Assembly: GCA_023129115.1 (NCBI GenBank)
Contig: JAGMCR010000012.1
Span: forward strand, 1-64,000
Direction of reading: 5' to 3'
Source: Candidatus Iainarchaeum sp.
GTDB lineage: Archaea; B1Sed10-29; WALL01
DNA length: 64,000 nucleotides
Part shown: piece by piece, positions 1-64,000 of the stretch
How the letters are laid out: the number at the start of each line of letters is the position of its first letter
Numbering within the stretch: the stretch's first letter is position 1
Notes under the pieces: generated by a model
The model's input: only the letters and a program-made list of their open reading frames with translations
What the model was told of the DNA's origin: nothing
Databases searched by the model: none
Translations under genes and position numbers: made by a program

Positions 1-10
1 GGAGACAAGC

Positions 11-84
11 GGGCCCGGAGGGATTTGAACCCCCGATCTCTCGCTCCGAAGGCGAATGCCTTGTCCAGGCTAGGCTACGGGCCC
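11..84 (-). tRNA. tRNA-Arg(TCG)
   Basis: Reverse complement GGGCCCG...CGGGCCC folds as cloverleaf; anticodon loop CTTCGGA; T-loop GTTCAAATC. Confidence 0.9.
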
Positions 85-115
85 ATTAAAGAAAAGTGGT
101 GGCGGGATATTTAAA

Positions 116-562
116 CTAAATCCCGGAAACAAGTCGCTCGCTGTACTCCTTGTCGCAGTAGTCGCACTTCAGCCGCAGCGGGTTGCTGCTCACGGTGAAG
201 CTCGTCGCAAGGGGCTCGCGCTCCGCGTTCGTCACGCACTTTGGGTTCAGGCACTTCAGGTAGCCCTCGATGCGCTTGGGCATCTCGACATTGTGCTTCT
301 CCACGAGCTTGCCGTTCTTTATCGTGTTGATGGTCGCCTCCGGCGCGACGAGCGCGATGATGTTTCGCCTCTCCTTGTCCACGAAGACGTCGGCCATTTT
401 GACTATGTCCTTCCGCCCAAGGCGCGGCGACTTCGCGTTCAGCAAAAGCACTGCCTGCCCGTTGTTCGCGCCGCCGAGCAGGGTGTACACCACCAGGCCC
501 TTGCCCGCCGGGATGTGGTCAATCACTGTCCCGTTCTGGATGGGCTTTACCTCGAGAGTCAT
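116..562 (-). CDS. pyrI: Aspartate carbamoyltransferase regulatory chain
   Basis: MTLEVKPIQNGTVIDHIPAGKG... with C-terminal Zn motif CLNPKC...CDYC; ATG within the longer ORF; overlaps pyrB. Confidence 0.93.
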   Translation of the reverse strand: MTLEVKPIQNGTVIDHIPAGKGLVVYTLLGGANNGQAVLLLNAKSPRLGRKDIVKMADVFVDKERRNIIALVAPEATINTIKNGKLVEKHNVEMPKRIEGYLKCLNPKCVTNAEREPLATSFTVSSNPLRLKCDYCDKEYSERLVSGI

Positions 563-1458
563 TTCGCCACCCCCAAAAGCATTGCTATGAGCGCCATTCG
601 CGTTGGCACGCCGTAGAAGGCCTGGTTGAAGTAGACACAGCGGGGGTCGGCGTCGCACTCCCAGCTGATTTCGTCCACGCGGGGCAGGGGGTGCATCACG
701 ATGCTCTTTTTCTTCATGGTGGACAGTGTCTTGGGGGTGATGACGTAGCTGCCCCTGACTTTTTCGTAGTCTGTTGCGTCCGAGAAGCGCTCGGCCTGGA
801 TGCGCGTCATGTACACCACGTCCGCGTCCCCGACGTCGAGCTCGGTGAACTCGTCGTACTTCAGGCCCTTCTTGTACTCCTCCGGCATCTTCAAGAGCTC
901 CGGCGCAATGAACCGGAAGTCTGCCTTGTACTGCTTGAGCGCGCCCACCAGCGAGTGCACGGTGCGGCCGTACCTCAAGTCGCCAACGATTGCGATTTTG
1001 AGGTCGTTCAGCGTGCCCAATTCTTTCTTGATGGTGAACAGGTCGAGGAGGGTTTGGGTGGGGTGCTGGTGCGAGCCGTCGCCGCCGTTGATTATGGGGA
1101 CGGTCGAGACGTCGCTCGCGAGCTTCGCGGCGCCGTCCATGGGGTGGCGCATCGCGATTATGTCGGAATATGCGGCGACCGTGCGGATTGTGTCGGCCGT
1201 GGTCTCTTTTTTCTTGAGGGACGTGCCCTTGGGGTCCGAAAACCCGATTACAGAGCCGCCGAGGCGGTGCATCGCGGCCTCGAAGGACAGCCTCGTTCGC
1301 GTGCTGGGCTCGAAGAAAAGCGAGGCCAGGACCTTGCCGTGCAGCATGTCGCTTGAGCCCTTGGTATTAAGGATTTTGAGCATCTTGTCGGCCTGGCCGA
1401 GAACGAGGTCAATGTCCTTGTGCGAGAAGTCTTTAATGGAGATTACGTGCTTGAACAC
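559..1458 (-). CDS. pyrB: Aspartate carbamoyltransferase catalytic chain
   Basis: FFEPSTRTRLSFEAAMHRLGG, HPTQTLLDLFTI, MHPLPRVDEI motifs. Confidence 0.96.
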   Translation of the reverse strand: MFKHVISIKDFSHKDIDLVLGQADKMLKILNTKGSSDMLHGKVLASLFFEPSTRTRLSFEAAMHRLGGSVIGFSDPKGTSLKKKETTADTIRTVAAYSDIIAMRHPMDGAAKLASDVSTVPIINGGDGSHQHPTQTLLDLFTIKKELGTLNDLKIAIVGDLRYGRTVHSLVGALKQYKADFRFIAPELLKMPEEYKKGLKYDEFTELDVGDADVVYMTRIQAERFSDATDYEKVRGSYVITPKTLSTMKKKSIVMHPLPRVDEISWECDADPRCVYFNQAFYGVPTRMALIAMLLGVAK

Positions 1459-1548
1459 AGGAACACCTCTGAATTTGAGGCTGGTGAGGTATAAAAAGCC
1501 AGCACAGGAAAAGGCTTAAAAAAGGCGGGAATTACAACAGTCAACCCC

Positions 1549-2844
1549 ATGTGGCTTAGGAGCGCAGCCGGCGTGCTTGTGTTTATTGCTTTTGTCGCCC
1601 TGTCAGCAGCGGCTTTTACCTATTTTGAGCCCTATATCATGTTCTCGATTAGCTCGGCCTTGTTCATCACGCAGGCAGCGATTTTCCTGATGGCGCTCGA
1701 GGACGCGGACCTGAAGGACCCGAAGCCCAAGCGGTACCCGTCCCTCACGATAATGGTGCCCGCGTACAACGCGGGGGAGACGATTGTCGAGAGCATCAAG
1801 AAAATCAAGGCCATGGAGTACCCCCGGAAGTTCAAGATAATCGTGATGGACGACGCGAGCACCGATGATACCTATGACAAGATAAAGGATATTCCGGGAA
1901 TCAAGATAATCCGCAACAAGAAGAACCGGGGCAAGGCGGCGAGCCAGAACCAGGTCCTGAAGATTGTGGACACCGAGCTGGTGGCGAACATTGACTCGGA
2001 CACGTTCCCGCGCAAGGACGCGCTCATGAAGACCGTTGGGCACTTCAACGACCCGAAGGTGGGTGCGGTCACTGTATTGATTCTCCCGACGAACACGAAG
2101 AACTGGCTGCAGAAGGTCCAGCTGTTCGAGTACTACAACGCGTTCGGGTTCTGGCACAAGAGCATTTCGTCGCTCGGCGGCATGTACGTGACTCCGGGGC
2201 CCATGACCGTGTACAAGACGCAGGCGCTGAAGGACGTTGACGGGTTCGACCCCGGCAACATCACCGAGGACATGGAGGTCGCGCTGCACATGCAGAAGGT
2301 GGGGTGGGACATCAAGTGCAGCGTGAACACAAAAGTGCTTACAGAGGTGCCGGACACGCTGAAGAGTTATTTCCGCCAGAGAATCCGGTGGTACCGCGGC
2401 AAGTTCCTGAACGGAGTGAAGTACAAGGGATTGCTGTTCAACCCGAGGCACGGGAACCTCGGGCTGTTCATTTACCCAATGAGCTTCATCGTCGAGATAC
2501 TGTCGATGACTGTCTTGATTGGGATACTCACGATTAACGCGGACGGGTTCTTCCGCGCCGTGAGGCACTTCATTGGGGTGGTTACGCACAACGCGTTCAG
2601 CCTCGAGTTCCTCTTTAATTTGGACCCATTGTCGTGGCCGCCGTACCTCGTGTTTTTGGTGCTGACGCTGCTGATTTGGGGGTACCTGCTGTACACCAGC
2701 ATGGGCTTCGACAGCAACCGCCGGCCGAGGCTCGGGGAGCTGCCATACATACTGTTTTATTTAACGTTTTATTCATTCTTCATCACGTTCGCGTACGTCA
2801 TGAGCTTCTTCCACGAGCTCAAGGGAAGTGAGAGAGTATGGTAA
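1549..2844 (+). CDS. Family 2 glycosyltransferase, membrane
   Basis: LTIMVPAYNAGETI, DDASTDDT, NIDSDTF, QRIRWYRG motifs plus C-terminal TM helices. Confidence 0.88.
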   Translation: MWLRSAAGVLVFIAFVALSAAAFTYFEPYIMFSISSALFITQAAIFLMALEDADLKDPKPKRYPSLTIMVPAYNAGETIVESIKKIKAMEYPRKFKIIVMDDASTDDTYDKIKDIPGIKIIRNKKNRGKAASQNQVLKIVDTELVANIDSDTFPRKDALMKTVGHFNDPKVGAVTVLILPTNTKNWLQKVQLFEYYNAFGFWHKSISSLGGMYVTPGPMTVYKTQALKDVDGFDPGNITEDMEVALHMQKVGWDIKCSVNTKVLTEVPDTLKSYFRQRIRWYRGKFLNGVKYKGLLFNPRHGNLGLFIYPMSFIVEILSMTVLIGILTINADGFFRAVRHFIGVVTHNAFSLEFLFNLDPLSWPPYLVFLVLTLLIWGYLLYTSMGFDSNRRPRLGELPYILFYLTFYSFFITFAYVMSFFHELKGSERVW

Positions 2845-3503
2845 GCACTTACGTCAAGGGAATCGCGCTGGGGGCAGTACTGCTGATTGCCAGCATGTCG
2901 GCACTGTGGATACTGGACCAGCAGCGCACAAGCATTTTGTCAAAGGAAATCCAGGACATGACCTGGGAAATCGAGGACTCGCGGCTGTACTTGGAGTATT
3001 TGTCGACGCTGAACGAGGACTCGTGCGCGGTCATGAAGGCGCGTGTGGTGCAGCAGGTCGGCAAGAGCGACGAGCTCGCGAAGAAGATTGACGCGTACAA
3101 GAACGCGAACATGTTCAGCGAGGAGTACTACGCCATCAAGAAGACGTTCATCTACAAGAACTTTGAGCTGTTCCTGAACTTCAAGAGCCTCCGGGACGAC
3201 TGCGGCGAGAACGTGAACTACGTGATTTATTTTTATGCCGAGAACGACCCGGACCAGTCGATTTGCCCGGACTGCGCGGTGCAGGCGGACATCCTGAACA
3301 CGCTCGGCAACAACTGTGAGAACACGTGGATATTCGCGCTGCCGTACAATTCGTACACCGACCTGGTGAACGTTGTTCGGGACCAGTACGGCGTCACGAG
3401 CGGGCCGGCCGTGGTCGTGAACGGCGAGAGCGTGCACCGGGGAATGGTGGAATTGTCGACGCTCGAAGCAGAGATTACGTGCGGCGAGAACCCGCTTGAA
3501 TAA
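2838..3503 (+). CDS. Membrane-anchored protein with possible thioredoxin-like C-terminal domain
   Basis: N-terminal TM; SICPDCAVQADILNTL CxxC and GVTSGPAVVVNGE segment. Confidence 0.55.
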   Translation: MVSTYVKGIALGAVLLIASMSALWILDQQRTSILSKEIQDMTWEIEDSRLYLEYLSTLNEDSCAVMKARVVQQVGKSDELAKKIDAYKNANMFSEEYYAIKKTFIYKNFELFLNFKSLRDDCGENVNYVIYFYAENDPDQSICPDCAVQADILNTLGNNCENTWIFALPYNSYTDLVNVVRDQYGVTSGPAVVVNGESVHRGMVELSTLEAEITCGENPLE

Positions 3504-3532
3504 AAAGGGAAAGGCACAAAAACTATTTCCTC

Positions 3533-3563
3533 GGGGGGTGTTGCCAATACGGCAACACCCCCC
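3533..3563. repeat. Perfect 13-bp inverted repeat GGGGGGTGTTGCC-AATAC-GGCAACACCCCCC
   Basis: Direct reading; resembles hairpin module 1 of the tRNA-associated elements. Confidence 0.85.
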
Positions 3564-3575
3564 AATTTCCCTAAA

Positions 3576-3647
3576 AGCCCCGTGGTGTAGTGGCCAATCA
3601 TCATCGGTTCTGGACCGGTGGACTCCGGTTCGAATCCGGACGGGGCT
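3576..3647 (+). tRNA. tRNA-Gln(CTG)
   Basis: AGCCCCG/CGGGGCT acceptor, anticodon loop TTCTGGA, T-loop GTTCGAATC. Confidence 0.88.
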
Positions 3648-3658
3648 ACTCCAACCAC

Positions 3659-3732
3659 GGGCTCGTGGTCTAGTCTGGTTAGGACGCGACCTTCACACGG
3701 TCGAAATCCTCGGTTCAAATCCGAGCGGGCCC
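3659..3732 (+). tRNA. tRNA-Val(CAC)
   Basis: GGGCTCG/CGGGCCC acceptor, anticodon loop CTTCACA. Confidence 0.9.
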
Positions 3733-3735
3733 ATT

Positions 3736-3795
3736 CCAACCCTTTTCCTGTTACTCGCTTCGCTCGCCCGGTGGAAAAGCGTTGACGGAAAAGAT
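3736..3795 (+). repeat. Family B intergenic repeat (CTTTTCC-hairpin-GGTGGAAAAGCG)
   Basis: CCAACCCTTTTCCTGT...CCGGTGGAAAAGCGTTGACGGAAAAGA; near-identical outer segments at 9191-9250 and, inverted, at 25624-25685. Confidence 0.75.
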
Positions 3796-4282
3796 GCCTA
3801 TGCTCCCACGCTCTTTTTACGCACGTGACACCGTCAAGGTAGCGAAAGGCTTGTTGGGGAAAGAGCTCGTGTGCGACGGCAGGAAAGGCATCATCACCGA
3901 GACAGAGGCGTACAAAGAAAACGACCCAGCGAGCCACTCGTGCCGTGGGTTGACCAAGCGGAACAGGCCGATGTACGGCAGGGCCGGGCACGCTTATGTA
4001 TACCTCTGCTACGGCATGCACTGGATGCTTAACGTGGTTACGGAGAGCGAGGGCACGGCGGGCGCGGTGCTAATCAGGGCGCTGGACTCTGTAAACGGGC
4101 CGGGAAGGGTCACCAAGCAATTGGGGGTCGACAAGCGCTTCAACGGCCACGACTTGACGAAAAAGCCACTGTTTGTTCGGGACGGCGTGGAGCCACGTAA
4201 AATCACTGCCTCGCCCCGGATTGGGATACGGGAGGGCCTGGACAGGGACTGGCGGTTCTACGTCCCCAAAGGCACTTTGTAA
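3794..4282 (+). CDS. DNA-3-methyladenine glycosylase (AAG/MPG family)
   Basis: LLGKELVCDG, ITETEAYKENDPASHS, GHAYVYLCYGMHWMLNVV; start among 3782/3794/3800 uncertain. Confidence 0.9.
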   Translation: MPMLPRSFYARDTVKVAKGLLGKELVCDGRKGIITETEAYKENDPASHSCRGLTKRNRPMYGRAGHAYVYLCYGMHWMLNVVTESEGTAGAVLIRALDSVNGPGRVTKQLGVDKRFNGHDLTKKPLFVRDGVEPRKITASPRIGIREGLDRDWRFYVPKGTL

Positions 4283-4333
4283 CCGCACAGTGGTGAAAAC
4301 GCTTATATATGCTGCCTTCGTTATTGCGATGGC

Positions 4334-6862
4334 ATGAAGAAGACGGCAATTCTATTGGGGCTTCTGCTTGTCTTGAGTGGGGCATTCGCAGCTGTTGACA
4401 GTGTCCAGACGTACCGCGACGCCAATTTTACGGTTCTTGGTTCGGTCTTTAAGGACGGTGCCACGGTTTATGTCATGGGGTGGGACGGCGTAAAGAACGG
4501 AAGTGCGTTGCCGTCCACAACTGAGGGAGTTGTGAACCAAGCCAACACATCAATTAGCATAGGCTTCAACATTTTTGACGATGGGGGGACTGCCGCCCAA
4601 AGCTCAGACAACGCTACTGACGGGTTGTACCTCGGTAAATTCCAGATAAGTTCCACTGTATGGAGCGACCCCCTAGACACAATAAAGCTCCAGCACGGCG
4701 AAAAGGCCGAGATTGAGGTCGATATTGACACAAGCAGCGATGCTGGATACGCCAACATCACGGCGGACTACATCAAACCAAACATAACCAGCTGTAATGT
4801 CACCCCCTCTAAGCCAACGTGGCTTGGGTTTGGGCAGAACTTCAATGTCACACTCACTGGCGAGGCAAACGGGAGCGCGTGGTACTACTACAACAGCACG
4901 AACCAGACAATGACAGAAGTCTCGCCGGGTGTCTATTCGGCAAACTACACGGTTGGCTGGCCGGAATCCCACAAGGGCACCATCAGTTGCTACCACGCCG
5001 ACACCGCGGGCAACGAGGACAACGCGACTACGGCGGAAGAGCTCTGGGTGGACACTGCCGCACCAGTAATCTCGAACGTTCTCCCGTCCTGGTACACGTG
5101 GACCAACAACAACATGACCAACATCACTTTCAACGTGACGGACGCCGCGAGCGGCGTCAAGAACGCTTCGATAACTGACATTGTCGTGGGGAACTATTCT
5201 GTCACTAACGTTGGCAGCGCTTATACCGCGACGACCAACGTGGCACTGCCCGAGGGGAACGTTAGCTTCAACATCACGGCATTCGACAACGTCGGCAACA
5301 TGATAATCTCCTTCCACCCAAACCACTTTGGCGTGGACAGGGGCGCCCCCACAATAACAACGTACAGTCCGGTGAGCACGACTTACACCAATTGGTCGGT
5401 GAACTTCACTGTGAGCGCGAATGATACGTTTTCGCCGACAGTGGCCTGCACATACTACGTTGAGTCCACGGACATCTATGGCACAGTCCGGAACAGTACT
5501 TGGTGGGACACTATCCTCACGAACGGCAGCAACAGCACGACGAGTGTGTGGGTGAACGAGGGCTGGCAGAACGCCACCTACAACTGCTCTGACGAGGCGG
5601 GTAACGAAGTAAGAGGTGCCTTCCCCGCCTTCACGGTGGACATGCTCGCGTTCCGCACTGCCTGGATGGACATGAACAACACGTACCTGAGCAACCAGTC
5701 GTGCGCGTCCATAGATGGCTGGGTCGTTGACGACTACTCCAGCATGAGCAACATCATTATAGAAATCGGGGGCGTCGCCATCAACAGGACGTGGAACGGC
5801 ACCAACTTCTCTGCATTGTTCTGCCCCGACAACTCAACCGTGTGGCCGGACGGAGTGTACGACGTGAACGCCACGGTCAATGACACGGTGGGGAATATTG
5901 AGGAGATTCACTTCTATGACGTCACCATCGACAACACGCCGCCATCGTTCGTCTCGTACTTCCCGACCAACGGGACCGTATACAACGACTCCGTGGTCAA
6001 CTTCACGGTAACTGTCAGCGAGCCGGTCAGCACATGCAGCCTGTACGTGAACTCCACGACAACCGGGCTGATGCGCCTTTGGGCCATGCCCACAGGAAAC
6101 AACACGTTCAACGGCACGACCCTCCTGCCAAATGATGTCTATGTGGCTTGGTTCAACTGCACTGACTACACCGGCAATGTCAACGTCACCCCCAAGATGA
6201 CCATTACTGTGAACGATGTTACTGCGCCAAGGCGGGTCACCGGCCTGGCGGCGGCGGCGCAGGGCACGACCAAGATAAAGCTGGGCTGGGACATGAACCG
6301 CGCCCTGGATCTAGTGATGAACTACACTGTGTACCGCGCGACAAAAAGCGGCGGGCCGTACACGGCGGTGACCACACTCAACGCGGTCACATACACCGAC
6401 ACCGGGCTCACCGCGGACAAAAAGTATTACTACGTCGTGCGGGCGAGGGACTTTTACGGAAACCTTGGCCCCGCGTCGGCAGAGGCCAGCGCCAAGACGA
6501 AATCGGGCACCGGCGGGACAGGGGGCACCGGGCCCACTGGCGGCTGGATGCCAATAGCGACGCCGGACTCCAGCGACGACGTGCCCACTCCAACCCCAAC
6601 CCCCGAGCCAGTGCCGCTGCCGCCTGTCGAGGAGCGGGAGGAAGTTGTCGAAGAGCCGGTTGTGGAGCCAGAGGAAGAAGAGGCGCCCGCGCCGGCCCCA
6701 ACGCCTTTGCCCCCCGCCGCGCCAAAGTCGCCAGTGACAGGCCTGTTGTTTTCCGAGGGGAGCCTCATGTGGGGGCTTGCCGCGCTGATGGCGCTCGCCA
6801 CGATTTGGATGATGTGGGGCGTCAGCAAGAGAATGGCGAAGCGCAAGTGGTACGAAAAGTAA
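4334..6862 (+). CDS. Large secreted, C-terminally anchored surface protein with Ig/fn3-like domains
   Basis: Signal peptide, many NxS/T sequons, fn3-like segment, Pro/Glu-rich linker, C-terminal TM and basic tail; TATA-like gcttatatatgc about 30 nt upstream. Confidence 0.75.
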   Translation: MKKTAILLGLLLVLSGAFAAVDSVQTYRDANFTVLGSVFKDGATVYVMGWDGVKNGSALPSTTEGVVNQANTSISIGFNIFDDGGTAAQSSDNATDGLYLGKFQISSTVWSDPLDTIKLQHGEKAEIEVDIDTSSDAGYANITADYIKPNITSCNVTPSKPTWLGFGQNFNVTLTGEANGSAWYYYNSTNQTMTEVSPGVYSANYTVGWPESHKGTISCYHADTAGNEDNATTAEELWVDTAAPVISNVLPSWYTWTNNNMTNITFNVTDAASGVKNASITDIVVGNYSVTNVGSAYTATTNVALPEGNVSFNITAFDNVGNMIISFHPNHFGVDRGAPTITTYSPVSTTYTNWSVNFTVSANDTFSPTVACTYYVESTDIYGTVRNSTWWDTILTNGSNSTTSVWVNEGWQNATYNCSDEAGNEVRGAFPAFTVDMLAFRTAWMDMNNTYLSNQSCASIDGWVVDDYSSMSNIIIEIGGVAINRTWNGTNFSALFCPDNSTVWPDGVYDVNATVNDTVGNIEEIHFYDVTIDNTPPSFVSYFPTNGTVYNDSVVNFTVTVSEPVSTCSLYVNSTTTGLMRLWAMPTGNNTFNGTTLLPNDVYVAWFNCTDYTGNVNVTPKMTITVNDVTAPRRVTGLAAAAQGTTKIKLGWDMNRALDLVMNYTVYRATKSGGPYTAVTTLNAVTYTDTGLTADKKYYYVVRARDFYGNLGPASAEASAKTKSGTGGTGGTGPTGGWMPIATPDSSDDVPTPTPTPEPVPLPPVEEREEVVEEPVVEPEEEEAPAPAPTPLPPAAPKSPVTGLLFSEGSLMWGLAALMALATIWMMWGVSKRMAKRKWYEK

Positions 6863-6894
6863 TAAAAAGGCTTTTGGGTAGAATTAGCCCCAGC

Positions 6895-6969
6895 GCTCCC
6901 GTAGTCTAGTCCGGTCAAGGATAACAGGTTCTCAACCTGTCGACGTGGGTTCAAATCCCGCCGGGAGCA
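6895..6969 (+). tRNA. tRNA-Glu(CTC)
   Basis: GCTCCCG/CGGGAGC acceptor, anticodon loop TTCTCAA. Confidence 0.92.
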
Positions 6970-7046
6970 TTTGCCTCTCGGGGGGCTTTATGCCCCCCAA
7001 AGTCTACCGCGCCAGCTCAGGTTTGGGCTGAATCCCGCCGGGAGCA
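6970..7046 (+). mobile_element. tRNA-associated hairpin element (Glu copy): 61-nt element plus 16-nt direct repeat of tRNA 3' end
   Basis: AATCCCGCCGGGAGCA at 6954-6969 repeated exactly at 7031-7046; between them CGGGGGGC/GCCCCCC hairpin and tail CAGCTCAGGTTTGGGCTG. Confidence 0.8.
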
Positions 7047-7050
7047 CTCC

Positions 7051-7109
7051 AGCGTCCTGGGGGGCGCAGCCCCCCACTACCCTGGGAAGCGTCCCCCCAG
7101 GTGAGTAGG
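7051..7109 (+). repeat. Family D compound-hairpin repeat
   Basis: AGCGTCCTGGGGGGCGCAGCCCCCCACTACCCTGGGAAGCGTCCCCCCAGG; inverted near-copy at 39245-39303. Confidence 0.75.
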
Positions 7110-7136
7110 TAAGAGCTCGCTGTCGCTCGCGGCTTT

Positions 7137-7221
7137 TTGTCTCTGGGAGCCGCTAGGCTCCCAAGCCTAACGTGCTGTACCGTGAATCCCAACGGATTTG
7201 CGGTTGTCCTGAGTTTCAGGC
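7137..7221 (+). repeat. Solo copy of modular hairpin element
   Basis: GTCTCTGGGAGCC..GGCTCCCAAGCCTAACGTG, CCGTGAATCC..GGATTTGCGG, CCTGAGTTTCAGG in the same module order. Confidence 0.65.
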
Positions 7222-7262
7222 GATGGAAAAGGATTAAAAACGCGTAGTGAGTGAGGCTAGTG

Positions 7263-8084
7263 ATGAACCCGTACGTCGAGATAATCCGCCCCGTGAATGG
7301 CGTGATGGCCATGATAGCCGTTGCAGTGGGCTTCTTTGTCGCGGCCGGGCAGTTCGCCTTGCCGCAGGGGCTCTTCTTCGCCATGGCGTCCGCGTTCCTG
7401 ATTCTCTCGGCGGGAATGGCCATCAACGACTATTATGACTACCCCATCGACAGGAAGACCAAGAAGCAGCGCCCCATCCCGTCCGGGAGGATGGGCCTCG
7501 GGGCCGCGTGGAGGTACTCCGCCGTGCTGTTTGTGGCGGGCCTGGGCCTGGCGTTCCTCGTGAACATAGAGGCATTCGCAATCGCAGTAGTGGCAGCAGC
7601 CACGCTGTTCCTCTACGCCAAAGAGCTCTCCAAGAAGGCGTTCACAGGCAATTTCCTGGTGGCGCTGAACACCGCGCTGACGTTCGTGTTCGGCGCGGCC
7701 GTGGTTGGAGTGGTGTTCTCGGTCGAGGTACTGGCCCTCGCCGGGATGGCGCTCTTCGCGACCCTCGCGCGAGAGATTTACGGCAGCATCAGGGACATGA
7801 AGGCGGACAAGGGCACGCGCGAGACGCTCCCGATGAAGATTGGGGCCAGCAAGTCCATCATGATTGCCGCGTTCTCGATGGGCACCGCCATCATGCTCAG
7901 CCCAATCCCATACTGGGCAGGCGTGTTCGGCGGGACTTACCTCTTGCTCGTGGCACTGGTGGACGCGGGCTTTCTTTATGTGGTCTTGAACAGCTTCAAG
8001 ACGAAGAACTTCGCGCGGGAGGCGCATTACTGCAGGGTGTTCCAGATGGCCGCCCTCATCGCCTTTTTGGCAGGCGCGCTTTGA
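7263..8084 (+). CDS. UbiA-family prenyltransferase, probably digeranylgeranylglyceryl phosphate synthase
   Basis: INDYYDYPIDRKTKKQRPIPSG and REIYGSIRDMKADKGTRETLP motifs, multi-TM. Confidence 0.85.
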   Translation: MNPYVEIIRPVNGVMAMIAVAVGFFVAAGQFALPQGLFFAMASAFLILSAGMAINDYYDYPIDRKTKKQRPIPSGRMGLGAAWRYSAVLFVAGLGLAFLVNIEAFAIAVVAAATLFLYAKELSKKAFTGNFLVALNTALTFVFGAAVVGVVFSVEVLALAGMALFATLAREIYGSIRDMKADKGTRETLPMKIGASKSIMIAAFSMGTAIMLSPIPYWAGVFGGTYLLLVALVDAGFLYVVLNSFKTKNFAREAHYCRVFQMAALIAFLAGAL

Positions 8085-8155
8085 ACAAATGGGCAGCAAA
8101 AAGCGTTAGGCTTAAAAATGGTGTCCAACAAAACAATGGGTGCGAGGTAATCCTA

Positions 8156-8608
8156 ATGGAAAACGTTGACGATACTGACATAGCCATACTGCGTGCCCTC
8201 ATGAGGAACGCGAGGGCGTCCTATCGCGAGATAGCCCACGAAATCGGGGTGGCGGTTGGCACTGTCCAGCACAGGATGCAAAAGCTGGAGAAGAAGGGCA
8301 TACTCACGGGCTTCATCCCGGTGATTGACTATACCCAGCTGGGGTATGGCATCAACGCAATAATCGCGCTTCACGTCCCGAAGGAAAAAAACGACGAGCT
8401 CAAGAAAATGCTGAAGGAGAACCCTAACGTGAACAGCATTTACCACACCACCGGGGACACTGACATGTTCATCAGGGTCAAGTTCAAGACCGCGGAAGAG
8501 CTTTACAACTTCCTCACCAAGGAATTGGCTGACGAGTACGTCAAGAGTAGCAAGACGTACACCGTGCTCTACAAGTGGAGGGAGTACGGGAAGCTTTTGA
8601 AGGAGTGA
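8156..8608 (+). CDS. Lrp/AsnC-family transcriptional regulator
   Basis: VDDTDIAILRALMRNARASYREIAHEIGVAVGTVQHRMQKLEKKGILTGF. Confidence 0.92.
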   Translation: MENVDDTDIAILRALMRNARASYREIAHEIGVAVGTVQHRMQKLEKKGILTGFIPVIDYTQLGYGINAIIALHVPKEKNDELKKMLKENPNVNSIYHTTGDTDMFIRVKFKTAEELYNFLTKELADEYVKSSKTYTVLYKWREYGKLLKE

Positions 8609-8614
8609 GCTGCA

Positions 8615-9064
8615 ATGGGACAAATCGAGTTCTTCGCTGACGCAGGAAAATTCAGGGCGGTCAAGAAGCTGAAGGTCGATGAAAACACCGAGCCCATGTT
8701 CGTCGCGCGGTTTTTGGCTTCTGTGCAGGACACGCTTGTGCGGAAGACGCGGGACTACATGGGCGGGGACCTGCCCATGGACAAGCTGGACGAGATTGTT
8801 GGAGAAATTTGTGGCGCGGAAAAGGGAAGAAAGGGCTGGAAGCTCAAGGGCCGGGTGAGCGAGGAAAAGATAGGCCAGTGCCTCGCGGCCGCGCGCGGCT
8901 CCAAAGCAACGCGCATGATTAACGAAGTGGTCGAGGGCAAGAAGGCGCGGGAGCTCGCGAAGGCGTATGTATTGCAGACCACGCTAAACGTGCTGGGGTT
9001 CCCGCTCGCGATTGACGCGAAGCTCTTCGAGAAGTTCCTTGAGGAAAAATCGTTACGGGAATAG
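8615..9064 (+). CDS. DUF2666-like protein
   Basis: IEFFADAGKFRAVKKLKV...; assignment from memory of family pattern. Confidence 0.5.
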   Translation: MGQIEFFADAGKFRAVKKLKVDENTEPMFVARFLASVQDTLVRKTRDYMGGDLPMDKLDEIVGEICGAEKGRKGWKLKGRVSEEKIGQCLAAARGSKATRMINEVVEGKKARELAKAYVLQTTLNVLGFPLAIDAKLFEKFLEEKSLRE

Positions 9065-9116
9065 CCGCGTTTTTGCGGGTGCATTTATATTGCGCTAGTT
9101 TGATAACTAGCTTCGT

Positions 9117-9189
9117 GGGGTCGTAGGGTAGTTTGGCATCCTGCGAGCTTTGGGGGCTCGTGACCTGAGTTCAAATCTCGGCGACCCCA
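9117..9189 (+). tRNA. tRNA-Pro(TGG)
   Basis: GGGGTCG/CGACCCC acceptor, anticodon loop TTTGGGG. Confidence 0.9.
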
Positions 9190-9190
9190 C

Positions 9191-9250
9191 TCCAACCCTT
9201 TTCCTGTGGCGGCTTCGCCGACCGGTGGAAAAGCGCTGGCGGAAAAGAAG
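9191..9250 (+). repeat. Family B intergenic repeat
   Basis: TCCAACCCTTTTCCTGT-GGCGGCTTCGCCGA-CCGGTGGAAAAGCGCTGGCGGAAAAGA. Confidence 0.75.
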
Positions 9251-9252
9251 AA

Positions 9253-9336
9253 GCGGGGGTACCAAAGTGGACAAATGGGAGGGACTTAAGATCCCTTGGC
9301 TCAGTGCCTTCAAGAGTTCGAATCTCTTCCCCCGCA
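9253..9336 (+). tRNA. tRNA-Leu(TAA)
   Basis: GCGGGGG/CCCCCGC acceptor, long variable arm, anticodon loop CTTAAGA. Confidence 0.92.
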
Positions 9337-9478
9337 TCCCTCCAATTGCGATTGGAGCAACCGCAGACTAAAGCGGGGCCAAAGGCCCCGCAAATAGGCA
9401 TATGCCGCCGGGAGGCCTTGTGCCTCCCTCGTCGAACGTGCCAGCTGAGTTTCAGCTGTTTGGATCTCTTCCCCCGCA
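9337..9478 (+). mobile_element. tRNA-associated hairpin element (Leu copy): 127-nt element plus 15-nt repeat
   Basis: ATCTCTTCCCCCGCA at 9322-9336 and 9464-9478; tail ACGTGCCAGCTGAGTTTCAGCTG. Confidence 0.78.
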
Positions 9479-9491
9479 CGCCTTTTCTTGC

Positions 9492-9565
9492 GGGCCCGTG
9501 GTCTAGCTTGGATATGACTCAACCCTCCGGAGGTTGGAGCCCGGGTTCGAATCCCGGCGGGCCCG
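9492..9565 (+). tRNA. tRNA-Arg(CCG)
   Basis: GGGCCCG/CGGGCCC acceptor, anticodon loop CTCCGGA. Confidence 0.92.
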
Positions 9566-12304
9566 CTATTTCACAATTTCTTGTTTATTGAATCCACCGC
9601 GACTGTCACAATACGTTGACGGTGCTTTGCCGAATAGCCTGGCTTTTTCTGGCAAGCCGTCGTGTAGCTTAAACCCCATTTCTTTCGCCTTTTTCTTCGC
9701 GAACTTGTGTATCAAGTCGTGCTGTCCGCTGCGGGAGCTGTAGACCCTGTCGAGGGCTAGCGCCCAATTGTTGCCTATCTTGATGAGGTGTAGCGCACCG
9801 CGGGCCTGAAGGCGCCCGCGCTCGTCGTATATCCCAATCACTTTTTTGGTGGCGTCTGCGGCAAAAGATATGAGCCCACGGTTATGTATGTCACTGCTCG
9901 ACCAAGACTGGCACGTGCCAAACCTCTCGCCAATGTTGTAGTACTGGGCGGGATGGAACGCGTCAGACATTACGTAGCTTTTGGGCTTAACGTTGAGTTC
10001 GTTGATGATTCTCGAGACCTGCGCCAAATGGTTCGCGGCAAGCTCCTGGCCCCCGTCACGGAGCCGGAGTATGAGCGAGCTCACCATGGATTGAGCACCT
10101 TTTCCGTCCTCCGCCCGGATTCTGACCTCGAGCTCACCAAGCTCTGGAGTCGGCGACACAAGGTGCTGTTTGCAGCCCTCGAGTTGGGCCAGCAGCGAAT
10201 CCACCGGGAACGCCTTTAGCTCCTCTTCCGTGGGCAAAACAGTTGTATGGCTTGTCTTGCGCCACTCCTCCGCAGCCTCCTTACTAAGCCCCTCATTCTT
10301 CATCAGCGTGTCAAGCTCTGAGTACTTCCAGTCCTCCAGCCCCCGCAGATTGGCGTACTCCTTGAGCATCCTCTGCACCAAGCCTTTTTCGATTACCCAC
10401 TTGTGCTGCCCATAATGCTTTATTAGCCTGTTGCTGATGCGCGCGAGGTTGAGGGACGCCTTGTCCCAGCGCTTCTTCGCCAAGAACTTTTTTGCCTCTG
10501 CATCAGTCATGTCGAACTTTTTCTGTACGCCGTTCCGCAGTTCTTCCTGCAGCTGTTTTATGGTTCTGGACAGTGGCTGGTTGTAGTCAATTTTGGCCTG
10601 CTTTTCCATCAAGTCAGAGTAAATATTGATTACCTGCGCAGCCCTTGGAATGTTCTGAACCTCTTTCTTGCCCTTGCCTGCTTTTTCCAAAAGGAGGCGC
10701 TCTATGGCTGGCTTGGTTGCTTTCGACACACTAAGTGCCTCGCTAATCCCCCTGATCCAATTCATGCTTCTCGCAGGCTTCTTGTCCAAAAGCTTAACGA
10801 TGGCGGTAGAGGTCTCATCACCAAGGTCAGTGAACAAGTTGCTGAAATCGCTGCAATTCTTGAGAGTATTTTCAAACCCGTGCACATCAATGAGCTTTGA
10901 CATCAAGTTAGGGCCAAACCGGTTTAGGTTCTCGAAGTACATTAAGCGCCAATCTACGGTCATGCCGCCGTAACCCTCTTGGTAGTTGTCAAGCAAGTCT
11001 TTTACGCTTATTTTTCCCCACAGCGCCTTCAGGTCGCCGTCGTGCCTGAACGTCTCGAAGAACCTTGAGTCCTCCATCTTGTAAAAAAGCTCTTTTTTGT
11101 CCTTCACTCCTGCGGCCTTCATCCATTCGGCGAGGCGCTCGCCAGAGACGTCTCTCAGGGAGTCATATAAGTGGTGGGAAGCATGCAACCAGTCGGCGTG
11201 CTGAATTAGCTCTTTCAGAATCTCGAGGGTGAGGGGGGCGCCAGTGAAGTCATGGAACTCCTTGAAGTTTTGTAGTGCGCTCCTAATGCCCTTCTCGAAT
11301 TCCTTGTTGCCTTTGAGCTTCAACCAGCCCTTGACCGGGATATCCTGTGTCTGTTCCTGCAGCCTTTTGTCGTTGGAGAACAGGTTGCTGTAGCCGCCGT
11401 TGACGAGCTTGAACACGAAGTCCTTGCCGTCTTTTGGCTTGAGCTCTTTTTCCCATTCCTCGCGGCGCTCTTGGGGCATGCCGCTGTAGCTCTGGGCCAG
11501 CTTCTCGAAATCATCGTGCTTGGAGATGAGCGTTATCAAGTCCTCCATCGTGAACTGTTCCTGCAGCTGCTTCGGGAACCGGTTTAGGTTCCCCACTATT
11601 CCTGCTAGGACGTTGGCGTTTAGGTTGTAGCGTTTGTCCTCCCGCCCGAAGTTCAGCAGCCCCATCAACTGGTCGGCAGTCGCGGTCTTCCGCACCTTCG
11701 TCGGCAGCTCCTTGACAGCTGGAATGACTGTGCGGTGCAAGTCCCAGAGCGCGACACTGTCGTTTGCAAGCTTCTCTTTCTGCTCCTCTGTGAACCGGTC
11801 GCTGAGGTACTTTGGCAGGCTGAAGAGGATTTTGTCGACGAAAACTTCGTTGCTGGTTTTGTCGAGGGCGAGGTCCATGAACTCTTCGGCGGTCAGCGTC
11901 TCTGCGATTCCGGGGAATGACTCCAGCCAGTGAGAGACGGAAAGCATTTTGCCGTATGCCCCTTGTTTTTGTAGCAAGGCCTTGACGTCTTCGAAGGAAA
12001 GGTTGTCGCGGATTTGCTTGGGCAGGTCCTCCAGTTGGTGTGGCAGGCCCACCAGCAAATGGACATTGTCCACATCTTTTAGGAAATCAACCACGTCGCC
12101 AGCCTTTGCCGTGCTCTGGACGCTTTTTGGCATTTTCGAGAACGAGTCCACTATGTATTCAAGGCCTCGGCTCTTTTTCTCCGCAAAGTCATTCATAATG
12201 TCGTTGGTGAAACTGTCCCGCGTGGCCTTTGGGAACTGCTTGATGTGATCCTTTAGCCATTTCTTGCGGTGGGCGCGCGCCCTCTTGCTTTGCACTGCTG
12301 GCAC
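9566..12304 (-). CDS. 912-aa protein with degenerate helical repeats and distinct Cys-containing C-terminal domain, unknown function
   Basis: Uninterrupted 2.7-kb ORF; recurring LP/FP-xxx-(L/F)xxD...L units; C-terminal GTCQSW...NRGLISFAADATKKVIGIYDERGRLQARG. Confidence 0.75.
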   Translation of the reverse strand: MPAVQSKRARAHRKKWLKDHIKQFPKATRDSFTNDIMNDFAEKKSRGLEYIVDSFSKMPKSVQSTAKAGDVVDFLKDVDNVHLLVGLPHQLEDLPKQIRDNLSFEDVKALLQKQGAYGKMLSVSHWLESFPGIAETLTAEEFMDLALDKTSNEVFVDKILFSLPKYLSDRFTEEQKEKLANDSVALWDLHRTVIPAVKELPTKVRKTATADQLMGLLNFGREDKRYNLNANVLAGIVGNLNRFPKQLQEQFTMEDLITLISKHDDFEKLAQSYSGMPQERREEWEKELKPKDGKDFVFKLVNGGYSNLFSNDKRLQEQTQDIPVKGWLKLKGNKEFEKGIRSALQNFKEFHDFTGAPLTLEILKELIQHADWLHASHHLYDSLRDVSGERLAEWMKAAGVKDKKELFYKMEDSRFFETFRHDGDLKALWGKISVKDLLDNYQEGYGGMTVDWRLMYFENLNRFGPNLMSKLIDVHGFENTLKNCSDFSNLFTDLGDETSTAIVKLLDKKPARSMNWIRGISEALSVSKATKPAIERLLLEKAGKGKKEVQNIPRAAQVINIYSDLMEKQAKIDYNQPLSRTIKQLQEELRNGVQKKFDMTDAEAKKFLAKKRWDKASLNLARISNRLIKHYGQHKWVIEKGLVQRMLKEYANLRGLEDWKYSELDTLMKNEGLSKEAAEEWRKTSHTTVLPTEEELKAFPVDSLLAQLEGCKQHLVSPTPELGELEVRIRAEDGKGAQSMVSSLILRLRDGGQELAANHLAQVSRIINELNVKPKSYVMSDAFHPAQYYNIGERFGTCQSWSSSDIHNRGLISFAADATKKVIGIYDERGRLQARGALHLIKIGNNWALALDRVYSSRSGQHDLIHKFAKKKAKEMGFKLHDGLPEKARLFGKAPSTYCDSRGGFNKQEIVK

Positions 12305-12394
12305 GAAATAATTTTATGTTCCCAGTGCCATATAAAGCCTCCTCAGCGCTCCAGAGGCAACTTTTATATACCCAAACCGAATAGGAGTAGTTGT

Positions 12395-12667
12395 ATGCCG
12401 AGTGAAGAGGAGCAGATTATCAACCTGATTGCGCAGGAGCTGATGGCGGGAAAGGGCCAGGGCGCCGTCATCAACGAGCTTGTGCAGGCGGGGCTGCCGA
12501 AGAACGAGGCGGCCACGGTTGTCAATGCAGTGGCGCAGCAGATTTCGCGCCGCGGCGGAGGCGGTGGCGGGGCGGCGCCGATGCCCCGCGGGGGCGGCAC
12601 GAACTGGGGCATGTGGATAATGATTGGCGCCATTGGGGTCCTTGTCTACATCATCTTCCTGGCGTAG
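12395..12667 (+). CDS. Small protein with N-terminal UBA-like helices, Gly-rich linker and C-terminal TM
   Basis: EEEQIINLIAQELMAGKGQGAVINELVQAGLPKNEAATVVNAV ... WIMIGAIGVLVYIIFLA; TATA-like cttttatata about 30 nt upstream. Confidence 0.7.
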   Translation: MPSEEEQIINLIAQELMAGKGQGAVINELVQAGLPKNEAATVVNAVAQQISRRGGGGGGAAPMPRGGGTNWGMWIMIGAIGVLVYIIFLA

Positions 12668-12706
12668 AAACGCTTAAATTCTATTCAGTCAAAAAGAGTA
12701 GCCACT

Positions 12707-12780
12707 GCCTCAGTAGCTCAGTTCGGTGGAGCGCTACCTTGGTAAGGTAGAAGTCGGGGGTTCAAATCCCTCCTGAGGCT
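12707..12780 (+). tRNA. tRNA-Thr(GGT)
   Basis: GCCTCAG/CTGAGGC acceptor, anticodon loop TTGGTAA. Confidence 0.93.
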
Positions 12781-12880
12781 CTAAATCTTTTTTCTGTTAC
12801 GGCTACGTTTGAATGTCTCTGGGGGGTGCCAGCCGGCACCCCCCAAGCCTACCGCGCCAGCTCAGGTTTGGGCTGAGGCT
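12781..12880 (+). mobile_element. tRNA-associated hairpin element (Thr copy)
   Basis: TGTCTCTGGGGGGTGCC-AGCC-GGCACCCCCCAAGCCTACCGCGCCAGCTCAGGTTTGGG then CTGAGGCT repeat (12773-12780 / 12873-12880). Confidence 0.72.
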
Positions 12881-12936
12881 TTCAACGCTTTTTTCTCCAA
12901 AAGCTTAATATACCGTGGCTTGTTTTTTGTGTGTAG

Positions 12937-13161
12937 GTGATTTGGTTGAAAGTGAAATTCCACAAGCTTGACAAAAGCACAAGGCATTATTGGGTGTTCA
13001 GGCGCAAGGGAGAGGGAATCCTGATGATTTTCATTGGCGCCCTCTGGGCCATGCAAATCGCTGGGTGGTTCAGCATGATGCCATACGACGAGTACTTCGT
13101 CCCTGCAGTCCTCTTCGTTGCAGGGCTTATTGAAATCATCCGGGCTTGGCAGCACGAGTAA
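12937..13161 (+). CDS. Small membrane protein, unknown
   Basis: 74-aa ORF with two hydrophobic segments; start codon uncertain. Confidence 0.5.
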   Translation: MIWLKVKFHKLDKSTRHYWVFRRKGEGILMIFIGALWAMQIAGWFSMMPYDEYFVPAVLFVAGLIEIIRAWQHE

Positions 13162-13197
13162 CCCCCTTTTATAGTATCATTTGCATAAGTAAGCGGA

Positions 13198-13863
13198 ATG
13201 GAAGTCTTAGGTTTTGACTTGGTCTACCTGCTGGTTACGGTGGGGTTGGCAGTCGTGTTTACGCTTGCGGTGCTGACCATAATTGGGATACTTTTGGTGC
13301 GGCACTTCGACAAGACGGGCGTGGCGCTGTTCCCGAGGCTGTTCATGTTCATACTGAACCTCGTCGAGACCCCAATCAAGAACCTGCTGTGGCTGTTCAA
13401 CCTTGACGCCAAAACGCTTTTCCTCGTCCGCTCAAACCTGATTAACGCGATTTACAGGCACCGGTTCGCGGCAGTGCCGGTTAAAGAGCGCGCGATTTTT
13501 TTGCCGCAGTGCCTCCGCAACCAAAAGTGCCCCGCCAACACGGACGAGGAAGGCCTGCACTGCAAGGGGTGCGGCAAATGCGAAATCGCCGACTACAAGA
13601 AAGAAGCAGAAAAGCTGGGCTACAAGTTCTTCATCGCGCCCGGCGGCACCATGGTCAAGCGCATGATAAAGAAGTACCGCCCGAAGGCAATAATTGGCGT
13701 TGGCTGCGAGAATGAGATACAGATGGGCTCCGAAATGGCGATAAGGCACGGGATAATCCCAATGACCATACCCCTCGCCAAAAGCGGGTGCGTCAACACT
13801 ATCGTGGACTGGGACGAGGTAAGGAGAATCACGAACCTGACGCCCCAGAACGTGAACGATTAA
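13198..13863 (+). CDS. DUF116-like membrane protein with Cys cluster
   Basis: LPQCLRNQKCPANTDEEGLHCKGCGKCEIADYKKEA; N-terminal TM helices. Confidence 0.75.
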   Translation: MEVLGFDLVYLLVTVGLAVVFTLAVLTIIGILLVRHFDKTGVALFPRLFMFILNLVETPIKNLLWLFNLDAKTLFLVRSNLINAIYRHRFAAVPVKERAIFLPQCLRNQKCPANTDEEGLHCKGCGKCEIADYKKEAEKLGYKFFIAPGGTMVKRMIKKYRPKAIIGVGCENEIQMGSEMAIRHGIIPMTIPLAKSGCVNTIVDWDEVRRITNLTPQNVND

Positions 13864-13892
13864 AAAGGCGGTTGCCTCAAAACTTGTTTGCT

Positions 13893-13997
13893 GCCGGCCT
13901 AGCTCAGTTGGTTAGAGCGCCAGACTCATAGGGTTTCAACCGATGGGTTGCTTCCGGAGACATCTGGAAGTCGCGGGTTCAAGTCCCGTGGCCGGCA
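13893..13997 (+). tRNA. Elongator tRNA-Met(CAT) with anticodon-loop intron
   Basis: GCCGGCC/GGCCGGC acceptor, CCAGACTCATA...TCTGG with about 30-nt insert after position 37. Confidence 0.88.
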
Positions 13998-13999
13998 CT

Positions 14000-14141
14000 C
14001 CAAGCCTTTCTTTAGAAAAGAAAGGCTACGGGCTACCCAAAGAAACTATTTGAATAATACAGCCTGCCTATTTGCGGGGCCGAACGGCCCCGCTTTAGTC
14101 TAACGTGCCAGCTGAGTTTCAGCTGTTCCGTGGCCGGCGCT
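14000..14141 (+). mobile_element. tRNA-associated hairpin element (Met copy) plus repeat of tRNA 3' end
   Basis: CCGTGGCCGGCACT (13986-13999) repeated as CCGTGGCCGGCGCT at 14128-14141; tail AACGTGCCAGCTGAGTTTCAGCTG. Confidence 0.75.
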
Positions 14142-14148
14142 TAACCCT

Positions 14149-15531
14149 TCAATCCAGATTCTTGACAAGGTCTTCCAGAGCATCAAGTTCGCCCACCTGT
14201 TTGCCATACATCTTCAGTGCCAAGTCTGCCATAATCTCATCAGGAACTTTAGTTTCAAGACCGTACCCCGCTTTCTTCACTTCCTTTATCATCATGTCAG
14301 AAACAGTTTTCTTTTTCTTAAGCATTTTATGAAGAGGGTTGACAACATCAACATACCTATCGTGCATCAGTTCCTTGGAGAAGCTGAAGAACCTCTTGCA
14401 GTAGTTATAAACATCCTTATTCTCAAGCCCCTCGTATGCACTGTGGTACTGCAAGTGTCTCCTTACATGAGTATGTGGTGGGATATACACTGAGTTTCCC
14501 TCAACCTTAAAGGGTTTTTCCAGCCCAATCTCAGAGGGAATAACCTCCATGAAGTCCTGGTGAACCTTTCTTTGCGCATACTTCATCAGCACACTCATGG
14601 CAATCATGTTACTGAGAAAATTTGTATCTCCTGAACGCTGCTCCAGTGTGCCCAATTTATTTATCCTAACCGGTCCCCAGCAAAGATCGAGTATGCTCCT
14701 ACATTTTTTGATATCTTCAGGAGAAACGCCCTGCTTCTTCAGTTCCCTCTTCACCCTGTTATACCTACTCTCCATAGTATATATCAAATCAGTGAGCGTC
14801 TGCTTGTAGGGTGGCAGCCCACCGTACTGCTGGAATCCAGTGTATTGTCCCTTCATGTATTTCAGTGCCCTGCCCCCCCTATTAATCACAACCCTGGAAT
14901 CCTTTGCCAGGAACTTGCCGTCGACAAAAGGAGAGGATTGCAGGAACGTAATGAATACTGGGTCCATAGCTATGGCCAGATTATAACTGTCTATCAAAGT
15001 TTTCTTGATCTTGGGCCCTAACATGGGCTTCAGGAACTTCTTTTTCTTATCAAACACTCCACGGGGCAAAGTATAGTGGCAGTGAAATCCGAGCGTCCTG
15101 CTTCCCAGCCTGTTTTTTTCAGCACCAACCAGTTTCTCGTGCATTATGTATCGATTATCTCTTCTCATCTCTTCCTCAAAGTAGCCAGGATATGTAGAAA
15201 GCGGGTAAATCAGGATGTTGTGCCCTTCGGCAACTTCAATAAGCGTCTTATAGCTCTTTATTATATCTAGTGCAATGTTCTGAACCTTTACAGATGGGAA
15301 GGAAGTGAGCTCGACCATATGTTTTGCTTCTTCTTGTACAATGGGCATCTCTTTATCTCTCTTCTTGCATTCCCTGATAACCAGGTCTGCTTTGTTTACA
15401 ATATAGCCTTTCTCATCCAATGTTTGAATCTCAATCTCAATGCCTGTTTTTGACCTCTTAAGAGGAGATTTCTCTTTCTTTTTAATTTCAGACCCCTCCT
15501 TTTGGTTTCTTGAACCTGAATAAATCCTCAA
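14149..15531 (-). CDS. GCS2-type carboxylate-amine ligase (glutamate-cysteine ligase family 2-like)
   Basis: TGIEIEIQTLDEKGY, LGFHCHYTLP, LGTLEQRSGDTNF motifs. Confidence 0.72.
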   Translation of the reverse strand: MRIYSGSRNQKEGSEIKKKEKSPLKRSKTGIEIEIQTLDEKGYIVNKADLVIRECKKRDKEMPIVQEEAKHMVELTSFPSVKVQNIALDIIKSYKTLIEVAEGHNILIYPLSTYPGYFEEEMRRDNRYIMHEKLVGAEKNRLGSRTLGFHCHYTLPRGVFDKKKKFLKPMLGPKIKKTLIDSYNLAIAMDPVFITFLQSSPFVDGKFLAKDSRVVINRGGRALKYMKGQYTGFQQYGGLPPYKQTLTDLIYTMESRYNRVKRELKKQGVSPEDIKKCRSILDLCWGPVRINKLGTLEQRSGDTNFLSNMIAMSVLMKYAQRKVHQDFMEVIPSEIGLEKPFKVEGNSVYIPPHTHVRRHLQYHSAYEGLENKDVYNYCKRFFSFSKELMHDRYVDVVNPLHKMLKKKKTVSDMMIKEVKKAGYGLETKVPDEIMADLALKMYGKQVGELDALEDLVKNLD

Positions 15532-16672
15532 TGTTTTTAGAAAGTTTTTTCACCTTACGCTTATAAGTTCTACAGTGTTTTTTATCCATGTATAACTTTT
15601 TGTTAATTTCCATGGAGAAGATGAATACATCTGGGAACTGCTTTGCTAGATGCTCTAGTATATATCCCGCTCCAAAAGGGTTGTTTATCAACACTTCCTC
15701 CTTTACTTCAAGCTCAAGATTCTCCTTCATTTTCATTATTATGGGATAGTAGAACCTAGGCGAGAAATCAATCCCAAAGCTGAAGGGGGGCCTATCAGGC
15801 TCGTCTACCATAGAGTGGGCGTCAAATATTATGTTGAACCGGTAGGTATCTATGAGCTGGTTGAGCACATGGTAAAAGTAGTCATACCTCTCCAGTATTC
15901 TTTCCTTCTGCTTGTTTCCCAGGCTCCTTTTCCAGATATTCTGAACTCTCTTCTCTGAAGTGTTGGTGTATACTGCAGACTCCCTACTCCGGTTATAGTC
16001 ACACACAAACCGGGACTGCTTGTTATCTATCCAAATGCCCCCCCTATCTAACACCAGAGGGCCGTAAATTAGATCCGTACCTATGTCCTCCTCCATTAAA
16101 CGTTTTGATTTGCGTAGAGCCATTAAAGACTTAATATACTTCGGCACCCATACTCCAGCATGGGCAGTTATTAGCAGGATGTTGAATTTGTTCCTCTTGT
16201 AGTTGTCATAAATCATTGTTCCATACTTTGTGATTGTGAGCTTTATGTTTGGGTAATTTTTATGGTGATGTTTTATGTCCGCTTTCACAAGCTCGTAGAG
16301 CTCTTTCTCTGGAAAGAACTTTCTGAACCAGAGTGTGTTCCTGTTCCTATAGAAATAGCTAATTGTTCCATCAAGCACAGGTTCGAATGCCTTGTAACTG
16401 TAGAGCAGAGATACAAATGAAAGGTGGAGGTTCTTATCTATTCTCTCATTTACCTTCTTGAGTTCTTGTAGAAAGTCAGCGTAATATTGGAAAGAAAGAA
16501 ACTTTTTTTGTTGATTCATGACAAAAGAAATGGTGGTATGAGCTGAGTTAAACAATGGTTTAAGAAGAGAAGGTACTCTCTCTGCTTCTTTATGTGTCAT
16601 CAATAAGCCTCTTAATCTTATTCTAGCTTCTTGTGTTGAAATAGTTAACGGTCTGTTGCAAGTTGCCGGCAC
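15488..16672 (-). CDS. N-formylglutamate amidohydrolase-like protein
   Basis: LLITAHAGVWVP, DLIYGPLVLDRGG, DYNRSRES, IIFDAHSMVD, IDFSPRFY; internal ATG at 16600 is a possible true start. Confidence 0.72.
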   Translation of the reverse strand: MPATCNRPLTISTQEARIRLRGLLMTHKEAERVPSLLKPLFNSAHTTISFVMNQQKKFLSFQYYADFLQELKKVNERIDKNLHLSFVSLLYSYKAFEPVLDGTISYFYRNRNTLWFRKFFPEKELYELVKADIKHHHKNYPNIKLTITKYGTMIYDNYKRNKFNILLITAHAGVWVPKYIKSLMALRKSKRLMEEDIGTDLIYGPLVLDRGGIWIDNKQSRFVCDYNRSRESAVYTNTSEKRVQNIWKRSLGNKQKERILERYDYFYHVLNQLIDTYRFNIIFDAHSMVDEPDRPPFSFGIDFSPRFYYPIIMKMKENLELEVKEEVLINNPFGAGYILEHLAKQFPDVFIFSMEINKKLYMDKKHCRTYKRKVKKLSKNIEDLFRFKKPKGGV

Positions 16673-16706
16673 TGATGCTTAGCTCAATGTGCCCGTGGCC
16701 GGCACT
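16669..16706 (+). pseudogene. Shrunken tRNA-Met remnant / distal repeat of the tRNA-Met 3' end
   Basis: CCGGCACTGATGCTTAGCTCAATGTGCCCGTGGCCGGCACT keeps acceptor-like, TTAGCTCA-like and CCGTGGCCGGCACT (16693-16706) pieces. Confidence 0.6.
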
Positions 16707-16825
16707 TTTTCTCGGCAAGGCTTAGTCAATACAAGTTATAAACACCGAATCCCTAAGGCCCAACAGCTAGCTAATCCATAAAAATAACATAAGATTTATA
16801 TATGTGAATATAGCATAAAATTAAC

Positions 16826-17077
16826 ATGAATATTAGTATGCATTTTGAAGGTTTTATGGAAGAAATAATCGAGAGGCTTTTGGAACAAGGAATCGCAAAA
16901 ACAAAGGCTGAAGCACTCAGGCTTGGATTGCTGGAGTTGAACGACAAATACCAACTAGTCGGGATAGACAAGGAATTGAAAGCAGATATACTCGAGATAA
17001 ACAGGATTGATAGGGACATCAAAACAGGCAAAGAAAAAGTGTATTCTGTCAAGAATGTTGATGAGCTGCTGGCATGA
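16826..17077 (+). CDS. Putative antitoxin, CopG/RHH-like
   Basis: Small ORF with AKTKAEALRLGLLELN, overlapping the toxin start. Confidence 0.6.
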   Translation: MNISMHFEGFMEEIIERLLEQGIAKTKAEALRLGLLELNDKYQLVGIDKELKADILEINRIDRDIKTGKEKVYSVKNVDELLA

Positions 17078-17319
17078 AAATCAAAAGAACAGATACATTC
17101 AAAAAAGACATCAAAAAACTGGATTCCCAAAGCAAAAAAATTCTTGGAAAAGTAATTAAAAAAATTCTTGCCAGTCCAGAGAGATTCAAGCCAATGAAAT
17201 ACCATTCAAACATATTCAGAATCAGGTTCAGTAAATTCCGGTTGGTCTACAAAGTTGACCAAGACTTGATTACGTTCATGTTCGTAAGAAAAAGGCCCAC
17301 GGCATATAGAAATGTATGA
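17074..17319 (+). CDS. RelE/ParE-family toxin
   Basis: DTFKKDIKKLDSQSKKILGKVIKKILASP...IRFSKFRLVYKVD...RKRPTAYRNV. Confidence 0.78.
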   Translation: MKIKRTDTFKKDIKKLDSQSKKILGKVIKKILASPERFKPMKYHSNIFRIRFSKFRLVYKVDQDLITFMFVRKRPTAYRNV

Positions 17320-17370
17320 CTTTTCGAGACTTGGGTTACGTGTGTGCCCATTGCCAGCACGTCTTTCTGT

Positions 17371-17601
17371 CTATATGCTTACGGCGTTGAAGCACTTGGG
17401 GTAATTGGTGCACCCCCAAAAATAAGAATGGTTTTTCTTGTTTTCCCGCACCATCATTAAGGCGCCGCACTTGCCGCACTTCTTTGTTTTTGGGGCGTCT
17501 CTCTGGTGCCGCACGCACCGCGGCTCCTTGCTGGAAGCAAAAACCGTTGCAAGCCCTGAGCACACAGTGCACTTTGGGGGGGAGTAAGGGACTTTGCGCA
17601 T
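17371..17601 (-). CDS. Small topoisomerase-type C4 zinc-ribbon protein
   Basis: KKCGKCGALMMVRENKKNHSYFWGCTNYPKCFN. Confidence 0.7.
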   Translation of the reverse strand: MRKVPYSPPKCTVCSGLATVFASSKEPRCVRHQRDAPKTKKCGKCGALMMVRENKKNHSYFWGCTNYPKCFNAVSI

Positions 17602-17625
17602 GGAAAACGAGTTAAGGAATGAGGG

Positions 17626-18483
17626 TTATATAAGGGACACCCCAATTAGCCCGATTACTGTCAGGACAATCCCTATTTTTTGGTTGAGGTGAATCCTCTC
17701 GTGGAGAAAGATGTAGGCAAGGACGACTGTGACTGGCGTGTAGGCGGCGACTATCGGCGCGACAATTGAGAGCATGCCCATGTCGATGCCTACAAAGAAC
17801 GCAAAAACCCCAATGACTTCAGCCACTGCCACGCTGGCGAGGAGAGGCCATGTGGAGGGGCGTGGCATGCGTAGCTTCGCTTTCTTGAAGAAAGCGATTA
17901 CTGAAAAGAAAATTGCTGACAGGAAAAATGCCCAGAAAAGAGCGGACAAAGCGCCAATATCCGCAATGACGTAGTATGACAAGAAACTGGCCACGCCAAA
18001 GCCAATCATTGAAAGCAGAGCTATTCCAACGCCTGCGCTGAACACCTTCTTTTTCAGGGTTTTCATTTCCACTGATGTGAGGAGGATACCAGCAAATATT
18101 GTGGCTATGCTAACCAACTGGATTAGAGTCAGGTGCTCATGGAGCACTAACAAACCGAGCAGCGCTGTCACCATCCCCCAAGAGCCAGCAATCGGGACAA
18201 CAATTGAAGCAAGCCCCTTGGAAAGTCCCTTGTAGAAACTAAACCACGCCACCACGCTGAATACGGTCGCCGCGAGAATCAGTATACCTGTATCAATTGA
18301 CACAACCGGAACTGTGGTAAAAGCAAGGACGTATGCCACAACAGGAACAGCAGCCAGTATCTTGACGTAGACCACAGCAGAAAAATTGCCGACATCGTCA
18401 ACCGCCTTTTTTGCCAGAAAGTCGCAAATGCCGTAAAACAGCATGCTCACGAAAGCAACCAAGGCGCCCTCAACAAGAGCCAT
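17626..18483 (-). CDS. EamA/DMT-superfamily transporter
   Basis: Ten hydrophobic segments, two EamA-like halves. Confidence 0.8.
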   Translation of the reverse strand: MALVEGALVAFVSMLFYGICDFLAKKAVDDVGNFSAVVYVKILAAVPVVAYVLAFTTVPVVSIDTGILILAATVFSVVAWFSFYKGLSKGLASIVVPIAGSWGMVTALLGLLVLHEHLTLIQLVSIATIFAGILLTSVEMKTLKKKVFSAGVGIALLSMIGFGVASFLSYYVIADIGALSALFWAFFLSAIFFSVIAFFKKAKLRMPRPSTWPLLASVAVAEVIGVFAFFVGIDMGMLSIVAPIVAAYTPVTVVLAYIFLHERIHLNQKIGIVLTVIGLIGVSLI

Positions 18484-18541
18484 GCAGTCCTTATGGCAGC
18501 CCTCACTTTTATTAACCCTCGCTTCGCTAGATTAGGAAGAG

Positions 18542-19192
18542 GTGCAAATTGTGTCCGAACCAAAGAGGCTAGCGGGAGAAAAAGCCTGTGAATACGTAAA
18601 GGACGGCATGGTGCTGGGCCTCGGGACCGGCAGCACTGTGTATTATACCCTGAAGAAGATAGCCGGGCAAGGGCTTGACGTCATCGGGGTTTGCACCTCG
18701 GTCGACACGGAAAACAAGTGCAAGGAATTGGGGATAAAGACCAGCACCATCGACGAGCACGACCCCGAGCTCGCGATTGACGGCGCCGACGAGATTGACG
18801 CCAACCGGCACTTGATAAAAGGCGGTGGCGGGGCGTTGACAAGGGAAAAAATCGTTGACTACCGCGCCAAGGAATTCATCGTCGTCGCCGAAGAGCGGAA
18901 ATTGGTGCAGCAGCTGGGGGGGACCTTCTTCCTGCCTGTTGAGGTGATTCAATTCGCGTGGAAGCGCACGCAGCGCGAGCTCAAGGAACGGTTCGGGTTC
19001 GAGCGGGTCGAGAAAAGGGATTTCACGACCGACAATGGGAACTACATACTCGACTGCCACGGGAAAATAGGGGGTGCAGTGGAGTGGGAAAAAGAGATTA
19101 ACTCCATTCCCGGAGTGGTCGAGAACGGCTTGTTCACGCGCGACGTCAAGAAAATAATTGTTGGGAGTGGCACAGGGGTGAAAGAGATATGA
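18542..19192 (+). CDS. rpiA: Ribose-5-phosphate isomerase A
   Basis: GLGTGSTV, IDGADEID, KGGGGALTREKIV; GTG start. Confidence 0.95.
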   Translation: MQIVSEPKRLAGEKACEYVKDGMVLGLGTGSTVYYTLKKIAGQGLDVIGVCTSVDTENKCKELGIKTSTIDEHDPELAIDGADEIDANRHLIKGGGGALTREKIVDYRAKEFIVVAEERKLVQQLGGTFFLPVEVIQFAWKRTQRELKERFGFERVEKRDFTTDNGNYILDCHGKIGGAVEWEKEINSIPGVVENGLFTRDVKKIIVGSGTGVKEI

Positions 19193-19824
19193 AAAAGCTC
19201 GTCATCAACTTCAAGGCATACCAGGAAAGCACTGGGGCCAGTGCCGTGGAGCTGGCGCGCAAAATCGCTGGCGTGAGCAGCGAAGTCATTCTCTGCCCAC
19301 AGTACTTCGACATCAAGGAAATAGCCGGCCTCGGGAACCCGGTCTACGCGCAGCACGTCGATGCCCTGTCGTTTGGGAGCAGGACGGGCTGGATAGTGCC
19401 CGAGGCAGTGAAGGCTGCCGGTGCCGTGGGCACGCTGATAAACCATTCCGAGCACACTGTCGGGATTGGGAAGGCCGGCGAGGCAGTGAAGAGGTGCAGG
19501 GAAGCCAAGGTGCAGAGCCTTGTTTGCGTGCCGGACGTTGCCGCGGTTGTTGAGGCAGCCAAGCTCGAGCCGGACATGATTGCAATCGAGCCGCCGGAAC
19601 TGATTGGCAGCGGCATAAGCGTCTCGCAGGCACAGCCCAAGCTGATTGAGGAAGCGGTCGAGAGCGCGGGGGGCGTCACCCTGCTCTGCGGCGCGGGGGT
19701 CAGCACGGCCGAGGACGTCAAGAAGGCCGTCGGGCTCGGGGCAGAAGGGGTGCTCGTCGCGTCCGCAATTGTGAAAAGCCCGGAGCCAGAAAAGCTCGTG
19801 GGCGAAATGGTGAAAGAATTATGA
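19189..19824 (+). CDS. tpiA: Triosephosphate isomerase, archaeal type
   Basis: INFKAYQESTG, LINHSEHT, IAIEPPELIGSG, LLCGAGV. Confidence 0.94.
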   Translation: MKKLVINFKAYQESTGASAVELARKIAGVSSEVILCPQYFDIKEIAGLGNPVYAQHVDALSFGSRTGWIVPEAVKAAGAVGTLINHSEHTVGIGKAGEAVKRCREAKVQSLVCVPDVAAVVEAAKLEPDMIAIEPPELIGSGISVSQAQPKLIEEAVESAGGVTLLCGAGVSTAEDVKKAVGLGAEGVLVASAIVKSPEPEKLVGEMVKEL

Positions 19825-20705
19825 TAGTCGTTGGGAAAGACGGGTTCTCGGAAGGGCTGGCCAAAGAGCTGGGAGTGAAACATGTGGAACTTGAGACCAG
19901 GACGTTCCCTAACTCCGAGATAAACCCCCGCGTCATGGGCGAAGTGAAGGGCGAGAAAGCCCTCGTCGTGCTCCGCACCGGCTCGCAGGACAAGCACCAC
20001 CCCAACAAGCTCGTCATTGAAACTTTTTTGGTTGTGATGCAGCTGAAGGAGATGGGGGCGGAGCCCGTTGTGGTGTGGCCGTGGTTCCCGTACTCCCTGC
20101 AGGACGAGTCGTTCAGGGAAGGCGAGCCCAAGAGCGCGGAATACGTGCTGGACATGCTGCACGCGGCTGGTGCCACTGCGTTCTTCACAGTGTCCGCCCA
20201 CATGGACCGCGGCGAAGGCAAGATGGAGTACTACACCAAAATGCCGTGCTACACCATGAGCGGGTTCGAGGCAATCGCCGAATACCTCAAGGGAAAAGTC
20301 GATGCGCCAGTGGTCATTGGCCCGGACTTTACTTCGGGCGAGTCCGCCAAGGAAGTCCAGGCAGTGCTCGGCGGAAAAGTGAACTCCGTGGAAAAAGCGC
20401 GGGACAAGGAGACCGGCGAAACAGAAATCACGAAACACGACGTCAAGGAACTGGGGGGGAAAGACGTCGTGATTGTAGACGACATCGCGAACACCGGCGG
20501 GACACTGGCCGGGGCAATCAAGCTCTGCAAGGAAAACGGCGCCACGAAAGTGGTGAGCTGTGTCGTGCACCCACTGCTCGCGGATGACTGCCTGGAAAAG
20601 GTCTCCGGCGAGGGAGAGTTCGTGGCGACGGATACTATCGATTCGCCCATCTCGAAAATAACTGTCGTGCCTGCGTTTGCAGGGTTTATTCAGAAGCAGC
20701 CCTGA
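19821..20705 (+). CDS. prs: Ribose-phosphate pyrophosphokinase
   Basis: RTFPNSEINPRV, TVSAHMDRG, VVIVDDIANTGGTLAGA. Confidence 0.94.
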   Translation: MIVVGKDGFSEGLAKELGVKHVELETRTFPNSEINPRVMGEVKGEKALVVLRTGSQDKHHPNKLVIETFLVVMQLKEMGAEPVVVWPWFPYSLQDESFREGEPKSAEYVLDMLHAAGATAFFTVSAHMDRGEGKMEYYTKMPCYTMSGFEAIAEYLKGKVDAPVVIGPDFTSGESAKEVQAVLGGKVNSVEKARDKETGETEITKHDVKELGGKDVVIVDDIANTGGTLAGAIKLCKENGATKVVSCVVHPLLADDCLEKVSGEGEFVATDTIDSPISKITVVPAFAGFIQKQP

Positions 20706-21318
20706 GCTCCGCGATTGCCGCGGCGCGGTCTTGTTTTCCAAAGATTGCAGTGCCAGCGACGGCAACGTCGACGCCTGCGCCGACGACTCTTTTGATGTTG
20801 CCGGCGGTGATGCCGCCGTCGACCTCGATAGTCCCGGAAAAGTTTTTCTTGAGCCACTCGATTTTCTGGATTGACGACTCCATGAATTCCTGGCCGCCCC
20901 ACCCCGGGTTGACGCTCATCACGAGCACGACATCTGCCTCGGAAAGCACCGGCTCAATGGTTTCCACGGGGGTCGGCGGGTTGATTGACACTCCGGACTT
21001 GATGCCGTGGCCGCGGATTTGCCTCAGGTGCGCGGCGAGGTCGGTGCTCGCCTCTGCGTGGATGGTTATCAAGTCGCTCCCCGCGTCGGCGAATGCTTTG
21101 ATTTGCTTTTCCGGTGACTCAATCATTAGGTGTGAGTCGAAAAATAGCTTGCTTTTTTCGCGTAGTGACTCCACTACTTCAACGCCGAAGGTCGTGGGCG
21201 GGACGAATTTGCCGTCCATCACGTCGAAGTGCAGCCAGTCCGCTGACTCCACTGACTTGACTTCTTCCGCGAGCCGGGAAAAGTCGGCGGCCAGCACGGA
21301 AGGCGCTATCAACACCAT
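20686..21318 (-). CDS. rpe: Ribulose-phosphate 3-epimerase
   Basis: APSVLAADFSRL, LHFDVMDGKFVP, VMSVNPGWGGQEF, EVDGGI. Confidence 0.95.
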   Translation of the reverse strand: MVLIAPSVLAADFSRLAEEVKSVESADWLHFDVMDGKFVPPTTFGVEVVESLREKSKLFFDSHLMIESPEKQIKAFADAGSDLITIHAEASTDLAAHLRQIRGHGIKSGVSINPPTPVETIEPVLSEADVVLVMSVNPGWGGQEFMESSIQKIEWLKKNFSGTIEVDGGITAGNIKRVVGAGVDVAVAGTAIFGKQDRAAAIAELRAASE

Positions 21319-21357
21319 ACGCGTTTTTAATGAAATCGGGGTATAAAAGCTTGCACC

Positions 21358-21430
21358 GCCTCGGTAGCTCAGCTGGTAGAGCGCTGGTCTTGTAAACCAG
21401 AGGTCGGGGGTTCAACTCCCTCCCGGGGCT
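21358..21430 (+). tRNA. tRNA-Thr(TGT)
   Basis: GCCTCGG/CCGGGGC acceptor, anticodon loop CTTGTAA. Confidence 0.92.
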
Positions 21431-21433
21431 TTG

Positions 21434-22039
21434 ATGAATAGCACGATTGAGGAAGCTGTTTCCGCCATCAGGGAAGGCGGGATGGCCGTTGTGGTTGACC
21501 GCGAGGACCGCGAGAACGAGGGAGACCTCGTCATGGCTGCTGAATATGTTACTCCTGAAAAAATCAACTTCATGCTCAAGAACGCGCGCGGGATAATCTG
21601 CGTGCCCATGACGCGGGAAAGGCTTGGGGAACTCAAGATTCCGCCCATGGTCGAGGACAACACCGACCGCATGGGCACAGGGTTTACTGTGACCGTCGAC
21701 TACCGCGCGGGCACGACGACCGGGGTTTCTGCTTCTGACAGAGCCGCAACAATCAAGGCGCTCGCCGACCCTTCCTCAAAGCCAGAAGACTTCAGCCGCC
21801 CCGGGCACGTTTTTCCTCTGATGGCGAGCCCTGGCGGATTCTCTGAGCGGCAGGGCCACACCGAGGCCGCGCTGGAGCTCGTGAAGATGGTGGGGGTTGC
21901 GCCAGTGGCAGTGATTTGCGAGATAATGGCGGATGACGGGAGCATGGCCAAGGGAAAAGAGCTCGAGGAATTCGCGGAAGCGCACGGCCTGCCGCTGGTG
22001 AGCGTGCCCCAGCTCGCCGGGTACAGGGGTTTGGAATGA
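21434..22039 (+). CDS. ribB: 3,4-dihydroxy-2-butanone 4-phosphate synthase
   Basis: VVDREDRENEGDLVMAAE, GTGFTVTVDYR, RPGHVFPL, GHTEAALEL. Confidence 0.95.
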   Translation: MNSTIEEAVSAIREGGMAVVVDREDRENEGDLVMAAEYVTPEKINFMLKNARGIICVPMTRERLGELKIPPMVEDNTDRMGTGFTVTVDYRAGTTTGVSASDRAATIKALADPSSKPEDFSRPGHVFPLMASPGGFSERQGHTEAALELVKMVGVAPVAVICEIMADDGSMAKGKELEEFAEAHGLPLVSVPQLAGYRGLE

Positions 22040-22476
22040 CTGACGAGGGCTTCATGCGGCTTGCAATTGAAGAGTCTGGGAAGAGCAGCATAGACCTGGA
22101 AGATGGTTCTGACAACAAGTTCACTGTCGGGTGCGTGATAGTCAAGGGCGGGGAAGTCGTGGGCACTGGCTACACTGGCGAAGAGCCGTTCAGGACGCAC
22201 GCCGAGGAAACCGCAATCCGGAAGGCGGGCGATGTGGCGGGCGCAGTGCTTTACTCGACCATGGAGCCGTGCAGCATCCGCCTGTTCACCGGCGAAAAGC
22301 CGTGCGTTGAATGGATTATCGGGGCGGGGATTACGCGCGTGGTGTACGGCGCGAAGGAGCCGGGCACTTACGTGAACTGCCGCGGGCATGAACTGCTCGA
22401 GAAAGCGGGGGTCGAGGTTGTGCAGCTGAAGGGCATGGAAGAGGAATGCCTTGAGGCGTGTGGGGCGGGCGAATGA
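22036..22476 (+). CDS. CMP/dCMP/RibD-type zinc deaminase
   Basis: RTHAEETAI and STMEPCSIRLFTGEKPCVEWI. Confidence 0.88.
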   Translation: MTDEGFMRLAIEESGKSSIDLEDGSDNKFTVGCVIVKGGEVVGTGYTGEEPFRTHAEETAIRKAGDVAGAVLYSTMEPCSIRLFTGEKPCVEWIIGAGITRVVYGAKEPGTYVNCRGHELLEKAGVEVVQLKGMEEECLEACGAGE

Positions 22477-23324
22477 GCTGGCTCGTGCTCGTGCTGTTGA
22501 GCGTGCTTCTTTCGGGTATCGGCGCGGCCATAAACCGGTACGTGCTCCGCGACGAGCATGTTTATAGCTATAGTTTTCTCTTCACTTTTTTGTCGAGCCT
22601 GTTTTTTGTGCCGCTCATGCTGACAGAAGAAATCATTCTGCCGCAGACGACCGGGGGGTGGCTCATCGTCCTGGCCGCGGGAGTCCTTTGGTGGACCATC
22701 AACATAATCGGGTTCATGGGCATCAGCAAGACGGATGTCACGCTCAGCAAGCCGCTCGCCTCCTCGAAAGTTGTGATTGTTTTCCTGCTGTCCGTGCTCG
22801 TGCTCGGCGAGGCGGTGACGGCGGGGAAGATAATCGGCACGATTCTGGTCATGGCCGGGATGCTCGTGCTGACGTGGAAAAAGGGGTGGTTCACGCACCT
22901 CCGCAGCGAGGGGGTGCAGCTCTTGCTCGCGGCGGCAGTGATTATGTCGGTCGTACACGTGCTCGACAAGTACAACATGGGCGTGGTGTCGCCGAACTTT
23001 TATGGGTTCTTGATGTACTTCATTCCCGCGATTCCCTTGGGCGTGATGGCTGCGTTCCGCCTGCCGAAACTGAAGCAGACCATCCAAAACAAGTGGAAGG
23101 CGGCCGTGCTCGTGGCGGTTTGTTACGGCGCGATGTATTACTTCATTCTCCAGGCGTACAGGCTCGCCGACCTCAACGCCATTTATCCCATACTCCAGCT
23201 CGCGACTTTGGTGACCATGGGCATGGCGTACTTCTGGCTCAAGGAAAAGGCGGAGTTCAGGCAGCGCGTGGCCGGGGCGGCGCTTATGATTCTCGGGGCC
23301 GTGCTAGTGACGCTGGGTGCATGA
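22473..23324 (+). CDS. EamA/DMT-superfamily transporter
   Basis: Ten-TM pattern; ATGA overlap with deaminase. Confidence 0.78.
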   Translation: MSWLVLVLLSVLLSGIGAAINRYVLRDEHVYSYSFLFTFLSSLFFVPLMLTEEIILPQTTGGWLIVLAAGVLWWTINIIGFMGISKTDVTLSKPLASSKVVIVFLLSVLVLGEAVTAGKIIGTILVMAGMLVLTWKKGWFTHLRSEGVQLLLAAAVIMSVVHVLDKYNMGVVSPNFYGFLMYFIPAIPLGVMAAFRLPKLKQTIQNKWKAAVLVAVCYGAMYYFILQAYRLADLNAIYPILQLATLVTMGMAYFWLKEKAEFRQRVAGAALMILGAVLVTLGA

Positions 23325-23418
23325 CGACCTGCAGACAGGTCAATTATCTGTCCGTGCCGGTTCGCCGCCAGCGGACTAATAGTTTTTATATACAATCAGA
23401 TAGAATAGTCGCGCAAGC

Positions 23419-23493
23419 GGGTCCGTAGGGTAGTTTGGTTAATCCTACCAGCTTCGGGGGTTGGTGACGGGAGTTCGAATCTCCCCGGACCCA
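23419..23493 (+). tRNA. tRNA-Pro(CGG)
   Basis: GGGTCCG/CGGACCC acceptor, anticodon loop TTCGGGG. Confidence 0.9.
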
Positions 23494-23606
23494 TTTCACA
23501 ATTAGGGTTGCCTCTGGGCACCCTTGCGGTGCCCAAGCCTACCGCGCCACCTGGCGAATCCCCAAGGATTGTCGGGGCAGCCCAGGTTTGGGCTGCTTTG
23601 GACCCA
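23494..23606 (+). mobile_element. tRNA-associated hairpin element (Pro copy)
   Basis: TTGCCTCTGGGCACC..GGTGCCCAAGCCTACCGCGCCACCTGGCGAATCC..GGATTGTCGGGGCAGCCCAGGTTTGGGCTG then GGACCCA repeat of tRNA end. Confidence 0.75.
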
Positions 23607-23668
23607 CTTATTTTTCTCGGCAAGGCGTATACTCGCGCGTATATTAAGGCCTATTCCGTTTTCTGTTT

Positions 23669-24316
23669 GTGAGAAAAAATATGATAAAACAGCAAAAAGC
23701 CTGGGTGGGCCCCACCAAAGCCAGGCTAATAGCAAGGCTTATGGCGGACGGAGCCGTCTACAAAGTTAAGTCTAATTATACCATGAAGTATGAGTGCCAG
23801 GACATGAAATTGTTAGAGTCGTTCGCAAATGACTTCAAAGAAGTCTATGGCCTCAAGCCAAAGAAGGAGTGGAACAAATCCGGAAAGACGGGTAGACTGT
23901 TACCAGGTTACCGGGTTAGGAGCATAGATGCCTACAAAGACCTCGTGTCTTACAGCAGTTACTACTCAAGAAAATGGAGGGTGCCACTAGAAATAATTGG
24001 CGCTTCAAAGGATGTGCAGAAGTGCTTCGTCCAAGCATTCTTTGACGATGAAGGCACGGTTCTGAGAAAAGTCAACCTGCTTCGGATGTATTCTATAAAC
24101 AAACGTGGGCTGGAAGATGTGGGGCTTCTTCTCAGGAGCTTTGGCATACCCCACAAAATCCGGCCGGGCTTTGGTCTAAAGCGGAATGTCTACGCCATCG
24201 AAGTTGTTGGTAGAGAAAAAGTGAGGAAATTCTACTTGACTTTTGGCTCGATGTGCCACAAAAAGAAGGCTGCCATGGAAAGCATTGTAACAAAAACTAA
24301 TAAGCAAGCTTTTTAA
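23669..24316 (+). CDS. LAGLIDADG-type homing endonuclease-like protein
   Basis: ARLIARLMADGAVYKV and CFVQAFFDDEGTVLRK double-motif spacing. Confidence 0.78.
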   Translation: MRKNMIKQQKAWVGPTKARLIARLMADGAVYKVKSNYTMKYECQDMKLLESFANDFKEVYGLKPKKEWNKSGKTGRLLPGYRVRSIDAYKDLVSYSSYYSRKWRVPLEIIGASKDVQKCFVQAFFDDEGTVLRKVNLLRMYSINKRGLEDVGLLLRSFGIPHKIRPGFGLKRNVYAIEVVGREKVRKFYLTFGSMCHKKKAAMESIVTKTNKQAF

Positions 24317-24344
24317 ACTATCAAACCTAAAAAACAGCTAGAAC

Positions 24345-24502
24345 CCCCGCTTAGCATAGCCCGGTAATGCGGCCGGCTGTTTCTGAGAGAGACTCCGGTT
24401 TCCTCAGAGGTCATAGGAGGATTGATGCGTTCAACGCAACGCGTCGTTCGAGTCCGCATTGCAGACACCGGCAGATCCCCCGTTCAAATCGGGGAGCGGG
24501 GA
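24345..24502 (+). tRNA. Intron-containing tRNA, identity unresolved (C1:G72 suggests Tyr; loop reads CTGT|...)
   Basis: CCCCGCT/AGCGGGG acceptor, D arm GCAT..ATGC, anticodon stem GCCGG/CCGGC separated by 91 nt, T arm CCCCGTTCAAATCGGGG, A73 then CCA. Confidence 0.75.
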
Positions 24503-24523
24503 CCACATTCTTTTGGTGGAGCC

Positions 24524-25234
24524 ATGAGGCCATACACAAAAAAAGCCGCGAAGTACTATGATTTGCTTCATCACCGCGATGTCAAAGACGCGACGCGGCA
24601 GGTTAAATTGATGGCTAGCTTGTGGCGGAAGAAAACCAAACGGGTGCTCGACGCCGCGTGCGGGACCGGGCGGCTGTCGATTCCGCTAGTGAAAATGGGC
24701 TACGAAGTGACTGGGTTGGACATCACTCCTGCAATGATGGAAGTCGCGAAGCAAAAAAAGGGCAGCGACAAGGTAAGGTTTGTTGTTGGGGATATGTGCA
24801 CCTACAAAGGAAAGAAAAAGTTTGACGCGATTGTGTGCGGAAGCAACACCCTGTGCCATTTGATGACGGACAAGAAGGCGGTCGCGTGCCTCAAGAACTT
24901 CCGGAAAAATCTTGTCAGGGGCGGGACCGTTGTTTTTGACTTGTGGAACTGTGAGAAATGGGGGTACAGCCTGGACGGCAGGAAAACGGTCAGGGAAAAA
25001 GGCGTTACAGTGCACTACACCGCAAAGGACAGGATAGACAAGAAGGCAAACATCCACCAGTGGGAAGACCGCGCGAAAATCGATGACCACGGTGAAAAGC
25101 TTGAGCTGGTTTTCGCGGGAAGATTGAGGTGGAGGCCGGCGGACAAGTGGATTAAGATGCTGGAAAAAGCCGGGTTCAAACACCCTGGCGTGAGGTACGT
25201 GAAGGACAAGATTTACGTCTTCGCAAAGGCGTGA
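24524..25234 (+). CDS. Class I SAM-dependent methyltransferase
   Basis: VLDAACGTGRLSIPLVKMGYEVTGLDITPAMMEVAK. Confidence 0.9.
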   Translation: MRPYTKKAAKYYDLLHHRDVKDATRQVKLMASLWRKKTKRVLDAACGTGRLSIPLVKMGYEVTGLDITPAMMEVAKQKKGSDKVRFVVGDMCTYKGKKKFDAIVCGSNTLCHLMTDKKAVACLKNFRKNLVRGGTVVFDLWNCEKWGYSLDGRKTVREKGVTVHYTAKDRIDKKANIHQWEDRAKIDDHGEKLELVFAGRLRWRPADKWIKMLEKAGFKHPGVRYVKDKIYVFAKA

Positions 25235-25282
25235 ACGCACTTATTTAAAAAGGGATTGCTCCATAACTATGCCCATACCCAC

Positions 25283-25356
25283 GCCCCTGTAGTGTAGTTG
25301 GTTTATCATCTGGGATTGTCGATCCCAGGACTCGGGTTCGAATCCCGGCGGGGGCG
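25283..25356 (+). tRNA. tRNA-Asp(GTC)
   Basis: GCCCCTG/CGGGGGC acceptor, anticodon loop TTGTCGA. Confidence 0.93.
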
Positions 25357-25358
25357 CT

Positions 25359-25586
25359 GTCTCTGGGGGCTTTATGCCCCCAAGCCTAACGTGCCACCTG
25401 GCACCTGGCGAATTGCGCTAGGCAATTGCCGGGGCAAATCCCAAAGGATTGTCGGGGCATAACGTGAATCCCGCAGGACCTGGCGAATCCCACAGGATTG
25501 CCGGGGCACCTGGCGAATTTCCCAAAGGAAAACGCCGGGGCATTCTCGTTTGAGCTGAGTTTCAGCTGAAACCCGGCCCGGGCGCT
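25359..25586 (+). mobile_element. tRNA-associated hairpin element (Asp copy) with several internal hairpin cassettes
   Basis: TGTCTCTGGGGGC..GCCCCCAAGCCTAACGTG, repeated CCTGGCGAAT...CCGGGGCA units, tail GAGCTGAGTTTCAGCTG, then AAACCCGGCCCGGGCGCT resembling tRNA end AATCCCGGCGGGGGCGCT. Confidence 0.75.
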
Positions 25587-25623
25587 CGGGGAGCCGTGTG
25601 CTCCCCTCCCCTCGTGGGTTCTA

Positions 25624-25685
25624 GTCTTCCATCGACGCTTTTCCACCGAGCGGCGGCCTTGTGCCGCCGTAGCAGAAAAGAGGGA
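25624..25685 (-). repeat. Family B intergenic repeat, inverted orientation
   Basis: Reverse complement CTTTTCTGCTACGGCGGC..GCCGCCGCTCGGTGGAAAAGCGTCGATGGAAGA. Confidence 0.7.
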
Positions 25686-25717
25686 GATTTTTATACTCTT
25701 TTCTCTTTTCCTAACCC

Positions 25718-25969
25718 GTGGACATTGACTACGACATAATCAAGACCGTGCGGGAGCTCGAGAAGGCGGGGCACTCAGAGCCCATTATCGAGAAAAAGCT
25801 CGGCGAAATGGGCTTCTCTGACTCAGACGTCCTGGAAATAATGCGCCTGGCCCAAAGCGTGGACTCTGTAGAGGGCCAGGGCAAGGCAAAAACCGCCTTG
25901 CTGGCCTTGGGGGGCGGATTCGTGGTTCTCGTGGTCGTGATGGCGGTATACGCCCTGTTATTCACCTGA
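25718..25969 (+). CDS. Small protein with N-terminal UBA-like helices and C-terminal TM
   Basis: DIIKTVRELEKAGHSEPIIEKKLGEMGFSDSDVLEIMRLA ... GGGFVVLVVVMAVYALLF. Confidence 0.65.
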   Translation: MDIDYDIIKTVRELEKAGHSEPIIEKKLGEMGFSDSDVLEIMRLAQSVDSVEGQGKAKTALLALGGGFVVLVVVMAVYALLFT

Positions 25970-26059
25970 AAAAACCGAAACGTTTATAAAGGGAGATTTT
26001 TACAACTCATGCACGCTCCGCTTACTGCTTTCTATGCAAGTTCTTAGGGGGAAATATGC

Positions 26060-26296
26060 GTGCTAGAAGCTGACTTTATCCTCAAGCATTCGCTTGTGCC
26101 CAAGCACGAGGTAATGTCCGACACTTCTGTTGAGAGGCTGTTCAAGAAGTACAAGCTCAGCAAAGACCAGCTCCCGCGCATAAAGAACACTGACCCGGTA
26201 GTCGACGCCATAGGCGCCAAGAAGGGCCAGGTCCTCAAGATTTCCCGCGACTCAATCACTGCAGGGAAAGCAGTTACTTACCGCATTGTAGTCTAA
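26060..26296 (+). CDS. rpoH: DNA-directed RNA polymerase subunit H
   Basis: SLVPKHEVMSDTSVERLFKKYKLSKDQLPRIKNTDPV; GTG start; TATA-like cgtttataaag upstream. Confidence 0.95.
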   Translation: MLEADFILKHSLVPKHEVMSDTSVERLFKKYKLSKDQLPRIKNTDPVVDAIGAKKGQVLKISRDSITAGKAVTYRIVV

Positions 26297-26319
26297 GTGC
26301 GGCTGGGGCTGCCGAGTAG

Positions 26320-27798
26320 GTGAGAAAAATGACCTGGGAAGCAGCTGAAGCCTTTCTAAAGGAAAACACGCTAGTCAAGCAGCACCTTGACTCGTACAAC
26401 CACTTCGCCGACAGGAAGATACAAAAAATCATTGACGAAGTCGGCGAAATCGAGTCGCACCAAGAGGGCATAAAGATAAAGCTTGGCAAAGTGCGGGTCG
26501 AAAAGCCGAGGATACTCGAGGCAGACGGCTCCAAAAGGAAGATACTTCCGATGGAGGCCCGGCTGCGCAACAGGTCCTACGTCGCGCAGGTGTTCCTCGA
26601 GATGGGGCTCGTCCAGGACGGCATCGAAAAGCAGACCGAAGAAGTATTCATCGGCGAGTTGCCGGTAATGCTCAAGTCCACGCTCTGCTACCTCGGGGAA
26701 GTTACTGGCGACGAGCTCATCGAGGCCGGCGAAGACATCCAGGACCCCGGCGGCTACTTCATAATCAATGGTAGCGAGCGGGTGCTCGTCTCAATCGAGG
26801 ACCTCGCGCCGAACAGGGTTATCCTCTCCAAGGAAAAGAGGAGCGGCAAGGACGTCGTGATGGTCCGCATTTTCTCGGTAAAGGACTCGTTCCGCGCCAA
26901 GATTGGCCTCGAGAGGAAGCCCGAGGGCCTGTTCTACGTCTCGTTCCCCGCCTCGCCAAAGAACCTGAACATGGTGCCCGTGCTCAAGGCGCTTGGCCTG
27001 AGCTCGGACAACGACGTGTTCAAGGCATTCCACGACCAGCCAGAGATTATTAACGATTTGCTGCTGAACATGGAGGCGGTCAGCGTCAAGAACACCGACG
27101 AGGCCATCGACTACATCGGCAAGCGTGTTGCCGCGGGACAGCCCGAGGAGTACCGGAAGACCAGGGCGCTGCAAATCCTGGACAATTACCTATTGCCCCA
27201 CATCGGGATTAACGAAGAAAGCCGCATCAAAAAGGCGTATTTCCTCTGCCGCATGGTCGAGAAGGCGACCGCCGTCGCGAGCGGCAAGCGCGACGAGGAC
27301 GACAAGGACCACTACGCCAACAAGCGCGTCAAGCTGTCGGGCATGCTCATGGACGAATTGTTCAGGTACGGGCTCTCGTATTTCGTGAAGGACGTCAACT
27401 ACCAGATTGACCGCGTGTTCGCAAGGGGCAAGAAGCTCCAGATAAAGACCTTGGTCCGGCCGGACGCGATGACGGACAGGATTCGCTACGCAATGGCCAC
27501 GGGCAACTGGGTCGGCGGGCGCACAGGCGTTTCACAATTACTGGACAGGACGACGTACTTGTCGGCGCTGTCGCACCTGCGGAGGGTTATCTCGCCGCTC
27601 TCGAAAGTGCACCCCCACTTCGAGGCAAGGGACTTGCACCCGACGCACTGGGGCAAGATCGACCCCAACGAGACGCCGGAGGGGCAGAGCTGTGGGCTCG
27701 TCAAGAACTTCGCCCTCGGCACGATTGTCACGTCGGACTATCCCGAGGAAAAGGTCGAGGAAGCGCTCGAAAAGCTCGGGGTGAGCTTCAAGAGGTGA
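26320..27798 (+). CDS. rpoB2: DNA-directed RNA polymerase subunit B''
   Basis: GSERVLVSIEDLAPNRV, ARDLHPTHWGKIDPNETPEGQSCGLVKN. Confidence 0.96.
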   Translation: MRKMTWEAAEAFLKENTLVKQHLDSYNHFADRKIQKIIDEVGEIESHQEGIKIKLGKVRVEKPRILEADGSKRKILPMEARLRNRSYVAQVFLEMGLVQDGIEKQTEEVFIGELPVMLKSTLCYLGEVTGDELIEAGEDIQDPGGYFIINGSERVLVSIEDLAPNRVILSKEKRSGKDVVMVRIFSVKDSFRAKIGLERKPEGLFYVSFPASPKNLNMVPVLKALGLSSDNDVFKAFHDQPEIINDLLLNMEAVSVKNTDEAIDYIGKRVAAGQPEEYRKTRALQILDNYLLPHIGINEESRIKKAYFLCRMVEKATAVASGKRDEDDKDHYANKRVKLSGMLMDELFRYGLSYFVKDVNYQIDRVFARGKKLQIKTLVRPDAMTDRIRYAMATGNWVGGRTGVSQLLDRTTYLSALSHLRRVISPLSKVHPHFEARDLHPTHWGKIDPNETPEGQSCGLVKNFALGTIVTSDYPEEKVEEALEKLGVSFKR

Positions 27799-27802
27799 GT
27801 GG

Positions 27803-29614
27803 ATGGAGGAAAGCAGCGTTTACATCAACGGCAAGCTCGTGGGGTTCCACGAGAACGGCAAGGAGCTCGTGGACAATATCCGCAAGAAGCGCCGCGCCAG
27901 TGAGCTCCCCATCGAGCTCAACGTCGCGTACTACCCAGACGTCGACGAGGTCTACATCAACGTGGACGGTGGAAGGGCGAGGCGGCCATTGATTGTGGTC
28001 CAGGACGGTAAGTCCTTGCTCACCGAAAAGCACTGCGAGGCCCTCCAGAAGGGCAAGATTGCGTGGGACGACCTCCTCAAGGAAGGCGTCGCCGAATACC
28101 TCGACGCAGAAGAAGAAGAGAACGCGTACATCGCCACCACCAACGAAGCGGTGAACGACGAGCACACCCACGTCGAAGTGCACCCGTCCCTGATTCTCGG
28201 CGTCATAACTTCCGCCGCGCCGTTCCCGGAGCACAATTCTGCCCCCAGGGTAACGATGGCGTCGGCGATGCTCAAGCAGGCCCTCGGCCTGTACCAGAGC
28301 AACTTCAACGTGCGCATGGACACGCAGGCGCACGTCATGCACTACCCCCAGGTTCCACTCGCACTCACGAAGCAGAGCAGGATAATTGGTGCGCACAGGC
28401 GGCCGGCCGGCCAGAACCTGGTCGTCGCCATCATGCCGTTCTACGGCTACAACATGGAGGACGCGATTATCCTGAACAAGGCGTCGGTCGAGAGGGGAAT
28501 CGGCCGCACGATGTTCTACAGGACGTACACTGCGGAGGAGCGGAGGTACCCGGGCGGCCAGAAGGACCGGTTCGAGCTGCCCAACCCCGAAATCCAGGGC
28601 TTCCGCGGCGAGGAGGCGTACAGGTTCCTCGGCGAGGACGGCATAATCAACCCCGAGGCGGAAATCGTGGGGGGCGACGTATTGATTGGGAAGACTTCGC
28701 CGCCAAGGTTTTTGGAAGAGGTTGGAGAACTCTCGATGATTGAGGAAAAGCGCAGGGAGAACTCAGTCATATTGAGGCACGGCGAATCGGGGACAGTCGA
28801 CGCCGTAATGATTACCGAGGCGCCGACCGGGAACAAATTGGTCAAGGCGCGCGTGCGCACGCAGAAGATACCCGAAATCGGGGACAAGTTCGCGTCGCGG
28901 CACGGGCAGAAGGGCGTCGTGGGATTGATTGTGCCGCAGTACGACATGCCGTTCAACGAGCAGGGCATAAGCCCGGACATAATCATGAACCCGCACGCTG
29001 TGCCGTCGAGGATGACGGTTGGCCACGTGCTCGAGATTATTGGGGGGAAGGCAAAGTCGCTTTCCGGCAAGGACTTCGACCCGACTGCGTTCGAGCCCAC
29101 GGACTACGAGGGCATGAAGCGGGTGCTGCTCGAGAACGGGTTCCGGCCCAACGGCAAGGAAGTCATGTACGACGGCAAGACCGGCCAGAAGATAACGGCC
29201 GAGATATTCGTTGGGGTAACTTACTACCAGAGGCTCAAGCACCTCGTGAGCAACAAGATGCACGCGAGGAGCCGCGGGCCGGTGCAGATACTGACCAGGC
29301 AGCCGACCGAGGGAAGGGCACGCGATGGTGGACTGCGGTTTGGTGAAATGGAAAGGGATACGCTGATTGGCCACGGCGCGTCTATGCTTCTGCTCGAGCG
29401 CTTGCTCAAGGAGTCGGACCTGGTCGTGGAATTGGTGTGCGAGAAGTGCGGCTCGATTGCCGTCGAGGACCAGATACGCAAGAAGAAGTACTGCCCCGTG
29501 TGCGACTCGACCGACGTACAGCCCGTGGAGATGAGCTACGCGTTCAAGCTCTTGCTGAACGAGCTCAGGGCGCTGGACATTAGCCCCAAGCTAAAGCTGG
29601 AGGACAGGGCGTGA
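27803..29614 (+). CDS. rpoB1: DNA-directed RNA polymerase subunit B'
   Basis: GYNMEDAIILNKASVERG, KFASRHGQKGVVG, GGLRFGEMERDTLIGHGA. Confidence 0.97.
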   Translation: MEESSVYINGKLVGFHENGKELVDNIRKKRRASELPIELNVAYYPDVDEVYINVDGGRARRPLIVVQDGKSLLTEKHCEALQKGKIAWDDLLKEGVAEYLDAEEEENAYIATTNEAVNDEHTHVEVHPSLILGVITSAAPFPEHNSAPRVTMASAMLKQALGLYQSNFNVRMDTQAHVMHYPQVPLALTKQSRIIGAHRRPAGQNLVVAIMPFYGYNMEDAIILNKASVERGIGRTMFYRTYTAEERRYPGGQKDRFELPNPEIQGFRGEEAYRFLGEDGIINPEAEIVGGDVLIGKTSPPRFLEEVGELSMIEEKRRENSVILRHGESGTVDAVMITEAPTGNKLVKARVRTQKIPEIGDKFASRHGQKGVVGLIVPQYDMPFNEQGISPDIIMNPHAVPSRMTVGHVLEIIGGKAKSLSGKDFDPTAFEPTDYEGMKRVLLENGFRPNGKEVMYDGKTGQKITAEIFVGVTYYQRLKHLVSNKMHARSRGPVQILTRQPTEGRARDGGLRFGEMERDTLIGHGASMLLLERLLKESDLVVELVCEKCGSIAVEDQIRKKKYCPVCDSTDVQPVEMSYAFKLLLNELRALDISPKLKLEDRA

Positions 29615-32268
29615 TTGGCATGAGGATTGTACAGAAAAAAATCGGGAGCGTTGAGTTCGGGATTATGACGCCCGAGGTAACGCGCAAGATGAGCCAAATC
29701 AGGGTCGTGACGCCAGACACTTATGACGAGGACGGCTACCCGATTGAGGGCGGCCTGATGGACCTGCACCTCGGGGTGATTGACCCCGGGCTGCGGTGCA
29801 AGGCGTGCGGCGCCAGGATGGTGAGCTGTCCAGGCCACTTCGGGCACATTGAATTGGTCAGGCCAGTGGTGCACGTGGGCTACGTCAAAATGGTCTACAC
29901 GCTGCTCAAGGCGACGTGCAAGAGCTGCGGCAGGCTCCTGCTGGACAAGAAGGAGCTCGGCCAGTACAAGGAGTTCATCACCGAAGAAGAGCGCGAGATG
30001 GACGAGGACGCGGCGCTCGACATTATCCAGCGGACCAAGAAGAGCAACAAGTGCCCGCACTGCGAGGCGAAGCAGCCCAGCATCAAGCTCATCAAGCCCA
30101 CCACTTTCTTTGAGGAGGACCAACGGCTGTTGCCGAGCGACATCCGCAGGAGGATGGAGCTCATCCCGGACAACGACCTGAAGCTCCTGGGCATCAACTA
30201 CAAGGTCGCGAGGCCCGAGTGGGGCATATTGACTGTGCTGCCCGTGCCCCCAGTCACGACCAGGCCGTCGATTACGCTGGAGACCGGCGAGAGGAGCGAG
30301 GACGACCTCACGCACAAGCTCGTGGACATACTGAGGATTAACCAGAGGCTCAGGGACAACATTGCAGCCGGCGCCCCGCAACTGATTATTGAAGACCTTT
30401 GGGATTTGCTGCAGTACCACGTCACCACGTACTTCAATAATGAAGTTTCTGGAATTCCGCCTGCGCGGCACAGGAGCGGGCGGCCGCTCAAGACGCTGGC
30501 GCAGAGGCTGAAGGGCAAGGAAGGAAGGTTCAGGTACAACCTGTCAGGGAAGCGCGTCAACTTCTCGGCAAGGACCGTGATTTCCCCGGACCCGAACCTG
30601 TCGATTAACCAGGTCGGCGTGCCGCTGCCGGTCGCGGAGGAGCTGACGGTCCCCGAGCACGTGACCGAGTGGAACATGGCCAATATTAAGGAATATATAA
30701 CAAGCGAGAATTACCCCAAGGCCAATTACGTAATCAGGCCGGACGGCAGGAGGAAGAAGGTCACTGAAGTCAACCGGCCCGACATCCTCGAGGAGCTCGA
30801 GCCGGGATACATCATCGAGAGGCAGCTCAAGGAGGGCGACATTGTCCTGTTCAACAGGCAGCCCTCGCTCCACAGGATTTCGATGATGGCGCACATCGTG
30901 AAAGTGCTGCCCGGCAAGACCTTCAGGCTCCACCCCGCCGTGTGCAAGCCGTACAACGCAGACTTTGACGGCGACGAAATGAACCTCCACGTGCCCCAAA
31001 CCGAAGAGGCGCGGGCAGAGGCGTGGAAGCTCATGCTGGTCCAGAACCAGATTATCTCGCCGAGGTACGGCGCGCCCATCATCGTTGGCGACCAGGACTT
31101 CGTGAGCGGCGGCTACCTGATGACGCACCGCGACATGAGCTTTTCGAGGAGGCTCGCGGAGCGCGTCCTCGTGGCAGCGGGGATAGTGAGGCCCCCGAGC
31201 CCTGACCTGCCCAACGACAGGTTCTCTGGAAAGCTTTTGTTCTCGCAGTGCCTGCCCAAAGGCCTCAACATCAGCTACGAGAACAAGATGCTCCGCAGGG
31301 GCTGCAAGAAGTGCGAGAAGCACAAGTGCGACGAGCACGACTCGTTCGTGGTCATCAGGAACGGCAAGCTCCTCAGGGGCGTAATCGACAAGGTGAGCTA
31401 TCAGGGCATCCTGCTCGACACGATTTTCAGGGAGTTCGGCGCAGAGGCGGCGAGGGAGTTCATCGACAAGAGCACCAAGATGGTCATCGTGGCGATGATG
31501 GACCACGGCCTCACGATTTCGGTGTCGGACTACGAAATCGACGAAGAGACCAGCAAAAAAATTGACGCAGTGGTCGCCAAGTCCGAGGAAGAGGTCAACG
31601 ACTTCATCGACAGGTACCGCAACGGCCAGCTCAAGCACATCCCCGGCAAGACGCTGCAGGAAACGCTCGAGGACAACATCATGGCAATCCTCGGCAGGGC
31701 GAGGATGGACAGCGGCGAGGCCGCTGGCGACTACCTCGGCGACAAGTCGTCTCCAATGATTATCAGCCGCGTCGGCGCAAGGGGCTCGATACTGAACGTG
31801 ACACAGATGAGCGCCCTCGTGGGCCAGCAGGCGGTGCGTGGCGGCAGGGTTCTGCGTGGCTACCGCAACAAGTCATTGCCCCACTTCAAGGATGGGGACA
31901 TCGGCATGCGGGCGCGCGGCTTTGTCGAGCACAGCTTCTACGATGGCCTGCTGCCGGTCGAGTACTTCTTCCACGCAATGGGTGGCCGTGAGGGTTTGGT
32001 CGACAAGGGCATCCGTACCGCCAAAAGCGGGTACATGCAGCGCAGGCTGATTAACGCGCTGCAGGACCTGGTGCTCCGGGAGGACGGGACCGTGCGGGAC
32101 GCGACGGACACAGTGGTGCAGTTCGTGTACGGCGAGGACGGCGTGGACCCGATGAAGTGCTACGGCAACAACGCCATCAAGGTGCGGGACGAGGTCATCT
32201 ATTACGACGAGGTGGACAGGGGAGAAAGCACCGAGTTCGAGGAGACGGGCGGTGATGAGTATGACTAA
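29611..32268 (+). CDS. rpoA1: DNA-directed RNA polymerase subunit A'
   Basis: YNADFDGDEMNLHVPQ; ends ...GGDEYD-stop; ATG at 29620 alternative start. Confidence 0.97.
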   Translation: MIGMRIVQKKIGSVEFGIMTPEVTRKMSQIRVVTPDTYDEDGYPIEGGLMDLHLGVIDPGLRCKACGARMVSCPGHFGHIELVRPVVHVGYVKMVYTLLKATCKSCGRLLLDKKELGQYKEFITEEEREMDEDAALDIIQRTKKSNKCPHCEAKQPSIKLIKPTTFFEEDQRLLPSDIRRRMELIPDNDLKLLGINYKVARPEWGILTVLPVPPVTTRPSITLETGERSEDDLTHKLVDILRINQRLRDNIAAGAPQLIIEDLWDLLQYHVTTYFNNEVSGIPPARHRSGRPLKTLAQRLKGKEGRFRYNLSGKRVNFSARTVISPDPNLSINQVGVPLPVAEELTVPEHVTEWNMANIKEYITSENYPKANYVIRPDGRRKKVTEVNRPDILEELEPGYIIERQLKEGDIVLFNRQPSLHRISMMAHIVKVLPGKTFRLHPAVCKPYNADFDGDEMNLHVPQTEEARAEAWKLMLVQNQIISPRYGAPIIVGDQDFVSGGYLMTHRDMSFSRRLAERVLVAAGIVRPPSPDLPNDRFSGKLLFSQCLPKGLNISYENKMLRRGCKKCEKHKCDEHDSFVVIRNGKLLRGVIDKVSYQGILLDTIFREFGAEAAREFIDKSTKMVIVAMMDHGLTISVSDYEIDEETSKKIDAVVAKSEEEVNDFIDRYRNGQLKHIPGKTLQETLEDNIMAILGRARMDSGEAAGDYLGDKSSPMIISRVGARGSILNVTQMSALVGQQAVRGGRVLRGYRNKSLPHFKDGDIGMRARGFVEHSFYDGLLPVEYFFHAMGGREGLVDKGIRTAKSGYMQRRLINALQDLVLREDGTVRDATDTVVQFVYGEDGVDPMKCYGNNAIKVRDEVIYYDEVDRGESTEFEETGGDEYD

Positions 32269-33489
<1,221 letters not shown>

Positions 33490-33493
33490 ACAG

Positions 33494-33811
33494 GTGGTCG
33501 AAGTGGAAGACACCGAAATCATCAAGAGGGTCGTCGAGAACGGCGAGGTGAAGATAGGCTCCCGCAGCGTCAGCAAAGAGCTGAACAAGGGAAAGCCCAA
33601 GCTCGTGGTCGTGAGCTCCAATTGCCCGCGCTCGATCAAGGAAGAGATTGAGGGCAAGGCCAAGGCGGCGAAGACCCCGGTCTACGGCTACACGGGCACG
33701 AGCCTGGAGCTCGGGGAAGTGTGCAGGAAGCCGTTCCCGATTTCCGCGATGGCCGTGGTCAGCCCGGGAGACGCCAACATCGCCCAGCTCGTCAAGGGGG
33801 GCAAAGCGTGA
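33494..33811 (+). CDS. rpl30e: Ribosomal protein eL30
   Basis: Position and VVSSNCPRSIKEEIEGKA...YGYTGTSLELGEVCRKPF. Confidence 0.92.
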   Translation: MVEVEDTEIIKRVVENGEVKIGSRSVSKELNKGKPKLVVVSSNCPRSIKEEIEGKAKAAKTPVYGYTGTSLELGEVCRKPFPISAMAVVSPGDANIAQLVKGGKA

Positions 33812-34206
33812 AGCTTGGCATGGACGAGCTGCAGTACATAAGCGTTATCGAGAAGATAACCAAGGCGCGCGTCAAGGACTGCGTCTTGATTGAGGGGGAG
33901 CTCGTGGTTGTCGTGGGCGAGGGCGAGATGGGCCTTGCCATAGGGCGGAACGGCGAGAACGCGGAAAAGGTCCGCGAGACCATCGGGAAAAAGGTATCGT
34001 TCATAGAGTTCTCCGAGGACACGGAGAAGTTCATCAGGAAGCTGTTCGCCCCCGCCGTGCTTGAGTCGGTGGAAGTGGACGGCGAGACCGTGAGGCTGAA
34101 GGCCAGAGAGACCCAGCGGGTCATCGGGAAGGGCGGCAAGCGCAGGAAGCGCGCCGAGACCCTGCTCGACCGGCACTTCGGCATAAAAAACGTGGTAATA
34201 AACTAA
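33808..34206 (+). CDS. nusA: Archaeal NusA-like KH protein
   Basis: GEGEMGLAIGRNGENAEKVRETIGKKV, RVIGKGGKRRKRAETLL; GTG start. Confidence 0.9.
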   Translation: MKLGMDELQYISVIEKITKARVKDCVLIEGELVVVVGEGEMGLAIGRNGENAEKVRETIGKKVSFIEFSEDTEKFIRKLFAPAVLESVEVDGETVRLKARETQRVIGKGGKRRKRAETLLDRHFGIKNVVIN

Positions 34207-34219
34207 AGGGTGATAAAAA

Positions 34220-34645
34220 ATGCCAGGGAAGTTTGCTGCACGAAAGCTCAAGGCCAAGAGGCAGGCGACGAAGTGGAAGTCGCCGGAGTACAAGAAGAAA
34301 GTGCTTAAGCTCAAGAAGAAGCATGACCCCATGGGCGGCTCGCCGCAGGCCAAGGGCATAGTGCTGCAAAAGGTCGCGCTGGAGGCCAAGCAGCCGAACT
34401 CCGGGCTGCGGAAGTGCGTCAGGGTGCAGCTCATCAAGAACGGCAAGCAGGTCACTGCCTTTGCCCCTGGCGACAAGGCAATCACGTTCATCGAGGAGCA
34501 CGACGAGGTAATGGTCGAGAAGCTCCGCGCGTCGAAGCGCGGGACGCTGGGCGACCTGCCGGGCGTGCGGTGGAAGGTCATCAAGGTAAACGGAATCCCA
34601 CTCGAGGAAATGAGGCGTGGCAGGAAGGAGAAGCCGGTCAGGTGA
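34220..34645 (+). CDS. rps12: Ribosomal protein uS12
   Basis: [36 protein letters not shown]. Confidence 0.97.
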
Positions 34646-34650
34646 TTTTA

Positions 34651-35238
34651 ATGTTTGAGGAATGGGACACTAAGGACGTCGTCGTGAGCGACCCTGGGCT
34701 GATTAGCTACATCAACCTCAAGAGCGCCGGGATGCACAGCCACGGCAGGCACACCGCGAAGCAGTTCGGCAAGAGCGAAATCAGCATTGTCGAGAGGCTC
34801 GTGAACTCAATCATGAGGTCTTGCTCCGGCAAGAAAATCGGCGGCAAGATGGTGCACCACCGCTTCGGCTGCGGCAAGAAGACCGCGGCAATCAAGGCCG
34901 TGCGCGGGGCCTTCGGGGCAATCGAGAAGAAGAGCAAGAAGAACCCTATTCAAGTGCTTGTGGCCGCAATCGAGAACTCGGCGCCCCGGGAAGAGACCAC
35001 GCGCGTCAAGTTCGGCGGAATCACGCGGCACATCGCCGTGGACATCTCTCCGCAGCGCCGGGTGGACTTCGCGCTCAGGAACATTTCCGTTGCGGCCCTG
35101 GGCAAGGCGTACAAGAGCAAGAAGAGCCGGGCAGAGGCGCTTGCCGAAGAAATACTCGCGGCCTCAGAAAACGACAACAACTGCATGGCCATCCAGAAGA
35201 AGAACGAAATGGAGCGCGTCGCTAAGGGAGCGAGATGA
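34651..35238 (+). CDS. rps7: Ribosomal protein uS7
   Basis: [39 protein letters not shown]. Confidence 0.96.
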
Positions 35239-35239
35239 G

Positions 35240-37432
35240 ATGGGACGGCGTGAAGAGATGGTTGAGCGCGTCAGCGCCCTGATGGACAACAAGAAGCAGA
35301 TCAGGAATCTGGGAGTGGTGGCGCACATTGACCACGGCAAGACAACCATGACCGACAATTTGATAGCCGGCGCAGGCATGATGAGCGAAGAGCTCGCCGG
35401 AAAGCAGCTTGTGATGGACTTCCACGAGGACGAGCAGCAGCGCGGGATTACCATCAACGCCGCGAACATCTCGATTGTCCAGACCTACAAGGACAATGAC
35501 TACTTAATCAACATCATCGACACGCCGGGGCACGTGGACTTCTCGGGCGACGTGACGCGCGCGATGCGCGCGGTGGACGGCGCGATTGTGGTCGTGTGCG
35601 CTGTGGAGGGGTCGATGCCGCAGACAGAGACCGTTTTGAGGCAAGCGCTGAAGGAGAAGGTGCGGCCGGTGCTGTTCATCAACAAGGTGGACCGGCTCAT
35701 TAACGAGCTGCAGGTGACCCCCGAGGAGATGCAGAAGCGGTTCGTCAAGATAATCGCGAAGTTCAACGACTCGGTGCGCAAGATGGCGCCGAAGGAGTTC
35801 AGGAGTGAGTGGCAGGTCAAGCCGGAAGATGGCACGGTCACGTTCGGGAGCGCGTACAACAACTGGGCAATCAGCGTGCCGTACATGCAGAAGGCGGGGA
35901 TAACGTTCAAGGACATTTACGACAGCTGCAAGCAGGAAACGCAGAAGGAGCTCGCCAAGCAGATTCCGCTGCACAGCGTCATGCTCGAGATGGTGTTCAA
36001 CCACCTGCCGAACCCAGAGGACGCGCAGAAGTACCGGATTCCCACGATTTGGAGGGGCGACGCCGAAAGCGAGGTCGGGAAGGCAATGGCGGAGTGCGAC
36101 GAGAACGGGCCACTCGCCATGATGGTGACGAACGTTTCGATTGACCCGCACGCGGGCGACGTCGCGACTTGCAGGCTGTTCTCCGGGAAAATCATGAAGG
36201 GCATGAAGCTCCAGCTCGTGAACGCGGTGAAGGAGAACACCGTGCAGCAGGTCGGCCTTTACATGGGGGCGGAGAGGATTAATGTCCCCAACGTGACTGC
36301 GGGCAACATCGTCGCGGTTACCGGGCTTCGGGACGCCTACGCGGGCGAGACCGTGGCGAGCGAGCGCATCGAGTCGTTCGAGGCCATGAAGCACTTCAGC
36401 GAGCCAGTGATTACGAAGAGCATTGAGGCCAAGAACACTTCGGACCTGCCGAAGCTGGTCGAGGTATTGAGGCAGGTGGGGAAAGAGGACCCGATGATTA
36501 GGATTGAAATCAACGAGGAGACGGGCGAGCACTTGATTTCGGGCATGGGCGAGCTGCACCTCGAGGTTATCGAGGACAGGATTCGCAAGGAGAGGAAGCT
36601 CGAGGTCGAGACCTCCCCCCCGATTATTGTTTACAGGGAAACGGTTTCGAAGGAGTCGCCCGTGGTCGAGGGCAAGTCGCCGAACCGCCACAACCGGTTT
36701 TATATTATCGCGGAGCCGCTGGAGGATGAGGTCTACCAGGCCATGGTCGACGGCGAAATCACTGAGCGGGACGCGAAGCAGTCCAAGGAACTGGCCAAGA
36801 AATTGGTGGAGCTTGGGATGGCCAAGGACGAGTGCAAGAAGCCGTGGGCCGTGTACAACAAGAACCTGTTCCTGGATCGCTCGAAGGGCGTGCAGAACCT
36901 GAACGAGACCAAGGACCTGCTCGTGCAGGGGTTCAGGGAGGCCATGACCAAGGGCCCAATTGCCCAGGAAAAAGTGACCAAGGTCAAGATTATACTGATG
37001 GACGCGAAGCTGCACGAGGACGCGGTGCACCGCGGGCCGTCGCAGACGCTGCCCGCAATCAAGCGGCCGATTTACGCGGCCATGCTTTTGGGGGGGGCGA
37101 TGCTGCTGGAGCCAATCCAGAAGGTGTTCATCACTGTCCCGGCGGAGCAGATGGGCTCTGTGACCAAAGATTTGCAGTCCAGGCGGGGGCAAATCCTGTC
37201 GATGGACCAGGAAGAGGAGCAGATAGTGATTGGCGGGAAGGCGCCGATTGCCGAGATGTTCGGGTTTGCGGGCGATATCCGGAGCGCGACGCAGGGCAAG
37301 GCCTTGTGGAGCACGGAGTACTCCGGGTACGAGAAGCTGCCGCATGACCTGCAGCCAAAGCTAACGCGGCAGATACGGGAGAGGAAGGGGTTGAAGCCCG
37401 AGCCACCTGTTGCGAAGGATTTTATGGAGTAA
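35240..37432 (+). CDS. fusA: Elongation factor 2
   Basis: [53 protein letters not shown]. Confidence 0.97.
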
Positions 37433-37493
37433 CGTTAATAAACCACTAAATTAAAAACAAAGGAGTTTTCTTTCGTTTAAAGGAGGGAAGAAT

Positions 37494-38759
37494 ATGGCAG
37501 AGAAACCACACCTGAACCTCGTTTTCATTGGCCACGTGGACCACGGGAAATCCACCCTAGTGGGCAGGATCCTGTACAACACCGGCGCGGTCGACGAGAA
37601 CACTATGAGGAAGCTAAAAGAGGAGGCTGAAAAGCTCGGAAAGGCGACTTTTGAGTTCGCTTTCGTGATGGACAGGCTCAAAGAAGAGCGTGAACGTGGA
37701 GTCACCATCGACCTTGCGCACAAGGAGTTTAAGACTGACAAGTATTACTTCACGATTATTGACGCGCCGGGCCACAGGGACTTCGTCAAGAACATGATTA
37801 CTGGCGCCTCGCAGGCAGACGCTGCGGTGCTGGTTGTTGACGTCAAGGACGGCGTCCAGCCCCAGACCAAGGAACACGCGTTCCTTTCCAGGACTCTGGG
37901 CATCAAGCAGCTGATTGTCGCAATCAATAAGATGGACGCGGTCGACTTCGCTGAAGACAAGTACAACGATGCCAAGTCGGCGGTCGCGACGCTGCTGAAG
38001 ACCATCGGGTACAACACGGACCAGATTCCGTTCATCCCGACTTCGGCTTATGCGGACGCGAACGTGACCGCCAAAAGCGACAAGATGGGTTGGTACAAGG
38101 GGGTCATACTGCTGGACGCGCTTAACACGCTGACAGTGCCCGACAAGCCCACTGGAAAGCCGCTCAGGCTGCCTGTGCAGGACGTCTACACCATTACCGG
38201 GATTGGCACAGTGCCGGTTGGCCGTGTCGAGACCGGTGTGCTGAAGGTCGGGCAGGCCATCGTTGTTTCGCCTTCGGGCGCAAAGGGCGAGGTCAAGACC
38301 ATCGAGATGCACCACCAGCAGATGCAGGAGGCCGGCCCCGGCGACAACGTCGGGTTCAACGTGCGTGGCCTCGGCAAGAATGACGTCAAGCGCGGTGACG
38401 TAATTGGCTCGGCAGACAGCCCGCCGACCGTCGCCAAGGAGTTTATTGCACAGATTGTGGTGCTACAGCACCCGAGCGCGGTTACGGCTGGGTACACTCC
38501 GGTGTTCCACTGCCACACTGCGCAGGTCGCGTGCACTTTGGTTGAGCTCCAGAAGAAGCTTGACCCCAAGACGGGTGGCGTGCTCGAGGAGAACCCCAAG
38601 TTCTTGAAGACGGGCGACGTCGCAATCGTCAAGATTGTGCCGACCAAGCCGCTTTGCATCGAGAGCGCGAAGGACTTCCCAGAGCTCGGACGGTTCGCCG
38701 TTCGTGACATGGGGCAGACCGTCGCCGCCGGAATGGTGCAGAGCGTGACTCCGAAGTGA
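37494..38759 (+). CDS. tuf: Elongation factor 1-alpha
   Basis: [46 protein letters not shown]. Confidence 0.97.
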
Positions 38760-38808
38760 AACCGGAGGGATTTCTTCCCTCCCCCCTTTTAATTTTCAGG
38801 AATGATAG

Positions 38809-39129
38809 ATGATGACGCAGGTCGCGACCGTGAAGCTGACTGGGCCGGACTTCAAGAGACTGGACAGTGTATGCAACCAAATCAAGGACATTTGCCAGAA
38901 GACTGGTGCCAAGGTCAGCGGGCCGGTCCCCCTGCCCACGAAGAAGCTTAAGCTGCCCGTCAGGAAAAGCCCTTGCGGCGACGGGTCTGAGACGTTCGAG
39001 CACTGGCAAATGAGGATTCACAAGCGCTTGCTCAACATCGAGACCGACGAACGCACGCTCAGGCAGGTCATGAGGGTGCAAGTGCCTGACCAGGTGCACA
39101 TCGAAATCGAGCTCAAGGAAAGCTCTTGA
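38809..39129 (+). CDS. rps10: Ribosomal protein uS10
   Basis: GPVPLPTKKLKLPVRKSPCGDGSETFEHWQMRIHKRL. Confidence 0.95.
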   Translation: MMTQVATVKLTGPDFKRLDSVCNQIKDICQKTGAKVSGPVPLPTKKLKLPVRKSPCGDGSETFEHWQMRIHKRLLNIETDERTLRQVMRVQVPDQVHIEIELKESS

Positions 39130-39186
39130 GCCCCTTTTTCTGCAAGGTTTTTTTATAGGGTAGTGCGAAGAATAAACCCACTCAAA

Positions 39187-39303
39187 GCTGAGGTGGCGGA
39201 ATCCAGCTGAAATGTCAGCTGGCACCGTGTGCCTTCGGCTACTATCCACTAGCCTGGGGGGGTGCTTCCCAGGGTAGCGGGGGGCTGTGCCCCCCAAGAC
39301 GCT
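39187..39303 (-). mobile_element. Hairpin element at the 5' end of tRNA-Ser(CGA), reverse orientation, with repeat of tRNA 5' end
   Basis: GCTGAGGTGGCGGAATCC (39187-39204) mirrors tRNA 5' end GCTAGGGTGGCGGAATCC (39304-39321); contains family D repeat and CAGCTGAAATGTCAGCTG tail. Confidence 0.78.
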
Positions 39304-39388
39304 GCTAGGGTGGCGGAATCCGGTTAACGCGCGCGCCTCGAGAGCGTGTGGGGGCAACCCCATGCAGGTTCAAATCCTGCCCCTAGCG
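39304..39388 (+). tRNA. tRNA-Ser(CGA)
   Basis: GCTAGGG/CCCTAGC acceptor, long variable arm, anticodon loop CTCGAGA. Confidence 0.93.
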
Positions 39389-39394
39389 CTCAAT

Positions 39395-39480
39395 GCGCAT
39401 TAGGGCACTCGTCCGGCCTTGTGCCGGACAACGTGCCAGCTGAGTTTTCAGCTGGTTTGAACCTGCCCCTAGCGCTCAAT
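39395..39480 (+). mobile_element. Hairpin element at the 3' end of tRNA-Ser(CGA) plus 19-nt repeat
   Basis: CCTGCCCCTAGCGCTCAAT at 39376-39394 and 39462-39480; hairpin GTCCGGC..GCCGGAC, tail ACGTGCCAGCTGAGTTTTCAGCTG. Confidence 0.82.
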
Positions 39481-39494
39481 CCCTGGTGAGACTT

Positions 39495-40184
39495 ATGAAG
39501 CTGGCTTTTACTGACATCGACGGGACGCTGCTGGAGGGGTTCATCAGCGTCGGGTTTGTGGACTACCTGGTGCAAAAGGGAGTGGTCAAGCCTGAATACG
39601 GCGAGGCACAGGACAATCTCATGCAGAGGTTTTACTGTGGGGGGGTTGAGTACCTCCCGTGGCTCGCGGAGTGGTGCGGCATTTGGGCAAAGGCATTAAC
39701 GGGCCTCCGCCAGGACGACATAATCAGCGAGTCAAAAGCGTTTTTCGAGCTGTTCAAGCAAAACATTTTCCCGAACTCCAAAGCGCTCGTGGGGCTCCTG
39801 CACGAGAACGGCTTCAAGGCCGTGGGAATCAGCGTTGGGGCGCTTGAGGCCCAGGAGCGCGTGGCAGAAGAGCTTGGGCTCGACCAGGTCTTTGCCACTA
39901 CTGTTGGCGTCGAGGGCGGGGCCTACACCGGCAGCATCACGTCCGACCTCCATAGCGCGGACGGCAAGGAGCGGCTAATCAAGAGGCTGCTGGAAGAGAA
40001 CAACGTGGGGAAGAGCGTCTGCCTCGGCTTCGGGGACACGCTCCACGACAGCCAGATTTTCCTGAACGTGGGAAAACCAATGCCCCTGAACCCCAACCCT
40101 GCGCTGGAGGAGCTGGCGAACCAAAACGGCTGGACAGTGGCGCGGGACAGCGACGTCCTCGAGAAGGTAAGGCCCCTGCTTTGA
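39495..40184 (+). CDS. HAD-family phosphatase (SerB-like)
   Basis: LAFTDIDGTLLEG, ISVGALEAQ, VCLGFGDTLHDSQ. Confidence 0.82.
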   Translation: MKLAFTDIDGTLLEGFISVGFVDYLVQKGVVKPEYGEAQDNLMQRFYCGGVEYLPWLAEWCGIWAKALTGLRQDDIISESKAFFELFKQNIFPNSKALVGLLHENGFKAVGISVGALEAQERVAEELGLDQVFATTVGVEGGAYTGSITSDLHSADGKERLIKRLLEENNVGKSVCLGFGDTLHDSQIFLNVGKPMPLNPNPALEELANQNGWTVARDSDVLEKVRPLL

Positions 40185-40226
40185 CAGCCATACAATTTTA
40201 TACATCAGGCGATTCAATACCCCTTG

Positions 40227-41003
40227 ATGCGATTCACGGGGCTAGTCGCATTGTTGCTGTTGCTAGCCGCTGCAGTAGCGTGTGATGCCTCCGTAGGGAA
40301 CATTGTGGTGGGAACAGCCCCAAATTGCCCGAACGGCGTCGCTCCGGGCGACGTGGAGCTTTACGTTGGCGAGGAGTTCCAGCTCTGCGGCGACGTATAC
40401 CTCAAGGGCGAGCTGCTCATGGCGGGCACGGTGAACGGCAGCGCGGAGGGCGTGATGGACGCGAGGGAGCCAATCGTGAACGGGCGGTTCTCGCTGCGCG
40501 GGATGGCCAGAGAAAAAGAGCACAAGTACCACTACATTTCCATTGCCCTCGAGCAGCCGTGCGGGAAAGTGTTCGAGCCCGTGCCGCTCGAGATTAGGGA
40601 CAGCTGCATCATGATGCCGCCGAGCACGATTGAGGCTGTGCCGGACGTGGTGGTGCCGGGCCAGGACTTCACGCTCCAGGTCAAGAACGCGCCGAGGGAT
40701 CTGCGGATGGAATTGTCCGGGCTTTCTACTCCGGTAACGGCGCTCATTAGCGGGGGGGGCAAGTGGTCCCAGTCGTTCGCGTCCGAGCAGTGCAGTGCTA
40801 TGGGGTCGTGCATAATCCACTTCGACTTCACGAGCACAGAGCACGCGCTCTGCACGGCGAGCGCGGACGTGGTGGTGACCGTGAAGGCGCCTGCCGCGAC
40901 CCCACCGGCTGGGGACGATGACGACCAAACGCTTTTGTTCGTGACACTGGCGCTCTTGATTGTTGGGACTGGCGGCGCGGTAATATTCAACAGGTATTTG
41001 TGA
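40227..41003 (+). CDS. Secreted/C-terminally membrane-anchored protein, unknown
   Basis: N-terminal signal, C-terminal TM LLFVTLALLIVGTGGAVIF. Confidence 0.6.
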   Translation: MRFTGLVALLLLLAAAVACDASVGNIVVGTAPNCPNGVAPGDVELYVGEEFQLCGDVYLKGELLMAGTVNGSAEGVMDAREPIVNGRFSLRGMAREKEHKYHYISIALEQPCGKVFEPVPLEIRDSCIMMPPSTIEAVPDVVVPGQDFTLQVKNAPRDLRMELSGLSTPVTALISGGGKWSQSFASEQCSAMGSCIIHFDFTSTEHALCTASADVVVTVKAPAATPPAGDDDDQTLLFVTLALLIVGTGGAVIFNRYL

Positions 41004-41410
41004 TGCACAAGACGATTGAGCACGAGGCCGACATTGGAATTCTTGGTTCTGGTGAGACGTGGGAAAAGGCCTTTGCCGAGGGCGCTTTGGCGATGCTTGG
41101 CATCATGGCAGACATTGAGAAGGTCGAGCCGGCACAGGAAGTCGGGATACAGGCCCAGGCCAACGACCGGGACGCCTTGTTCGTCGAGTTCCTGAACGAG
41201 CTTTTGTTTTTGAGGGACGCCGAGGACTTGTTTTTGAGCAAGTTCGAGCTGCGGATTGAGGGGAACTCACTGGCTGGAAAGGCGTGGGGAGAAAAAATCG
41301 ACCAGAAAAAGCACGGCGTCAAAATCGAGGTCAAGGCCGCGACTTATTCCGGGCTGAAGACGTGGGAAGAAAAAGGCAAGAAGTTCGTGCAGTGCGTGGT
41401 GGACGTGTGA
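41003..41410 (+). CDS. Archease
   Basis: HKTIEHEADIGILGSGETWEKAFAEGALAML, FVEFLNELLFLRDAEDLFL; next to rtcB. Confidence 0.9.
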   Translation: MHKTIEHEADIGILGSGETWEKAFAEGALAMLGIMADIEKVEPAQEVGIQAQANDRDALFVEFLNELLFLRDAEDLFLSKFELRIEGNSLAGKAWGEKIDQKKHGVKIEVKAATYSGLKTWEEKGKKFVQCVVDV

Positions 41411-41414
41411 AGAG

Positions 41415-44342
41415 ATGAAAATCGAGGAGACCGAGAAATTCGTGTGGGAAATCGAGCCCTTCGGCGACATGCGGGTGCCCGGCAGGATTTACGCGGACGA
41501 CGAAATCATGGAGCACTTGAAAGAGGACTTGGTCAAGGAATGGAACGCGCTCCAGCAAGTGATTAACGTTGCCTCGCTGCCGGGGATACAGAAGTATTCA
41601 CTCGCGATGAGTGACGTGCACCCGGGCTACGGCTTCCCGATTGGGGGCGTCGGCGCTTTTGACACAAAAGAGGGCATGATAATGGTCGGGGGCGTCGGGT
41701 TTGATGTTAACTGCCTCTCTGGGGACACGAAAGTGCTCCACGAGCACGGCTACACGCGCCCAATCAAGAGCTTCAAGAAAGACTTCAACAAGCAAAGAAT
41801 CAAGTGCGTCAACCCCCACACAGCAGTCAAGAACACCGGCATTGGCGCGTTCATGGAGTTCAAGCCACGGGCGAGAGTGCTGAAGGTGGTGACAGAAAGC
41901 GGGCGCGAAATAATCGCTACTGAAGACCACCCGTTTCTAACTCCCGGCGGGATGAAGGAACTGAAAGAAATAACAAGCGGCGAAATCTCAGTTTACCCTT
42001 TTGAAGGCGTGAAATACGGAGAGCCGCCCGAATTTAGCGTAGTGACGGAAAAGGATGTTAAACGGCTGCCTCTCGAAAAAGACATGAAACCAACCATTCA
42101 AGAGCTAGAAAAAAGGGGTTTGCTGCCCTTGAAGCCGACTAGTGAAAAGTTTCCATATCTTTTGAAGGTGATGGGGTTTGTGCTGGGTGATGGGGGCATT
42201 TACTTCATAAAAAACAAAGGCACTGTCTGGTTCTACGGCGAGAAGGAAGACCTAGAAAAAATACGGGAAGACGTAAAGAAAATTGGCTTCACTCCCTCAC
42301 GGGTTTATTCACGGGAAAGAAGCCACGAAATAAACACGAATTACGGCAAAGTAAAGTTCTCGCACAACGAAAAGTCGTTCAAGACGACTTCCAGCGCGTT
42401 CGCAGCCCTTTTGTGGGCAATGGGAGTGCCCACTGGCAACAAAGCGCGCCAGGACTGGGGGGTCCCAAAATGGCTTTTCAAGTGCCCAAAATGGCAAAAA
42501 AGGCTTTTCTTGGCTGCCTTCTTTGGCGCTGAACTGACTACTCCCTCCGCCGTCAGCGGCCACGGGTTCAACATCGCGTCTCCCATACTCTCCGTCAACA
42601 AAAAAGATGGGTTCGCCAAAAGCGGCAGGAAATTCCTAGAGTCCATCGCCATGCTCCTTAAAGAGTTTGGAGTGGAAAGCAGCATAATAGCAGAAGAAAA
42701 AAAGAGCTACACCAACAAAGAGGGAGAGGCTTCAACAAGGCTTAGGCTGCAAGTGTCGTCAAAGCCGAAAAACCTTATTCGCTTTTGGAGCCGTGTGGGA
42801 TACGAGTACAACCAAAAGAAAGCATTCCTCGCGAACGCCGCGGTACAGTACTTAATGCTGAAGCAGAGAGTAATCAGGGAAAGAGAGGCCGCAATAAAAA
42901 AAGCCCGGAAGATGAAAACAAGAAACACCCCCACCCAGATATACAACGCCCTGGTTTCGAAGCATGTCAACAAAAGGTTCCTAGAGCGCAGCCTTTACGA
43001 AGAAAGAAAAACGCCGCCAAGGACGCCCAACGCCTTTCCCATTTTCAATGACTTCGTCAAAGAAAAAACGCGGGGACTTGGAAACACTGGCCAGGTCTGG
43101 GACAGGATAGAAAAGAAAGAAGCGGTGGACTATATAGGGCGGGTGTACGACTTCACGGTTTCCGACGAAAACCACAATTTCATCGCAAACAGCTTTGTTG
43201 TCTCCAACTGCGGCGTCAGGGTGATGAAGGCGCCGCTCACGAAAAAGGACATCGAGGGCAAGAAAAAAGAGCTTGCCCAGGCATTGTTCGACAGGGTTCC
43301 GGCGGGGCTCGGGAGCACGGGCGACTTGCGGCTCACCGAAGCGCAGATAGACGAGGTATTGGTCGAGGGCGCGAAATACGCTGTCGAGAATGGGTACGGA
43401 ATCGAGAGCGACCTGGAGTACACAGAGGAAGAGGGGAGAATTGCGGGGGCGCTGCCGGAGGCAGTGTCGCACAAGGCCAAGCAAAGGCAGTTCAAGCAGG
43501 TGGGGACTCTTGGCTCGGGAAACCATTACTTGGAAGTGCAGTACGTGGACGAAGTGTTTGACGAGAAGGCCGCGAAGGCTTTTGGATTGGAGAAGGGCCA
43601 GGTCATGGTCGCGATTCACTGCGGGTCGAGGGCGCTGGGGCACCAGGTCGGGACTGATTACCTCCAGACGCTGGACAATGCCATGAAAAAGTACGGGATT
43701 AAAATCAGGGAGAGGGAACTGGTCGGCGCGCCGTTCGAGAGCGAGGAGGGCCAGCAGTACTTCGGGGCCGTGAACGGGGCGAGTAATGTCGCGTTTGCCA
43801 ACAGGCAGGTGATTGCGCACCTGGCGCGGCAGGTCTTCGTGAAGGTGTTTGGGATTGGCGAGGAAGAGTTCACGCAGCTTTATGATATCGGGCACAATAC
43901 CGCCAAACTGGAGGAGCACGGCGGGAAGAAGCTGATTGTGCACCGCAAGGGCGCGACTCGGGCGTTCGGGCCCGGGCACAAGGAAGTGCCGAAGGCGTAT
44001 CGCTCCGTGGGGCAGCCCGTCTTGATTGGGGGCACGATGGGGACTTGTAGCTATATACTGCACGGCACAGAGACCGGGATGAAAGAGACTTTCGGCAGCA
44101 GCTGCCACGGCGCCGGGAGGCGGATGAGCCGCGCCCAGGCCAAGAAAAAGTGGTGGGGGGAGACTGTGCAGCAGGAACTGGCGACCAAGGGGATTATTGT
44201 GCTGGGCCACTCCAAATCAGGCTTGGCCGAGGAGGCGCCCGGGGCGTACAAGGACGTCAACGAGGTCGTGGGCGTGATGCACGAGACAGACATCGCAAGA
44301 AAGGTCGTCAAGGCGCTTCCAATGGTGAATGTGAAGGGCTAA
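41415..44342 (+). CDS. rtcB: RNA ligase RtcB with in-frame intein
   Basis: Exteins ...GVGFDVN / CGVRVMKAPL..., GSGNHYLEVQYVDEV, SCHGAGRRMSRAQA. Confidence 0.95.
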   Translation: MKIEETEKFVWEIEPFGDMRVPGRIYADDEIMEHLKEDLVKEWNALQQVINVASLPGIQKYSLAMSDVHPGYGFPIGGVGAFDTKEGMIMVGGVGFDVNCLSGDTKVLHEHGYTRPIKSFKKDFNKQRIKCVNPHTAVKNTGIGAFMEFKPRARVLKVVTESGREIIATEDHPFLTPGGMKELKEITSGEISVYPFEGVKYGEPPEFSVVTEKDVKRLPLEKDMKPTIQELEKRGLLPLKPTSEKFPYLLKVMGFVLGDGGIYFIKNKGTVWFYGEKEDLEKIREDVKKIGFTPSRVYSRERSHEINTNYGKVKFSHNEKSFKTTSSAFAALLWAMGVPTGNKARQDWGVPKWLFKCPKWQKRLFLAAFFGAELTTPSAVSGHGFNIASPILSVNKKDGFAKSGRKFLESIAMLLKEFGVESSIIAEEKKSYTNKEGEASTRLRLQVSSKPKNLIRFWSRVGYEYNQKKAFLANAAVQYLMLKQRVIREREAAIKKARKMKTRNTPTQIYNALVSKHVNKRFLERSLYEERKTPPRTPNAFPIFNDFVKEKTRGLGNTGQVWDRIEKKEAVDYIGRVYDFTVSDENHNFIANSFVVSNCGVRVMKAPLTKKDIEGKKKELAQALFDRVPAGLGSTGDLRLTEAQIDEVLVEGAKYAVENGYGIESDLEYTEEEGRIAGALPEAVSHKAKQRQFKQVGTLGSGNHYLEVQYVDEVFDEKAAKAFGLEKGQVMVAIHCGSRALGHQVGTDYLQTLDNAMKKYGIKIRERELVGAPFESEEGQQYFGAVNGASNVAFANRQVIAHLARQVFVKVFGIGEEEFTQLYDIGHNTAKLEEHGGKKLIVHRKGATRAFGPGHKEVPKAYRSVGQPVLIGGTMGTCSYILHGTETGMKETFGSSCHGAGRRMSRAQAKKKWWGETVQQELATKGIIVLGHSKSGLAEEAPGAYKDVNEVVGVMHETDIARKVVKALPMVNVKG
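41712..43208 (+). other. RtcB intein, about 499 aa, with LAGLIDADG-like domain
   Basis: Starts CLSGDTKVLHEHG after GFDVN; ends HNFIANSFVVSN before CGVRV; internal LLKVMGFVLGDGGIYF. Confidence 0.93.
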
Positions 44343-44375
44343 CGTTTTTATAGGCTGGATTGGTTGTTGATATTA

Positions 44376-45077
44376 ATGGTTGACGCCGCAATGGTCAAGG
44401 AAGTCAAGGACCTGCTCGCAGAAGGCTATACCCCCGACAAAGTCAAGGCTAATTTGGTAAAAATAGGGTTCAGCGAAGCAGAGGCAGAAGAAGTGATTGT
44501 CGAGGCAGGGAAAGGCGTGGCTGCTCCAGAGCCAGGCGCTCCCACCCCAACTGGGGGGGCGCCAATGGGCGCCCCCCCAAAAGCGCCCGAGCCAGCGGCG
44601 CCGAAGCCGGAAGAAGCCCCTACGGCGCCAGCTGAACCACTTGAACCAGAGGCCCCAAAGCCGCCTGAGCCAGTGGCTATGCCAGAGCTGCCGGAAATGA
44701 GCCTGGAGCCGGAGAGCGATGAAGAGCTGCTGCTGGCGGCTGGTGGGGAAGAACCTGGGCCCGCGGAATTGCCGCCCCTTGGGGCGCCTGCGGAATTGCC
44801 GCCTGTTGGGGCTGCCGCCCCTGCACCCGCGGAATTGCCTGTGGGAGAAGCGCCCGCTGCAGAGCCAGAGCATCCAAGGCATCACCGCCGCCACAAGGCA
44901 GTGGCACCAGCGGCTGCCCCGGCAGCGGATGAGGGGACTGCACCCGCCACAGAGGAAGGCGAGAAGACAAAGGCCGGCGGCAAGAAGGCCCTGCTGATTT
45001 TCTTCATCGCATTCGTCATAATACTGGCCATGGCGTACTTCATTGCCTTCCCAAAGCTCGGGATTGAGCTGTTTTAA
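44376..45077 (+). CDS. Protein with N-terminal UBA-like helices, long Pro/Ala/Glu linker and C-terminal TM
   Basis: MVKEVKDLLAEGYTPDKVKANLVKIGFSEAEAEEVIVEAG ... LLIFFIAFVIILAMAYFIAF; TATA-like aacgtttttatag upstream. Confidence 0.7.
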   Translation: MVDAAMVKEVKDLLAEGYTPDKVKANLVKIGFSEAEAEEVIVEAGKGVAAPEPGAPTPTGGAPMGAPPKAPEPAAPKPEEAPTAPAEPLEPEAPKPPEPVAMPELPEMSLEPESDEELLLAAGGEEPGPAELPPLGAPAELPPVGAAAPAPAELPVGEAPAAEPEHPRHHRRHKAVAPAAAPAADEGTAPATEEGEKTKAGGKKALLIFFIAFVIILAMAYFIAFPKLGIELF

Positions 45078-45096
45078 AGGGGAAACGCGAGGCTAA

Positions 45097-45210
45097 TATT
45101 TTGTTAGAATCCCAAAATCCATAAGCGACCGATTTGATATCAAAGACGATAATGAGATTTTGTTCAGAGTAACCCCAAATAACAAAATAGAATTGGAGGT
45201 TGTGCGATGA
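45097..45210 (+). pseudogene. Short coding-like ORF without a start codon, stop overlaps next ATG
   Basis: YFVRIPKSISDRFDIKDDNEILFRVTPNNKIELEVVR-stop; ATGA overlap with 45207 ORF. Confidence 0.4.
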
Positions 45211-45431
45211 AACTGAAACTAGCAAAGAGGCGGCCCCCCCTCGATGTTTTTGATAAAGCCATCCTTCACTATCTTTTACACATACCTGGTTGGGCAACAA
45301 CCAATAACATAGCAAATAGGCTAGAAGTAAGTTGGAATACAGCAGATGCTCATCTGAAAAGGTTAGTGGGATATGGTTTTGTAATAAAAAAAGCCACTGG
45401 AAATAAAGTGTTGTGGAGAGTAAACATCTAA
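45207..45431 (+). CDS. Winged-helix DNA-binding protein
   Basis: TTNNIANRLEVSWNTADAHLKRLVGYGFVIKKATGNKVLWRV. Confidence 0.65.
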   Translation: MKLKLAKRRPPLDVFDKAILHYLLHIPGWATTNNIANRLEVSWNTADAHLKRLVGYGFVIKKATGNKVLWRVNI

Positions 45432-45436
45432 TTTAC

Positions 45437-46927
45437 TTATACTAACATTAGATATAGGGGTATTGGCACCATCATGATACTTAGCTTATTAGAGAACATC
45501 CCAAAATCTTGTTTTGTAAGCATTATTTTTGGATGTGAATTAAATGACAGCAAGCCTTTGAAATCTCCTTTTTCTATTTTGTTTTGATATTTGACTTCAA
45601 AACCCATCAATTGGTCTCCTGTATTTAATACATAATCTACTTCAGTATCTTTTTCAGAGAAAAATAGTAGATGGTTCCATGGTTCAAATACATCTCTTGG
45701 ATTATGTGCAAAAGCCACTCGAACTAGATGATCCCCAACAACCGCTTCTACTAAATTAGATTTCAATTGAGTATCCAACAAGAAATTAATTGAATGAGAA
45801 AAAGGGTCTGAAACACCATCGAGATGACCGCGAATACAATGGAAGAAAAAGGGATTGCATACAAAAACCTTCTTTTCATGGGCACGCGTGTCAGGCACCC
45901 TACTCTCAGTTATTCTAAATACTACATGGAGAAAGAACATATCCCGCAGTAAATAACAGTAACTACGAACCGTTTTTAGGCTGCGTCTGATATTTTTTGC
46001 CATTGCACCCCAATTTGTGTCCGAGCCCATGACACTAATAACTTCCCGAAGCACTTCTTCTGTAATAACTATATCCCGTTTAAGAGTTTTCGTGTCTTCA
46101 TTGAGGTATTTCCAATACACATCATAAACAGAAGGAGGGATGGAACGATTGCTGAAAAAATGGTTGACTGCGGGCATAACCCCTCCATTGATTAGATATT
46201 CATCAAAAAGAGTATTCAGCTCAGAAGAAAATGGCCTTAGGGCTTGTAATCCTTTTGGGACCTCCCCCTCAAATAATGCTGCTCTAGCAGCAATTCTTGC
46301 TTCGTTACCGAGAAGGTTATATTCCTCAAGCACGCGTTGTATTTCTGGATTTCGTAAGCCAACGTACTCTGCAAACTTCATGGGTGCTAAGATTTTATGG
46401 GTGGTTAGCCCCTGATATTCACCAGAACGCCCAGTGAAATAATTTAAGGCTTTACCTATCTCAACGGAATGAGAGCCACTAACTAAAATAGAGAGATTTT
46501 TCCTGTGGGTCTCTTTAAATGGTTTAATTGCCTCCCACCAGTTTTCGACGCGGGAAATCTCATCTAAAAAAATGAATTTCCTTCCAGAACTTAGAGTGTT
46601 ACTCCAATCAAAGTAAGTGTTCAGTAAACTGAGTAATTTACCGGGTTTGAGTATTGTATCACAGGAAATATAGCATATATCATAGGGATTAATCCCTGCC
46701 TCAAGTTTCTCACGTATTAGTAATTTCATTAGGGTGGTTTTACCTACTTGTCGTGGTCCTCTAATAGAACCAATAGTGTCCATCTCAAGATTGGCCGCAA
46801 TATACTGCTTTATCCTAGGCTTCCATTTTAGCGGGGCTTCCTCAAATTTTTCAATCTCATAGTCTTGACTAATAGTAGATTTGTCCGCCCACCAGGGGTT
46901 TTGTTTTGAAATATCATTCCAATTCAT
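45437..46927 (-). CDS. AAA ATPase with C-terminal DUF4143-like region
   Basis: GSIRGPRQVGKTTLMKLL (Walker A), KFIFLDEISRVENWWEAIK (Walker B), ILVSGSHSVEI. Confidence 0.85.
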   Translation of the reverse strand: MNWNDISKQNPWWADKSTISQDYEIEKFEEAPLKWKPRIKQYIAANLEMDTIGSIRGPRQVGKTTLMKLLIREKLEAGINPYDICYISCDTILKPGKLLSLLNTYFDWSNTLSSGRKFIFLDEISRVENWWEAIKPFKETHRKNLSILVSGSHSVEIGKALNYFTGRSGEYQGLTTHKILAPMKFAEYVGLRNPEIQRVLEEYNLLGNEARIAARAALFEGEVPKGLQALRPFSSELNTLFDEYLINGGVMPAVNHFFSNRSIPPSVYDVYWKYLNEDTKTLKRDIVITEEVLREVISVMGSDTNWGAMAKNIRRSLKTVRSYCYLLRDMFFLHVVFRITESRVPDTRAHEKKVFVCNPFFFHCIRGHLDGVSDPFSHSINFLLDTQLKSNLVEAVVGDHLVRVAFAHNPRDVFEPWNHLLFFSEKDTEVDYVLNTGDQLMGFEVKYQNKIEKGDFKGLLSFNSHPKIMLTKQDFGMFSNKLSIMMVPIPLYLMLV

Positions 46928-47101
46928 ATAAACCAAACAGGACCGATATATGAGTTTGTTTATATATAAAACTGTATCCATCTATGAGTTTGTTTATAAA
47001 TGGAAATGGAATGTTCTGGTATGACCTATATTGAGTATACCCCATATAGCATATATCTACAAGAGCGTGTATTGGCGTATCCAGGGCGTGTGTGTGCGTG
47101 T

Positions 47102-47140
47102 TGGGGGGTTATTGGGGGGTAGCTGGGGGGTAGCTGGGGG
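47102..47140 (+). other. G-quadruplex-type tract
   Basis: TTGGGGGGTTATTGGGGGGTAGCTGGGGGGTAGCTGGGGG. Confidence 0.7.
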
Positions 47141-47352
47141 TTGTATATGGGTGACACACAGGTGGTTACCGGGTTGTTACCTGGTTGTCACCGGGTTAAC
47201 CCTGGTTGGATAGTGCTTGTTGGCCGCTTAATTCTGCTTAGATTTTGGTTATTCACCAGTGCCATCCTGTAAACCCCATATCCATCAAAAGGGAACGCAT
47301 AAGAATGAGGTACGCACAGAATGAAAATGAAAACTGAAAAGGGGGTGAAAAA

Positions 47353-47487
47353 ATGAAATTGAAAGGACAGATTAACACGAAAGAAGGAGTTAGAGAGTTC
47401 GAGTTTGAAGGAAACGCTGGAGAGGTAGGACGGCTTCCAGAACATGCAGAGAAAATAAAGAAAGCATTCGAGAAATTGCTGGAATAG
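47353..47487 (+). CDS. 44-aa small ORF, unknown
   Basis: MKLKGQINTKEGVREFEFEGNAGEVGRLPEHAEKIKKAFEKLLE-stop; below the ORF-track length cutoff. Confidence 0.45.
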   Translation: MKLKGQINTKEGVREFEFEGNAGEVGRLPEHAEKIKKAFEKLLE

Positions 47488-47506
47488 CTCAGAGAGGGTA
47501 GAGGGG

Positions 47507-47701
47507 TTAACCACCCCTCTTAAAGAGCCTATCAATAAACCATAAAAGAAACATGAGGGATACAAGCCACCAACGAGCAGTAGACTCAATTAGCGCAAAA
47601 AAAACAAGAATAATCAAAAGGGCTGAAGTGAGCTTATCTTCAAAATTCTCTGCCGAGGCAAACAGAACGAATAGAACATCCTCAAATATCTTTTTTATCA
47701 A
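47507..47701 (-). CDS. Small membrane protein, unknown
   Basis: SALLIILVFFALIESTARWWLVSLMFLLWFI. Confidence 0.45.
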   Translation of the reverse strand: MIKKIFEDVLFVLFASAENFEDKLTSALLIILVFFALIESTARWWLVSLMFLLWFIDRLFKRGG

Positions 47702-47755
47702 ATCAACTATCCAACTGGGAGCACTTTTGAGCCATTCTACAATAGATATAACTAA

Positions 47756-47980
47756 TCACCCATTGAGATACTTCAATGAAACATAAACCAGACCCAATCC
47801 AGCAAGTATGAACACCCCTGGAAGCCACCAAATTTCTAGTGATTCTAAGCTTAGGGGGGACAATTTATGAAGCTCCAAAAGCCATTTAGCACCGTAACCA
47901 ATTGCAGAGGCACCAATCAAAGCCTTGATATACGCAGCATCTTTTTTGTTTAGTGGCATTTTCTCACCTTCTTCTACCAA
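47756..47980 (-). CDS. Small membrane protein, unknown
   Basis: IKALIGASAIGYGAKWLLE ... WWLPGVFILAGLGLVYVSLKY. Confidence 0.45.
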   Translation of the reverse strand: MVEEGEKMPLNKKDAAYIKALIGASAIGYGAKWLLELHKLSPLSLESLEIWWLPGVFILAGLGLVYVSLKYLNG

Positions 47981-48012
47981 TTACCTTCACCCCCCTTATA
48001 ACTATTTAGGAG

Positions 48013-48061
48013 TTTATGTGCAGAATCTGGGACTTTGTGTGCAGGCCCTAGTTTATGTGCA
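48013..48061 (+). repeat. Three TTTRTGTGCA iteron-like repeats
   Basis: TTTATGTGCA 48013, TTTGTGTGCA 48034, TTTATGTGCA 48052. Confidence 0.6.
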
Positions 48062-48187
48062 AAGCCCCCTTTATGGAAACCTTTATAAACAAAACTATTT
48101 ACAAATGTGCCGACTCCCCTGGACCAGGGTGGTCTGCCAATTTCTTGGCATAGTCCGGCATTCATTAGCTATGGGTATCGATGCGCT

Positions 48188-49159
48188 ATGGCAAAAGTAA
48201 CCGCCCCCCGCCGGGGAAGCCTGGCCTTCTCCCCCAGGAAGAAGGCAAAGAAGCAATATTTTAGCGCCAGGTCTTGGCAGGCCCACGAAGGCAAAATGCT
48301 CATGGGCTTCGCTGGCTACAAGGCCGGCATGACCCACATCCACGCCATAGACAAGCAAAAAAACAGCCCATCCTTCGAACAGAAAGTCATTCTCCCCGCA
48401 ACCATCATTGAGTGCCCGCCGCTCATGGTGTTTGGCGTGAGGGCATACAAGAAAACCACTGCGGGGCTGAGGTGCATCGGCCAGGAAACCGCTGCAAAGC
48501 CCGCCAAAAACCTCTCACGCAAGATAACAGCGCCCAAGAAACCCAGCGAAAAAACCATTGACGCCTCAACTGCTTCTCAAATCCGGCTGCTCGTCCACAC
48601 GCAGCCAACCTTCAAAAAAACCCCCGAAATCTTTGAAATACCAGTCAGCGGCACCTCTGACGAGGCCTACAAGTACGCCAAAGAAATGCTCGGGAAAGAA
48701 ATAGCTGTCGCAGACGTGTTCGAGGCGGGAATGCTCGTCGACGTAATCGGCGTCACCAAAGGCAAGGGCATGCAAGGCCCAGTCAAGCGGTGGGGCACTA
48801 GGATACAATACAGGAAGGCGCACGGCAAAAGAAGGCACGTCGGCTCAATCAACCCATGGACCCCGACCAGAATCATGTGGACCTCGCTCATGGCAGGCCA
48901 GAAGGGCTACCAGCGCAGGACAGAGTCCAACAAAATGGTGCTCGTCGTCGGGAGCGACGGCAAAGAAGTCACGCCGAAGGGCGGGATACCGCACTACGGC
49001 AACATGAAGTCCAATTACATCATAATCAAGGGCTCGGTGCCCGGGCCCAAGAAGAGGGCGCTCATGATACGCTTCGGCGTGAGGACGCCCACAAAGGAAA
49101 GGGCAATGCCAGAGGTACAGAGCGTGTCAACACTCTCGCAGCAGGGGAGGGCTAGGTAA
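48188..49159 (+). CDS. rpl3: Ribosomal protein uL3
   Basis: RRGSLAFSPRKKA, GFAGYKAGMTH, VDVIGVTKGKGMQGPVKRWG. Confidence 0.97.
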   Translation: MAKVTAPRRGSLAFSPRKKAKKQYFSARSWQAHEGKMLMGFAGYKAGMTHIHAIDKQKNSPSFEQKVILPATIIECPPLMVFGVRAYKKTTAGLRCIGQETAAKPAKNLSRKITAPKKPSEKTIDASTASQIRLLVHTQPTFKKTPEIFEIPVSGTSDEAYKYAKEMLGKEIAVADVFEAGMLVDVIGVTKGKGMQGPVKRWGTRIQYRKAHGKRRHVGSINPWTPTRIMWTSLMAGQKGYQRRTESNKMVLVVGSDGKEVTPKGGIPHYGNMKSNYIIIKGSVPGPKKRALMIRFGVRTPTKERAMPEVQSVSTLSQQGRAR

Positions 49160-49950
49160 TGAAGGCACACATTTACTCTGTGGACGGCAAGAAAGGCAGG
49201 GAAATCGAGCTGCCCGCAGTATTTGGCGAAGAGTACAGGCCCGAAGTAATCAAGCGCGCGGTCCTGTCCAGGCAGAGCAGGGCGCTCCAGAAAAAAGGCT
49301 CCGACGTGCTCGCCGGGTTTAGGACGACCGCGGAATACATCGGGAGGCGCTCTGCGTTCAGGAGCGGCATAAACGTCGCGAGGGCAAGGCTGCCGCGCAC
49401 AAAGCCAGGCGGCGGGGGGCTTGGGAGAGTGGCACGCGTGCCGCACGCCGTGGGAGGCCGCAGGGCACATCCCCCAAAAGTGGAAAAAGTCATAGTCAAG
49501 CGCGTCAACAAGAAGGAGATGGCGCTCGCCATCAGGTCCGCGATTGCCGCGACGGCAAGCAAAGGGCTCATCGAGGCGCACGGGCACGCGACAGACGGCG
49601 TTGCCGAGCTGCCCCTAGTGCTCGGCGACGCGCTCGAGGGCCTCGGCAAGACCAAGGACGCGATAAGCGCCCTGGAAAAAGTCGGGCTCGGCAAGGACCT
49701 GGCTAGGGGAAAGAAAAAAAAGGTGCGCTCCGGCAAGGGCACGCGCCGCGGCAAGAAGTACAAGACCAGGAAGTCCGTGCTCGTCGTTGTCGCCAAGGGC
49801 GGAAGGGCATTGAAGAACGTGCCCGGCGTCGACGTGATGACCGTCAAGGCGATTAATGTCGAGCTGCTTGCGCCCGGGGCGCAGGCCGGCCGGCTCACCG
49901 TCTACACAGAGTCCGCAATAAAAGAGCTGGGGGAGAAGTATGGCAATTAA
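49159..49950 (+). CDS. rpl4: Ribosomal protein uL4
   Basis: LPRTKPGGGGLGRVARVPHAVGGRRAHPPK. Confidence 0.95.
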   Translation: MKAHIYSVDGKKGREIELPAVFGEEYRPEVIKRAVLSRQSRALQKKGSDVLAGFRTTAEYIGRRSAFRSGINVARARLPRTKPGGGGLGRVARVPHAVGGRRAHPPKVEKVIVKRVNKKEMALAIRSAIAATASKGLIEAHGHATDGVAELPLVLGDALEGLGKTKDAISALEKVGLGKDLARGKKKKVRSGKGTRRGKKYKTRKSVLVVVAKGGRALKNVPGVDVMTVKAINVELLAPGAQAGRLTVYTESAIKELGEKYGN

Positions 49951-50206
49951 GCGGGGTACGGCAGTCAAGCACGCATTGCTCACTGAAAAAGCTGTCGACT
50001 TGATTGAAAAGGAGAACAAGCTAGTGTTCAGGGTCGAGAACAGGGCGACCAAGGCAGAGATTAAAAAAGATGTTGAGAAGCTGTACAAGGTCAAGGTAGT
50101 CAAGGTCAACACGTCCATCGACATGAGGGGCAACAAGAAGGCGTTCGTCAAGCTCGGCAAGGAAAGCAGCGCGTCAGACATCGCCACAAAGCTCAACATA
50201 CTGTGA
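49940..50206 (+). CDS. rpl23: Ribosomal protein uL23
   Basis: LLTEKAVDLIEKENKLVFRVENRATKAEIKKDVEKLYKVKVVKVNT. Confidence 0.95.
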   Translation: MAIKRGTAVKHALLTEKAVDLIEKENKLVFRVENRATKAEIKKDVEKLYKVKVVKVNTSIDMRGNKKAFVKLGKESSASDIATKLNIL

Positions 50207-50213
50207 TGCCGTT

Positions 50214-50915
50214 ATGGGAAAGCCAATAACACCACAGAAGAGGGGCAAGGGAAGCCCGCGCTACACAGCGCCAAGCCACCGCTACAAGACCGAGGCCCAC
50301 TACAGCCAGGGGGAGAAGACGGGCAAGGTCATCGGGTTCGAGGACGACCCGTCCAAGACTGGCATAGTGATGAAAGTCCAGTGGGAGGACGGCAGGAAAG
50401 AAATGTACCTCGCGCCAGAGGGCATTCGCGTGAATGACGAGATTGCGCAGGGCGGGGGCGAGCTCACGCTCGGCAGCGTGCTGTCGCTCGCGGACATCCC
50501 GGAGGGAGTCCCAATATTCAACATCGAGAACAAGCCCGGGGACGGCGGCAAGGCCGCGCGGGCGAGCGGCTCGAGCGCATACATAGTCGCGAAGCAGGGC
50601 GTCAAGGCAAGGGTGCGCATGCCAAGCAAGCACATCAAGACGTTCAACGTCAACTGCCGCGCCACGGTTGGGGTTTCGGCCGGCGGGGGCCGGACGGAGA
50701 AGCCCATTGTCAAGGCGGGGACGCAGTTCCACAAGCGGAGGGCGAGGGGGCAGCTGTTCCCCGTGGTCCGCGGCGTGGCAATGAACCCAATTGAGCACCC
50801 CCATGGAGGGTCACAGCACCACTCCGGCAAGGCCACGACTGTCAAGAGGAGCACGCCGCCCGGGAGGAAGGTCGGGCACATCGCGGCCCGCAGGACTGGG
50901 AGAAGGAAGAGGTGA
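50214..50915 (+). CDS. rpl2: Ribosomal protein uL2
   Basis: GVAMNPIEHPHGGSQHHSGKATTVKRSTPPGRKVGHIAARRTG. Confidence 0.97.
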   Translation: MGKPITPQKRGKGSPRYTAPSHRYKTEAHYSQGEKTGKVIGFEDDPSKTGIVMKVQWEDGRKEMYLAPEGIRVNDEIAQGGGELTLGSVLSLADIPEGVPIFNIENKPGDGGKAARASGSSAYIVAKQGVKARVRMPSKHIKTFNVNCRATVGVSAGGGRTEKPIVKAGTQFHKRRARGQLFPVVRGVAMNPIEHPHGGSQHHSGKATTVKRSTPPGRKVGHIAARRTGRRKR

Positions 50916-50919
50916 ATGG

Positions 50920-51303
50920 ATGGCCAAGCAGTTCATGTTCAAGGGAAAGACCATTGAAGAGCTCAAGGAAATGAAGCTCGACGACTTTTTCCAGCTCCTG
51001 CCCACGAGGATGAAGAGGAGCTACAAGCGCGGGTGGAGCAAGGACCAGGAAACGTTCCTCAAGCAGGTCCGCCGCGAGGGCAAGGATGTGGTCCGCACCC
51101 ACTGCAGGGACATGATAATCATTCCGGAAATGGTCGGGCGGAAGATTGCCGTCTACAACGGCAAGGAGTTCAACTACCTCGACATCCAGCCCGAGATGCT
51201 GGGGCACTACCTGGGCGAGTACGCGCTCACCCGGAAGGTAGTGAAGCACTCCGCCGCAGGAATCGGCGCCACGAGGTCGACCAAGTTCATATCGGTGAAG
51301 TGA
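50920..51303 (+). CDS. rps19: Ribosomal protein uS19
   Basis: VRTHCRDMIIIPEMVGRKIAVYNGKEFNYLDIQPEMLGHYLGEYALTRK. Confidence 0.95.
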   Translation: MAKQFMFKGKTIEELKEMKLDDFFQLLPTRMKRSYKRGWSKDQETFLKQVRREGKDVVRTHCRDMIIIPEMVGRKIAVYNGKEFNYLDIQPEMLGHYLGEYALTRKVVKHSAAGIGATRSTKFISVK

Positions 51304-51304
51304 G

Positions 51305-51727
51305 ATGGCATACTCTTCAAAGGTTGCAGGGGCTAAGGCGTACGGGCGCAGGATAGACATGTCGCCGAAGCACGCCATGGAAATATGCAGCTACATCCGG
51401 GGCATGAACGCCGAAAAGGCGGACAAGTTCCTCAGCAATGTACAGGCCAAGGAAGAGTACGTTCCGCTCAAGAGGTTCAACCGCAAGGTCCCGCACCGCA
51501 CCGGCGGCCAGCCGGGGAGGTACCCCGTGAAGGCGGCGAAGATAATCCAGAAGCTGCTCCGCAACGCCATGAGCAACGCCGAGCAGAAGGGCATGGACCG
51601 CGAGAAGCTCAAGATTGTGCACGCGGCGTCGCACCGCGGGCCAAGCTACGGCCGCAGGAAGCCCAAGGGGCGGTGGAAGCACCACAGCATCGACACCACG
51701 CACGTCGAAATCATAGTCAACGCATGA
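51305..51727 (+). CDS. rpl22: Ribosomal protein uL22
   Basis: SPKHAMEICSYIRG, PHRTGGQPGRYPVKAAKIIQKLL. Confidence 0.95.
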   Translation: MAYSSKVAGAKAYGRRIDMSPKHAMEICSYIRGMNAEKADKFLSNVQAKEEYVPLKRFNRKVPHRTGGQPGRYPVKAAKIIQKLLRNAMSNAEQKGMDREKLKIVHAASHRGPSYGRRKPKGRWKHHSIDTTHVEIIVNA

Positions 51728-51737
51728 GAGTGATTCA

Positions 51738-52430
51738 GTGATAGAGAGGAAGTTCGTCAAGGAAGGCCTGAACAGGAGCAAGCTCAACGCGTACCTCAGG
51801 CAGCGCCTCAAGCGTGCGGGGTACGTCGGCGTCCAGATACAGAAGACGCCGCTGATGACGCGGCTTGCCATCAGGGTCGAGAGGCCCGGGCTTGTGATTG
51901 GCAGGAAGGGAGCCACGATTAAGGAGCTCACCGAGACCATCCAGGCAAAGTTCAGGATAGACAACGTCCAAATCAAGGTGGACGAGATTCCTGTCCCCGA
52001 GCTGGACTCGGCGATTATGGCGAGGAGGATTGCGTCCTCGCTCGAGAAGGGCATGAACTTCCGCAGGATACTCCACTGGACGCTCGAGAAAATCATGAAG
52101 TCCGGCGCCATCGGTGCCGAGATAGTCGTGTCCGGAAAGCTCATCGGAAAGGGCGGGAAGGCAAGGACAGAGCGCGTGAGCGCCGGCTACCTCAAGAAGG
52201 CGGGCGACCCGGCCAAGATGGTGAACGTGGCGCAGACGCAGGCAATCAAGAAGGCGGGGATTATTGGCGTGACCGTCAGCATAGTCCCGCCGAGCGTGCA
52301 GTTCGCCGACAAGGTGGACGTCAGTACAGCAGTGATAGGAGGAGAAAAGGGTGGCAATACTGAAGCCGAAGGAAGCCAGGAACCTGAGCAAGGACGACCG
52401 GCAGAGCAAGCTCCAGCAGCTGCGGACTGA
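51738..52430 (+). CDS. rps3: Ribosomal protein uS3
   Basis: GLVIGRKGATIKELTETIQAKF, VVSGKLIGKGGKARTERVSAGYLKKAG. Confidence 0.95.
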   Translation: MIERKFVKEGLNRSKLNAYLRQRLKRAGYVGVQIQKTPLMTRLAIRVERPGLVIGRKGATIKELTETIQAKFRIDNVQIKVDEIPVPELDSAIMARRIASSLEKGMNFRRILHWTLEKIMKSGAIGAEIVVSGKLIGKGGKARTERVSAGYLKKAGDPAKMVNVAQTQAIKKAGIIGVTVSIVPPSVQFADKVDVSTAVIGGEKGGNTEAEGSQEPEQGRPAEQAPAAAD

Positions 52431-52878
52431 GCTCTCCAAGGAGCAGGCCGCCGTGGCGAGCGGGACGCGCCCGGAGAACCCGGGGCGAATCCGCGAAGTG
52501 CGCAGGACTATCGCTAGGATACTCACAATAGAGAGGGAGCTGGAGACAGCGCCCAAGGAAAAGGCAAAAGCGGAAAAGCCGAAGGAAGAGAAGAAAGAAA
52601 AGCCGGCGCCCAAGAAGAAAAAGAAAGCCGTTAAGGCCAAGAGGAAGGAAAAGGCCTCGGCGAAGAAGACCAGGGTGAAGGCGAAGAAGAAGGCCAAGGC
52701 AGAGAAGAAAATGAAGAAAAAGACAATCAAGCCCGCCAAGAAAAAGAAGGCTGCCAAGCGGGTGAAGAAGGCGAAGAAATCCGCGAAGCCAAAGAAAAAA
52801 TCTGCGGTGAAGGCCCGGAAACGGCCTTCGACAAAGTCGAAGGCAAAAGCCAAGGCATCACCGAAGAGAGGAGGCTGA
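52351..52878 (+). CDS. rpl29: Ribosomal protein uL29 with long Lys/Ala-rich C-terminal extension
   Basis: MAILKPKEARNLSKDDRQSKLQQLRTELSKEQ...EVRRTIARILTIERE then about 110 aa K/A-rich; GTG start with GGAGG upstream. Confidence 0.85.
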   Translation: MAILKPKEARNLSKDDRQSKLQQLRTELSKEQAAVASGTRPENPGRIREVRRTIARILTIERELETAPKEKAKAEKPKEEKKEKPAPKKKKKAVKAKRKEKASAKKTRVKAKKKAKAEKKMKKKTIKPAKKKKAAKRVKKAKKSAKPKKKSAVKARKRPSTKSKAKAKASPKRGG

Positions 52879-52887
52879 TGGGCACAA

Positions 52888-53193
52888 ATGACTGAAATCT
52901 GCTCTGTGTGCGGCCTCCCGGAGGACCTCTGCGTTTGCGAAGAGATTGCCAAGGAGTCCCAAAAAATCCGCATCAAGACCGAGATAAAGAAGTACCGCAA
53001 GAAGATGACGGTCATCGAGGGCCTGGACCCAGGCATTGACCTCGACGACCTGTGCAAGAAGCTCAAGCGGCAACTGGCGTGCGGCGGGACGGCGAAGGGC
53101 AAACGGATTGAGCTCCAGGGAGACCACTCGGAGAAGGTAAAGAAACTGCTCGTCTCACTCAACTATCCAGAGGACCAGATTGAAATTGTCTAA
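52888..53193 (+). CDS. Translation initiation factor SUI1/eIF1-like
   Basis: TVIEGLDPGIDLDDLCKKLKRQLACGGTAKGKRIELQGDH. Confidence 0.93.
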   Translation: MTEICSVCGLPEDLCVCEEIAKESQKIRIKTEIKKYRKKMTVIEGLDPGIDLDDLCKKLKRQLACGGTAKGKRIELQGDHSEKVKKLLVSLNYPEDQIEIV

Positions 53194-53470
53194 GGCAGTG
53201 CTTCGTGCGCTCGCCAGCAATGAATTGATTGGCCTGGATGCGAGGGTGGTGAAGAGCTCAGACCCCTCTCTTGAGGGGCTGAGCGGAAAACTTGTCGACG
53301 AGACGATGAACACGCTCGAGCTGGAGACAGAGGGGCGCGTCCGGAAGCTCGACAAGAAGTCGGTCACCCTCATAATCCGGTTCCCGGACGGGGAATACGA
53401 AGTCCCCGGCAGGGAAATCCTGCAGCGGCCCGAAGAGCGGCTGAAAAAGCTGTGGACAAAGGTGAAGTAG
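53180..53470 (+). CDS. rnp1: RNase P protein component 1 (Rpp29/Pop4)
   Basis: ELIGLDARVVKSSDPSLEGLSGKLVDETMNTLEL; start codon uncertain. Confidence 0.88.
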   Translation: MKLSKAVLRALASNELIGLDARVVKSSDPSLEGLSGKLVDETMNTLELETEGRVRKLDKKSVTLIIRFPDGEYEVPGREILQRPEERLKKLWTKVK

Positions 53471-53472
53471 GC

Positions 53473-53766
53473 ATGGAATGCAATGACAAGAACTGCCCCA
53501 TCCACGCGGGGCTCAAGGTGAGGGGGAACCTCTTCGAGGCCACGGTAGTCTCTGACAAGATGACGAACTCCGTCGTCGTCGAGAGGCACTACCTCAGGAA
53601 AGTGCCGAAGTACGAGAGGCTCGAGCGGAGCCGCTCGCGCCTGACCGTCCACAAGCCCGCGTGCATGGAAGTAAAGGTCGGCGACCGGGTGTTGGTCGGC
53701 GAGACGCGGAAGCTCAGCAAGAGCAAGAGCTTCGTGGTGACCAAAGTGTTGGGGGGAGAGAAGTGA
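53473..53766 (+). CDS. rps17: Ribosomal protein uS17
   Basis: FEATVVSDKMTNSVVVERHYLRKVPKYERLERSRSRLTVHKPA. Confidence 0.95.
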   Translation: MECNDKNCPIHAGLKVRGNLFEATVVSDKMTNSVVVERHYLRKVPKYERLERSRSRLTVHKPACMEVKVGDRVLVGETRKLSKSKSFVVTKVLGGEK

Positions 53767-54161
53767 AGGGGATTGCCGCCAAGATAACGAAGGGCCTCCA
53801 GATTGGCTCGCAGCTCAGGTGCGACGACAACACCGGCGCCAAGGAGCTCGAGATAATCGGGGTCAAGAAGTATCACGGCAGGCGCAGGAAGCTCCCCAAG
53901 GCGGGGGTTGGAGACATAATCGTTTGCTCGGTCAAGAAAGGCAAGCCCGAAATCAGGAAGAAAATCGTCAAGGCAGTGATTGTGCGGCAGAAGCAGCCGT
54001 TCAGGCGCAGGAACGGGACTTGGATAAAGTTCGACGACAATGCAGCCGTGCTGATTGACGACACCGGATTGCCGAAGGGCAGTGAAATCAAGGGCGTTGT
54101 TGCCAAGGAAGTTGCGGAAAGGTTCGCGAAAATCGCTACAATCGCCAAGAACGTGGTGTAA
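53763..54161 (+). CDS. rpl14: Ribosomal protein uL14
   Basis: LRCDDNTGAKELEIIGVKKYHGRRRKLPKAGVGDIIVCSVKKGKPE; GTG start. Confidence 0.95.
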   Translation: MKGIAAKITKGLQIGSQLRCDDNTGAKELEIIGVKKYHGRRRKLPKAGVGDIIVCSVKKGKPEIRKKIVKAVIVRQKQPFRRRNGTWIKFDDNAAVLIDDTGLPKGSEIKGVVAKEVAERFAKIATIAKNVV

Positions 54162-54518
54162 ATGAGGAAGACTGTACAGCCAAGGAAGCAGAGGATTCGC
54201 ATGTACAACGCGCCCCTCCACACGAGGGGGAAGAGGATAGCGTCGCCGCTGAGCAATGAGCTCAGGGAGAAGTACGGCAAGAGGAGTGTCCCGCTTAGGG
54301 TTGGGGACACTGTGGTCGTGCTGCGGGGCAACTTCAAGGGCCACAAGGACAAGGTCACTGCAATTGACAGGAAGGCGTACCGGGTGTACGTCAAGGGCGT
54401 CGTCAACAAGAAGGCCAATGGCGAGGACGCTCCGAGGCCGGTCAATGCCTCAAACCTGCGGGTTGTCGAGCTGGTGCTTGACGACAAGCGCAGGGAGAAA
54501 ATGATTGCGAGGAAGTAA
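54162..54518 (+). CDS. rpl24: Ribosomal protein uL24
   Basis: REKYGKRSVPLRVGDTVVVLRGNFKGHKDKV. Confidence 0.95.
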   Translation: MRKTVQPRKQRIRMYNAPLHTRGKRIASPLSNELREKYGKRSVPLRVGDTVVVLRGNFKGHKDKVTAIDRKAYRVYVKGVVNKKANGEDAPRPVNASNLRVVELVLDDKRREKMIARK

Positions 54519-54520
54519 CC

Positions 54521-55237
54521 ATGGCACGCAAAGGAGAAAGCAAAATCACGAAGCGGCTGGCTGCGCCGAAGGTCGCGAAAATCAAGAGGAAGGGCCAGAG
54601 GTTCGTGGTCCGGCCCTCGCGCGGGCCGCATTCGGTCAAGTCCTCGATTCCGCTCACAGTCGCGGCAAGGGAATTGCTCGGCATTGTGGACAATGTCCGC
54701 GAGATGAAGGCAGTGCTCAACGAGGGCAAGGTCATGGTCGACGGCAAAGTGGTGAGGGACCACCGCCTGCCGGTTGGGTTCATGGACGTGATTTCGTTCC
54801 CGACGGTGAACAAGTACTACCGCGTGCTTTACGACGCGCACGGGAGGCTAGAGCCGAGGGAGATTGACGCGAAGCAGTCAGTGTTCAAGCTGTGCCGCAT
54901 CCGGGACAAGACCGTGGTGAAGGGCGGGAAGACGCAGCTGAACCTCCACGACGGCAAGAACATTCTTTACGAGAAGAAGTGCGCGGCCGGCGACGTCGTC
55001 AAGGTAGAGCTGCCGACGCTGCGCGTAATGGACTACTACCCCCTCACCGAGGGCAGCGTCGCGTACGTCACTGGCGGCAAGCACGCCGGCGATGTCGCGA
55101 CCATCAAGAGCATTGCTGCGGGGACGCAGACGAGGAAGCCACTGGCGGTGCTCGAGAAGGGCGAGAAGACGTTCGAGACGAGGAAGGACTACGTGTTCGT
55201 CCTCGGCGTCAAGGAGCCCGCAATCAAAATTGACTAG
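54521..55237 (+). CDS. rps4e: Ribosomal protein eS4
   Basis: VDGKVVRDHRLPVGFMDVISF, GKHAGDVATIKSI. Confidence 0.95.
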   Translation: MARKGESKITKRLAAPKVAKIKRKGQRFVVRPSRGPHSVKSSIPLTVAARELLGIVDNVREMKAVLNEGKVMVDGKVVRDHRLPVGFMDVISFPTVNKYYRVLYDAHGRLEPREIDAKQSVFKLCRIRDKTVVKGGKTQLNLHDGKNILYEKKCAAGDVVKVELPTLRVMDYYPLTEGSVAYVTGGKHAGDVATIKSIAAGTQTRKPLAVLEKGEKTFETRKDYVFVLGVKEPAIKID

Positions 55238-55245
55238 GGATTCGC

Positions 55246-55749
55246 ATGATAAAGCTTGGGAAAGTTACTGTCAACATCGGCGTCGGCACGGCCGGCGAGC
55301 CGCTCGAGAAGGCGGAAAAGCTTCTCGAAAAGCTTAGCGGCCAGAAGCCGGTGCGCACGACGTCCAGGAAGAGGATTCCGACGTGGGGCATCAGGAAGAA
55401 GCAGGCCATCGGCGTGAAGGTAACGCTCCGCGGGAAGAAGGCGCTGGACTTCGTGAACCAGGCGATTGAGGCCAAGGAGAGGACGCTCAGGCCCAAGCAG
55501 TTCGACGAGAACGGGAACTTCGCGTTCGGCGTGTCGGAGTACATCGACATCCCTGGCGTAAAGTACGACCCCGAGATAGGGATTTACGGGTTCGACGTGT
55601 GCGTCACCCTGGAGAAGTCCGGCTACAGGATAAGCCGGAGGAAGCGCCAGAAGACGAGGGTGGCCCGCTCGCACAAGCTGACCAAGGAAGAGGCGATTGG
55701 GTGGGTGCAGAAGAACCTGGACATAAAGGTGACTGAGAATGCCGAGTAA
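55246..55749 (+). CDS. rpl5: Ribosomal protein uL5
   Basis: [45 protein letters not shown]. Confidence 0.95.
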
Positions 55750-55924
55750 GAAGCAGAAGCAGGTGGCCAGGGGCTCCACTGGCAAGAAGAAGCCGAAGAA
55801 GAAGGGCGACAGGAAGTGCCGGATGTGCGGGACAGCCCGCGGGCTTATCCGCAAGTACGACCTGTACATCTGCAGGCGCTGCTTCAGGGAATGCGCGAAG
55901 GAGATGGGGTTCTCGAAGTACTAA
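55739..55924 (+). CDS. rps14: Ribosomal protein uS14
   Basis: [35 protein letters not shown]. Confidence 0.95.
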
Positions 55925-55934
55925 GGTGATGTTT

Positions 55935-56327
55935 ATGGTTATGAACGACCCGCTTGCAAACGCCATGTCCGTCGTGAGGAACGCGTCGAACGTGGGCAAG
56001 GACGCGTGCGTGCTCAAGCCAGCGTCCAAGCTGCTGGGCAGCGTGCTCAAGGCCCTGCAGAAGGACGGCTACATCGGCGAGTTCGAGTTCGTCGACGATG
56101 GCAAGGCAGGCTATTACAACGTAACGCTCAACCGCAACATCAACAAGTGCGGCGTAATCACGCCGCGGCACGCGGTCAAGAAGGACGAGTACACCAAGTT
56201 CGAGAAGAGGTTTTTGCCGGGGCAGAACATTGGCATGCTCATAGTGTCGACCCCTTACGGTGTGATGAGCCAGAAGGAGGCCATCAAGCGCAACACCGGT
56301 GGGCAGTTGATAGCGTACGTCTATTGA
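55935..56327 (+). CDS. rps8: Ribosomal protein uS8
   Basis: NDPLANAMSVVRNASNVGKDAC, ISTPYGVMSQKEA-like C terminus. Confidence 0.93.
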   Translation: MVMNDPLANAMSVVRNASNVGKDACVLKPASKLLGSVLKALQKDGYIGEFEFVDDGKAGYYNVTLNRNINKCGVITPRHAVKKDEYTKFEKRFLPGQNIGMLIVSTPYGVMSQKEAIKRNTGGQLIAYVY

Positions 56328-56331
56328 GGGA

Positions 56332-56889
56332 ATGGAAATGGTGCTGGCAGCTGAAATCAATGAAGAAGTCGCCGTGCCCGAGGGGGTAACGGTCACGGTC
56401 AGCGGGAGCAGCGTGGCCGTGAAGGGCCCGAGGGGCGAGCTGTCCAGGGACTTCGGCGAGAACAACATAGTGATTTCGCGGGAGGACAGCAATGTCGTGC
56501 TGTCGTGCAAGTTCCCCAAGAGGGGCGACAAGGCGCTCATGGGAAGCCTCACGGCGCACATCAGGAACATGGTCACTGGCGTCACGGCCGGGTTCAAGTA
56601 CGCGCTGAGGGTGTACTACTCGCACTTCCCCATGAACGTCGAGGTCCAGGGCGACAAAGTCCTAATCAAGAACTTCCTTGGCGAGAAGCACCCCCGCGAG
56701 TCCAGGATAGTGGGCCAGTCGAAGGTGACCGCCAAGGGGCAGGACGTAACCGTTGAAGGAACAGACAAGGAAGACGTGGGCCAGACCGCGGCGAACCTCG
56801 TGCTCGCGACCAAGATCAAGAAGCGCGACCCGAGGGTGTTCCGGGACGGCATATTCATAGTCGAAAAGGGGTGTATGGCCAGTGAATAA
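56332..56889 (+). CDS. rpl6: Ribosomal protein uL6
   Basis: VTVSGSSVAVKGPRGELSRDF, HIRNMVTGVTAGFKYALRVYYSHFPMNV. Confidence 0.95.
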   Translation: MEMVLAAEINEEVAVPEGVTVTVSGSSVAVKGPRGELSRDFGENNIVISREDSNVVLSCKFPKRGDKALMGSLTAHIRNMVTGVTAGFKYALRVYYSHFPMNVEVQGDKVLIKNFLGEKHPRESRIVGQSKVTAKGQDVTVEGTDKEDVGQTAANLVLATKIKKRDPRVFRDGIFIVEKGCMASE

Positions 56890-57214
56890 GAAGAAGCCGA
56901 AGTTCAAGAGGCAGCACTCCGACGCAAAGAAGCGCGTCCAGGGGAAGGGCTGGAGGCACCCGCGCGGGATTGACAGCGAGCAGAGGGAGCACCTCAAGAG
57001 CCGCGGGAAGCACCCGCGCATCGGGTACGGCTCCCCAAAGAGCTCAAGGGGCCTGCACCCAACCGGCGTGAAGGAAGTCATGGTCAAGACGCTCGGCGAC
57101 CTCGCGAAGGTCGGCGAGGGAATGGCCGCGCGGCTTTATTCGAAGCTCGGGAAGAGGAAGCGGGCAGAGATAGTTGCGAAGGCCAAGGAAAAAAAGGTTA
57201 GGGTGTTGAACTGA
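56882..57214 (+). CDS. rpl32e: Ribosomal protein eL32
   Basis: WRHPRGIDSEQREHLKSRGKHPRIGYGSPK. Confidence 0.93.
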   Translation: MNKKKPKFKRQHSDAKKRVQGKGWRHPRGIDSEQREHLKSRGKHPRIGYGSPKSSRGLHPTGVKEVMVKTLGDLAKVGEGMAARLYSKLGKRKRAEIVAKAKEKKVRVLN

Positions 57215-57624
57215 TGGAGCTCAACAAGCTGCGTGCACTCGCCGCAAAGACCCTGAAGGTCGGGCAGTCAAGGATAAGGATAGCCAACGCAGAGAAGGCA
57301 TCCGAGGCCATTACGCGCGACGACGTCAGGACGCTGCACAAGGAGGGCGCCATCAAGGTATTGCCCCCAAAGGGCACAAGCCGCGGAAGGGCCCGGGTGC
57401 TTGCCGCCAAGAAGAAGGCGGGCAGGAAGACCGGGGCGGGCAAGCGCAAGGGCACGAAGAAGACGCGCGAGAAAAAGAAGGCTAAGTGGATGACGCAGGT
57501 CCGCGCGCAGCGCAGGGCGCTGAGGAAAAAGAAGCCGCTGAACTACCGCACCATTTACAAGATGATTAAGGGTGGATACTTCAAGAGCGTGAAGCACTTG
57601 GAGTCGTTCATCGCGAAGGAGTGA
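57214..57624 (+). CDS. rpl19e: Ribosomal protein eL19
   Basis: LRALAAKTLKVGQSRIRI...MTQVRAQRRALRKKKPLNYRTIYKMIKGGYFKSVKHLESFI. Confidence 0.93.
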   Translation: MELNKLRALAAKTLKVGQSRIRIANAEKASEAITRDDVRTLHKEGAIKVLPPKGTSRGRARVLAAKKKAGRKTGAGKRKGTKKTREKKKAKWMTQVRAQRRALRKKKPLNYRTIYKMIKGGYFKSVKHLESFIAKE

Positions 57625-57629
57625 GCTAG

Positions 57630-58106
57630 ATGGTCCAGAAGACGACTTACTCGATGAAATTCCGCCGGAGGCGGGAGGGAAAGACCGACTACCGCAAGCG
57701 GCTCGGGCTCCTCAAGTCGAGGAAGCCGAGGCTCGTGGTCAGGATTACTGCCAGGAATGTGCTCGCGCAGGTCGTAAAGTACAACGCCAAGGGCGACGAG
57801 GTGCTGGCCACGGCGAGCTCTGCCGAGGTCAGGGGCCTGGGTTTCAAGGGCCACGCCGGCAATGCCGAGGCGGCGTACCTCACGGGCATGCTCTGCGCAA
57901 AGAAGGCAATCAAGGCAGGGGTGAAGGAGGCCATGCTGGACATTGGCCTGCACACGCCGGTCAACGGCTCCAACGTGTTCGCGGCGCTGAGGGGCGCGCT
58001 CGACGGGGGAATGGATATTCCGCACGACGGGAAGTGCTTCCCGGCCGAGGAGCGCATCAAGACCGGGAAGGGCGAGGCGGCCCGGGAAAAGATATTGAAG
58101 GGGTAA
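57630..58106 (+). CDS. rpl18: Ribosomal protein uL18
   Basis: FRRRREGKTDYRKRLGLLKSRKPRLVVR, VFAALRGALDGGMDIPH. Confidence 0.95.
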   Translation: MVQKTTYSMKFRRRREGKTDYRKRLGLLKSRKPRLVVRITARNVLAQVVKYNAKGDEVLATASSAEVRGLGFKGHAGNAEAAYLTGMLCAKKAIKAGVKEAMLDIGLHTPVNGSNVFAALRGALDGGMDIPHDGKCFPAEERIKTGKGEAAREKILKG

Positions 58107-58112
58107 TGTTTC

Positions 58113-58793
58113 ATGCAGGCAAAGAACAAGAGAGTGCAACGCAAGCCGAGGAAGACGCGGGAGGAGCAGCGGCAGGAAATGCTCGTCGAGTGGGTCCCCA
58201 AGACCAGGACCGGCAAGCTTGTGCTCGCCGGCGACGTCACTTCGATTGAGCAGCTTTACGACAAGAACCTGCCCATACTCGAGTCCGAGATAGTGGACAT
58301 GCTCGTCCCCGACCTGCAGGAAGAGGTCCTGAACGTCAAGGCCGTGCAGAGGACCACTGACTCCGGCAGGAAGAGGAGCTTTTTGGTGACTGCGGCCGTC
58401 GGGAACAAGGCAGGCTATGTCGGCGTTGGCACCGGCAGGGGCTTGAACGTGCGGCCCGCGATACAGAAGGCGGTCGAGAACGCGAAGCTCAACATCATAG
58501 CAATCCGCCAGGGCTGCGGCTCCTGGGAGTGCGGGTGCGGCCTGGGCCACAGCGTGCCTTACAAGAGCAAGGGCAAGTGCGGCTCGGTAAGGATGACGCT
58601 CATCCCCGCGCCGAAGGGCACGGGCATCGTCGCCGGGAGAACGGCAAGGAAAGTGCTCGAGCTGGCGGGAATCAAGGACGTGTGGACCAAGACCAAGGGC
58701 GACACGCGCACGGTGTTCAACTTCGCGGTCGCGACGCTTGACGCGCTGAAGAACATCAGGCGGAAAAAGTTCCCAGTGGGTGAGGCGTCTTGA
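58113..58793 (+). CDS. rps5: Ribosomal protein uS5
   Basis: [48 protein letters not shown]. Confidence 0.96.
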
Positions 58794-59221
58794 AGCGCAT
58801 TGCAGTAGTCAAGGTGAGGGGAAGCATCCGCGTGCCCCAGACGGTTAAGGACACCATGGCAATGATTAACCTCACGAGGGTGAACCACTGCGTGCTCATC
58901 GACGACCGGGACACTTACAAGGGAATGCTCCAGAAGGCAAAGGACTACATCACGTGGGGCGAGGTATCGCCCAAGAGCATGGAGAGAATGCTCACAAAGA
59001 GGGGCAATGTCACGGACTTTGGCAAGTACAAGACCGTGGAGGCGTTTGTCGAGGCATTCATGAAGTTCGAGGGCGAGCTGGACGAAATACACGCTGGGCC
59101 GGTGTTCAGGCTTTCCCCCCCGAAGAAGGGGTACGAGAGCACCAAGAAGCCGTTCGCGAAGAAGGGCTCGCTCGGCAACCGGGGCGAGGCGATTAACCAG
59201 CTGCTCGCGAGGATGATATAA
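58790..59221 (+). CDS. rpl30: Ribosomal protein uL30
   Basis: [34 protein letters not shown]. Confidence 0.95.
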
Positions 59222-59613
59222 TGCCGCAGAAGAAGAGGAAGATACGTGTCGGAAAGCAGCTCGGGACGAGGACTGTTGGCAGGGGCAGGAAGGGCAGCCG
59301 CAAGAAGGGCGGCGGCCGCGGCCTCGCTGGGTCGTCCAAGCACAAGTTCTCGTGGATACTCAAGAACAAGCCCGACCACTTCGGCGCAGAGTCCATGACC
59401 GGCGCGAAGAAGCCGAAAGCCGTCAACGTAGGATATTTAAATGAGTTAGCAGTAACTAAAGGCAAAGACGAGCTAAATGCTGCCAGTCTCGGGTTCGGAA
59501 AAGTCCTTGGGAGCGGCGAGGTGACAAGGGCTATTACAGTCAAGGCCAAGCTGTTCACTGCCAAGGCCAAGGAAAAGATTGAAGCCGCTGGCGGCCAAGC
59601 TGTTACGGTGTAA
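59221..59613 (+). CDS. rpl15: Ribosomal protein uL15
   Basis: GRGRKGSRKKGGGRGLAGSSKHKFSWILK. Confidence 0.94.
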   Translation: MPQKKRKIRVGKQLGTRTVGRGRKGSRKKGGGRGLAGSSKHKFSWILKNKPDHFGAESMTGAKKPKAVNVGYLNELAVTKGKDELNAASLGFGKVLGSGEVTRAITVKAKLFTAKAKEKIEAAGGQAVTV

Positions 59614-59615
59614 AA

Positions 59616-61139
59616 ATGGCCCTAGAGTTCCTTGACCCGGTTATCCAGCTGCTTCCTGAAGTGAAGAAGCCAGCCCAAAAGCCGGAGTTCAAGAAGCGGA
59701 TTATGTGGGTCGTGGCCGGGATAATGGTCTTCTTCATTCTTGGGCAAATCAGCCCGTTCGGGCTCTTGACGCCCGCAAAGCTTGAGGAAATACGCACCGA
59801 GAACCCCGGGATGTACGCAGAACTCGCCCAGCAGTACGAAGACGTGCTTGGCAGAGTAGGGTTTTTGGAACGTGTGCACACGATTCTGGCGTCGAAGATA
59901 GGCTCGCTGGCAACACTGGGAATCGGCCCGATTGTGATGTCCTCGATTATACTGCAATTGTTATCGGGAGCCGAATTGATACATATAGACAAGGAGAAGT
60001 ACCAGGGAGTGCAAAAGCTGTTCGCGATACTGTTCTGCTTCTTTGAGGCAGGGATATACGTGTTCAGTGGCTTCCTGCCGATTATGCCGAGCGGCGTCTC
60101 GCTGCTGCCGCTGCCAATAATTGGGGAATTGTTTAAACTGAACCATATCCTCGTGCTGACGCAGATATCCATTGGGTCAATCATACTGCTGTATTTAGAC
60201 GAGGTGATATCCAAATACGGATTTGGGTCGGGGATTGGGCTGTTCATTGTGGCAGGCGTGTCGCAGTCCATCATTTTCAGGGCGTTCGACCCAGTGGCGG
60301 GGCTGGTGCCGACGTTCATCACCCAGACAATAAACGCGGGCATCATGGACTTTGACCTGATAGCGCCATTGCTGTTCACCATCCTTGTGTTCCTGGTCGT
60401 TGTGTATGCAGAGGCGATGCGGATAGAGATACCGCTGACCCTTGGGAGGATACGTGGAGTTGGCGGGCGGTACCCGCTGAAGTTCTTCTACGTGTCGAAC
60501 CTGCCGGTGATTCTGGCGGCCGCTTTGTTCGCGAACGTGCAATTGTTCTCGAGCGTGCTGAACGGGCTGGGGTTCCCGCTGCTTGGGACGTTCGGGCCTG
60601 GCGGCAACCCCCTGCCAGAGCTGGTCTTGAGCCTGAACCCGGCCGAGCTGAGCTTCCCCATTGCCTACCTCGTGCAGGCGCCGTACGGGATAATCGGGAC
60701 GTCGTCTGCGATTAACCAGTACATACTCAACCCGACGTACACGCTCCTCGGGATAATCCCGCTGGAGCTGGTGCACCTCCTGCTTTACTCGATAATCCTT
60801 GTCATGGTCTGTGTCGTGTTCGGGATGTTCTGGGTCGAGACCACGGGCATGGGCCCGTCACAGGTGGCGGAGCAGCTGCAGAACGTTGGCTTCTCGGTGC
60901 CCGGCTTCCGGAGGGACAAGCGAGTCATCGAGCGGGTGCTGGAGAGATATATACCAATAATTACTATTGTCGGCTCAGGGGCAGTGGGACTCCTCGCTGC
61001 ATTCGCCGACATCACGGGCGCGCTGGGGACAGGGACGGGCATCCTGCTCAGCGTCGGCATACTGTACCGGCTGTACGAAGAGCTCGCGCAGAGCCAGCTC
61101 ATGGAAATGCATCCTGCACTGAAGCAATTCTTCGGGTGA
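59616..61139 (+). CDS. secY: Preprotein translocase subunit SecY
   Basis: Ten-TM protein in the canonical position; ASKIGSLATLGIGPIVMSSIILQLL, FGSGIGLFIVAGV. Confidence 0.96.
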   Translation: MALEFLDPVIQLLPEVKKPAQKPEFKKRIMWVVAGIMVFFILGQISPFGLLTPAKLEEIRTENPGMYAELAQQYEDVLGRVGFLERVHTILASKIGSLATLGIGPIVMSSIILQLLSGAELIHIDKEKYQGVQKLFAILFCFFEAGIYVFSGFLPIMPSGVSLLPLPIIGELFKLNHILVLTQISIGSIILLYLDEVISKYGFGSGIGLFIVAGVSQSIIFRAFDPVAGLVPTFITQTINAGIMDFDLIAPLLFTILVFLVVVYAEAMRIEIPLTLGRIRGVGGRYPLKFFYVSNLPVILAAALFANVQLFSSVLNGLGFPLLGTFGPGGNPLPELVLSLNPAELSFPIAYLVQAPYGIIGTSSAINQYILNPTYTLLGIIPLELVHLLLYSIILVMVCVVFGMFWVETTGMGPSQVAEQLQNVGFSVPGFRRDKRVIERVLERYIPIITIVGSGAVGLLAAFADITGALGTGTGILLSVGILYRLYEELAQSQLMEMHPALKQFFG

Positions 61140-61140
61140 T

Positions 61141-61653
61141 ATGAAAATGATTAGTGAACTTTTGGGAGCCAAGCTGCTCTACCCCACTGTGGTGCTGACG
61201 GTCGCGGGAATAGCAATATGCATTACGCTGTTCTCGTCGCTCGTGCACAGGAAGGCCGTGGACCGCAAGCACATGGACGCGGTGCGCGAGCGCATGGAAA
61301 AGCACCAGAAAGAGTATCTGAAAGCGAACGAAGCCGGCGACAAGAAACGGCTCGCCCAGCTCGAGAGGGAGCAGGCCGAGATAATGGGCGCTGTCAAGGA
61401 CAACATGATGGCGTCGCTCAAGCCCACGCTGATGACGATGCCGGTCGTGCTCATCCTGATTTGGCTCATGGGCTCGTGGTACGGCGGGCTTGGGCCGGTG
61501 CTTGACCTGCCGTTCGGGCTGCCGTTCCTCACGCACGCCGTGGAAGAGGCAGGAATAGTGAACGGCGTCGACTGGTTCGGGCTCTACATTGCAAGTGCGA
61601 TTTCGACTGCATTGTTCCTCGAGCTGGTCCTGAGGAAAATCTTCAAGATGTGA
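61141..61653 (+). CDS. DUF106/EMC3-TMCO1-type membrane insertase-like protein
   Basis: Follows secY; HRKAVDRKHMDAVRERMEKHQKEYLKANEAGDKKRLAQLEREQ with flanking TM helices. Confidence 0.82.
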   Translation: MKMISELLGAKLLYPTVVLTVAGIAICITLFSSLVHRKAVDRKHMDAVRERMEKHQKEYLKANEAGDKKRLAQLEREQAEIMGAVKDNMMASLKPTLMTMPVVLILIWLMGSWYGGLGPVLDLPFGLPFLTHAVEEAGIVNGVDWFGLYIASAISTALFLELVLRKIFKM

Positions 61654-61660
61654 TGCGCGA

Positions 61661-62230
61661 ATGATTATAGTCGTTGCAAGCCAGCACGGGGCCGGCAAGT
61701 CAACTGCTGTAAACGGGCTTCTGGAAGCATTCTCCGGCATGCGCAAGCTTGAGATGGGGAAAAAGTTCCGCGAGCTCGCCGAGGAAAAGGGAATGACTAT
61801 CGACGAGTTCAGCAAATTCCTCGCGAGCAACCCCGCGGAGTCGGACAGGATTGACCGCGAGATGGACGACTACCAAAAGCGGGAGATAGCAAAGGGCAAC
61901 ATAATCGTGGACAGCAGCCTGGGCGCGATGGCGGCCGAAGGCGCCGACATAAAAGTGCTCCTGACGTGCAATGCAGAGACGCGGGCGCAGCGGGTGCTCG
62001 GGGGCGGGAAGCGCTACGGCGACGAGGGGGCTGGAACCGTTGGCGAAATGGCGCGGCAGCTCATTGAGCGCGACAAGAACGACCAGGAAAGGTACAAGCG
62101 GCTGTACGGCTTCGACATGTTCGACACGGGGAACTATGACCTGGTGGTTGACACCGGCGAAACCACTAAAAACGAGGTCGTCCAAAAGATAGTGGACGAG
62201 CTCAAGAGGAGGAATCCAAATGCTTTTTGA
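61661..62230 (+). CDS. adkA: Archaeal adenylate kinase
   Basis: VASQHGAGKSTAVNGLLEAF; position after secY/DUF106. Confidence 0.88.
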   Translation: MIIVVASQHGAGKSTAVNGLLEAFSGMRKLEMGKKFRELAEEKGMTIDEFSKFLASNPAESDRIDREMDDYQKREIAKGNIIVDSSLGAMAAEGADIKVLLTCNAETRAQRVLGGGKRYGDEGAGTVGEMARQLIERDKNDQERYKRLYGFDMFDTGNYDLVVDTGETTKNEVVQKIVDELKRRNPNAF

Positions 62231-62435
62231 CGTTGGAAGGGTCTGCGAAAAGACCACTGGAAGGGAAAAGGGAAAGAAGTGCGTAATCGTCAACGTGATT
62301 GACCAGAACTTTGTGCTGGTCGACGGGGAGACCAAGAGAAAGCGCGTCAACGTAAGCCACTTGAAGCCACTGGACCAAGTAGTCAAGATAAAGAAAGGCG
62401 CCAAGACCGAAGAGGTCAAAGCGGCGTTGAAATGA
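62220..62435 (+). CDS. rpl14e: Ribosomal protein eL14
   Basis: FDVGRVCEKTTGREKGKKCVIVNVIDQNFVLVDGETKRKRVNVSHLKPLD. Confidence 0.93.
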   Translation: MLFDVGRVCEKTTGREKGKKCVIVNVIDQNFVLVDGETKRKRVNVSHLKPLDQVVKIKKGAKTEEVKAALK

Positions 62436-63307
62436 TTGTCCTTAGGAAAGAAAAAGCCGTCAAGGTAGCGGGGGAAAACGGCGGCTTCCTGATTCTCGAC
62501 AAGCCGAGTGGCCCATCATCGCACGAGGTGACTGCATGGGTAAAGAAGCTCTACGGCGAGAAATGCGGCCATAGCGGGACGCTGGACCCGTTCGCCACCG
62601 GCGTGCTCGTCGTTGCCGTCGGCAAGGCCGTGAAATTACTCCAGGCGCTGGCCAAAAGCGACAAGGAGTACGTGGGCGTCGCGGAATTCTCTGAAAAACC
62701 TGATGAGAAGCGGATTTCCTGGGCGTTTGCCGAGTTTACGGGAGAGATTTACCAGACCCCGCCCAAGGAGAGCGCTGTGAAGAAAGTGCTGCGGAAGCGG
62801 GTGATTCACTCGCTGGAGCTGCTGGAGGTGCAGGGGAGATACGCTTTGTTCCGCGTCGCGTGCCAGCACGGGACATACGTGCGGACGCTGGTGAAGGACA
62901 TTGGGGAAGTGATTGGGGACAAGGCGCGGCTGGTCGAGCTGCGGAGGACCCGCGCGGGGAGCTTCATCGAAGAAAACGCGCTGTTTTTGCAGGACGTTGC
63001 AGACGCGAGCAACCGGCTCGGGGTGCTGCAGCCCATGGAGGCGCTGCCGCTCAAGAAAATCGTTGTTGGGAACAAAGCGGTGAACGCGGTCTGCTACGGC
63101 GCGCGGCTCGCGAGGGCCGGGCTTGCTGCGCTGGACGAGGGCGTTGAGGAGGGAGAGGCTGTGATGCTGCTGACTTCCGGCGGGCAGATTATCGGGCTCG
63201 CAGAGGCATTGATGCCGACGGGCGAGGCCGTTGCCGCGAAGAAGGGCTTTGTCGCGAAGCCGGTGCGTATTGTGATGGGGCGGGACTTGTTCCCGAAGTG
63301 GAAATGA
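62432..63307 (+). CDS. truB: tRNA pseudouridine synthase, TruB/Cbf5 family
   Basis: LDKPSGPSSHEVTAWVKKLYGEKCGHSGTLDPFATGVLVVAVGKAVK. Confidence 0.95.
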   Translation: MIVLRKEKAVKVAGENGGFLILDKPSGPSSHEVTAWVKKLYGEKCGHSGTLDPFATGVLVVAVGKAVKLLQALAKSDKEYVGVAEFSEKPDEKRISWAFAEFTGEIYQTPPKESAVKKVLRKRVIHSLELLEVQGRYALFRVACQHGTYVRTLVKDIGEVIGDKARLVELRRTRAGSFIEENALFLQDVADASNRLGVLQPMEALPLKKIVVGNKAVNAVCYGARLARAGLAALDEGVEEGEAVMLLTSGGQIIGLAEALMPTGEAVAAKKGFVAKPVRIVMGRDLFPKWK

Positions 63308-63900
63308 CCGAGCATTATTACTCAAAGAAGCAGACCAGCAAGCTGATTCGCCGGGAGTGGGCAGTTGAAGTAGGCGGGAAAAAGCTCTTTTTCGAGACCG
63401 CGAGCGGCACGTTTTCGCCGCGGAAGCTGGACATCGGGACACGCGCGCTGCTGAAGTACATGGCTTTGCCTGAAAAAGGCAGGGTGCTCGACCTGGGCTG
63501 CGGGAACGGCGTGATTGGGATAGTGGCGGCGGCTGAAAACCCGCGGCTGGAGCTGGTCTTGAGCGATGTCAATTCGCGTGCGGTGATGGAGTCGAGGAAG
63601 AACATCAAGCGCAACAAGCTCAAGAACGCGAAGGCGATTCAAAGCGATCTCTTTCAGAAAATCACGGGGGGGTTTGACTGTATACTGTCGAACCCCCCCA
63701 TTTCTGCCGGGCGGAAGACCGTGTTCGCGATGGTTGAAGAGAGCTTCGGGCACTTGAATCCCGGCGGGAGCCTGCAAATGGTGGCGCGGAAGACGAAGGG
63801 CGGCGAGATGCTGTCAAAGGAAATGGAGCGCGTCTTCGGGAACGTGGAGGACATTGGCAGGCAATCCGGGTTTCATGTTTATAAATCGGTTAAACAATAA
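63298..63900 (+). CDS. RsmC-like class I methyltransferase
   Basis: GRVLDLGCGNGVIGIVAA, DCILSNPPISAGR. Confidence 0.9.
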   Translation: MEMTEHYYSKKQTSKLIRREWAVEVGGKKLFFETASGTFSPRKLDIGTRALLKYMALPEKGRVLDLGCGNGVIGIVAAAENPRLELVLSDVNSRAVMESRKNIKRNKLKNAKAIQSDLFQKITGGFDCILSNPPISAGRKTVFAMVEESFGHLNPGGSLQMVARKTKGGEMLSKEMERVFGNVEDIGRQSGFHVYKSVKQ

Positions 63901-63914
63901 CGTACCGCTTTCAT

Positions 63915-63998
63915 GCTGGGGTGGCGCAATCCGGTACCGCGCAAGCCCGGAAAGCTTGTTTCCTTCGGGATATGTGAGTTCAAATCTCACCCCCAGCG
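63915..63998 (+). tRNA. tRNA-Ser(GGA)
   Basis: GCTGGGG/CCCCAGC acceptor, long variable arm, loop CCGGAAA. Confidence 0.9.
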
Positions 63999-64000
63999 CT

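Follow-up and report, generated by a model that had tools for sequence, protein, structure and literature searches.

The window examined here comprises 64,000 nucleotides of an archaeal contig (JAGMCR010000012.1, Candidatus Iainarchaeum sp.) from a 1.25-Mb assembly of 19 contigs that is 88.6% complete. Its forward strand carries an intron-containing tRNA-Met (CAT) gene (13893-13998), recognized by the Rfam model with a score of 61 bits. Because of the intron, a plain ARAGORN run miscalled the anticodon and did not give the correct call. The 3' end of this tRNA, located by sequence match at 13985-13999 (+), is the presumed attachment site of an island. Its tail, CCGTGGCCGGCACT, occurs on the forward strand at 13986-13999, at 14128-14141 with one mismatch and again at 16693-16706. 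Over the 15 letters of the tRNA 3' end, the copy at 14127-14141 (+) agrees in 13 and the copy at 16692-16706 (+) in all 15.

These three copies had been proposed in the initial annotation, and both their exact positions and the window shuffles agree with it. Allowing up to two mismatches, the whole window contains five matches to CCGTGGCCGGCACT, compared to 0.77 expected, and no shuffle reached five. The proposed extent of the island fared less well. Its two-gene operon does lie between tail copies, but the island does not end at 16706: a fourth, decayed copy, TGTGCCCATTGCCAGCACG, marks the right edge at 17343-17361 (+; 15 of 19 letters), and none of 2000 shuffles produced a match as good (p<0.0005). 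In addition, a 9-nt partial copy, GCCGGCACT, at 16665-16673 (+) precedes the same letters of the 16692-16706 copy by exactly 33 bp, a coincidence that no shuffle equalled, and it may be an integrase arm site. With an intact tRNA-Met on one side and its 3' end directly repeated on the other, the locus has the layout of a tRNA-integrated island.

Three units stand behind the tRNA. The nearest is a 127-bp hairpin element (14000-14126, +) that ends in AACGTGCC followed by the hairpin AGCTGAGTTTCAGCT at 14102-14125. The copy at 14127-14141 follows it, and beyond that copy lies the cargo operon on the reverse strand. Its first gene (15488-16600, -) resembles N-formylglutamate amidohydrolases and matches PF05013 (FGase) with an E value of 4.5e-21 in a profile search; the frame is open to 16672, and comparison with homologs places the likely start near the ATG at 16600. 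The second (14149-15531, -) resembles GCS2-type carboxylate-amine ligases and matches PF04107 with an E value of 5e-5, just over the curated cut-off. Both family assignments of the initial annotation are thus borne out. The two genes overlap each other, and the ligase-like gene ends 8 bp from the 14127-14141 copy. Judging by family, the encoded enzymes would form and hydrolyse amide bonds. Sequence comparison found no relatives of either protein among solved structures, and the AlphaFold models (mean pLDDT of 43 and 37) were too poor to use.

The third unit (16707-17342, +) has a GC content of 35.7% and encodes a probable antitoxin (16826-17077, +), which has no family match, and a ParE/RelE-like toxin (17074-17319, +) recognized by family match. 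GC content returns to the backbone level at the decayed copy. PADLOC gave zero matches for the cargo and toxin-antitoxin genes, and we rejected a known defence system as an explanation on that ground. Profile searches likewise found no PF00589 match in the island, which places no integrase within the element, and no replication or capsid genes in any of its units. Separately, the left end of the toxin-antitoxin unit, TTTTTCTCGGCAAGGC (16706-16721), has an exact 16-letter match at 23611-23626 behind tRNA-Pro(CGG), where a LAGLIDADG-type gene (23669-24316) comes next.

The operon differs in composition from its surroundings. The GC content of 14142-16664 is 41.3%, compared to 55.7% for the window, and among the 43 large ORFs the two cargo genes rank second and third lowest in GC3 and second and fourth lowest in codon fit to the backbone. 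Both checks therefore confirm the more AT-rich base composition and codon usage first suspected here. The lowest GC3 of the window belongs to another AT-rich gene, an AAA_14/DUF4143 ATPase (45437-46981) with no adjoining tRNA.

The operon is also patchily distributed. In a sample of 119 other archaeal genomes, which includes 18 of the same class, we found no amidohydrolase homologs. An operon with the same gene order is present in two Woesearchaeota MAGs and in one contig labelled Aminicenantes, with identities of 43-47% for the amidohydrolase and 40-41% for the ligase; in the motif regions of the amidohydrolase, the histidine and acidic residues are invariant among the aligned homologs. The surroundings of the operon on the Candidatus Aminicenantes-labelled contig (L135) look archaeal, and this contig is probably misbinned. 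Because the operon occurs in Woesearchaeota while its amidohydrolase is missing from nearer genomes, its distribution points to horizontal acquisition.

The tRNA-Met locus of the only congener compared (G001) offers a direct comparison. The order of a DUF116 gene followed by tRNA-Met is kept there, and behind the tRNA come a 64-nt hairpin element, a single tail copy and a further gene; the operon cassette is absent directly behind the tRNA, within the 320 nt before the contig ends. The view of the initial annotation, that an element or cassette carrying real genes occupies the same type of site as the small elements, draws support from the composition, the absence of homologs in 119 genomes and this locus. 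What it had named as grounds for abandoning that view, a gene pair conserved at the locus without repeats and with no compositional difference, is not what we observed over the stretch that G001 covers.

Could the island instead be the decayed remnant of one larger plasmid or virus, which lost its integrase and gained the inner tails through duplication or homologous recombination? The toxin-antitoxin pair would fit, since such genes are common on integrated plasmids and viruses. Loss of the integrase after integration is known for archaeal integrated elements (PMC8371274). In the searches made, viral contigs yielded no relatives of either cargo protein, and phages none of the amidohydrolase; on these grounds we rejected a viral or phage origin of the cargo. 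The plasmid matches were to ordinary rhizobial N-formylglutamate amidohydrolases and were confined to the catalytic core, at about 30%. These absences, the lack of replication and capsid genes and the fact that every unit has a tail copy of its own as a boundary, like those of the tRNA-Thr and tRNA-Ser arrays described below, make a single decayed element an unlikely source of the island.

We surveyed the rest of the genome downstream of tRNAs and around hairpin matches. In 713 kb downstream of tRNA genes, exact tRNA-tail copies number 13 on the same strand and none on the opposite strand; with one mismatch, the counts are 20 and 1. This bias bears on the simplest alternative, namely that the repeats at tRNA-Met are chance or inherited tRNA fragments around a native operon. 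Single short repeats do arise randomly, as the 0.77 expected matches illustrate. The window shuffles and the genome-wide strand bias rule out chance repeats, and with the atypical composition and the absence from 119 genomes also standing against a native operon, this alternative as a whole is extremely improbable.

The largest array lies behind tRNA-Thr(CGT), where eleven same-strand tail copies separate cassettes over 18 kb (L080 1373-19901; G000 C12:74872-93400). Its cassettes encode an isochorismatase, a tyrosine recombinase together with a large protein, a TFIIB-repeat protein, a PadR/oxidoreductase/CrtC/UbiA-like cluster and an AAA-DUF4143 ATPase, among others. At tRNA-Ser(GCT), the array consists of a hairpin element, a cassette with an ATPase and a DUF523-type protein (2-thiouracil desulfurase family) and a membrane-protein cassette. 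Another cassette array with repeats is anchored just behind the 3' end of the 23S rRNA gene (L044; G000 C7:60000-74155). On a separate contig of the congener G001, copies of the Ser tail stand between a hairpin element, an antitoxin-like gene and a gene that PADLOC assigns to the Fic family. Given the larger stacks at other genes of the same genome, the tRNA end seems to be a docking site for serial gene import. Elsewhere in the genome, GGAGTAGCTTCTGAGCC repeats occur with toxin-antitoxin genes between them (L046; G000 C1:59000-69000).

Hairpin elements accompany these arrays. The family has sites at 14102-14125 and 9435-9458 of the window and about 20 more in the genome, and each element lies between the 3' end of a gene and a copy of that end. 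They share a right end, AACGTGCC plus the hairpin, whose stem covaries, with three of seven pairs changed on both sides. We found them at over a dozen tRNA genes and also at protein-gene 3' ends, in each case with the host gene's own end copied. Among 120 genomes, a 25-nt hairpin pattern with up to two mismatches appears only in this one and in G001. One ribonuclease Z-like gene has three copies of its 3' end, separated by two hairpin elements (L049 2880-3250; G000 C9); read by eye, all differences between the first two copies are synonymous. A thermosome-like gene likewise has its 3' end repeated beyond a hairpin element (L045 894-2568; G000 C1).

Such elements invite a different explanation of the repeats, as target-site duplications left by an integrase of the transposition type (casposase/Cas1-like or another kind) rather than tyrosine-recombinase cores. 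Near-identical hairpin right ends at tRNA, protein-gene and rRNA 3' ends, each with its own end copied, would fit this idea. Against it, the duplicated length varies from 8 to about 50 nt, the largest array contains a tyrosine recombinase gene, and the 88.6% complete genome has no match to Cas1 (PF01867), on which basis we rejected Cas1-type insertion as the resident machinery. Target-site duplication is accordingly improbable as an account of the island. Because the many unrelated tails at hairpin elements go beyond one recombinase with one core, the hairpin elements and the gene cassettes may differ in means while using the same sites.

The recombinase in the tRNA-Thr array, on contig C12, is the only PF00589 tyrosine recombinase detected in the genome. 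It is XerA-like, with a score far below the XerA family cut-off. G001 has a recombinase 42% identical to it directly behind tRNA-Ser(GCT), and G004, from the same family, has one that is 85% identical; we found no tail arrays around the recombinase relatives in G004, G016 and G051. At the start of the recombinase gene lies an inverted tRNA-Thr tail, with 14 letters exact in G004 (C17) and 11 of 12 in G000 (L080, about 4840-4865). This tail possibly serves self-regulation and suggests a preference of the C12 enzyme for tRNA-Thr, in which case the Met units may have depended on a different one. At 88.6% completeness, the assembly may lack further integrase genes. The 33-bp spacing of the partial copy in the Met cassette (9 nt) recurs over 6 nt in two of the Thr cassettes (p of about 0.06 for each), and inverted flanks such as CCACGTCAAGGAGC and GCTCCTTGACGTGG are present at several of them. 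From sequence, these partial copies and inverted flanks look like recombinase arm sites.

Rows of one- to three-gene cassettes, with a tyrosine recombinase in one array, also recall a true integron with IntI and attC sites, and archaeal integrons do exist (PMC9668308). The C12 recombinase, however, scores 46.8 bits against the integron integrase model TIGR02249, compared to a cut-off of 265, and we rejected an IntI-type integrase accordingly. The unit boundaries are copies of tRNA 3' ends with element-specific flanks and, judged by eye, do not appear to be folded attC sites. We regard an integron in the strict sense as hardly credible.

The reading we favor, with a probability of roughly 75%, is that integrase-less cassettes were put in by site-specific recombination at the tRNA-Met 3' end and stacked serially. 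The tRNA 3' end would act as the attachment site, at which mobile cassettes insert one behind another; every insertion would keep the tRNA working and displace the older copies of its 3' end outward. Such a process could yield the present stack, in which a miniature hairpin element is followed by the amidohydrolase/ligase cassette, the toxin-antitoxin cassette and the decayed copy. As none of the three Met units contains a recombinase, insertion would have depended on a tyrosine recombinase that acted in trans or has since been lost. Directly observed are the repeats, the break in composition, the patchy distribution and the other arrays of the same design, one of which holds the only detected tyrosine recombinase. 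Recombination as the mechanism, the order of insertion, the acting enzyme and the mobility of the units are what we infer. Counting against serial site-specific insertion, the sole detected recombinase sits at tRNA-Thr rather than tRNA-Met, no tail array surrounds its relative in G004 (85% identity), and hairpin elements occur at many genes with unrelated tails.

Parts of this picture are already known: elements accrete in tandem at tRNA genes, and some bacterial islands carry repeated tRNA tails. In 'Ca. Methylopumilus', additive flexible genomic islands carry repeated tRNA-Lys 3' ends (PMC10872708); these islands are bacterial and use one tRNA, and the accessible text of that report describes neither genome-wide miniature hairpins nor the use of rRNA or protein-gene ends. 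Archaeal mobile elements integrated in tandem at tRNA genes share with the Met island serial insertion at one tRNA 3' end, boundaries made of tail fragments and integrase loss, but they are mostly whole plasmids, viruses and cryptic elements (2.6-98 kb in Thaumarchaeota), whereas the units here measure 0.1-5 kb and mostly lack an integrase (PMC6563490, PMC8371274). Tycheposons of Prochlorococcus and other taxa, as summarised in the accessible text of PMC10872708, are also tRNA-targeted, carry a tyrosine recombinase and cargo genes and have tRNA-Met as one site; by that summary they span 4-200 kb, a size that sets them apart from the Met units. Integrons, including archaeal ones (PMC9668308), similarly combine arrays of small gene cassettes with a tyrosine recombinase, but their boundaries are attC sites rather than tRNA 3' ends and their recombinase is IntI.

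The present case stands out for its small units, most of which lack an integrase, for how many genes, and of which kinds, are used, and for the hairpin elements. We consider the small integrase-less cassettes in this archaeal lineage, together with the accompanying miniature hairpin elements, to be new; our literature search, which left most subscription journals outside its reach, found no paper describing such stacks. A broader and much more tentative proposal is that this archaeal genus has a dispersed, integron-like capture system. In such a system, the 3' ends of stable RNA genes and some protein genes would be its many docking sites, small integrase-less cassettes would be stacked there, the recombinase of one array would serve others in trans, and the hairpin elements would be the minimal mobile units.

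DPANN archaea, which probably include the present one, have small genomes, and few ways by which they gain genes are known. Tail-bounded cassette stacks would give this lineage a readable record of gene imports, among them an operon shared with Woesearchaeota, toxin-antitoxin pairs, a carotenoid-like cluster and ATPases. They would also offer a testable mechanism, and they prompt the question of how units that lack a recombinase move.
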